Source of the DNA: Cellvibrionales bacterium
GTDB taxonomy: Bacteria > Pseudomonadota > Gammaproteobacteria > Pseudomonadales > GM7GCV1
Assembly: GCA_014323765.1 (NCBI GenBank)
Contig: JACONM010000002.1
Coordinates: 3,153-39,270, forward strand
Direction: 5' to 3'
Length of the DNA stretch: 36,118 nt
Shown piece by piece: positions 1-36,118 of this stretch. The first letter of the stretch is position 1; each line of letters starts with the position of its first letter. The position numbers and the translations under genes are program-made. Below the pieces are notes generated by a model. The model searched no databases, was not told the origin of the DNA, and saw only the letters and a program-made list of their open reading frames with translations.

Positions 1-183
1 GGAGAGATGCCGGGGTTTTGACTGCCATATGAGGGATCGCGGGGGGGTTGAGCGGGCGATGCGGTGGCGGCGGGCGGTGGGAATCGGGTTGCGGTGCGCC
101 TTCTGTGCGGGGGTGGTGGGCGGACCGCTGGTGGGGGATGGGCGGGCAGGCTGCGCGGTTGGGCGGTGCTTGGCGGGCGGCAT
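1..183 (-). CDS. Possible N-terminal part of a gene running off the left edge
   Basis: The minus strand is open from an ATG at 183 to the window edge, 61 codons without a stop, starting 33 bases after the tsaE stop. The predicted peptide is rich in Pro, Arg and Thr and has no domain I recognise. In related genomes the gene after tsaE is usually a cell-wall amidase (amiB/amiC) or mutL. The last residues before the edge could precede a MutL start, but too little is present to say. No clear ribosome binding site is seen. A plus-strand frame across the same bases looks like a shadow. It may equally be a non-coding spacer. Confidence 0.25.
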   Translation of the reverse strand, partial: MPPAKHRPTAQPARPSPTSGPPTTPAQKAHRNPIPTARRHRIARSTPPRSLIWQSKPRHLS

Positions 184-216
184 GATGAGGCGAGCGGTCG
201 GTCGGGGGTGGTTGGT

Positions 217-762
217 TTAGGCGGTGGCCGGGTGCCAGACTAGTTCGAGGTGGCGGCCCGCGGGGGTGGGGCGCAGATGCACTTCGAGGTCGGGGGTTTT
301 GAGCCAGCCGGCGGCGCGTTCTGGCCATTCGATCAAGCATAGGGTGCCGCCGCCGAGGTCGTCGCGGGCCCCGATAAACTCCAATTCTTCCGCCGCGGCT
401 AGGCGGTAGAGGTCGAAATGGCAGCAGGGCCAGGGTTTTGTGGGGTAACGCTCGGCGAGGGTGTAGGTGGGGCTGCGCACCGGCCCGCGCCAGCCGAGAC
501 CGCGCAAAATGCCGCGGGCGAGGGTGGTTTTGCCGGCGCCGAGGGTGCCCTGTAAAAAGACGATGCCGCCGGTCGGGAGGCGGGTGGGCAATTCTGCGGC
601 GAGATCTGTGCCTAGATCTAGGGTGGCTTGTTCGTCGGGCAAGTCGTAATTCGTGGCTAGGCGGGCGGGGCTTGGATTGGGGGGCGGATCGGCGGACGAG
701 TTTGCGGTCGGATTTGGGGTGGTCGACTCGCTTTGCGGGCTGGGGTGGGGGCGGGCGTTCAT
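217..762 (-). CDS. tsaE: tRNA threonylcarbamoyladenosine biosynthesis ATPase TsaE
   Basis: TsaE is the P-loop ATPase that works with TsaB and TsaD to place threonylcarbamoyl on A37 of ANN-decoding tRNAs in the cytoplasm. The 181-residue protein has a clear Walker A motif, GTLGAGKTT at residues 72-80, followed by the family's RSPTYTL segment and the HFDLYRL and IEWPE motifs. Residues 1-40 are a Ser/Pro/Thr-rich extension not usual in this family of about 150 residues. There is no internal Met to give a shorter start, so the extension may be real. The gene begins 7 bases after the nnrD stop, so the two are probably co-transcribed, an arrangement common in proteobacteria. Confidence 0.95.
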   Translation of the reverse strand: MNARPHPSPQSESTTPNPTANSSADPPPNPSPARLATNYDLPDEQATLDLGTDLAAELPTRLPTGGIVFLQGTLGAGKTTLARGILRGLGWRGPVRSPTYTLAERYPTKPWPCCHFDLYRLAAAEELEFIGARDDLGGGTLCLIEWPERAAGWLKTPDLEVHLRPTPAGRHLELVWHPATA

Positions 763-769
763 CTGGTTT

Positions 770-2332
770 TCAGGCGGGCGGTGGCGGGTTGAGGAAGGTG
801 CGGATTGGGGGGAGCAGGTCGGTGGCGAGGATGCCGCGAGGGCCCTGCGATTCCGCTAAACGATCGGCGGCGGCGGCATGGACGCATACGGCCAGACGGG
901 CCGCTTGGGCGGCGGGTAACCCTTGCGCCAGGAGGGCCCCGATTAGGCCGGCGAGCAGGTCGCCGGTGCCGCCGGTGCCGAGCGCGGGGTTGCCGTAGGG
1001 GCAGACGTACAGACCGTCTGCGGTGTCGATCAGGGTGCCACTGCCTTTGAGGAGCACGGTGCCGCCGAGCTTGGTGCGTAGGGCGGTTATCGCCGCCGGG
1101 CGATCGCGGTTGACTGCGGCGACCGATGAATCCAGCAGCCGTGCCGCCTCGCCCGGATGGGGGGTAAATACGGCGTTTTTTAGCGGCAGATGGGCGGCGA
1201 ATGCGGGGGTGGCCAGCAGGTTGAGCGCATCGGCATCGATAACTAGGGAGGTGTTTGAGTTGGCCTGCGCAGCGAGGGTTTGCAGTAGCAATTTTTGCCC
1301 CCAAGCGGCGGTGCCGAGGCCCGGGCCTAGCACCAGTGCGGAGGCGTTATTCAGCCAATCTTTGCCGGGGGATTCTTGTTCGGCGGCGGCGACCATGAGC
1401 TGCGGGCAGTGTGCCAGTGCCGCCGGAATGTGGGTGCTGCGGGTGAGGACGGCGATCAGCCCGGCTCCGGCATGCGCCGCCGCTAGGGCTGCCAGCAGGG
1501 GGGCACCGCCGTAGCCGTGGTCGCCGCCGATGATGAGCAGTCGACCGTGGTCGCCCTTGTGGTTGCAGGGGGGGCGGGGCGGCAGGTTGCACTGTTCGGT
1601 TGGCAGGTCGAGGAGCTCGGCGGCGGGTTCCATTTGCTGAAAAATGGCGGCGGGCACATCGAGGGAAGCTAATTGCAATTCGCCGCAGTGGTTGGCGGCG
1701 CGACCGGTGACCATGCCGAGTTTGGCGGCGATGAAGCTGACGGTGAGATCTGCTTGGATTGCGGGGCCTGCCGCATGGCCGGTGTCGCAGTCCAATCCGG
1801 AGGGAATGTCTGCCGCCACTCGCGGGCAGTCGAGGGCGTTGATGCGCTCGATTAGGGCGGCCATCTGCGGGCGCACTTCGCCGCTAAAGCCGGTGCCGAG
1901 TAGGGCATCGATGGCCACGGTCGGAGGGGTTGCGGCGGTCTTGGGGGGTGCTTCCGGTTCGGGGTTTTGCGCGAGCCAATCTGCTGCGGCGATGGGGTGT
2001 GCACCTTGTTCAAGCGCAACGGTGCGTGCCTGCAGTGCATCGCCGCGGCGGGTGCCGGGCGTTTCGATCAATTCCACTTGCAGGCGGCGGGCGAGGGCCA
2101 GGGCGGCCACGATGTAGCCATCGCCACCGTTGTTGCCGCCGCCGCAAAAGATTAGCAGGCGGCGGGTTTGTGGCCAGCGTTCTAAGAGGGCGGCGAATAG
2201 GGCGCGGCCGGCGCGTTGCATTAGTTGGATGCCGGGGATATTGGCCTGTTCTATGGCGCGGCGGTCGAGTTCGCGGAGTTGAGCGGCGCGGTAGAGGTGG
2301 CGAGGGGCGGCGGCGGTTATCCGGGCAGGCAT
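770..2332 (-). CDS. nnrD: Bifunctional NAD(P)H-hydrate epimerase / ADP-dependent NAD(P)H-hydrate dehydratase
   Basis: This enzyme repairs hydrated NADH and NADPH. The N-terminal half epimerises R- and S-NAD(P)HX and the C-terminal half dehydrates S-NAD(P)HX using ADP. The 520 residues match the full two-domain length. The N-terminal YjeF domain shows GGGNNGGDGY (64-73) and IDALLGTGFSG (141-151). The C-terminal ribokinase-like domain shows KGDHGRLLIIGG (259-270), DADALNLL (366-373), TPHPGE (390-395) and the anion-hole GTGGTGD (452-458). The ATG at 2332 is the first in frame and lies close to the divergent queG, so the two genes share a very short promoter region. The gene precedes tsaE by 7 bases. 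Confidence 0.96.
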   Translation of the reverse strand: MPARITAAAPRHLYRAAQLRELDRRAIEQANIPGIQLMQRAGRALFAALLERWPQTRRLLIFCGGGNNGGDGYIVAALALARRLQVELIETPGTRRGDALQARTVALEQGAHPIAAADWLAQNPEPEAPPKTAATPPTVAIDALLGTGFSGEVRPQMAALIERINALDCPRVAADIPSGLDCDTGHAAGPAIQADLTVSFIAAKLGMVTGRAANHCGELQLASLDVPAAIFQQMEPAAELLDLPTEQCNLPPRPPCNHKGDHGRLLIIGGDHGYGGAPLLAALAAAHAGAGLIAVLTRSTHIPAALAHCPQLMVAAAEQESPGKDWLNNASALVLGPGLGTAAWGQKLLLQTLAAQANSNTSLVIDADALNLLATPAFAAHLPLKNAVFTPHPGEAARLLDSSVAAVNRDRPAAITALRTKLGGTVLLKGSGTLIDTADGLYVCPYGNPALGTGGTGDLLAGLIGALLAQGLPAAQAARLAVCVHAAAADRLAESQGPRGILATDLLPPIRTFLNPPPPA

Positions 2333-2403
2333 GGCGGCGAAAAAGCCCTAAAATGGGGCGCATGTTGGCAATTCGCCATTATACCCACGCCCACCCGCGG
2401 GCC

Positions 2404-3555
2404 ATGCCGCCGACCGCCGATTCTGCCCCCGATTCTGCCCCTAGTCCGCAGCAGCTGGCCGCGTTGCGTGAGCGGCTGGATGGTTGGGCGGCGGAGCTGG
2501 GGTTTCAGGCGTTGGGGGTGGCGGATTTGGCGGTGGATGCTTATGTCAAGCGGCTCGATCGCTGGCTGGCGCAGGGTTATCAGGCGGGGATGGATTGGAT
2601 GGCCAGTCGCCGCGATCTGCGCGCTAACCCTGAGCGGTTGGTCGGCGGCTGTGCGCGGGTTATTTCGCTGCGGATGGATTACCGGCCGCCGGACACTGAG
2701 CCGCTGCGCATCCTTAAATCTGCCGACAAAGCCTATGTGTCGCGCTACGCCACTGGGCGCGATTACCATAGATTGGTGCGCCCGCGGCTGGCCAAATTGG
2801 CGGCGCGGATGCAGGGTTGGGCGGCGCGCCATTGGGGGGCGGATTCGTGCCAGCGGGCTTTTGTCGATAGTGCCCCGGTGCTGGAAAAGCCCTTGGCGGA
2901 GAAGGCTGGGCTGGGTTGGATTGGCAAAAATACCCTGCTGCTGAACCGGGCGGCGGGATCTTGGTTTTTTCTCGGCGAGATTTACACCAGTATTCCGCTG
3001 CCGGTCGCTGCGGCATCCGCCACCGACCACTGTGGTAGCTGCCGCGCCTGCCTGAATGTTTGCCCGACCGATGCCTTTCCTGCGCCCTATGTGCTGGATT
3101 CCGCTCGCTGCATCTCGTATCTGACCATCGAACATCGCGGGGCGATTCCGGAACCCTTGCGCGGCAAAATGGGCAATCGGGTGTTTGGCTGCGATGACTG
3201 CCAGCTGGTTTGCCCGTGGAACCGCTACGCCCGCCCTAGTGCTGAGGCGGATTTTCGGCCGCGGCATGGGTTGCACAATGCGGACTTGGTCGCGCTGTTT
3301 GGCTGGAGCGCAGAGCAATTTCGCCAGCGCACCGCCGGGTCGGCCATTCGGCGGGTTGGGTTTTATGGCTGGAAGCGCAATCTGGCAGTCGGTTTGGGCA
3401 ATGGACCGGCTACGGCGGCGGCTATCCATGCCTTGCGAAGTGATGCTACGGATTCGGCGTTGGTGCGTGAGCATGTAGAATGGGCCTTGGATCGCCTGAC
3501 TCAAACCAGTTTGGCTCAACCCTGTTTGGCTGGGCCCCGTCCGCCGTGCGCCTAG
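2404..3555 (+). CDS. queG: Epoxyqueuosine reductase QueG
   Basis: QueG performs the last step of queuosine synthesis, reducing epoxyqueuosine to queuosine in tRNA with cobalamin and two 4Fe-4S clusters. The conserved region VDSAPVLEKPLAEKAGLGW is present. The first cluster motif has cysteines 210, 213, 216 and 220, and the second has 263, 266 and 270 followed by Pro-Trp-Asn, as in the family. From the ATG at 2404 the protein has 383 residues, close to the usual 380. In-frame ATGs at 2353 and 2362 would add 17 or 14 residues and cannot be excluded. The frame stays open further upstream to about 1930, but that part lies antisense to nnrD and is not likely coding. It is divergent from nnrD. Confidence 0.94.
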   Translation: MPPTADSAPDSAPSPQQLAALRERLDGWAAELGFQALGVADLAVDAYVKRLDRWLAQGYQAGMDWMASRRDLRANPERLVGGCARVISLRMDYRPPDTEPLRILKSADKAYVSRYATGRDYHRLVRPRLAKLAARMQGWAARHWGADSCQRAFVDSAPVLEKPLAEKAGLGWIGKNTLLLNRAAGSWFFLGEIYTSIPLPVAAASATDHCGSCRACLNVCPTDAFPAPYVLDSARCISYLTIEHRGAIPEPLRGKMGNRVFGCDDCQLVCPWNRYARPSAEADFRPRHGLHNADLVALFGWSAEQFRQRTAGSAIRRVGFYGWKRNLAVGLGNGPATAAAIHALRSDATDSALVREHVEWALDRLTQTSLAQPCLAGPRPPCA

Positions 3556-3580
3556 CTGCTCGTTCTCTTTCTAACCTGCT

Positions 3581-3595
3581 TGCCCTGCCCTGCCC
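3581..3595 (+). repeat. (TGCCC)x3 short tandem repeat before algH
   Basis: Three perfect TGCCC pentamers end two bases before the algH ATG. The same 16 bases (the three units plus a T) occur again just after the algH stop. No Shine-Dalgarno sequence is visible within the repeat. Confidence 0.7.
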
Positions 3596-3597
3596 TG

Positions 3598-4191
3598 ATG
3601 CCGCCCCGCAAACAAACCCTGCCGCAACATCCTGCCGCCGATGCCCTGAGCGGGAGCATGCTGGCGGCTATGCCCGGTATGGCGGACCCCAACTTTGCCG
3701 GCACCCTCAGCCTGATTTGCGAGCACGGTGCGGACGGGGCCATCGGGCTGGTGCTCAATCGCCCGTTGCCGGTGGAGCTTGGCGCGTTGCTGCAGCGGAT
3801 TGGTTTGGAGGTGCCGCCCGAATTGGCCAAACAGACCGTGCTGGCGGGTGGGCCGGTGAAGCCGGAACGCGGCTTTGTGCTGCACCGGCCGGATAGCCAG
3901 AAATGGGCGGCGAGCCGGCGCGTGGCCGATGGGCTGATGGTGACCGCTTCTAGCGATATTATCGATGCGATGGCGGCGGGGCGGGCTCCTGCCGGGGCGA
4001 CGTTGGTGTTGGGCTACGCCGGTTGGGATGCGGGGCAGCTGGAGCGGGAAATGGGGGAGAATAGCTGGCTGAGTTTGCCCGCCGCCGCCGAGGTGGTGTT
4101 CGGCACCGCCTGCGAGCACCGCTTGACACGCGCCGCCGCTCTGGCCGGTATCGATTTCGGACGTTTGGCGAGTGCGGCGGGGCATGCCTGA
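3598..4191 (+). CDS. algH: YqgE/AlgH family protein (UPF0301)
   Basis: This is a conserved bacterial protein of unknown biochemical role, named for an effect on alginate regulation in Pseudomonas. The 197-residue product carries the family signature near its start (AMPGMADPNFAGTLSLICEH), then GAIGLVLNRP, then VLAGGPVKPERGFVLH, and later LGYAGWDAGQLEREM. The start at 3598 leaves about 20 residues before the usual family start. ATG 3658 would give a protein closer to the common length of about 185, so the true start is uncertain. ruvX lies 61 bases downstream, the usual algH-ruvX order. Identical pentamer repeats flank the gene. Confidence 0.92.
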   Translation: MPPRKQTLPQHPAADALSGSMLAAMPGMADPNFAGTLSLICEHGADGAIGLVLNRPLPVELGALLQRIGLEVPPELAKQTVLAGGPVKPERGFVLHRPDSQKWAASRRVADGLMVTASSDIIDAMAAGRAPAGATLVLGYAGWDAGQLEREMGENSWLSLPAAAEVVFGTACEHRLTRAAALAGIDFGRLASAAGHA

Positions 4192-4195
4192 TGGG

Positions 4196-4210
4196 TGCCC
4201 TGCCCTGCCC
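4196..4210 (+). repeat. (TGCCC)x3 short tandem repeat after algH
   Basis: Second copy of the pentamer array, starting four bases after the algH stop codon and followed by TTTTCGG. It is identical to 3581-3595, including the T that follows. Confidence 0.7.
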
Positions 4211-4252
4211 TTTTCGGTCTTTTTTCACCCTATCTAATTGGTAGCGGATTTC

Positions 4253-4678
4253 ATGAGTAACACTGGCGAGCGGCTGTTGGCTTTCGATTTTGGGGTGCGG
4301 CGGATTGGGGTGGCCACCGGCAACACCGTCAGCGGCACTAGCTCGGCGTTGACCACCTTGCAGGCGCGGGGGGGTGGGCCACCGTGGTCGCAGATCGAAC
4401 AGATCTTGGATGAATGGCGGGTGGACCGCTGCTTGGTGGGGCTGCCGCTGCATATGGATGGTAGCGAGAGCGAGATCAGCGGGCGGGCGCGGCAGTTTGC
4501 CGATGAGTTGCGGGGGCGTTTCACGGGGCCGGTCGATATGGTCGATGAGCGGCTGTCCAGCTTTGTGGCGCGGGAGCAAATCCAGGCGAGCGAGCGGCGG
4601 GCGCGGGTCGGCGAGGTCGATGCGCAGGCCGCTAAACTACTGGTCGATCAGTGGCTGCACAGCCGGGGCAGGCTATGA
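4253..4678 (+). CDS. ruvX: Putative pre-16S rRNA nuclease RuvX (YqgF)
   Basis: RuvX (YqgF) is an RNase H-fold nuclease involved in 5' maturation of 16S rRNA. The 141-residue protein begins with LLAFDFGVRRIGVATG, whose Asp is the first catalytic acid of the fold. It continues with CLVGLPLHMDGSES, then VDERLSS (second acidic site), and ends with VDAQAAKLLVDQWL, which carries the last conserved Asp. Length and motif order fit the family. The ATG at 4253 was chosen because family members start a few residues before the first beta strand. An upstream TTG at 4238 is less likely. The stop codon overlaps the ATG of the following ABC ATPase gene by four bases, suggesting translational coupling. Confidence 0.94.
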   Translation: MSNTGERLLAFDFGVRRIGVATGNTVSGTSSALTTLQARGGGPPWSQIEQILDEWRVDRCLVGLPLHMDGSESEISGRARQFADELRGRFTGPVDMVDERLSSFVAREQIQASERRARVGEVDAQAAKLLVDQWLHSRGRL

Positions 4679-5571
4679 CGACTCCTCTGCTATCGGTGCG
4701 TGGTTTGCACAAGTATTTCGGCGACAAGCATGCGGTGCGTGGTTTGGATTTTGAGCTGGAGCCGGGCATTTGTTTGGGGTTGCTGGGGCCGAATGGCGCG
4801 GGCAAAACCACTACCATTGAGATGTTGGAAGGCATTAAAAAGCCGAGCCGCGGCGAGCTGCGCTATCGCGGGGTGCCACTGGTTGGGCGGGCGTTGGCTG
4901 GCTACAAGGCGCGCACCGGCATTCAGTTTCAGGCTACCGCGCTGATGGATTTTTTGCGGGTGCGTGAGGTCCTGGAATTGTTCAGCAGTTTTTATGCCCG
5001 GCCGGCGTCCGCCGCTAGTTTGATTCAGCTTTGTGATCTGGGCGAGTTTGTGGACCAGTACGCCAATAAGGTTTCCGGCGGGCAGCGGCAGCGGTTGTTG
5101 TTGGCGGTGGCTTTGGCGGGTGAGCCGGAAATTCTCTTTTTGGATGAGCCTACCACCGGGCTGGATCCGCAGGCGCGGCGGCATTTTTGGCGGCTGCTGG
5201 AGCGCATTAAGGGGCGCGGTACTACGGTGGTTTTGAATACCCATCATATGGAAGAGGCGGAGCTGCTGTGCGATGAGCTGCTGATCTTGGACCACGGTGA
5301 GATGGTGGCGCGGGGGGCACCGGCGGCGTTGTTGCGGGCGCATTTTGATCGGCAACAGGTGCTGTTGGAGCGGGTGCCGGAGCTGCGCATCGACCCGGTG
5401 CTTGCTACTCCGCTGGCGACTGAGCGCGGGGCGGCGTTTGCCACAGATCGGCCGGCGGCGTTTATTGGCGAGCTGGCGGCGGGGGGCGCGGACATCGATG
5501 GGTTGCAGGTGCGCTCGCCCAATCTGGAGGATCTTTTTTTGAAACTGACCGGCCACGGGCTGCGGGATTAA
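4675..5571 (+). CDS. ABC transporter ATP-binding protein (ABC-2 type exporter)
   Basis: This is the ATPase subunit of an ABC-2 type export system; it pairs with the permease encoded next. The 298-residue protein has Walker A GPNGAGKTT (38-46), a Q-loop near FQATA (85-89), the signature VSGGQRQ (133-139), Walker B ILFLDEPTTGLDP (153-165) and the H-loop in NTHHMEE (188-194). The C-terminal 100 residues are the variable tail seen in drug or polysaccharide exporters of the CcmA/NodI type. The start overlaps the ruvX stop (ATGA), and the permease follows after four bases. The substrate cannot be read from the sequence. Confidence 0.94.
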   Translation: MTTPLLSVRGLHKYFGDKHAVRGLDFELEPGICLGLLGPNGAGKTTTIEMLEGIKKPSRGELRYRGVPLVGRALAGYKARTGIQFQATALMDFLRVREVLELFSSFYARPASAASLIQLCDLGEFVDQYANKVSGGQRQRLLLAVALAGEPEILFLDEPTTGLDPQARRHFWRLLERIKGRGTTVVLNTHHMEEAELLCDELLILDHGEMVARGAPAALLRAHFDRQQVLLERVPELRIDPVLATPLATERGAAFATDRPAAFIGELAAGGADIDGLQVRSPNLEDLFLKLTGHGLRD

Positions 5572-5575
5572 CGCT

Positions 5576-6568
5576 ATGCATCCGATATTTGCGCTGGTGG
5601 TGGCGCGTAACAAAGAGTTTTACCGCGATCGTGCGGCGTTGGTGTGGAGCATTTGTTTTCCGCTGCTGTTGATTTTGGGTTTTAGCCTGGCTTTTGCGCG
5701 GCCGGAGCCGGCGGTTTTCCAGCTGGGGCTGGTCGATGAGGCCGCGCCCGCTGCACTGCCGGAGTATGTGGCGACGGTCGACTACGTTGATCGCGAGCGG
5801 GCCCTGGCGCGGTTGCGGCATCATGAATTGGATCTGCTGTTGGATGGCGGCGCGGGGCGGCTGTATTACAACGCGCTGTCGCCGGCCAGTTTGGCACTGT
5901 TGGATCTGCTCGATGGGGGCGACCCGCTGGGGCTGGAAACTCAGGCGGTGACGGGCGAAGCGGTGCGCTATGCGGACTGGGTTATCCCCGGCGTGGTGGG
6001 TATGAATTTGATGTTTGGGGCACTGTTTGGGGTGGGTTTTGTCATCGTCCGCTATCGCAAAAATGGGGTACTGCGGCGGCTGGCGGCATCGCCGATTTCG
6101 CCGCTGGTTTTTTTGACGTCGCAAATGCTGTCGCGCTTTATTATCGTTATGGCGGTCAACAGTGCTATTTTAATTAGCTGCACCCTGCTGCTGGGGCTGC
6201 GTATGGAGGGTAGCTGGCTGAGTCTGCTGCTGACTTTGGGGGTCGGTAGTTTGACGATGATTTGCGTGGGGCTGGTGGTGGCCAGTCGAATTGCCAGTGA
6301 GGAATTGGCGAATGGGTTGCTGGATACGCTGAGTTTGCTGATGATGTTTTTCTCCGAGCTTTGGTTTTCTCTGGACAGTGCGCCGCGTTGGATGCAGTGG
6401 CTGTCTGAATTGCTGCCGCTGACCCATATGGTGCGGGCGTTGCGGGCGATTATGGTGGAGGGGGCGGGGCTGGCGGATATTTGGTCTAGTTTGGCGGCGC
6501 TGGGGCTGTTTGCGGTGTTTAGTTTGGCTTTGGCGGCGCGGTTGTTTCGCTGGGAGGCGGATGGGTGA
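5576..6568 (+). CDS. ABC-2 type transporter permease
   Basis: Membrane partner of the preceding ATPase, 330 residues. The N-terminal part has one membrane segment (about residues 20-40) followed by a soluble region of about 100 residues. Then come five hydrophobic segments from about residue 135 to 325, including the [19 protein letters not shown] turn that marks ABC-2 permeases of the multidrug or NodJ kind. The C-terminal [17 protein letters not shown] is also typical of this family. The gene ends two bases before the ATG of the macro-domain gene. Substrate unknown; drug, lipid or polysaccharide export are all possible. Confidence 0.9.
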
Positions 6569-6570
6569 CT

Positions 6571-7098
6571 ATGGCAAATATCGAGGTGCGGCAGGGCGAC
6601 ATTACCGGGTTGGCGGTGGATGCCGTGGTGAATGCGGCCAATGAGGGGTTGGCAGGCGGCGGCGGGGTGGATGGGGCGATTCATCGCGCTGCTGGGCCGC
6701 GGTTGTTGGCGGCTTGTCGCGCCTTGCCGGAGGTGCGTGCGGGGGTGCGCTGCCCGACTGGGGAGTGCCGCATTACGCCGGGGTTTGACCTGCCTGCCCG
6801 CTATGTGATTCATGCGGTCGGGCCGGTTTGGCGCGGCGGCGAGCGGGGGGAAGCTGAGTTGCTGGCTGGCTGTTATCGGGCGGCGGTGCGGCTGGCGGGT
6901 GAATATGGGTTGCGCTCGCTGGCTTTTCCGGCGATTAGCTGCGGAGTTTATGGTTATCCGCTGGAGCAGGCGGCGCAGGTGGCACGCCGGGCATTGGCGG
7001 ATTCTTTGGCGGCGGCGACTGCTGTCGATATTGTGTATTTGGTGGCTTTTGAGGGGGCGGTTCTGAAGGCTTTGGAGGCGGCGTTTTGTGGGGATTGA
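6571..7098 (+). CDS. Macro-domain protein, O-acetyl-ADP-ribose deacetylase-like
   Basis: Macro domains bind ADP-ribose. This YmdB-like group hydrolyses O-acetyl-ADP-ribose or removes ADP-ribose from acidic residues. The 175-residue product is essentially one macro domain: [19 protein letters not shown] at the start, the glycine-rich loop [15 protein letters not shown], then [10 protein letters not shown], and [13 protein letters not shown] near the end. The ATG at 6571 follows the permease stop by two bases. A GTG at 6565 that overlaps the permease stop is an alternative. It appears to be the last gene of the ruvX-ABC-permease run. Why it travels with an exporter is not evident. Confidence 0.92.
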
Positions 7099-7143
7099 GC
7101 AGGGCGGTGACTGGCGGTTTTAACGGTTTTTTAGCTGGTTTTT

Positions 7144-8343
7144 ATGGCATTTAAGTCGGGCGGGGCTGCCGAGGTTTTCGGGGTTTTTTTGCGGTTGGGG
7201 GTGACCTGCTTTGGCGGGCCGATCGCGCATTTGGGGTATTTCCGCACCGAGTTTGTCGAGCGGCGGCGGTGGCTTAGTGAGGGGCAGTTTGCGCAGCTGC
7301 TTGCGATTTGCCAGTTTTTGCCGGGCCCGGCGAGCAGTCAGCTGGGGTTTAGTATTGGGCTGTTGCGGGCGGGCTGGCGGGGGGCACTGTGCGCTTTTTT
7401 TGCTTTTACTTTGCCATCGGTGTTGTTATTGGCGGGGTTTGCGGCGGCGTTGCCGTGGCTGTCTGGCGCGGTGGGGCAGGCGGTGGTGGGGGGGTTGAAG
7501 ATTCTGGCACTGGCGGTGGTGGCGCATGCGCTGGTCGGGATGGCGCGGACGCTTTGTGCGGGCTGGTGGCGGGCGGCGTTGGCGGGGATGGCTTGTGCGG
7601 CAATGGTGGCGTTTGGTGCGCCTGCTGTGCAGTTGGGTGTGGTGGCGATCGGGGCTGGCTTGGGGGCGCTTTTCTGCCGGCAGGCGGGACCGGCGGCGGA
7701 GGCGGCGTTGGCGGTGGGTTATGGAACGCGGGGCGGTTGGGGGTTGCTGGGGGTGTTTTTGGTGCTGTTGATCGGCTTGCCTTATTTGGCGGGGCCGGCG
7801 GCTGGGGCGGCGGGGCCATTGGATATTGCGGCGGGGTTTTATCGGGCCGGGGCTTTGGTTTTTGGCGGCGGGCATGTGGTGTTGCCGCTGTTGGAGGAGA
7901 CGGTGGTTGCGCCCGGTTGGGTGAGCGAGGCGGATTTTGTGGCGGGTTACGGGGCGGCGCAGGCTGTGCCGGGGCCGCTGTTTGCTTTTGCGGCCTATCT
8001 GGGTAGGCTGATTCCTGCGGCGGGCGGTGGATTGGTGGGCGGGGCGGTCGCTTTGCTGGCGATTTTTTTGCCGGGGTTTTTATTGGTGGCGGGGGTGTTG
8101 CCGCTTTGGCGTTTCATCGCGGGGAGGCGCAGTGCCGCCAATGCGATTGCCGGTGTGAATGCCGCGGTGGTGGGGTTATTGGCTGCTGCGTTTTATGATC
8201 CGGTGTTTGTTGCGGCGGTGGATAGTGCGGTGGATTTGGCGATTGGGTTAGTTGGTTTTGGGTTGTTGGCGATTTGGCGGGTTTCGCCTTTGGTTGTGGT
8301 GGTTTGGTGTTTGGGGGGGAGTTTGGTGGTGAGCATGCTTTGA
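7144..8343 (+). CDS. chrA: Chromate transporter family protein (ChrA/CHR)
   Basis: CHR proteins export chromate, or probably sulfate-like anions, across the inner membrane. The 399 residues comprise two CHR halves. The first shows FGGPIAHLGYFRTEFVERR and FLPGPASSQLGFSIG. The second shows FGGGHVVLPLLEE and GYGAAQAVPGPLFAFAAYLG. These are the paired FGG-H and PGP signatures of long-chain CHR proteins. About ten to twelve membrane segments can be drawn. The region is extremely G-rich on the plus strand (GCG, GGG and TTG codons), like the neighbouring genes on this side. Whether chromate is the physiological substrate is unknown. Confidence 0.92.
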   Translation: MAFKSGGAAEVFGVFLRLGVTCFGGPIAHLGYFRTEFVERRRWLSEGQFAQLLAICQFLPGPASSQLGFSIGLLRAGWRGALCAFFAFTLPSVLLLAGFAAALPWLSGAVGQAVVGGLKILALAVVAHALVGMARTLCAGWWRAALAGMACAAMVAFGAPAVQLGVVAIGAGLGALFCRQAGPAAEAALAVGYGTRGGWGLLGVFLVLLIGLPYLAGPAAGAAGPLDIAAGFYRAGALVFGGGHVVLPLLEETVVAPGWVSEADFVAGYGAAQAVPGPLFAFAAYLGRLIPAAGGGLVGGAVALLAIFLPGFLLVAGVLPLWRFIAGRRSAANAIAGVNAAVVGLLAAAFYDPVFVAAVDSAVDLAIGLVGFGLLAIWRVSPLVVVVWCLGGSLVVSML

Positions 8344-8427
8344 TTTGCCAATCTAAAAATCAAGTATTCGCATTCCTTCTAACACAAAAAGTTTTGGCCG
8401 GTTTTTGATCGAAACTAACGGTCCACA

Positions 8428-8928
8428 TTAACCGCCGGTTTTTGTCATTATTTGCAAAGCGAAGTGTACTTGGTTGCAGGATTTGGGCCATTGTTGTTCG
8501 ACTAGCCAGTCTTTGCTGAGGGGGGGGAACCATGTGTCGCCGGGGGGTTCTAGGTCGATTAGGGTGCGGTAGATGCGCTCGGTTTGTGGTAATAGCTGCT
8601 CGTAGATGGTCTGGCCGCCGGCGATTATGACCTCTTCTACCTGCGACTGCGCGGCGATTTGCTGCCCTAGATCTAGGGCTGCCTGTGGCGAGGGGGCTAC
8701 TTGGATGCCCGGATGCTGATAATCCGGGTTGCTGCTGACCACTACATGCGGGCGCCCCGGTAGTAGACCGGCGAAGGATTCGAAAGTCTTGCGCCCCATG
8801 ATGAGCGGCTTGCCGGCGGTGCGCTGCTGAAACCATTTTAAGTCCTCTGGCAGATGCCAGGGTAGCTGGTTATCGCGACCAATCACCCCGTTGTGCGCCA
8901 CTGCCACAATCGCCGCTACTCGTGCCAT
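8428..8928 (-). CDS. folA: Dihydrofolate reductase
   Basis: Reduces dihydrofolate to tetrahydrofolate with NADPH. The 166-residue protein has the full set of family motifs: GVIGRDNQLPWHLPEDLKWF with the catalytic Asp at residue 29, LIMGRKTFESF, LPGRPHVVVS, and IIAGGQTIYEQLL. The start ATG at 8928 is the only reasonable one, just before the conserved first strand. The gene converges on chrA, with 84 bases between the two stop codons and no strong terminator hairpin. Upstream lies the accessory restriction-modification block, whose end is only about 100 bases from the folA start. Confidence 0.97.
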   Translation of the reverse strand: MARVAAIVAVAHNGVIGRDNQLPWHLPEDLKWFQQRTAGKPLIMGRKTFESFAGLLPGRPHVVVSSNPDYQHPGIQVAPSPQAALDLGQQIAAQSQVEEVIIAGGQTIYEQLLPQTERIYRTLIDLEPPGDTWFPPLSKDWLVEQQWPKSCNQVHFALQIMTKTGG

Positions 8929-9025
8929 TTTTTAGAACTCCATGCTCGACTTTGATGAAACAAGATTCTCACAGTGCGCCATTATTTATAGGGCCTGCAC
9001 CAGAGGACGAAGATTAAAGAAAACT

Positions 9026-9130
9026 TTACTCCGAATTTGCAATTTTCATATGAATCGTTTGCATAATCCGGTCGGTCTCCGCTAGGATTTTTAGGATGCG
9101 TTGGTAGTGTTGTACCTCTTCATAATTTAA
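9026..9130 (-). pseudogene. Detached C-terminal tail of the restriction-modification gene, beyond an in-frame stop
   Basis: Directly after the TAA at 9131-9133 the same reading frame continues for 34 codons to a TAA at 9026-9028. The encoded peptide contains NYEEVQHYQRI and LAETDRIM. This closely resembles the usual end of this restriction-methylase family, where KWLKDRKGR runs on into a Y-x-x-x-x-HYQ-x-I-...-L-x-ET-x-R-x-M stretch. I therefore read it as the lost C terminus of the gene at 9131-12148, cut off by a nonsense codon. It has no start of its own. Confidence 0.8.
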
Positions 9131-12100
9131 TTATCGGCCCTTGCGGTCTTTTAGCCATTTTTGGGCGGGTTGGTAGCCGCCTATGTAGAATTGCCATGCT
9201 GTTTCTGGCACTTTATCAAAATACTGGGTTTTGTTTATGTAGATGCGGTCGTTGATGAAGCGGGGTTTTTCTATTTTCTGATCGCCCTCGCCGGCGAGGG
9301 GGTACGGGGTCTCGCCGATGGCGTCTGGCTCCATCAGGTGTAGGCGGCGTAGCGCAGTGCCCTGTTTGCTTACCGCCCAAAACTCTGCCGCGCTGGCGGG
9401 CCAGGGGATGCGGGGGAAGTCGATTTTTAGGAATTCGGCGTAAGTGGCGCGATAGGCGGGGCAGTGTAAAACGCCGTAGATGTAATCGAACACTTGTTCC
9501 GGGCCGGGAGTGCCATGGTCGGGGTGGTCGGCTTGTTCTTGTAGTTTCCGGTAAAGTGTTTCATCGAAATTTACCCTGCGATTTTTTTCGATACCTTGCA
9601 TGCTTGGAGCGGAGTAAAGGTAAAGAGGGAATAAGGAGTTGATATGGTAAGCATCGTACGTTTTATGCCCACAAATTTTGTTAGCAACAATGCCCCCTAC
9701 CTGCTCTTCTTTGATTCTTGGTATTATCAATCCAAGGTTATTTCCCTCTAGCATGTGACGCATGATATTAGATCTAGGAGATTCAATAAAGCCGCGTGAT
9801 TTGCCAGTGTAATAGGTCCATCTTGTATCAAATGGACGATATATAATAGGCTTAATATGATTTTCGGAAAGATCGCTATTCAGGTCTGCTTGTGCTTTCT
9901 TCACTGTCCAACCTTGTGTGTCTTTGATTTTATAATTTTGCTTTGCTTCCTCGACCCCTAACACAGCAAAATTTTTGACCCTAAGCCACAATGCTTCCCT
10001 GTTTTGATCAACAGTAATAGCATCTCTAGAGGTGACAATTCCACCTGATTTAACGGGCATAAAATCGCGAATTGAAAAACCCTTTTCATAAACCGCCTGC
10101 GCTGTATAATCCCGCAATATAAAGGGATGTTGCGGCGCAGGGCTTTGCAGTCGGTTAAAAATGGAGTTTGTAAGGTCGGCTTCCTGTAATAGTTTGTATT
10201 TCTCAGCCCGATCGCCCCATAGATCGGCATGTATCACTTCTGCCAGTTCTTTATTGCTGCCGTTCTTTTTGACCGCGATAATAATGGCTACGCCCTGCTT
10301 AATATCGAAGATATTTTTATCCGGGATGCCGCCCGGCGATGCCTCTTTTTTATTGCTGTTGCCGTGCAGATCTAGAATCCAGATTTTATCGAAGGTATGC
10401 AACAGGTGCCAGCGCATGCCGCGGAAAGTGGGGCCATCGAGATAACTGTTATCAGTGATAAAGCCTAGTACACCCCCACCATTATTTTCTATAAAATTAG
10501 ATGAAAGACGAATAAATTTTATGTAACTGTTATTTAGCCATTTGGAGTTGCGTTCCTGCAATTTATCTATGCCGCCCGGCTCTTTTTTGTAATCGTCCAT
10601 TAGGTTGCCAAGCCAGCCCTTTGATTTGCCGCCTTCGCCTAGATAGGGCGGGTTGCCAATTACACACATAATCGGCATCTCGCTCTTTATTTCATTAGCA
10701 CCTTTGGCTTCATTGCTGAGCCATTGAGCGAAAGGCATGGCTTGCGTGGAGAGTGCGCCGCTTTCTTCTAGGCTGTCGGTCAAATAGACCGATAGGCGCG
10801 GCGGTTGCTTGGTGGGTTTGTAGCCCATTTCGGTCAGAGTCATATCGAGCTTTGTATGGCACATGGCATAGGATGCCATCAGCAGTTCGAAACCGTGCAA
10901 ACGAGGGATCAGGTGACGCTCGATGTATTCCGACCACATGCTCGATGCGAGTTTTTTAATTTTAGGGGCAATCTGCTTGATTACCTCGGCGAGAAAAGTA
11001 CCGGTCCCCGTAGCCGGGTCTAAGATTTGTACCCGATGCACCTGCCGCTCCTCGCTATCGGTTTTATCTGTAGCGCAACGAATGGTTACTTTGGAAGTGT
11101 CGGCCAGACCATCGCGCAAGCCAAATTCCGTTTGCAACACCTCGTCCACCGCCCGTACAATAAAATTGACCACCGGTTCTGGCGTGTACCAAACCCCTCG
11201 CGCCTTGCGTTTTTTGGGGTTGTAAGCGGCTAGAAACGTTTCATAAAAATGCAGAAAGGGGTCGCGCTGCCCGGTGAACTTGCCGAAGTCCGCCATGATC
11301 TGTGCCATATCGCATGCTTGAAAAACCTGCGCTAGGTCATCGACAATCCATACAATGCTTTCATCAAGATCTGGTCCAGCCACATAGCCAAACAGAGAAC
11401 GCAAGAAAGGGTTCGATTTAGGCAGCAATGTCAATGCCCGTTGCCGGCTAAATGGGTGCGAGCCGTCATCGTGTAAGCGAGCGGCAAACATGCCATAGGC
11501 GATGGTCTCCGCGTAAATATCGGCAAAGTCGTCCGCCGTTATATCGCCGATCAAATTTGCTTGAAACGCCTTGTGCTGTTGGCTAAGTTCAGTTTGCTGT
11601 TTTTTATCTTGGCGCAGTACATAGCGCAGAGAATTTTTAATGAGTTCGGCTTTGCCCGCCATGCGCTCGGCCAGTTCCCGCGGGCTGTTAATGGCTTGCG
11701 GATCCTGCGCCGCAAACTCACGCAGCAGGGTTGCAAGGCGGTCAAATTCCTGTCGCCGCGGCTGTATCCCTTTCTCCGCATGCAAATCGGCAATGCTAAC
11801 CGCGGCGACCCGCGCCCCATCGCGGTAAAAATCCCAATCGCGGCAGTTGGTATAAATCAGGTTGGGAAAACCAGCTAGGTAACGCTTGTGCTGATCTTTG
11901 TTGTTACCTTTCAAAGCGTGAATATCCATGGGCAGATCCTTGGCTTCAATATGACCGATAACCAGATCCCCGCGCTGGACAATAAAATCGGGTGCCCCAC
12001 ATTCCACCGGCTTAGGTTCGTTCACAGCCCTGACCCCCGCGGCGATGGAGTCAAGCAGCTTTTGCAACGCCGCTCGATAAGAGTGCTCAGTCGCAACTCC

Positions 12101-12148
12101 AGTCTTGCGAATTTGCGCTACTTCGAGGAGAAAATCTTTAATTTTCAA
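9131..12148 (-). CDS. Single-chain type IIG-like restriction endonuclease/N6-adenine methyltransferase, interrupted near the C terminus
   Basis: A combined restriction and modification enzyme of 1005 residues. The N-terminal nuclease domain shows a PD-(D/E)xK pattern: Asp54 in GAPDFIV, then Glu68 and Lys70 in GHIEAKD. A helical linker follows, then an N6-adenine methylase: YTPEPVVNFIV (motif X, about 321), DPATGTGTF (motif I, 377-385) and NPPY (motif IV, 499-502). The C-terminal third is probably the target-recognition part. No helicase motifs are seen, which separates it from type ISP enzymes. The start is TTG at 12148, supported by GGAG at 12157-12160. The gene is more A+T-rich than its neighbours. 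Translation stops at 9131 although homology continues in frame to 9026, so activity is uncertain. It is divergent from the large split gene at 12514. Confidence 0.88.
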   Translation of the reverse strand: MKIKDFLLEVAQIRKTGVATEHSYRAALQKLLDSIAAGVRAVNEPKPVECGAPDFIVQRGDLVIGHIEAKDLPMDIHALKGNNKDQHKRYLAGFPNLIYTNCRDWDFYRDGARVAAVSIADLHAEKGIQPRRQEFDRLATLLREFAAQDPQAINSPRELAERMAGKAELIKNSLRYVLRQDKKQQTELSQQHKAFQANLIGDITADDFADIYAETIAYGMFAARLHDDGSHPFSRQRALTLLPKSNPFLRSLFGYVAGPDLDESIVWIVDDLAQVFQACDMAQIMADFGKFTGQRDPFLHFYETFLAAYNPKKRKARGVWYTPEPVVNFIVRAVDEVLQTEFGLRDGLADTSKVTIRCATDKTDSEERQVHRVQILDPATGTGTFLAEVIKQIAPKIKKLASSMWSEYIERHLIPRLHGFELLMASYAMCHTKLDMTLTEMGYKPTKQPPRLSVYLTDSLEESGALSTQAMPFAQWLSNEAKGANEIKSEMPIMCVIGNPPYLGEGGKSKGWLGNLMDDYKKEPGGIDKLQERNSKWLNNSYIKFIRLSSNFIENNGGGVLGFITDNSYLDGPTFRGMRWHLLHTFDKIWILDLHGNSNKKEASPGGIPDKNIFDIKQGVAIIIAVKKNGSNKELAEVIHADLWGDRAEKYKLLQEADLTNSIFNRLQSPAPQHPFILRDYTAQAVYEKGFSIRDFMPVKSGGIVTSRDAITVDQNREALWLRVKNFAVLGVEEAKQNYKIKDTQGWTVKKAQADLNSDLSENHIKPIIYRPFDTRWTYYTGKSRGFIESPRSNIMRHMLEGNNLGLIIPRIKEEQVGGIVANKICGHKTYDAYHINSLFPLYLYSAPSMQGIEKNRRVNFDETLYRKLQEQADHPDHGTPGPEQVFDYIYGVLHCPAYRATYAEFLKIDFPRIPWPASAAEFWAVSKQGTALRRLHLMEPDAIGETPYPLAGEGDQKIEKPRFINDRIYINKTQYFDKVPETAWQFYIGGYQPAQKWLKDRKGR

Positions 12149-12513
12149 CGCTATGTCTCCGTTTCAACCATCGTCACCCTTCGCGGAACTTGCGCCCTAG
12201 TCTACCAGATTCGCCCGCCACCCGTACCTAAGACATCTCATCCTCCGCCTGCCCGCAGCCGCACACCCGTTCATGCTCCCTTTGCATGTCGGAGAAAAAC
12301 GAGAGGTATCGAGGGAATTTGTTGCCCGGCAGACTGATGCCTAGCCGCCTGCAAAGCGAGCCAAAAGTTCGCACTTGTCCCCGCAATCAGCAGCAAAATT
12401 CCCTTGCAAACCATACAATACCAGCGCAGAATCCAGATGTACATGCTCAGGAGACGGCGGCAAGCTACCGTGCGATAACCTGACCAGTCATCTACCACCC
12501 TAGGAGAAATGCC
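12149..12513. other. Intergenic region between divergent defence genes
   Basis: This 365-base spacer separates two divergent genes and must hold promoters for both. It contains the GGAG ribosome site of the minus-strand gene (12157-12160) and AGGAG (12502-12506) seven bases before the ATG at 12514. A TACAAT at 12414-12419 resembles a -10 element but has no good -35 partner. A minus-strand open frame across 12271-12558 shows no recognisable protein. I see no repeat or RNA gene. Confidence 0.5.
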
Positions 12514-12864
12514 ATGCCTATCAGTGAAACCGATATACGTCAGTGGGCTGACCATCAAGAATGCCGCAACAATTTGCCAATTCTCATTCGTCGGCTGATA
12601 AGAGAAACCGTGAGCAGGAATTCGTTGATCTCCCTACGTTTCCCCGGAAACGAGGCGGTAGATTTGTCCGGAATCGATGGGCAAGCAGAATGTAAAGTCG
12701 GTACCCTCTGGGTGCCTGAAGGTGTTAGCTTTTGGGAAATGGGCTGTGAGCAGAAGCCAGCAGTCAAAGCCAATAAGGATTATAAAAAACGGGTAGAAAC
12801 ACTTCAAGATGAGCAAGAAAATACCAGTTTTGTTTTTGTTACGCCAAGAAAGGTGGCCCGGTAA
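12514..12864 (+). CDS. N-terminal fragment of a large frameshifted defence-like protein
   Basis: This 116-residue frame starts at an ATG with a good ribosome site (AGGAG, spacing seven) and ends soon after the sequence SFVFVTPR. It is the beginning of the protein that continues in the next frame from about 12851. The pattern DLSGIDG, then VPEGVSFWEMG, then KANKDYKKR, then FVFVTPR is one I associate with the N-terminal, nuclease-like (PD-(D/E)xK-type) domain of very large uncharacterised proteins near restriction systems. That association is from memory, not a search. The last residues after TPR (KVAR) are probably frameshift products. Skipping one A in the run 12849-12851 would join TPR to RWPGKEKW. 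Confidence 0.8.
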   Translation: MPISETDIRQWADHQECRNNLPILIRRLIRETVSRNSLISLRFPGNEAVDLSGIDGQAECKVGTLWVPEGVSFWEMGCEQKPAVKANKDYKKRVETLQDEQENTSFVFVTPRKVAR

Positions 12865-15800
12865 AGAAAAATGGCTAAAAGAAAAAAATAATAAAGGATC
12901 TTGGGGGTCTGTCAAGGCGTATGATGCGATAGACATTGAAACTTGGCTAGAGGAAGCCCCGGCGACTGCTCGCTGGCTGGGTGAAAAACTAGGAATGGCC
13001 TCACCCGGCTTGAAGACACCGCAAGAATGGTGGGATGGATGGGCCACGGTTTCAAAGCCACCAATCTCGACAAAATTGGTCTCAACAAGGCGGCATGATG
13101 AACAGCAGAATCTATTGCAGAAGTTGCGGAATCAGAATGGGGTGATCTCGGTACAAGCAGATGATCGAGCAGAAGCCGTAGCGTTTATTGTGGCATCGCT
13201 AATTGATACCAACGCACTTGATCTGCTAGACAAAACGCTTGTGGCTACTTCCCCTGAAGCGAGAATTCCCTCGAGTTCCAGTCACCTAATTGTTATCGCA
13301 GATCTTAGAGATGGTGAAAACCCGGACTTTGGCGACCGGCGAAATTTGACCATTATTCGTACTTACTCCAAAGGGCGAGTCGGCATCGACGATTCTATTC
13401 TTCTCTCGCATGTCCCGGCAGAAACTTTTCGCTCGGAGCTTGAAACAATGGGCATGTCTCGAGGTGATGCAGAAAGTAAGGCACTAGAAGTGGGGCATTC
13501 CGTTCCCATCTTGAGACGGCGACTCTCCAGAGATCCAGATATTCGACGACCTATTTGGGCTAGGGATCACGCATCGGCAGAAAAATTGATCCCGTTTGTT
13601 TTGGCGGGTTCTTGGGTTGAGCGCGAGGATGTAGATGATAGGGCAGTTATCGAGTTGCTTGGCGATATCAAGAGTCGTGAGGTTCGATCTATTCGAGATG
13701 AACTAGTTGCGCTAGATGACGCACCGATAGCCCGCTATGGTCCCGTCAACGTGGCCGTGTCTCAGCTTGATGCGATTTTTGCGGTAGGGGCATATATCAA
13801 AGAAGAAGATCTGGATCGATTCTTTCGGTTAGTGCCAGAAATTCTTGGTGATAGAGACCCCGCTCTTGACCTTCCAGAAGATCAGCGATGGATGGCTAAT
13901 ATCCTCGGTCATGCACGAAGTTTCTCTAATGAATTGTTGTCTGGATTGAGCAATGCGCTTTGTATTCTCTCCGTGCATGGTGCCGCAATTTTCGAGAATA
14001 GATTGGAAATGAATCCTAGCTATCGTGCCGAAGGAATCGTCCGCTCGCTACTAGATGGTGCAGATGAAGACCGATGGCTTTCCATTCGGAGACATTTGTG
14101 TGTTATTGCCGAGACATCTCCGAATGCATTCCTCGACTGTCTGGATACGGAGCTTCGCAAACCCGAACCGGCTATACGTGCAATCATGGGTAGTATCGAA
14201 GGCGGGATAAGCGGTGATTGCCTCAGGGCCAATTTGTTTTGGGCGCTTGAATCATTAGCCTGGCACCCTGAGTATTTTGCGCGTGTGGCAGAAATTGTTT
14301 TCGGCCTGCGCCGCCTAGAGGTTAAAGATAGATTCAGCAATTCGCCAAAATCGACCGCTCGCTCGCTGTTTTTGGCTTGGCTGCCTGCTACTGCACTTGG
14401 AGCTTCCGAAAGGATGGCTGTCTTGCGCCGTTTATCTGACCGTTTCCGGGATCCTGCGATGGACGTTTGCATTTCACTGTTGCCAGAAAGTGGACAAAGT
14501 TTTGCTTCAGAAACACAAAAACCAAAGTGGCGGGCACTGAATACTAAAATACTCCCTCCCACAAGGGCGAATATTTACAAAGCAGCGATTAAAGCCAGTC
14601 GGCTTCTCCTCGATATGACACCCTTTGACAAGCCAGAGCTAGAAAAGTTACTAGGGATTGTAACCTGTTTGCATCCCGATGACTTTTTCCGCTTAGTAGG
14701 CGAGACTGAACGCTGGTCAAAAACAGCATCTGATGAAGACAAGGCGGAGCTTCGACATTGCCTGCGCCGACACCATGTTAGGTGGGAGCATTATGAACAG
14801 GATAAAAAAGAGGATCTAGTCGCCGCCCTTCACCGTATGGAAGCGGCTTTGGAGCCGCAGTCACCGACCGCTCGTCATCGCTGGTTGTTTGGATCGAGCA
14901 TCGAGGGGCGCATGCTAGTTGAAGACAAAGAAAATGAGCGTCTTTCTTGGCAGGATCAGAGTGCGCTTCTCGCTAAACGGTGCAAGGCCGCGCTGGATGA
15001 CATCAGGGAACAGGGAGGAGATGAGGCTGTTCTTTCCTTTGCGCTTAGCGTAGAAAAGCCTGACCTAGTTGTGCAGACATTGATTCCGCAGGATTCCAAT
15101 GCGGAATTCGTAGCTAAATGGGTGTCAATGGCCATGAAAACCGATATCAACGATAAATCAAACGATTTCCTTCGACAGTTATTATGGAGCGCAGGAGAAG
15201 ATAATTTACGCTTTGTGACTGACACCCTTGTCAAGCAAGGGATCCTAAAAACTACAGAAAATCGTTCTAGATTTGCAGGGCATCTTTCGTGGCATCCATT
15301 CAGTTGGCGGGTTGCAGAAGAACTGGGGAGCGACGTAGGCTCTACATTCTGGAAAACAGTATTAATTCCCTACCTTCGCCCTGATGATGCGCCTATTAAA
15401 GACATCGAATATCTAGTTTCTAAGCTGCTTAAATTTCAGCGACCTCGGTCGGTGTTTTCTGCTATCCAGTTCATGAAGGATGACCTAGATCCTGGATTGT
15501 GGATAAAGATACTTGAGGCAATTTCGAGAGGAGAAGAGCCCGACGGAGAATTTCCGAAGTCGTATAATCTCGATGAGATATTCCAGTACCTTGACGAAAC
15601 TGACGAAGTGACCGATGAACAAATTGCCAAACTTGAATTGCCTTTTGTTGCGCATCTCTCTGGCTATGGGTACCGGAATAAGAAGAGAACGCTCGCATTG
15701 CATCGACAGCTTGCATGCGATCCAAGCCTCTTCGTTAAGATGCTTTGCTGGCAATATCGGCGACAAGATAAAGTAGAAGAACCGGAGTGTGAAAAATTGC

Positions 15801-16306
15801 CCGCAGAAAATGGCGCGTCCTATGCAAATCTGGCCTACCGATTGCTGCATGGATGGCGCACGGTTCCCGGTTGCGATGCGGATGGCACTATAAGATCAGA
15901 TAAGTTCAATTCGTGGATGGATAATGCTTTACAGCTTGCTGTCGAGGTCGATAGGAAGGAGTTCGCCGAAATTCATTTGGGAGAATTGCTGGCAAACTTT
16001 GCGCGAGATAGGGCGTGGGATGACTGGTTGCCGTCCTGCATTCTGGACTATCTTGATCGTCCTGAGAATAGTGGCTTACGAAAAAAATTTGAAACCGGAG
16101 TGGTGAACGCCCGGGGTGCCACATGGCGTGCCTATGGCGGTCAGCAAGAAAGGCATCTTGCCGGTAAGTACCGTGAACTCGCGACGATGTATGAGGTCGC
16201 GCATCCGCGTGTCTCTGCGATGCTTCGTTCCATTGCTGATAATTATGATTTAGACGGGGACTGGGAAGATCGGCGGGCAGCCAAGGAAGAGCGATTTGAT
16301 TTATAG
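12809..16306 (+). CDS. Large uncharacterised defence-like protein (main part of the frameshifted gene)
   Basis: This frame holds most of a protein of about 1263 residues when joined to 12514-12848. The first 14 residues from ATG 12809 overlap the upstream frame and are probably not native; the real sequence resumes at RWPGKEKW (12851). The segment KAYDAIDIETWLEEAPATARWL closes the N-terminal domain. Residues 100-220 look like an NTPase core, but where a P-loop would lie the sequence reads VISVQADDRAEA, with no GxxxxGK[ST]. The Walker B-like strand is HLIVIADLRD. The rest is helical and repeat-like. The end, GATWRAYGGQQERHLAGKYR, resembles the end of related giant proteins as I remember them, so the C terminus appears complete. 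A+T-rich composition and the divergent restriction gene suggest horizontal transfer. Function unknown; phage defence is an inference. Confidence 0.8.
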   Translation: MSKKIPVLFLLRQERWPGKEKWLKEKNNKGSWGSVKAYDAIDIETWLEEAPATARWLGEKLGMASPGLKTPQEWWDGWATVSKPPISTKLVSTRRHDEQQNLLQKLRNQNGVISVQADDRAEAVAFIVASLIDTNALDLLDKTLVATSPEARIPSSSSHLIVIADLRDGENPDFGDRRNLTIIRTYSKGRVGIDDSILLSHVPAETFRSELETMGMSRGDAESKALEVGHSVPILRRRLSRDPDIRRPIWARDHASAEKLIPFVLAGSWVEREDVDDRAVIELLGDIKSREVRSIRDELVALDDAPIARYGPVNVAVSQLDAIFAVGAYIKEEDLDRFFRLVPEILGDRDPALDLPEDQRWMANILGHARSFSNELLSGLSNALCILSVHGAAIFENRLEMNPSYRAEGIVRSLLDGADEDRWLSIRRHLCVIAETSPNAFLDCLDTELRKPEPAIRAIMGSIEGGISGDCLRANLFWALESLAWHPEYFARVAEIVFGLRRLEVKDRFSNSPKSTARSLFLAWLPATALGASERMAVLRRLSDRFRDPAMDVCISLLPESGQSFASETQKPKWRALNTKILPPTRANIYKAAIKASRLLLDMTPFDKPELEKLLGIVTCLHPDDFFRLVGETERWSKTASDEDKAELRHCLRRHHVRWEHYEQDKKEDLVAALHRMEAALEPQSPTARHRWLFGSSIEGRMLVEDKENERLSWQDQSALLAKRCKAALDDIREQGGDEAVLSFALSVEKPDLVVQTLIPQDSNAEFVAKWVSMAMKTDINDKSNDFLRQLLWSAGEDNLRFVTDTLVKQGILKTTENRSRFAGHLSWHPFSWRVAEELGSDVGSTFWKTVLIPYLRPDDAPIKDIEYLVSKLLKFQRPRSVFSAIQFMKDDLDPGLWIKILEAISRGEEPDGEFPKSYNLDEIFQYLDETDEVTDEQIAKLELPFVAHLSGYGYRNKKRTLALHRQLACDPSLFVKMLCWQYRRQDKVEEPECEKLPAENGASYANLAYRLLHGWRTVPGCDADGTIRSDKFNSWMDNALQLAVEVDRKEFAEIHLGELLANFARDRAWDDWLPSCILDYLDRPENSGLRKKFETGVVNARGATWRAYGGQQERHLAGKYRELATMYEVAHPRVSAMLRSIADNYDLDGDWEDRRAAKEERFDL
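12849..12851 (+). other. Probable one-base insertion (frameshift) in a run of three A
   Basis: In the first frame the codons are ACG CCA AGA AAG GTG. Removing one A gives ACG CCA AGA AGG TGG CCC GGT, which joins TPR to RWPGKEKW and continues open for 1151 codons to 16306. The joined protein would have 1263 residues. No known programmed +1 slippery motif is visible, so a mutation or a sequencing error is the simplest explanation. Confidence 0.8.
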
Positions 16307-16350
16307 GTTATACTTAACCAGAATTCGTTCCGCTCAGACCTGTATTCAAT

Positions 16351-17550
16351 CTACTTACCCGCCCCAAAAACCTCCCGCCCCATAAGAATCCGGTGAATCT
16401 GCCCGGACCCCTCAAAAATATCGAAAATTTTCACATCGCGGTACCATTTTTCTACCAGATGTTCTTCTGATGCGCCTTCCGGGCCCATCAATTCCACCAC
16501 CCGGCGGCAGACTTGTTCGGCGGCTTGGGGGGCGGCGGTTTTGGCGGCGGAGGATTCGAAGCGGCTGGGTTGGCCGGCGTCTTTTAGGCGGCAGGAATGG
16601 TAGATCATGCGGCGGGCACTGGCTAAAGTGTGGCGCATGGAGCGCACCTCGTCTTCAATGCGCAGGTTGTCTAGCTTGGAAAAGTATTGGTGATTTTGCG
16701 CGTGCCAATCGGTGAAATACTGTAAAGAAGCGGCACCTATGCCGAGCGCGTAGGCCGAGACTAGCGGGCGTGAATCGTTGAGCATGGACAAAGCACCGAA
16801 TAGCCCGCGGGCTGGACCTTCTGGGTCGCCGAGCATGTTTTCATACGGAATTACCGCGTCTTCAAAAGACAGCGAGCTGGTGACCCAGTTGCGCACCCCT
16901 AATTTATCCTCATTTTCCCGCACCACGTGGAAGCCGGGGGTTTTCTTTGGCTCCACCAGAAAGGCGCGGATGCCAGCGTTGCCGAGGGATTTATCCAGGG
17001 TGGCGAAGACCACGATGTTGCCGGCGGTCGAGCCGTCGCTGCAATACATTTTGGAGCCGTTTAGCACCCAAGTATCGCCCTCGCGCCGTGCGGTGGTGGC
17101 GACCTGCGAGGGGTCGGAGCCGAAGTGCGGCTCGGTCAGAGCGAAGGCCCCGTCGCCTAGGGCTTTTTTTGCCTCTGGGGTTAACCAGCGCGCTTTTTGT
17201 TCGTCAGTGCCGATCGCCTCGATAACCTTGAAGACGATGGTGCTGCCCGGTAACACGCCGTAGGCCCATGGGTCGCAGTAAAACAATGCCTCGCAAACCA
17301 CCGCTGCCAGCACATAATTGCCATCCAGATCGCCGCCATAGAATGCCTCGCCTTCGATTAGCCCTTGATCGGCCACCGCCATAGACCACTGTTTAAGCGG
17401 GCAGGCGGCGCGGATGTCCGCCAGATTGGCGGGCATCTGCTTGGTTTTGTCGACCTCGCGGGCGTAGGGGCGGATGTGCTGCATACCCCATTCGTGCAGG
17501 GCATCGCGCAGGCGCAGGGTATCGGGGCGGTAAAGGGCGGTGGTTTCCAT
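16351..17550 (-). CDS. Acyl-CoA dehydrogenase, catalytic type
   Basis: FAD-dependent enzyme that oxidises an acyl-CoA at C2-C3. The 399-residue protein has the family's FALTEPHFGSDPSQVATTA and VLNGSKMYCSDGSTA regions (FAD and substrate binding) and LGVRNWVTSSLSFEDAVIP. Its C-terminal IFEGSGQIHRI carries the Glu in the position of the catalytic base of medium-chain acyl-CoA dehydrogenase. The N terminus is unusual, with about 85 residues that align poorly with common short- and medium-chain types. The gene follows the second dehydrogenase gene by 26 bases, so they are probably one operon and may form a mixed complex. Substrate not predictable. Confidence 0.93.
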   Translation of the reverse strand: METTALYRPDTLRLRDALHEWGMQHIRPYAREVDKTKQMPANLADIRAACPLKQWSMAVADQGLIEGEAFYGGDLDGNYVLAAVVCEALFYCDPWAYGVLPGSTIVFKVIEAIGTDEQKARWLTPEAKKALGDGAFALTEPHFGSDPSQVATTARREGDTWVLNGSKMYCSDGSTAGNIVVFATLDKSLGNAGIRAFLVEPKKTPGFHVVRENEDKLGVRNWVTSSLSFEDAVIPYENMLGDPEGPARGLFGALSMLNDSRPLVSAYALGIGAASLQYFTDWHAQNHQYFSKLDNLRIEDEVRSMRHTLASARRMIYHSCRLKDAGQPSRFESSAAKTAAPQAAEQVCRRVVELMGPEGASEEHLVEKWYRDVKIFDIFEGSGQIHRILMGREVFGAGK

Positions 17551-17576
17551 GGTCCTGTCCTAAAATTAGCGAAGGG

Positions 17577-18692
17577 TTAAGAAATGCGACTGGACACCGC
17601 CAGCAACCGGCGGGTGTCGCAGTCGAGCGCGGCGATGCCGAGTGCGGCGCGGTATAGCCGCTCGACTGGGTGGTCTTTGATAAAGCCGTGCCCGCCGAGC
17701 ACTTGCACACAGTCGCGGGTGCCTTGCAGCGCGGCTTGATAGGCATCGCGGCAAATGCGCGTGGTTAGCTCGCTGACCGCTGCGCCGCTTGCACTGTCAT
17801 CGGCGATGGCGGCGGCCACATCTTCAAATGCCAGCCGCAGCGCATCCAGCGATAGGCGGGCATCGACCAGCATAAAAGACACCCCCTGATGCGCGGCGAT
17901 CGGCTTGCCGTGCGAGACTCGCTCATTGGCGTATTCGGCGGCGTATTCGATGCCTTTGGCCGTGGTGCCGACCGCCACTGCCGCCGGGCTCAGGCGCAGC
18001 AGGCTGACAGTGCGCAGCAGGGCATCCTCATTCAATTCTAGGACGGCGATGGCGGGCACTCCATTGAGTCGCACCCGGCTGACCGGTGCCGCCCCGCCCA
18101 GCCCGCAGGTGGCCACTTGCGCCCCATCGCGCTCGACTTCAAAGCCGCTCGCATTCTGCGGTTCCACAATAAAGGCTTTGAGATTGGCATCGCCCGTATC
18201 GCGAGCAATCACCGCCGCCAGATCGGGCCGCGCCGGGCCGCCGACTGTGTATTTCAAACCATCGATGGTCCAGCCGGTATCGGTCGGCGTCGCGGTGGCG
18301 GAATAGTTTTCCGGTGCCCGGCCAAAGCCTTCGTAAAGCAAAACGGCGGTGGTTTTGTTGGCATCCGCCAAAGTGGCCCGCAACGATTCGGGCAGGCTGA
18401 CTGGTTCCGCTGCGGCGGCCAGGACCGCCAACTGCGCCCGCCCAAGTGCGCCGAGGGCCACCGCTGGGTCGCCGCGTCCCAACTCTTCGGCGACCAGCAG
18501 ATATTGGCCGGGGGTCAAAAATTCCTCGCCGATGACCGGGGCGGTTACCCCCAGCTCGGCAATTTTCTGCCAGTGTTCGGCGGGCACCTGCCCACTGTGG
18601 TCGATGGCTTCCGCCGATGGCCAAAGCTCGGCGGCGGCAAAATTTTCCAAGGTCTCTTTCAGAACGCGCGTGATTTCGTCATCCTGCATCAT
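17577..18692 (-). CDS. Acyl-CoA dehydrogenase-like protein lacking the canonical catalytic Glu
   Basis: A 371-residue member of the acyl-CoA dehydrogenase family. The middle and C-terminal domains are recognisable: HGKPIAAHQGVSFMLVD, CRDAYQAALQGTRDCVQVLGGHGF, and DHPVERLYRAA. The following segment, where catalytic members have EGT, reads DCD, so the base would be Asp or absent. The FAD/substrate loop is also divergent. The start at 18692 (Met-Met) is preceded by AGGAAA at a good distance. A longer frame to 18803 has no support. It lies 26 bases upstream of a canonical dehydrogenase gene. Adjacent pairs with one degenerate member are known to form heterotetramers in steroid degradation; that is a possible parallel only. 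Confidence 0.88.
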   Translation of the reverse strand: MMQDDEITRVLKETLENFAAAELWPSAEAIDHSGQVPAEHWQKIAELGVTAPVIGEEFLTPGQYLLVAEELGRGDPAVALGALGRAQLAVLAAAAEPVSLPESLRATLADANKTTAVLLYEGFGRAPENYSATATPTDTGWTIDGLKYTVGGPARPDLAAVIARDTGDANLKAFIVEPQNASGFEVERDGAQVATCGLGGAAPVSRVRLNGVPAIAVLELNEDALLRTVSLLRLSPAAVAVGTTAKGIEYAAEYANERVSHGKPIAAHQGVSFMLVDARLSLDALRLAFEDVAAAIADDSASGAAVSELTTRICRDAYQAALQGTRDCVQVLGGHGFIKDHPVERLYRAALGIAALDCDTRRLLAVSSRIS

Positions 18693-18899
18693 GGTCTGAT
18701 TTCCTGTGCGGTGGCGCATGGGCGGTGCGATGGTATCCAACATCGGCGCGATACACAAACCGCGGCGGCAGATCTGCGCCTGCGCTGGCTTTGATTGCGG
18801 CATGTACGAGTCGCAACCGGGCGCAGTTCATCCACTAACCCCCACAAAATTGACAAGTGCGCCGCAAGTGCCCATGATTTGTGCGCCTCAATACCCGAC

Positions 18900-18935
18900 A
18901 AACCGGCCCCGCAAACCGGCCCCGCAAACCGCCCG
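18900..18935 (+). repeat. 13-base tandem repeat, two perfect copies and a partial third
   Basis: The unit AAACCGGCCCCGC occurs at 18900-18912 and 18913-18925, followed by a degenerate third copy (AAACCGCCCG). It lies in the 294-base spacer between the divergent dehydrogenase and Nudix genes, about 50 bases before the Nudix start. The rest of the spacer shows no clear promoter or dif-like site. Confidence 0.75.
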
Positions 18936-18986
18936 ACCCAAGGTTCCCGATGTCCCTATGTTGTGCCCCATGAAATGCTGCGCCCC

Positions 18987-19541
18987 ATGAATTACTGCTC
19001 GGACTGCGGTGCGCCGGTAGAACAGCAAATACCGGCCGGCGACAACCGCCCGCGCTGGGTTTGCACCGCTTGCCACGCCATTCACTACCAAAACCCCAAA
19101 GTGGTGGTCGGCTGCATCGCCGCCCGCGCCGACCGGGTGCTGCTGTGCAAACGCTCCATCGAACCACGCTACGGCTGCTGGACGGTGCCGGCCGGCTTTA
19201 TGGAGCTCGGCGAATCGCTGTCCGAGGGCGCGGCGCGGGAGACTTTGGAAGAAGCCTGCGCCCAGATCGATATTGGCCCCATGTTCGCCAGCGTCGACCT
19301 GCCGCACATCGGCCAGGTGCATATTTTCTTCACCGGGCGGCTGTGCGGCGATTACAGCGCGGGCGAAGAGAGCCTAGAGGCCGCCCTCTTCACCGAGCGC
19401 GAGATTCCCTGGGACGAGCTCGCCTTCGCCAGCGGTCGCTTTGCGCTGGAATGCTACTTTCGCGATGGCGGTCGATGTGCTGGGGGGCAGATCCACACTG
19501 GCTGCATCCGCGGGCCGCGACAGGCGGTGCAGGCGGACTAG
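18987..19541 (+). CDS. Nudix hydrolase with N-terminal zinc ribbon
   Basis: Hydrolyses a nucleoside diphosphate linked to another moiety; NADH, ADP-ribose or similar dinucleotides are likely substrates. The 184-residue protein starts with a four-cysteine zinc ribbon (CSDCG then CTACH) and the typical linker HYQNPKVVVGCI. The Nudix box is GFMELGESLSEGAARETLEEA, with all the conserved Gly and Glu residues. The architecture resembles NudC-like and small zinc-ribbon Nudix proteins rather than full-length NudC. ATG 18987 begins directly before the first Cys, as in homologues. An in-frame ATG at 18975 is possible. It is divergent from the dehydrogenase pair. Confidence 0.92.
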   Translation: MNYCSDCGAPVEQQIPAGDNRPRWVCTACHAIHYQNPKVVVGCIAARADRVLLCKRSIEPRYGCWTVPAGFMELGESLSEGAARETLEEACAQIDIGPMFASVDLPHIGQVHIFFTGRLCGDYSAGEESLEAALFTEREIPWDELAFASGRFALECYFRDGGRCAGGQIHTGCIRGPRQAVQAD

Positions 19542-19629
19542 GGGCCAATCTGTGCTATTCTGAACGGCTCAATTTCGGCCATTCCGTTCGGGCCGCCCCG
19601 CCCCCCCATTCAATTCGCCCCCGCCGAGC

Positions 19630-20559
19630 ATGTATTCTGCAATAAGAGACCAAATGCGCCACACTTTGGCGCAGCCCGACTGCCTAGTCGCGGCCTCCGT
19701 CTACGACCCCATGTCCGCCCGCATCGCCGCCGACCTCGGCTTCGAGCTAGGCATAATGGCCGGTTCGGTCGCCGCCATGACCATTGCCGGCGCGCCGGAT
19801 CTGGCTCTGGTCAGCATGGGCGAACTGGCCGAACAAGTCCGCCGCACCTGCCGCGCCAGCCGCCTGCCGGTGCTGATCGATGCCGACCACGGCTTCGGCA
19901 ATGCCCTGCATGTGATGCGCACTGTGGAAGAGCTCGAAGCGGCGGGTGCCGCTGCCGTTTCCATCGAGGACACCCGCCTGCCCGGCGTTCACGGCGACAG
20001 CACCGCCGCCCTAATATCGCCCGATGAAATGCGCGGCAAACTGCGCGCCGCACTTGCCGCCCGCCAATCCAGCAACCTATCGCTCATCGCCCGCACCAGC
20101 TGCGTCCCCATCGCCGGCCTAGAAGAAGCCCTGCGCCGAGCACCGCTTTACGATTCACTCGGCGTGGACGCGCACATGTTTGTCGGCCTAAAAACCGCCG
20201 CCGAGCTGGAAACCCTCGCCGACTGCACCACCCTGCCGATCATCCTCGGCGGCTGCGCAGAAGAAGTCTTAGCTGCCGCCCGCGGCGGAGATTTTCGCGT
20301 CGCCATGCTAGTGCTCGGCATCCACCCCTATCTGGCCACCCTCAAGGGCGCACAGACCGCCTACGCCAGCCTAAGGCAAAACCAGCTACCAGACCCTGCC
20401 CTGCTGGCTTCCGCCGATCTGGTCCGCCAGCTAACCCGCGCCGCCGACTATCGCGATTGGCAGGCGGATTTTCTGGCGCATGAAAATGCCGAGGTGACTT
20501 GGGATTGGGCCACTCAAAAGCCCGCCACCCCGGACTCAAACCAATGCCCAAACCAATGA
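19630..20559 (+). CDS. Oxaloacetate decarboxylase-like protein (isocitrate lyase/PEP mutase superfamily)
   Basis: A soluble TIM-barrel enzyme of 309 residues. It closely follows the Pseudomonas PA4872 pattern, a Mg-dependent oxaloacetate decarboxylase: SVYDPMSARIAADLGFELGI, then LIDADHGFGNALHVMRTVEELE, then SIEDT and LIARTS. The Asp residues of DADHG and the Glu of SIEDT are the expected metal and substrate ligands. Start at 19630 is the first plausible ATG; 19654 is an alternative. The stop overlaps the next gene's ATG (ATGA), so the two are probably translationally coupled. Isocitrate or methylisocitrate lyase activity is less likely because the lyase Cys motif is absent. Confidence 0.88.
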   Translation: MYSAIRDQMRHTLAQPDCLVAASVYDPMSARIAADLGFELGIMAGSVAAMTIAGAPDLALVSMGELAEQVRRTCRASRLPVLIDADHGFGNALHVMRTVEELEAAGAAAVSIEDTRLPGVHGDSTAALISPDEMRGKLRAALAARQSSNLSLIARTSCVPIAGLEEALRRAPLYDSLGVDAHMFVGLKTAAELETLADCTTLPIILGGCAEEVLAAARGGDFRVAMLVLGIHPYLATLKGAQTAYASLRQNQLPDPALLASADLVRQLTRAADYRDWQADFLAHENAEVTWDWATQKPATPDSNQCPNQ

Positions 20560-21611
20560 ACGAAAAAATCGCCATCCTAGGGGCCGGTGCCGTCGGCGGC
20601 TACGTAGGCGCAGCCCTCGCCCGCGCCGGCCAGGATGTGCTCCTAGTCGACGACTGGGCCGAACACGTGACCGAAGTGCAACAAAGCGGCTTGCAAATCC
20701 AAGAGATGGACGGCGAGCAATGGACTGCGCACCCGCCCATCGCCCACAGCAGCGAACTGCCCACGGCCCTCGCCGGTACAAAGGTCGACATCGCCATTAT
20801 CGCGGTCAAATCCTACCTCACCGCCCCGATGACGGAACTAATCAAAGACCACCTCAGCCCAGACGGCTACGCCCTATCGCTGCAAAACTGCATCAATGAA
20901 AACACCATCGCCGGTATTCTCGGCTGGCCGCGCACCACCGGCGGCATCGCCTCGCGGATCGGCGTGAGTCTGGCCGGCCCCGGGCGGATCGCCCGCAATA
21001 TGCGCCGCGGCGATGCCGAACACATCATCTTCCGGGTCGGCGAGCCAGACGGGCAAATAACCCCACGCATCCGGCGGCTGTTCGAGATTATCGCCAAAGT
21101 GGACTCCGCCAAAATCACCGCCAATCTAATGGGCGAGCGCTGGACCAAGCTCTCCATCAACGCCATGCACAACGCCATCGCCGCGGTCAGCGGTCTAACC
21201 GGCCAACAGTGCTTCGCCCACGCCGGGGTGCGCCGCTTCGCCATCGAACTGTGCGGCGAATCGGTGCGTGTCGCCCGCGCCCTCGGCCACAAATTAGAAA
21301 CCATAAACGGCTTAGAGGCGGTGCGTTTCGTGCGCGCCATCGAAGGCAACGCGGCGGATCTAGAGGCCGTTCACACCGCGCTCCTGCCGGATCCAGCCAA
21401 CGCCGACAGCCAGCAACGCCCCTCCATGGGCCAAGATATTCTGAAAGGCCGCAAGACCGAGGTCGAGGACATGAACGGCTTCGTCGCAGCACAAGGACGC
21501 AAGCTGGGCTTAAAAGTCGCCGCCAACGCCCTAGCCACCGATTACGTCTTACAGATCGAAGCCGGCAAGTTAAAGCAAAGCCCCGACCTACTGACCGCCT
21601 ACTTTTCTTGA
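20556..21611 (+). CDS. 2-dehydropantoate 2-reductase family protein
   Basis: Member of the ketopantoate reductase (ApbA/PanE) family, which reduces ketopantoate to pantoate with NADPH for CoA synthesis. The 351-residue protein begins with the dinucleotide fold [21 protein letters not shown], has the AVKSYLT segment after the fourth strand, [11 protein letters not shown], and the C-terminal helical domain starting with [19 protein letters not shown]. It is about 50 residues longer than typical PanE, so it may act on another 2-keto acid. ATG 20556 is chosen because it overlaps the previous stop by four bases; ATG 20544 is also in frame. pncC follows after 13 bases. Confidence 0.85.
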
Positions 21612-21624
21612 GACAGCGCGAAAT

Positions 21625-22182
21625 ATGACCCAAAGCGCAGATCCCAAGGTGACCCCCGATCCCGATACAACCCCCGACATCGACACCCTCGCCCACCGCC
21701 TAGCCGCCCTCCTCAATGCCCGACAACAAACCCTAGCCCTCGCCGAATCCTGCACCGGCGGCGGAATCGGCCAAGCCCTGACCGCCGTCCCCGGCAGTTC
21801 CGCCTACTTCAAAGGCGGGGTGATCGCCTACTGCAACCAAGCCAAAAACCAGCTACTACAAGTGCCCGAAAAACTATTGCGCGACCATGGCGCGGTCAGC
21901 GAACCGGTCGCCGCCCAGATGGCCCGCGGTGCCGCCCGCGCCTTCGCCGCCGATCTAGCCATCGCCACCACCGGCATCGCCGGCCCCGGCGGCGGCAGCC
22001 CAGCCAAACCCGTCGGCAGCGTCTGCTTCGGCTGGCAGCTGGGCGCAAAAACTCAAACCCAAACCTGCCACTTCGCCGGCGGACGCCATGCAGTACGCAC
22101 CCAATCGGTCCACCACGCACTGGCGGTGTTAATCGCCCATTTAGACCCCCACGCCGCCCACTTGACCGCAAATAACGGTTGA
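21625..22182 (+). CDS. pncC: Nicotinamide-nucleotide amidohydrolase PncC (CinA C-terminal domain)
   Basis: Deamidates nicotinamide mononucleotide to nicotinate mononucleotide, recycling the NMN released by DNA ligase. The 185-residue protein is the stand-alone CinA C-terminal domain with [30 protein letters not shown] (broken here as a long conserved stretch), [21 protein letters not shown] and [11 protein letters not shown]. The Ser in AESCTGG is the expected nucleophile. About 30 N-terminal residues are a low-complexity Asp/Pro/Thr extension. It precedes recA by 89 bases, the cinA/pncC-recA order seen in many gammaproteobacteria. Confidence 0.94.
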
Positions 22183-22210
22183 CGCGCCGCCCGATTGTTA
22201 GCAGTATTCA

Positions 22211-22229
22211 CCGCCTGCCCGCTAGGCGG
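22211..22229 (+). other. Small inverted repeat between pncC and recA
   Basis: CCGCCT (22211-22216) and AGGCGG (22224-22229) can form a six-pair stem with a seven-base loop. There is no following T-run, so it is a weak terminator candidate. No CTG-N10-CAG LexA box is visible in the spacer 22183-22271. Confidence 0.35.
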
Positions 22230-22271
22230 CCAATTCACCCCACTTTGTGCAAAAACCTACGAGGAACCCCC

Positions 22272-23312
22272 ATGGAATCGGATAAACAAAAAGCCTTGGA
22301 TGCGGCACTGAGCCAGATCGAGCGGCAGTTCGGCAAAGGCACCGTAATGCGCATGGGCGACAAAGAACGCCACGCCATCCCTTCCATCTCCACCGGCTCC
22401 CTCGGGTTGGACATCGCGCTCGGCATCGGCGGCCTGCCCAAGGGCCGCATAGTGGAAATCTACGGCCCAGAAAGCTCCGGCAAGACCACCCTGACGTTGA
22501 CCACCATCGCCCAAGCACAAAAAGCCGGGGCCACCTGCGCCTTCGTCGATGCCGAACACGCGCTCGACCCGATCTACGCGGAAAAACTCGGCGTCAACGT
22601 GGACGAGCTGATCGTCTCCCAGCCAGACACCGGCGAGCAAGCCTTGGAGGTCTGCGACATGCTGGTCCGCTCCGGGGCCATCGATGTATTGGTGGTCGAC
22701 TCGGTCGCCGCCCTAGTTCCCAAGGCGGAAATCGAAGGCGATATGGGCGACTCGCACATGGGACTGCAAGCGCGGCTCATGTCGCAGGCGTTACGCAAGC
22801 TGACCGGCTCCATCAAACAAGCCAACTGCCTGTGCATTTTCATCAACCAAATCCGCATGAAAATCGGCGTCATGTTCGGCAACCCGGAAACCACCACCGG
22901 CGGCAATGCGCTCAAGTTTTACTCCTCCGTGCGGCTGGATATCCGCCGCATCGGCGCGGTCAAAGAGGGCGATGAGGTGGTCGGCAACGAGACCCGCGTC
23001 AAAGTGGTCAAAAACAAGGTCGCCCCGCCATTCAAGCGGGTCGAGTTTCAGATTATGTACGGCACCGGCATCAACCGCCAAGCGGAGGTTATCGACCTCG
23101 GGGTCAAACACGGCCTGCTGGAAAAATCCGGTGCCTGGTACGCCTATCAAGGCGAAAAAATCGGCCAAGGCAAAAACCGTACCGGCGAATACCTGCGCGA
23201 AAACCCGGAGATCGCCGCCCAGCTAGAACAGGGCATCATGCAAGCGGTGTTGGGTGATGCGGAAGCGACCGACCAAGAAAACGAATCCGCCGCCGAAGCC
23301 ACCCCCACCTAA
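22272..23312 (+). CDS. recA: Recombinase RecA
   Basis: RecA forms filaments on single-stranded DNA, drives strand exchange and triggers LexA self-cleavage. The 346-residue protein is of normal length. It has GPESSGKTT (Walker A, 65-73), [10 protein letters not shown], the [22 protein letters not shown] strand and loop region (Walker B), [12 protein letters not shown], and the loop-2 region [18 protein letters not shown] followed by TTGGNALKF. The C terminus is acidic as usual. GAGG at 22261-22264 is seven bases before the ATG. recX does not follow; ggt does. Confidence 0.98.
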
Positions 23313-23370
23313 ACTCTCCCACTTGCACCCAGCGGCACCGCAAACGCCCCCCGCCAGCACCCCGCCAAGC

Positions 23371-23394
23371 TAGGGCTAGGGTTAGGGCTAGGGC
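23371..23394 (+). repeat. Hexamer tandem repeat overlapping the ggt ribosome binding site
   Basis: Four contiguous units TAGGGC, TAGGGT, TAGGGC, TAGGGC end one base before the ggt ATG at 23396. The AGGG of the third unit (23384-23387) is eight bases from the ATG and probably serves as the Shine-Dalgarno sequence. A change in unit number would leave that spacing possible but alter the leader. Confidence 0.8.
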
Positions 23395-23395
23395 C

Positions 23396-25183
23396 ATGCC
23401 AACACCAAACCGCCGCCAAATCCAGCCGGCAACCGCTCGACTCTGCCCGACCCCCGCCGCACGATTAGTCGCCGCCGCACTACTGGCCCTGTGCGCCGGC
23501 ACCCTACAAGCCCAGCCCATCTTCGACCGCGGGGCCCGCTTCCACCCCGTCCAAGCCCCGCCCGGCAAAGGCATGGTGGTCTCGCAAGACCGCCTCGCCT
23601 CGGAAGTCGGAGCCCGCATCCTCGCCCGCGGCGGCAACGCCATAGACGCCGCAGTCGCCACCGGCTTCGCTCTCGCCGTAACCTTCCCACAGGCGGGCAA
23701 CCTCGGCGGCGGCGGTTTTATGCTGGTCTATCTGGCGGAATCCGACCAATACCACGCCCTCGACTACCGCGAAACTGCCCCAGCCAGCGCCCAAGCGGAT
23801 ATGTACGTGACCGCCGCCGGCACCATCGACACCCGCAAAAAACGCTACGGCATTGAATCGGTCGCCGTGCCCGGCACCGTCGCTGGCCTCCTCCATGCGC
23901 ACCAAAAATGGGGCCGCCTATCCCGCCGCCAGGTGCTGTGGCCCGCCATCCGCCTAGCGACCAAGGGCTTCATCATCAGCGATTCCCTCGCCTATTCCCT
24001 GCAACGCGCCGCCCCCCGCCTGCAAACCGCCACTACCAAAGCCTATTTTCTCGACCGCGATGGCAACGCCCGCCCGCCCGGCACCCACTGGCGCCAGCCC
24101 GATCTCGCCCGCACCCTGCGCCGCATCGCCCGCCACGGTCGCGCCGGCTTCTACCAAGGCGACACCGCCCAAAAAATCATCGACCAAGTCACAAAACTAG
24201 GCGGCCAGCTAACCGCCCAAGACCTGCGCGACTACCGCTCGCTAGAACGCCCCCCGCTCATCGCCACCTACCGCGGCCACCAAATCATCGCCATGCCGCC
24301 GCCTTCCTCCGGCGGGGTCCACCTAATTCAAATGCTCAACATGCTGGAAAATATCGATCTGGCAAACCTCGAACACAACTCCGCCGATTATCTGCATTAC
24401 CTGATCGAAGCCATGAAGCCCGCCTACGCCGACCGCAGCCTGCACCTCGGCGACCCAGACTTCACCCCGGTACCAGTCGCACAACTCACCGCCAAAGACT
24501 ACGCCGCCAAACTCTGGAAGGAGATCGACCCCGCCCGCGCCCGCCCAGCGGCACAAATCCGCCCCACCCAATTCGCGCTGAATACGACCGAAAGCCACGA
24601 CACCACCCACTACGGCGTCTGGGACGCAGAAGGCAATGTCGTCAGCAACACCTACACCCTCAATTTCTCCTACGGCAACGGCATCGCGGTGGCCGGCGCC
24701 GGCTTCCTGCTGAACAACCAAATGGACGACTTCACCGCCCAACCAGGCACCGCCAACGCCTACGGCCTGCCAGGCGGCACCGCCAACGCCATCGCCCCCG
24801 GCAAACGCCCGCTTTCCAGCATGGCCCCGACCATTGTCGCCCGCAACGGCACCCCCATCCTCGCCACCGGCAGCCCCGGCGGCCCCACCATCATCACCGC
24901 GGTATTACAAAGCATCCTCAATGTGGTCGATTTCCAGATGAACGCCGCCGAAGCCGCCACCGCGCCGCGCCTGCACCACCAATGGCAGCCCGACCGCATC
25001 CTCTGGGAACCCGGCATCCCCGCCGACACCCGCCAAATACTAAAATCCCGCGGCCACCCTTTCGCCCCCACCCCCCGCCCCTTCGGCAAATTGCAACTAA
25101 TCGCCCACCACAACGATCGCCTACAAGGATCCACCGACCCCCGCTGGCCCGGCGGATCCGCCGCTGTACAGCCGGCCAAATAA
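23396..25183 (+). CDS. ggt: Gamma-glutamyltranspeptidase
   Basis: Periplasmic enzyme that hydrolyses or transfers the gamma-glutamyl group of glutathione. The 595-residue precursor has a signal peptide (Arg-rich start, then LVAAALLALCAGTLQAQ). The large subunit has GGNAIDAAVATGFALAVTFPQAGNLGGGGF. Autocleavage should occur before Thr403 in ESHDTTHYGVWD, making Thr403 the nucleophile of the small subunit. Further conserved parts are NTYTLNFSYGNG, LLNNQMDDF, PLSSMAPTIV and ATGSPGGPTII. Length and order fit the family. The start follows a hexamer repeat that provides the ribosome site. A HEPN gene starts 16 bases after the stop. Confidence 0.96.
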   Translation: MPTPNRRQIQPATARLCPTPAARLVAAALLALCAGTLQAQPIFDRGARFHPVQAPPGKGMVVSQDRLASEVGARILARGGNAIDAAVATGFALAVTFPQAGNLGGGGFMLVYLAESDQYHALDYRETAPASAQADMYVTAAGTIDTRKKRYGIESVAVPGTVAGLLHAHQKWGRLSRRQVLWPAIRLATKGFIISDSLAYSLQRAAPRLQTATTKAYFLDRDGNARPPGTHWRQPDLARTLRRIARHGRAGFYQGDTAQKIIDQVTKLGGQLTAQDLRDYRSLERPPLIATYRGHQIIAMPPPSSGGVHLIQMLNMLENIDLANLEHNSADYLHYLIEAMKPAYADRSLHLGDPDFTPVPVAQLTAKDYAAKLWKEIDPARARPAAQIRPTQFALNTTESHDTTHYGVWDAEGNVVSNTYTLNFSYGNGIAVAGAGFLLNNQMDDFTAQPGTANAYGLPGGTANAIAPGKRPLSSMAPTIVARNGTPILATGSPGGPTIITAVLQSILNVVDFQMNAAEAATAPRLHHQWQPDRILWEPGIPADTRQILKSRGHPFAPTPRPFGKLQLIAHHNDRLQGSTDPRWPGGSAAVQPAK

Positions 25184-25199
25184 AAAACGCGCCAATCAC

Positions 25200-25934
25200 A
25201 TGAGCATCGATTACAGCTATCACAACCAAGACCGCCTAAGGCGGGCAAAAAGCTGGCTACAGCAAGCCGATAAACAAGAGTCCGATGAAGCGGCTTTCCT
25301 ATTCTATTGGATCGCCTTTAACGCAGCCTATGGCCGGGTCGAACGCCAAGATGAAAATGAAAAAAGGCTTTTCGCAAAATTCAGCCGCCAAATTGTGTTC
25401 TGCGATGAAGAAAAAATAAAAACCGCACTCAACAGCATCTATAGTGAAATCAGAAAATTAACGCAAAACCGCCATACCTACGAGCCCTTTTGGCGAGCCA
25501 TCCGCGGCGATAAAATAAAATCCAGATACGAAGAAACGAATTGGAAAACACACCTAAAGAAGACCAATAAAAAATTGCAAACAAACTGGAGCCGCGACAG
25601 TAAAAACGATAAAGGCCATCAGCAAGGCATTATCGGCGTAATCCGGGAGGCCCTAATACGCATCTACACGCTCAGAAATCAGCTAATCCACGGCGGCACA
25701 ACCTTCGGCAGCGCAAGCCTAGGCGATGAGCAACTCGTCATCGGACGCAAAATCATGGAAGCTATCCTGCCACCGATTATCGAAATTATAGGGCAAGACA
25801 TCGAACGGCAACCGGACACCAATAAATGGGGCACCGTAGCCTACCCGCGCTATAAAAACCACCCGATATCCAATATACCCATCTATCACGCAATAAACCC
25901 CGCCGAATCGGAAAGCAAAGACCCGCCGCACTAG
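25200..25934 (+). CDS. Stand-alone HEPN-domain protein (Apea-like), putative RNase
   Basis: A 244-residue protein with two features of the Apea-like HEPN fold. The first is FLFYWIAFNAAYG (33-45) in an early helix. The second is RNQLIHGG (159-166), whose Arg159-x4-His164 matches the catalytic RX4-6H motif of HEPN ribonucleases, with the commonly conserved Asn160. The middle (50-140) is charged and poorly conserved. HEPN proteins act in toxin-antitoxin, abortive infection and other defence systems, so a defence role is plausible but not shown. No nucleotidyltransferase (MNT) or other antitoxin gene lies beside it. The gene is clearly more A+T-rich than ggt and the downstream epimerase, suggesting transfer. 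Confidence 0.8.
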   Translation: MSIDYSYHNQDRLRRAKSWLQQADKQESDEAAFLFYWIAFNAAYGRVERQDENEKRLFAKFSRQIVFCDEEKIKTALNSIYSEIRKLTQNRHTYEPFWRAIRGDKIKSRYEETNWKTHLKKTNKKLQTNWSRDSKNDKGHQQGIIGVIREALIRIYTLRNQLIHGGTTFGSASLGDEQLVIGRKIMEAILPPIIEIIGQDIERQPDTNKWGTVAYPRYKNHPISNIPIYHAINPAESESKDPPH

Positions 25935-26008
25935 ATCCCCCACCTGCTCCGCCGCATTGCCAGCCTAACCACCCGCCGGTCATGCTAGAGAATTTTTCCG
26001 AAGCCATA

Positions 26009-26899
26009 TTATTTAAAGGAATGCGACGGTTCACTCCTTCGCTGGACGTATTTATACCCCTCAATCACCCCAACCAACCCCTCACGATAACTCGGATATT
26101 CAAATACAAAACCGGATTCCAACAAACGCCGATTGTCGCAGCGTTTGCCGGATACCTCCCCCGCCTGTGCCATATCGATGGCCGGCAACCCAAACCGGGC
26201 GCGAATCCAATTTTGCACCTCGCCGCGCAGCACCGGTTCCGAATCGGAAGCAACATAGATCGACCGCCGCCGGGCCACCGGCATAGCCAGCAAATGCGCC
26301 AGCACCCGGGCGCAATCATCGATATGAATTCGATTAGTCCACTGCATGGAATTCGCGGCGGGCGCATCGCGCAGGCTTTGCTCGATTAACCAATGGCGGC
26401 CCGGCCCGTAAATACCAGAAAAGCGCACCGCACTGGTCGGCAATTCCGAGTTTAATAAGCACTGCTCAGCCTCCAACAGCACCTGCCCATTAAATCGGCG
26501 CGGGCGGCATGCGCTGGACTCGTTGACCAATTCGCCGCGATTCTGCGCATAAACGCTGGTGCTGGACACAAACAGCACCGCCGGTCGCTGTCCCGCATCA
26601 GCCGCCGCGGCCACCAATGCGCGGGCCGCTTGCAAATAGCACCGGCGATAGCCCGCCGCACTGCGCTCATCCGGGGTCAAGGTAATGACCGCCTGCGCCG
26701 GTCGCTCGTCCCGCAACAAACGCGCCAACGACTCCCAATCGGTGGCATCGAGTGCCCGCAGGTCAACGCCCGCTGCCCGCCCGCCCGAACGCCGCACCGC
26801 CAGCAGATCGCCACCGCGCTCACGCAACAATCGCGCCAGCTGCTGGTTCAAGGCACCGAAGCCAATCAGCAGGATTTTGTGCGCCGCCATCCGCATCAT
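26009..26899 (-). CDS. NAD(P)-dependent epimerase/SDR-type protein (YeeZ-like)
   Basis: A 296-residue member of the extended short-chain dehydrogenase family. The N terminus has a Rossmann motif in a degenerate form (ILLIGFGALNQQLARLL). The middle shows VLFVSSTSVYAQNRGELVNE, where the Ser and Tyr resemble the family's catalytic residues, then AVRFSGIYGPGRHWL and NRIHIDDCARVLAHLL. This matches proteins annotated as nucleoside-diphosphate-sugar epimerases or YeeZ. The substrate is unknown. ATG 26899 is the first in frame; 26896 and 26890 are also possible. It is divergent from oxyR, with 77 bases between. Confidence 0.85.
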   Translation of the reverse strand: MMRMAAHKILLIGFGALNQQLARLLRERGGDLLAVRRSGGRAAGVDLRALDATDWESLARLLRDERPAQAVITLTPDERSAAGYRRCYLQAARALVAAAADAGQRPAVLFVSSTSVYAQNRGELVNESSACRPRRFNGQVLLEAEQCLLNSELPTSAVRFSGIYGPGRHWLIEQSLRDAPAANSMQWTNRIHIDDCARVLAHLLAMPVARRRSIYVASDSEPVLRGEVQNWIRARFGLPAIDMAQAGEVSGKRCDNRRLLESGFVFEYPSYREGLVGVIEGYKYVQRRSEPSHSFK

Positions 26900-26976
26900 T
26901 CCGTTATTTATCCAAGCTATGGAAAAAAACTGATAAGGTAAGCCAGTCTATAGCAAAAGCCCCGCAAAGCCCCACC

Positions 26977-27891
26977 ATGACCCTAACCGAATTGCGCTAC
27001 ATCGTCATGCTGGCCAAAGAACAGCATTTTGGCAAGGCCGCCAAGGGCTGTTTTGTCAGCCAGCCAACCCTCAGCATTGCGGTAAAAAAGCTGGAAGGCG
27101 AACTCGGTGTCGCCCTGTTCGAGCGCACCAAGCGGCGGGTGCGCCCCACCCCCATCGGCGAGCAAATCATCGCCCAAGCCCGCCGCATTCTAGAGCAAGC
27201 CGCCGACATCAAACGTCTCGCCACCGCCGGGCAAAATCAGCTGGGCGGCCCGCTGCGCGTCGGGGCCATTTTCACCATCGGCCCCTACCTTTTCCCGCAC
27301 CTGATTCCGCGCCTGCAACGCCTCACCAATTCCATGCCACTAGTCATAGAAGAAAGCTACACCGCCACGCTCCGCACCCGCCTGCGCGATGGCGAGCTCG
27401 ATGCGGTGATTCTGTCCCTGCCCTTCACCGAGGCCGGCGTCCTCACCACGCCGCTCTACCAAGAACCCTTCGTCACCCTGCTACCCACCACGCACCCATT
27501 AGCCCGCCGCAAACTAATCAAACCCACGGATATACAGGCGGAAAACCTCCTAATGCTCGGCGAAGGCCACTGCTTCCGCGACCAAATCCTAGAACAGTGC
27601 CCCCCCCTACGCGCCGCCCTAAAAGACAGCCGCTCACCCATCCTCACCGCCACAGAAGGCAGCTCACTGGAAACCCTGCGCCACATGGTCGCCTCCGGTT
27701 TAGGCATCACCATCCTGCCCTGCTCCGCCACCCGCCCGACGCATTACGGCGAACAAGAACTGGTAATCCGCCGCTTTCAGCCACCCGCCCCGGCGCGCAC
27801 CGTGGCCCTAGCATGGCGCGCCAGCTTCCCGCGCCATCGGGCCATCGAAGCCCTGCGGCAGGGCATCGAGCAATGCGATCTGAACTTTTAA
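26977..27891 (+). CDS. oxyR: Hydrogen peroxide sensor and transcriptional activator OxyR
   Basis: LysR-type regulator that senses hydrogen peroxide through a disulfide and activates antioxidant genes. The 304 residues match the E. coli length of 305. The N-terminal winged helix has LRYIVMLAKEQHFGKAAKGC and SQPTLSIAVKKLEGELGVALFER. The regulatory domain has GEGHCFRDQILEQC, with redox cysteines exactly at 199 and 208, followed by SSLETLRHMVASGLGITILP. It lies upstream of recG, as in Pseudomonas and relatives. No ATAG-N7-CTAT site is convincing in the 77-base upstream region, though a CTATAG hexamer is present at 26948-26953. Confidence 0.96.
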   Translation: MTLTELRYIVMLAKEQHFGKAAKGCFVSQPTLSIAVKKLEGELGVALFERTKRRVRPTPIGEQIIAQARRILEQAADIKRLATAGQNQLGGPLRVGAIFTIGPYLFPHLIPRLQRLTNSMPLVIEESYTATLRTRLRDGELDAVILSLPFTEAGVLTTPLYQEPFVTLLPTTHPLARRKLIKPTDIQAENLLMLGEGHCFRDQILEQCPPLRAALKDSRSPILTATEGSSLETLRHMVASGLGITILPCSATRPTHYGEQELVIRRFQPPAPARTVALAWRASFPRHRAIEALRQGIEQCDLNF

Positions 27892-27989
27892 TTCCCACCC
27901 CCATGCCAGCCCCACCGCCGAACAAGAAACCCCCGGCCAGCGGCCCAGCCTCCGACCCGCACACCTAATCCGCCCAACGGAAAGCCACC

Positions 27990-30062
27990 ATGCCCTCGCC
28001 CGGACTGCCCGAAGCCCCCGCGCTGGAACAACCCGTAGATAAACTCAAAGGCGTCGGCCCCAAAGTCGCCGCCCTGCTCGCCAAGCTAGGCATTCGGCAG
28101 GTCAAAGATTTGCTATTCCGCCTGCCCCTGCGTTATTTAGACAAAACCCGCATCACCCCCATCAGCCACTTGCGCCCCAACAGCTACGCCCTAGTACAGG
28201 GCGAAATCCAAAGAGCCGAAGTCCGCCTAGGACGGCGGCGCAGCCTAGTGGTGCAGCTGGCCGATGGCACCGGCATCGCGACCATGCGGCTATTCCACTT
28301 TTCCAAAGCGCAACAGGCGATGCTGGCCCGCGGCAGGCTACTACGTTGCGCCGGGCAACTCGGCCACGGCGGCGAGTTTTACCACCCTGAATACGAGCTC
28401 ATCACCGCCAATGCCCCGCCGCCCGCCGCCGAACTAACCCCAGTCTACGCCACCACCGAGGGCCTAACGCAACCCCGCCTGCGCGACCTGAGCGGGCAGG
28501 CGTTGCAATTATTAGCCCGCGCCGACGTCGAAGAACTGCTCCCCGGCCCCGGCCATGCCCCGCTCAAAGAAGCCCTACGCTTCCTCCATCGCCCGCCGCC
28601 AGAAGCCCCCATCGCCGACCTATTAGCCAGCCGCCACCCCTTCCAACAACAGCTCATCCTCGAAGAATTAGTCGCCCAACAGCTCAGCCTGCAAACCGCC
28701 CGCCGCACCGCCAAATCCAAAACCGCCCCCCGCCTAACCCCCGCCATCGCAAAACAACGCACCCTATTCGCCGCCCTCGGCTTCACACCAACCGCCGCCC
28801 AACAGCGCGTCATCGGCGAGATCCAAGCCGATTTGCAATCCGGCCTGCCCATGCTGCGACTGCTACAAGGCGACGTCGGCTGCGGCAAAACCCTAGTCGC
28901 CGCCATCGCATGCCTCGCCGCCATCGCCGCCGGCAAACAGGCCGCCCTAATGGCCCCCACCGAAATTCTCGCCGACCAACACCTCGCCACCTTCACCGCC
29001 TGGTTCGCCCCGCTAAAAATTACCCCGGTATTACTGTCCGGCAAAACCCGCGGACGCACCCGCACCCAGCTATTACAAACCATCGCCGCCGGCCACGCCC
29101 CGCTCATTATCGGCACCCACGCGCTAATTCAACAGGACGTCGCCTACGCCGACCTCGGCCTGCTAGTCATCGACGAACAACACCGCTTCGGCGTCCACCA
29201 ACGCCTATCGCTGGCGACCAAAGGCGGGCGCGGATCCGATTTTCCCCACCAATTAATAATGACCGCCACCCCCATCCCCCGCACCCTAACCATGAGCCAT
29301 TACAGCGACCTAGACACCTCCATCATCGACCAACTACCGCCAGGCCGCGGCCCCGTCACCACCGCCGCCGTATCCAACCGCCGCCGCGCTCAAGTAATAC
29401 AAGCCGTGCGCACCGCGGTAGAAAAAGGCCGGCAAGTCTATTGGGTTTGCACCCTAATTGAAGAATCCGACAGCCTCCAAGCCCAAGCCGCCCAAGCCAC
29501 CGCCACCGAATTGCGCCAAGCCCTCCCCGAATTAAACATCGGCTTATTACACGGGCGCATGAAATCAGCAGAAAAAGCCGCAGAAATAGAGGCTTTCCGC
29601 ACCGCTACCACCCAAGTATTAGTCGCCACCACCGTAATAGAAGTCGGCGTCGACGTGCCCAACGCCAGCCTAATGATTATCGAAAACCCCGAACGCCTAG
29701 GATTAGCCCAGCTCCACCAATTACGCGGCCGAGTCGGCCGCGGCCCCGCCCGCTCCCACTGCCTATTATTGTACCAATCCCCCCTATCGCAAACCGGCAA
29801 AGAACGCATAAATGCCATGCGCCAAACCAATGACGGATTTAAAATAGCCGAAATAGATCTCCGCCTCCGCGGCCCCGGCGAATTATTAGGCACCCGCCAA
29901 GCCGGCGAGACCGGCTTTCTATTAGCCGATCTAACCCGCGACGCCCCCCTACTCCCCCGCGCCATCCAGATAGCCCGCCAAATCCTAAAAACAGACGCAG
30001 CCCGCGCCAAAAAACTATTACAACGCTGGCTACCCGAAGCGGTGGATTATTTGAATGCGTGA
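27990..30062 (+). CDS. recG: ATP-dependent DNA helicase RecG
   Basis: RecG regresses stalled replication forks and branch-migrates Holliday junctions. The 690-residue protein has the N-terminal wedge domain (VDKLKGVGPKVAALLAKLG, then FRLPLRYLDKT), and the helicase core: LLQGDVGCGKTLVA (Walker A near 294), APTEILADQH, IDEQHRFGV, MTATPIPRTL, LLHGRMKSAEK, VLVATTVIEVGVDVPNA and QLRGRVGRG. It ends with DLRLRGPGELLGTRQAG. Length is normal. Codon use is strongly biased to GCC, CTA and TTA. GGAAAG lies before the ATG. The Zorya-like genes start 100 bases after its stop. Confidence 0.98.
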   Translation: MPSPGLPEAPALEQPVDKLKGVGPKVAALLAKLGIRQVKDLLFRLPLRYLDKTRITPISHLRPNSYALVQGEIQRAEVRLGRRRSLVVQLADGTGIATMRLFHFSKAQQAMLARGRLLRCAGQLGHGGEFYHPEYELITANAPPPAAELTPVYATTEGLTQPRLRDLSGQALQLLARADVEELLPGPGHAPLKEALRFLHRPPPEAPIADLLASRHPFQQQLILEELVAQQLSLQTARRTAKSKTAPRLTPAIAKQRTLFAALGFTPTAAQQRVIGEIQADLQSGLPMLRLLQGDVGCGKTLVAAIACLAAIAAGKQAALMAPTEILADQHLATFTAWFAPLKITPVLLSGKTRGRTRTQLLQTIAAGHAPLIIGTHALIQQDVAYADLGLLVIDEQHRFGVHQRLSLATKGGRGSDFPHQLIMTATPIPRTLTMSHYSDLDTSIIDQLPPGRGPVTTAAVSNRRRAQVIQAVRTAVEKGRQVYWVCTLIEESDSLQAQAAQATATELRQALPELNIGLLHGRMKSAEKAAEIEAFRTATTQVLVATTVIEVGVDVPNASLMIIENPERLGLAQLHQLRGRVGRGPARSHCLLLYQSPLSQTGKERINAMRQTNDGFKIAEIDLRLRGPGELLGTRQAGETGFLLADLTRDAPLLPRAIQIARQILKTDAARAKKLLQRWLPEAVDYLNA

Positions 30063-30161
30063 TGGTATAGTGCGCCGCCAAATCCGCAGCATCGCAACGC
30101 TGCCCCGCCCGGGCCAAGAAACCGCGTTCATCACAGGAACCTGAACAACGAGGAATAAGCC

Positions 30162-31832
30162 ATGGAAATACTCATCGCAATTTGGAATGACAGCTTAGTA
30201 AGATGGTTTTGCCTAGCCATAATCGGCGTTGCACTGTATTTCTATTTTAAGGAACGCAAGCGCAAACCACATATCGACCGCATCGCCCCCGCTTTTTTGA
30301 CCACTTTGGGAATTTTAGGCACCTTTACCGGCATATTTTTCGGCTTGCAGAATTTTGATGTCGATGCAATACAGGAAAGCATCCCCGATTTGCTGACCGG
30401 TCTCAGGTTGGCTTTTTCAACCAGTATTTGCGGAATGGGTTGTGCGATTATTTATCGCATGGCATGTATTTTGCAGACCCCCAAGCAACAAAGCAAAACG
30501 GATGACCCCGAACCGGCAGACGTGTATAAAACCCTAGTCGAAATAAAAGAAGCCAGCACCGGCCTGCGCGAAGAGCTAGTTAAGGAATTCAGGGATTTTT
30601 CCCGTCGGATGACTGAGGACAGTACCAAGGCTTTGATAGGCGCACTGGAGTCGGTCATAAGAGACTTTAATACCAAACTCAACGAGCAGTTTGGCGATAA
30701 CTTCAAACGGCTGAAAGAGTCAATGGACAAGCTATTGCTGTGGCAAGAAAAGTACAAAGAGCATGTCGAAACAATGGAAGAAAGAATTGAGCAGGCAGTC
30801 AGTGCTAACGAACGCACCGAGCAGGCATTGCAAACTATAGTAGAACACACCGCAGCCATTCCGGAAAACATGCGATCCCTTGCAGAACTGCTTGAAACCC
30901 AGAGAAAACAGATGGAGGAATTGGAAGATCGGCTACAAACCTTCGCCAATCTCAAACAACAAGCGGAAGAAGCCTTCCCTATTATCGAGAAAAATATTGA
31001 ACGCCTCACCACAGGCTTTGCTGAAAAAGTTTCCGATGCGGCAGCCGAAATTCAGAAAGCATCTACTGAGTATCGGGCGGTTTTTACAGAAGTACGAGAA
31101 AGTTACAACCGGCTTGGTGAAGAGATCAGCAATAGCGTTTCCGCCTTGCAGGAGCAATCGGCAAAGGTGATAGAAAATATCGGCGTGGAAGTGGAACGCA
31201 TCCTCGACAAACAAAACGCCGCATTCGCCGCACTAGGTGTGGGGTTTGATAGACTAAGTGCTGACGTTGACAAAATGACAGATAACCTGAACAAAAAAGC
31301 ACAGGAACTTGCAGAGCGAATGACGGATCTAGCCACTCGCCAGCAAGAAGCTTTGGAGAATCTATCTAGCGGTATGCAACAAGCCCTTGAAGAAGGCGTA
31401 GCAAGCGTACGCTCGGTTGTTCAAGAAATGGTGCGGGATTCGACAGCGGAGATGCATAATCTCGCTAAAAATATCAGCACTGAAATTGGGTCAATACTCG
31501 ACAAACAAAGCAGCGCATTTACGGAACTTGGACAGCGAATGGAAGGCTTGGTGACTCACCAACAGGAAGCCTTCGAAAACATATCAGGCGATATTAGAAA
31601 AACCATAGATGAGAGTATGCAAAGCGCACGATCCGCTATTCAAGATTTGGTACGGGAATCCATGAAGGAACTCAAGGGCTTTACCGAATCGCAAGTTCGG
31701 GAATTGTCGAAAGAATTCCAAGGAGCCGGTCAGGAGCTAGTTTCGATTTCAGCTAAGTTAGCCGAGAATTGGCAAGGGCTTGCAGAGACACTGCCCGACA
31801 TTGTGATACCCAAACAAGAGGAGAATAAATAA
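30162..31832 (+). CDS. zorA: Zorya-like motor protein ZorA (MotA/TolQ family with long coiled-coil tail)
   Basis: ZorA forms, with ZorB, a proton-driven inner-membrane motor whose long intracellular tail signals phage infection to effectors. The 556-residue protein has three predicted membrane helices (about 13-29, 44-62 and 78-104). The LTTLGILGTFTGIFFGL and LLTGLRLAFSTSICGMG segments are hallmarks of the MotA/TolQ/ExbB family. From residue 110 to the end it is almost all charged alpha-helix, consistent with a coiled-coil tail. Residues 347-434 and 445-510 are an imperfect duplication. GAGGAATAAGCC precedes the ATG. The stop overlaps the zorB start (TAATG). The gene is more A+T-rich than recG. 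Type II assignment depends on the downstream HNH gene and absence of zorC/zorD. Confidence 0.9.
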   Translation: MEILIAIWNDSLVRWFCLAIIGVALYFYFKERKRKPHIDRIAPAFLTTLGILGTFTGIFFGLQNFDVDAIQESIPDLLTGLRLAFSTSICGMGCAIIYRMACILQTPKQQSKTDDPEPADVYKTLVEIKEASTGLREELVKEFRDFSRRMTEDSTKALIGALESVIRDFNTKLNEQFGDNFKRLKESMDKLLLWQEKYKEHVETMEERIEQAVSANERTEQALQTIVEHTAAIPENMRSLAELLETQRKQMEELEDRLQTFANLKQQAEEAFPIIEKNIERLTTGFAEKVSDAAAEIQKASTEYRAVFTEVRESYNRLGEEISNSVSALQEQSAKVIENIGVEVERILDKQNAAFAALGVGFDRLSADVDKMTDNLNKKAQELAERMTDLATRQQEALENLSSGMQQALEEGVASVRSVVQEMVRDSTAEMHNLAKNISTEIGSILDKQSSAFTELGQRMEGLVTHQQEAFENISGDIRKTIDESMQSARSAIQDLVRESMKELKGFTESQVRELSKEFQGAGQELVSISAKLAENWQGLAETLPDIVIPKQEENK

Positions 31833-32542
31833 TGGCTATCATGCAACGAGTCTTCGGCGCAGTACGCACCGAGGAAGAGGATCACTGGCTAACCGTATCG
31901 GATTTGATGGCCGGCCTAATGGTGGTGTTTTTGTTCATCGCCATTACCTATATTATGCAGGCTAGGAAGGAGGCCCAGTTTTCTGAAGAAGTTAAAGCAT
32001 GGCGAAAAAATCATGATAAAATTTATGAAGCACTAAACCAAGAATTTTCAGAAGATCTCGATGAATGGGATGCAGAAATTGAAGAAAGCACGCTAATAAT
32101 TCGTTTCAAAAATCCTAATGTTCTATTTAGACAAAACGAAACAAATTTAAGCAATCATTTTAAGAAAATTCTGGCAGATTTTTGCCCTCGATATCTAGAT
32201 GTTTTAATCGATTTTAGAAAATCGATTCAGGAAGTACGCATAGAAGGTCATACTTCCTCAGAGTGGAACGCTGCTGTAGACTCCGATACAGCATACTTTA
32301 AGAACATGGAACTGTCGCAAGGCCGGACCCGTACAGTTTTGCAGTACTGTCTTAATCTGGATTTCACTGAACAGCCATGGCTTAAGCAATGGGCACACAC
32401 CACAATGACAGCAAATGGCCTTTCTTCAAGTAGATTGATAAAAAATCAAGCCGGCAGAGAGGATAAAATAAAATCCAGAAGAGTTGAATTTCGAGTTCAA
32501 GCTCAAACCATAATTGAAATTCTAGATGCCTTGGAGAACTAA
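31832..32542 (+). CDS. zorB: Zorya-like motor partner ZorB (MotB/OmpA-like)
   Basis: ZorB is the peptidoglycan-anchored partner of ZorA. The 236-residue protein has one membrane helix (about 24-42), with Asp24 at its start in VSDLMAGLMVVFLFIAI. This is the position of the proton-carrying Asp in MotB-type proteins. A linker follows, then an OmpA-like peptidoglycan-binding domain: VRIEGHTS, NMELSQGRTRTVLQYCL, and a final RRVEFRV in which the Arg residues are expected ligands. Translation is coupled to zorA through the overlapping TAATG, and zorE starts two bases after the stop. A flagellar or Tol role is unlikely because no such genes are nearby and an HNH nuclease follows. Confidence 0.9.
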   Translation: MAIMQRVFGAVRTEEEDHWLTVSDLMAGLMVVFLFIAITYIMQARKEAQFSEEVKAWRKNHDKIYEALNQEFSEDLDEWDAEIEESTLIIRFKNPNVLFRQNETNLSNHFKKILADFCPRYLDVLIDFRKSIQEVRIEGHTSSEWNAAVDSDTAYFKNMELSQGRTRTVLQYCLNLDFTEQPWLKQWAHTTMTANGLSSSRLIKNQAGREDKIKSRRVEFRVQAQTIIEILDALEN

Positions 32543-32544
32543 TC

Positions 32545-33411
32545 ATGTCTAGAATAAGCGAACAACTAGCTGCGATACGAGCCTCTCTCGGTGCGCCTAG
32601 AACCGAATGGAAGCCATCGCGAGGACCAAGTAAGGCAGTAACAGAGGCACTTCGCAAGCCAGAAGGCGTAGTAATAAAACCGGGTGAACTTGAGACTCTT
32701 ATTGGCCCCGGTAGTTTATTATCGTACAAGGGTGCCCAATGTGTGCTATACATAAAAGATACTAGGCAAGATCAATTTACCCTAGAAAATAAACCAGAAG
32801 AAGCACGAAAAGTTCACCTAGTTGATTGCGCAACCCTAAAAACAATGAAAATCGAGGGTCGCTTTCAGCGTTATGTCGCCACTCAAAGAACCGATGGAAA
32901 ATTTCTAGTTGAACCGCAAAATAAAGTTTGGGGAAAACCAAAAAATGAAATAGAAGTCAGGTTGCATCCGTGTAAAAACTGTCTGAAATATCTCAATTAT
33001 GAAAATTGCACAAGTTGGCGAGTCAATATCAGCAGGGTTGTAAAAGAATTTTCGTTTGAAACTTTCTTTCACGCATACAGCACTTTCTTTGAAAACATGC
33101 CAAGATATTCAGATATAACGGCCCCACTAGGTGGATATGTAAAAAACTGGAATAAAATATCACGCAACTATCGCCAGAAAATGCACTGGACATGCGAGCA
33201 ATGCGGCGTTGATTTAAGCGAACAAACAAATCTGCTGCATGCCCATCACAAAAATGGAGTAGTAACGGATAATTCAAACCAAAATTTACAAGCTCTGTGC
33301 GTCCTGTGCCACTCCAAGCAGCCATGGCATGACCGCATGCCAGTCAAACCCAGAGACCGAGTAGACATTGAGCGGTTACGCCGTGAACAGGGAATAGAAC
33401 GGGCAGCATAA
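32545..33411 (+). CDS. zorE: HNH endonuclease, probable Zorya type II effector ZorE
   Basis: A 288-residue protein with a C-terminal HNH nuclease: Cys217/Cys220 (WTCEQCG), then HAHHKNG (His232-Gly238), then an Asn in NQNLQAL, and Cys252/Cys255-His256 (CVLCH). The four cysteines form the structural zinc knuckle and the His residues and Asn the catalytic core. The N-terminal 200 residues include a second Cys cluster (143, 146, 155) and no domain I recognise. Position directly after zorA and zorB, with two bases between, identifies it as the likely effector. Type II Zorya is defined by ZorA, ZorB and the HNH protein ZorE. It is expected to nick or cleave phage DNA when signalled by the motor. 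Confidence 0.85.
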   Translation: MSRISEQLAAIRASLGAPRTEWKPSRGPSKAVTEALRKPEGVVIKPGELETLIGPGSLLSYKGAQCVLYIKDTRQDQFTLENKPEEARKVHLVDCATLKTMKIEGRFQRYVATQRTDGKFLVEPQNKVWGKPKNEIEVRLHPCKNCLKYLNYENCTSWRVNISRVVKEFSFETFFHAYSTFFENMPRYSDITAPLGGYVKNWNKISRNYRQKMHWTCEQCGVDLSEQTNLLHAHHKNGVVTDNSNQNLQALCVLCHSKQPWHDRMPVKPRDRVDIERLRREQGIERAA

Positions 33412-33504
33412 ATAAAAATAGCGGGCATCTAACTCTTATTAACGGCCCATCCCCATAAACTCCTCAGCAAGAATGATAAAAAATAAAAAATGTTCCGGTC
33501 GCTT

Positions 33505-34080
33505 TCAGGCCAGCTCCGCATGTCGATAGCAGCTAGTCAGGTGATCATTAACCATGCCCGCCGCCTGCATGAAGGCATAGCAAATAGTCGGGCCGACAAA
33601 ATTAAAGCCATCCTTGCGCAGATGTCGGCTCATGGCGTGTGATTCCGCCGTCTCCGCGGGTAATTCAGCAAGAGCGTGCCAGCGATTTTGAATAGGGGCA
33701 CCATCGACAAAACGCCACAGATAATCGCTGAATGAACCCGCCTCAAAAATACGCAGATAGGCGCGAGCGTTACGCACGGCGGATTCAATTTTCAAGCGGT
33801 TGCGGATAATGCCGGGGTTACATAATAGCTCATCGATTTTACGCTGTCCGTAGGCAGCTATTTTTTCCGGATCAAATTGATCGAAAGCGGCGCGATAGTT
33901 TTCTCGCTTTTTTAGCACGGTGAGCCAACTAAGTCCCGCCTGAGCACCATCCAGAACAAGCATCTCAAATAGCCTTCGATCATCAAACAGAGGCACACCC
34001 CATTCAAGATCATGGTATTCCTGATAAATTGCACTGCCCAGACACCAATCGCAGCGCGTTTTTTGAGTTCCTTTCGACAT
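33505..34080 (-). CDS. tag: DNA-3-methyladenine glycosylase I
   Basis: Removes 3-methyladenine from alkylated DNA. The 191-residue protein follows E. coli Tag closely: CDWC near the start, YHDLEWGVP, LSWLTVLKKRENYRAAFDQFDP, GIIRNRLKIESAVRNARAYL, FNFVGPTICYAFMQAAGMVNDH. The zinc ligands correspond to Cys10, His23 and the His and Cys near the end (NDHLTSC). Where E. coli has Glu38, important for base recognition, this protein has Asp (LDGAQAGLSW). ATG 34080 is chosen; a longer frame to 34149 would overlap dtd. It is divergent from dtd and convergent with zorE. Confidence 0.95.
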   Translation of the reverse strand: MSKGTQKTRCDWCLGSAIYQEYHDLEWGVPLFDDRRLFEMLVLDGAQAGLSWLTVLKKRENYRAAFDQFDPEKIAAYGQRKIDELLCNPGIIRNRLKIESAVRNARAYLRIFEAGSFSDYLWRFVDGAPIQNRWHALAELPAETAESHAMSRHLRKDGFNFVGPTICYAFMQAAGMVNDHLTSCYRHAELA

Positions 34081-34101
34081 TAGCACTTCATCCCTTAAAA
34101 T
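34074..34101 (+). promoter_or_regulatory. Possible sigma-70 promoter for dtd
   Basis: TCGACA (34074-34079) matches five of six bases of the -35 consensus. TAAAAT (34096-34101) matches five of six of the -10, with a 16-base spacer. It would start transcription near 34108, about 40 bases before the dtd ATG, and overlaps the tag start codon on the other strand. Confidence 0.35.
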
Positions 34102-34147
34102 GGCGGTAAAATAGCGGCGCAAGCCAAAACCACTGCAATCATACCCC

Positions 34148-34585
34148 ATGCGAGCACTGCTGCAACGAGTATCCGCAGCTCAGGTAAAAATTGACGGGCA
34201 GGCGGTCGGCACCATCGATACCGGGCTTTTGGTGCTGCTCGGCGTGGATGCCGGGGACGATGAAACTACTGCAGCCAAACTAGCCCAGCGGACGGCGGAA
34301 TATCGCCTTTTTGCTGATGCCGCCGGCAAAATGAATCGGAGTTTAAGCGAATGCGGTGGCAGCCTGCTAGTGGTACCGCAATTCACCCTGTCGGCGGACA
34401 CCCGACGGGGGCGCAGGCCGAGCTTTGCCAGTGCCGCATCGCCGCACCAAGCCGAGTCCCTGTACGAGCATTTTGTAAGCCGCTGCCGCGAGCGGATAGC
34501 GACAGTGGAAACCGGTCGATTTGGCGCAAATATGCAGGTGCATTCAATTAACGATGGACCAGTTACTTTTTTATTGCGAGCATAA
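34148..34585 (+). CDS. dtd: D-aminoacyl-tRNA deacylase
   Basis: Removes D-amino acids, and glycine from tRNA-Ala, from mischarged tRNAs. The 145-residue protein matches the family in length and motifs: MRALLQRVSAAQVKIDG, LVLLGVDAGDDE, LVVPQFTLSADTRRGRRPSF (normally SQFTL), and the Gly-cisPro loop NDGPVTFLL at the end. It starts at 34148, 67 bases from the divergent tag gene. It converges on the thioredoxin-like gene, with five bases between the stop codons and a hairpin there. Confidence 0.96.
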   Translation: MRALLQRVSAAQVKIDGQAVGTIDTGLLVLLGVDAGDDETTAAKLAQRTAEYRLFADAAGKMNRSLSECGGSLLVVPQFTLSADTRRGRRPSFASAASPHQAESLYEHFVSRCRERIATVETGRFGANMQVHSINDGPVTFLLRA

Positions 34586-34587
34586 CC

Positions 34588-34603
34588 GCGCTAAAGATAG
34601 CGC
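34588..34603. terminator. Possible bidirectional terminator hairpin
   Basis: GCGCTA (34588-34593) and TAGCGC (34598-34603) form a perfect six-pair stem with loop AAGA between the convergent dtd and thioredoxin-like genes. It covers the stop codon of the latter. There is no strong T-run on either side, so termination would be weak. Confidence 0.45.
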
Positions 34604-35040
34604 ATAAATTCAGCAGGTTCAAAGGTAGCGGGTAGGCGTCGGGTTGCACCCGTTTGCGGGTCGATAATCAGCACCACTGGAAACCCCGGTATTCCATACT
34701 TGGTGTAAAGGGCCCGGTCCGCATCCCAGTCGAGGCGGCTAAAAATATAGTCGGCTTGGATTTTATCGCGCACTGCACGGTCGGCAAATACCCGCCGGTC
34801 GAGTCGCCGACAAGCACCGCACCAGAGTGCCGAAAATTGCAGCAGTAGCGGCTTACCGGTGGTCGCCGCCCGTTCCAGTGCCGCCACATAGGGCAGATAA
34901 TCGATACCCGTATCGGCGAGCGCACGTTGCCCCAGATAGCTATTGGTCGGCTTTGCGGCTGCCCAAGCACCTAGCAAAATCAAGCCAATCAGCAGACCTT
35001 CGCGCAAAAATCGACGGCGGTGTTTTATGAGGTTTTGCAT
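34591..35040 (-). CDS. Membrane-anchored thioredoxin-like protein
   Basis: A 149-residue protein with a positively charged start and one hydrophobic segment (about 15-29), which should anchor it in the inner membrane with the rest in the periplasm. The thioredoxin-fold domain has FSALWCGACRRLDRRVF, with a CxxC at Cys74 and Cys77, and a cis-Pro in GIPGFPVV (about 121). The pattern is closest to the C-terminal domain of DsbD. It may transfer electrons to periplasmic proteins. An uncleaved or cleaved signal peptide cannot be distinguished. It is convergent with dtd. Confidence 0.88.
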   Translation of the reverse strand: MQNLIKHRRRFLREGLLIGLILLGAWAAAKPTNSYLGQRALADTGIDYLPYVAALERAATTGKPLLLQFSALWCGACRRLDRRVFADRAVRDKIQADYIFSRLDWDADRALYTKYGIPGFPVVLIIDPQTGATRRLPATFEPAEFMRYL

Positions 35041-35109
35041 GATTCGTTCAATGAGAGCGGCACTGCTTGTTGAGCAATTCGCCAGTGCCCGATGGATGCA
35101 AAGGCCGGA

Positions 35110-35262
35110 TTATTTGCCTGCGTCCGTCTTTTCCTCTTCCGCAGATTTGGATCCCACGGCGGCCTCCGCTTTGGCGGCCTTAGCCTTGCGGGTCTTGACT
35201 GCATAGCGACCATCGTTGCGCTTGAAGATTTTGTGGGCTGCGGTTTTCTTCGCCAGTTTCAT
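35110..35262 (-). CDS. Small basic protein with acidic tail, function unknown
   Basis: A 50-residue protein starting at 35262, with AAGGTG seven bases upstream. The N-terminal part, KKTAAHKIFKRNDGRYAVKTR, resembles short conserved gammaproteobacterial proteins that pair a K-R-x-x-GRYAV motif with an Ala/Glu/Lys-rich tail. The remainder (KAAKAEAAVGSKSAEEEK) is low-complexity. The frame extends upstream to 35328, but the ribosome site favours 35262. I do not know its role. Confidence 0.65.
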   Translation of the reverse strand: MKLAKKTAAHKIFKRNDGRYAVKTRKAKAAKAEAAVGSKSAEEEKTDAGK

Positions 35263-35408
35263 AGGGTTCACCTTGAATCGCTGAATTGAGAAGCCGCACA
35301 CTGTAAGCGTTTTCCGCTCCACGTTCAAGCATGGGATCGACCGTGCTCTAAGACTTTTGGCTGATCGCCCGCAAATTCTGCGGTAAATCTTGACTCGCCT
35401 TAAATCGT

Positions 35409-35437
35409 AATTATCAATTTGATAATAATTGATAATT
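35409..35437. repeat. Perfect 11-base inverted repeat with 7-base spacer
   Basis: AATTATCAATT (35409-35419) and AATTGATAATT (35427-35437) are exact reverse complements, separated by TGATAAT. The same segment also holds a direct repeat, TTGATAAT at 35419-35426 and 35429-35436. It lies immediately outside the insertion sequence end. It may be an operator, a hairpin, or part of the IS target. Confidence 0.8.
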
Positions 35438-35442
35438 CGCTA

Positions 35443-36118
35443 GGGACTGTACCAGATAACTACCCCAAATTCCTCCTAACCCATTGTCTTAATTGAACTA
35501 TCTGAGCCGACGGGTCATTGTGATCGAATCGCCACTCGCATTCCTTGAGGTAGAGCGAGAATCGGTGCTTAGGGATGCCGTTGAATTTGCGCCTGTGTCG
35601 CTTAGCCTGATTCCAGAAGTTCTCGATGCCATTGATGTGATTGCGGGCTTGTGCAAACTGTTTCGAATGATTGATCCGCAAGTGTTTGAAGGTGGAGGCA
35701 TCTAGGACATTGTAACCCCGCCAACTGTCGCTGTAGACGATGCTGTCTGGGGTTACTTTGCGCTTGATGATGGGCAGCAACGTACGGCTTTGCGCATCGG
35801 GGATGACCCTAGCATAGACCCTGCCACCCCGCCTTGCGGCGCCAAACACGGGGGTCTTGCCCGCCGCGCCCCGTCCGCGCTTGCCTTTGCGCTGGCCACC
35901 GAAGTAACTCTCATCGACCTCCACTTCACCGCCGAACATTGCTGCGCTCTCGGTCTCGGTTTGCACAGCGATTATCTGCCGCAAGCGGTGGAAATAATGA
36001 GCACCGGTCTTTGGGTTGACTCCGCACAGCTTGGATGCCGTCCGAGCCGTAGTGCCCGCGACAAAGTGTTCGATCAGGCGGCTTTGTTTGTACCAACTAA
36101 GGCGGCTCTTTCTCACGC
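35443..36118 (-). mobile_element. IS1595-like insertion sequence, one end only
   Basis: The transposase at 35460-36116 fills the right edge. The probable outer end starts at GGGACTGTACCAGATAA (35443-35459), directly after the transposase stop. The matching terminal repeat and any target duplication lie beyond 36118, so the boundary is inferred. IS1595-family elements usually duplicate 8 bases; here these would be ATTCGCTA (35435-35442). Confidence 0.7.
35460..36116 (-). CDS. IS1595 family transposase
   Basis: A 218-residue DDE-type transposase. It has a helix-turn-helix (GTTARTASKLCGVNPKT, about 21-37), the VDESYFGGQRKGKRGRGA region with the first acid at Asp68, YSDSWRGY with Asp130, and NHINGIENFWNQAKRHRRK with His160, Asn162 and Glu165. 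This is the ISXO2-like domain of the IS1595 family. A GTG start at 36116 gives the usual MRKSRLS beginning, but the frame could begin outside the window. Length fits an intact enzyme. Confidence 0.9.
   Translation of the reverse strand: MRKSRLSWYKQSRLIEHFVAGTTARTASKLCGVNPKTGAHYFHRLRQIIAVQTETESAAMFGGEVEVDESYFGGQRKGKRGRGAAGKTPVFGAARRGGRVYARVIPDAQSRTLLPIIKRKVTPDSIVYSDSWRGYNVLDASTFKHLRINHSKQFAQARNHINGIENFWNQAKRHRRKFNGIPKHRFSLYLKECEWRFDHNDPSAQIVQLRQWVRRNLG

What the first reader, a model, noticed from the sequence alone, without database searches (positions are those of the whole stretch)
12514..16306. A 1263-residue defence-like gene is broken by one extra A
The first frame ends just after FVFVTPR and the second resumes with RWPGKEKW. 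Removing one A at 12849-12851 joins them into a continuous family-like sequence. Both ends of the long protein look intact, so the break is probably recent, or it is a sequencing error.
Basis: partly seen in the sequence, partly recalled or inferred. Interest (0 to 1): 0.65.

Follow-up and report, generated by a model that had tools for sequence, protein, structure and literature searches.

The report
Frameshifted nuclease–solenoid defence-like gene
A large bacterial gene of an unnamed defence-like family (a DNA-cutting domain joined to a long helical arm) is knocked out in this genome by a single-base frame change inside the DNA-cutting domain, while about 84 sampled relatives elsewhere are unbroken at that point; the break itself is ordinary, the family has no name yet.

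Summary
Frame 1 (12514-12864) and frame 2 (12809-16306) are two parts of one gene, offset by one base at the AAA run 12849-12851. Seven close relatives (55-62% identical) are single 1263-residue ORFs; the window's parts sum to 112+1151=1263. In 84 loci from many phyla one ORF crosses the junction, with no shared slippery site. About 200 kb of aligned coding sequence from the same assembly shows no other base-level frame break (two candidates sit at N runs). A real, recent mutation is therefore likelier than an error, though no reads were seen. The family: PD-(D/E)XK nuclease (residues 1-160, AlphaFold2 pLDDT 92), an NTPase-like domain lacking a Walker A, a winged-helix-like part and a HEAT-like solenoid. 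Its best bacterial PDB match is Avs4. No Pfam, NCBIfam or PADLOC profile covers it; only weak local PD-Lambda-4_A matches. The break cuts the nuclease fold after its catalytic residues, so loss of function is expected. Five broken nuclease-bearing copies, including this one, are all cut at residues ~90-140 of 1263: possible survivorship, on few heterogeneous cases. New variant of a known kind; defence function inferred, not shown.

The parts
12514..12849 (+). N-terminal part, first 112 residues: PD-(D/E)XK nuclease up to and including its beta4 strand; putative catalytic D55, E75, K85 (and conserved D89) present
   Evidence: ribosome-binding-site-like AGGAG 7 nt upstream of ATG 12514
12849..12851 (+). 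short A run where the reading frame changes by one base
   Evidence: codons at the same place in relatives are CCG AGG AGG TGG / CCT AGA AGA TGG / CCA AGA CGC TGG
12862..12864 (+). premature stop TAA met by the first frame
12851..16306 (+). remaining 1151 residues plus stop in the second frame: end of nuclease fold (to about residue 160), NTPase-like alpha/beta domain without Walker A, winged-helix-like part, HEAT-like helical solenoid
12809..12811 (+). ATG that formally opens the 1165-aa ORF; no Shine-Dalgarno-like sequence at the usual distance and its first 14 residues do not match the family, so probably not a real start
9131..12148 (-). divergent neighbour: type ISP/IIG restriction-modification enzyme (1005 aa); with the broken gene it forms a 49% GC block between flanks of 63% and 58% GC

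Best explanation
The window holds a recently inactivated copy of an unnamed, probably anti-phage gene. Intact relatives make one protein of about 1263 residues (in many branches with an extra N-terminal Xre helix-turn-helix): a PD-(D/E)XK nuclease effector, an NTPase-like module that has no Walker A motif, and a long HEAT-like solenoid. By analogy with Avs proteins the solenoid would sense an invader and the N-terminal nuclease would then cut DNA. In this genome one extra base at the AAA run 12849-12851 shifts the frame after residue 112, inside the nuclease fold, so the first frame meets a stop at 12862 a few codons later. Neither piece contains a whole nuclease. Shown: the frame change, the intact relatives, the nuclease fold (prediction plus structural matches). 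Inferred: that the mutation is real rather than an assembly error, that function is lost, and that the family defends against phages.
For: Two frames of one protein meeting exactly; seven 55-62% relatives, all single 1263-aa ORFs; 84 loci in one ORF across the junction; 17 of 18 full-length plasmid copies in one aligned piece; 10 of 10 E. coli copies as one CDS. N-terminal domain model pLDDT 92 with PD-(D/E)XK topology and nuclease matches (LlaBIII Z 9.3, R.BspD6I small subunit 8.9, FokI 8.7, MspJI 8.4, Can2 8.3, Avs4 7.9). Full-length model pLDDT 87.5; Avs4 (8dgf) is the best bacterial Foldseek match, E 1.9e-5. Some neighbours are defence genes: RM enzyme here, AbiE in L016, Abi/SIR2/RES-Xre in L019. 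Low GC, and no match in 56 relatives of the same genus, family and order. Assembly: 201 genes, 200 kb compared, no base-level frame break. Window copy differs at 15 of 135 conserved columns against 7-12 for close intact relatives, so it is not much decayed.
Against: No reads, so a consensus error or a strain-level mixture is possible; zero in 200 kb still allows up to about 1.5 errors per 100 kb. The window copy's branch is somewhat longer than its relatives' (0.55 against 0.64 identity to L026), which could also mean relaxed constraint before the break. Nobody has assayed the family as far as I could find; the Avs similarity is fold-level only and most other full-length matches are generic HEAT proteins.
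Confidence: 0.75

Rival explanations
1. Assembly or sequencing error: the gene is intact in the organism.
For: Single-base difference, no other damage in 1263 codons; multi-contig assembly with N-run joins.
Against: No base-level frame break in about 200 kb of aligned genes from the same assembly, so under roughly 6% chance at the 95% upper bound that an error hits this 3.8-kb gene; the site is only AAA, not a long homopolymer; no N in the window.
Confidence: 0.17
2. Programmed +1 frameshifting makes the full protein from both frames.
For: The two frames overlap by 56 nt and the rest of the gene is not decayed; AGA/AGG codons occur at the site in relatives.
Against: No relative needs a shift; site codons vary and no conserved slippery or stimulatory sequence was seen; neither AGA nor AAG would re-pair well one base on (inspection).
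Confidence: 0.03
3. Two real genes: a short nuclease-like protein and a separate long protein started at ATG 12809.
For: Shorter relatives without this nuclease exist naturally (L005, L006, L119, L124) and one has a separate small gene upstream (L020, HetE-N domain).
Against: Those lack residues up to about 300-500, a different boundary; the split here falls inside the nuclease fold; 12809 has no ribosome-binding site and its first 14 residues match nothing in the family.
Confidence: 0.04

Closest known systems
Avs/AVAST STAND defence proteins, especially Avs4 (PDB 8dgf)
   Same: N-terminal PD-(D/E)XK nuclease, then an NTPase-like module, then a long helical sensor arm; best bacterial full-length Foldseek match.
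   Different: No Walker A at the NTPase-like position in any of 60 relatives; no PADLOC Avs profile matches; solenoid is HEAT-like; many members carry an extra N-terminal Xre HTH.
PD-Lambda-4 protein A (PADLOC PDLC03991, 1283 aa)
   Same: Similar length; collinear weak match over residues about 530-640 (best E 5.4e-6).
   Different: Only about 110 of 1283 positions match; a review lists PD-lambda-4 under P-loop NTPase PF13555 (PMC10952713), which was not found here; shorter family members do not match it.
Paracoccus sp. TOH plasmid p1 homologue (WP_289896503 + WP_289896502)
   Same: Also split in two in the record, also inside the nuclease domain (residues 139/140).
   Different: Different site about 27 codons further on and opposite direction, so an independent break.
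E. coli HS ECHS_RS13060 (annotated 'HigA family addiction module antitoxin', 1365 aa)
   Same: Same family (93% DNA identity to L055), intact, in 10 of 5426 E. coli genomes.
   Different: Longer than the window's 1263: carries an N-terminal HTH, which probably explains the misleading name.

Membership tests
PD-(D/E)XK nuclease superfamily | alpha-beta-beta-beta-alpha-beta core | tested here: met
   AF2 pLDDT 92.1: H15-32 E36-40 E54-58 E68-74 H80-94 E103-108; VIA Z 8-10 mostly with restriction and defence nucleases
PD-(D/E)XK nuclease superfamily | acidic pair plus lysine at the active site | tested here: met
   D53 60/60, E73 60/60, K83 59/60 in relatives (lysine on the helix after beta3 instead of E-x-K; spatial arrangement not measured); all kept in the window piece as D55, E75, K85
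Avs/STAND defence ATPases | Walker A P-loop in the NTPase module | tested here: not met
   At the equivalent position the family has ADSxxEA; no Walker A there in 60 sequences
Avs/STAND defence ATPases | recognised by PADLOC Avs or Pfam NACHT/STAND profiles | tested here: not met
   no such hit at E up to 0.05-0.1
Avs/STAND defence ATPases | effector - NTPase-like - helical sensor architecture | tested here: met
   full-length model and Avs4 match; fold-level evidence only
Avs/STAND defence ATPases | activation by a phage protein | not testable with these tools
   needs phage assays
PD-Lambda-4 | full-length match to the PD-Lambda-4_A profile | tested here: inconclusive
   only about 110 positions, E 5.4e-6 to 0.008 in 4 of 7 members and none in 3
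Frameshift pseudogene | orthologues intact across the break | tested here: met
   84 loci, 7 of 7 close relatives
Frameshift pseudogene | frame change present in reads | not testable with these tools
   no reads held
Programmed frameshift gene | conserved recoding site in relatives | tested here: not met

The most novel reading that the evidence does not exclude
Breaks in this family are filtered by toxicity: a frameshift downstream of the nuclease would free an unregulated DNA-cutting domain, so the broken copies that survive are those cut inside the nuclease. All five broken nuclease-bearing copies found (window 112, Paracoccus 139, G717 about 107, L094 about 90, L116/L128 about 96-100) are cut at residues 90-140 of 1263, while copies without the nuclease break elsewhere (L126, G690).
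Probability: 0.2. Interest if true: 0.55.

Novelty: new variant of a known kind. Interest (0 to 1): 0.36.

Why it matters
It identifies a widespread family (257 confirmed loci in one genome scan, plus plasmids, virus-database contigs and E. coli HS) with the layout of a nuclease-armed immune sensor but no Walker A, which no profile library used here names. It also suggests a way of reading broken defence genes: where the break falls may show which part is dangerous when uncoupled. The broken gene itself is an ordinary recent loss.

Tried and rejected
Natural two-gene architecture: rejected. Programmed frameshift or transcriptional slippage: no conserved site, only AAA. An error-prone assembly as the likely cause: the two candidate frame changes elsewhere in this genome lie at N runs. 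Strong decay of the window copy: not seen. Naming the family: Pfam, NCBIfam and PADLOC gave nothing that covers it; PDB sequence search matched essentially HTH proteins through the Xre domain some members carry; papers do not mention the accessions tried. PHROGs was not searched. The first alignment A1 was too divergent to scan with. The single-protein scan of viral contigs found nothing. Flanking genes were not found syntenic in the sampled relatives, so no empty site could be shown.

Full report
Observation. Translation gives a 116-aa ORF at 12514-12864 and a 1165-aa ORF at 12809-16306 on the + strand. The intact relative L024 (Brevirhabdus pacifica) aligns residues 1-112 to 12514-12852 at 67.5% and residues 112-1261 to 12851-16297 at 61.6% in the next frame. 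The pieces meet without gap or overlap at the AAA run 12849-12851 and total 1263 residues, the same length as seven close relatives.

Relatives. A scan of genome contigs returned the best 80 of 257 confirmed loci. Seven are 55-62% identical to the window's second piece (Larsenimonas, Celeribacter, Brevirhabdus, Leisingera, a Rhodobacterales, an Afifellaceae and a Verrucomicrobia bin); all are single ORFs. Counting all loci, 84 have the N-terminal nuclease and the rest in one ORF across the window's break. On plasmids 17 of 18 full-length copies align in one piece; in E. coli 10 of 5426 genomes carry one CDS. The 80 kept loci are the best-scoring ones, so they under-represent broken copies.

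Cause of the break. The codons at the site differ among intact relatives (CCG AGG AGG TGG; CCT AGA AGA TGG; CCA AGA CGC TGG), so there is no conserved recoding site. To judge the assembly, stretches of this genome (938 kb with the window) were compared with stretches of a same-family genome (1.2 Mb): 201 genes, 200 kb aligned, two frame changes, both at runs of N. Base-level frame errors are therefore rare (0 seen; 95% upper bound about 1.5 per 100 kb), which favours a real mutation but does not prove it. No further stop or frame break occurs; under neutral drift that limits the time since the break to under about 2% substitutions per site. The copy departs from conserved columns at 15 of 135 sites, against 7-12 in close intact relatives, and its codon-position divergence is close to that between intact relatives.

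What the protein is. AlphaFold2 on residues 1-165 of L024 with 33 sequences gives pLDDT 92 and the PD-(D/E)XK topology. Most leading VIA-align matches are restriction or defence nucleases: LlaBIII Z 9.3 (3.6 A, 132 residues), R.BspD6I small subunit 8.9, FokI 8.7, MspJI 8.4, Can2 8.3, Avs4 7.9; the top row is AF1548, a protein of unknown function, Z 9.9. Foldseek alone gave no match below E 0.001 for this domain. D53, E73 and K83 are near-invariant and retained in the window. The full-length model (1200 residues, pLDDT 87.5, pTM 0.66) continues with an alpha/beta domain around 205-285, a winged-helix-like part around 370-413 and a helical solenoid. Foldseek's best bacterial match is Avs4 bound to a phage portal (8dgf, E 1.9e-5); the other hits shown are eukaryotic HEAT-type proteins, for which Z-scores are middling. 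No sequence has a Walker A at the NTPase-like place. The break after residue 112 falls just past strand beta4, so neither piece holds a whole nuclease.

Setting. The neighbour at 9131-12148 is a type ISP/IIG restriction-modification enzyme. The two genes form a 49% GC block between flanks of 63% and 58%, and no match was found in 56 genomes of the same genus, family and order. Relatives sit near AbiE, SIR2, RES-Xre or restriction genes and in plasmids and virus-database contigs. The C-terminal part also occurs with other or no N-terminal domain, as expected for a modular sensor. All this is circumstantial evidence for defence.

Pattern of breaks. Four other nuclease-bearing copies are broken: Paracoccus sp. 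TOH (residue 139, opposite shift), G717 (nuclease ends at 107, then unrelated sequence), L094 (starts at about 90 behind a recombinase gene) and L116/L128 (starts at about 96-100, then decayed). With the window, all five are cut at residues 90-140. If breaks fell evenly, five of five in the first 160 of 1263 residues would have a chance near 3e-5, but the cases are few, heterogeneous and not an unbiased census, and the idea was formed after seeing them. It is offered as a hypothesis only.

Verdict. As a broken gene it is ordinary. The interest lies in the unnamed family and in the possible clustering of breaks in the nuclease.

Noticed in passing
L013:5588-9405 (NZ_CP098362.1): Paracoccus sp. 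TOH plasmid copy is also frame-broken inside the nuclease domain and annotated as two hypothetical proteins.
   Followed up: yes
L094:5200-6200: A family copy whose first ~88 residues are replaced by a truncated serine recombinase gene (recombinase identified by eye).
   Followed up: partly
L262 (G717:C79), local 6031-6351: Nuclease domain of the family alone, ending at residue ~107 and followed by unrelated sequence.
   Followed up: partly
L109:8875-12972 (E. coli HS): Intact 1365-aa family member annotated 'HigA family addiction module antitoxin', a name that probably rests only on its HTH; sits next to plasmid transfer genes (trbJ, trbL) and a PIN-domain gene on the chromosome.
   Followed up: partly
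L020:5570-8664 (Buttiauxella plasmid): Shorter relative without the nuclease, directly behind a separate small gene with a HetE-N domain (Pfam PF20701, E 1.5e-40): possible effector swap.
   Followed up: partly
L025:1064-5665: Genes that by eye look like CBASS parts (nucleotidyltransferase, patatin-like) directly upstream of an intact family member.
   Followed up: no
window 9131-12148 (-): Type ISP/IIG restriction-modification enzyme, apparently intact, divergent from the broken gene.
   Followed up: partly
L135:5043-5070 and L129:5822-6094 (own genome): Runs of N inside genes, giving apparent frame changes; scaffold joins or masked bases.
   Followed up: yes
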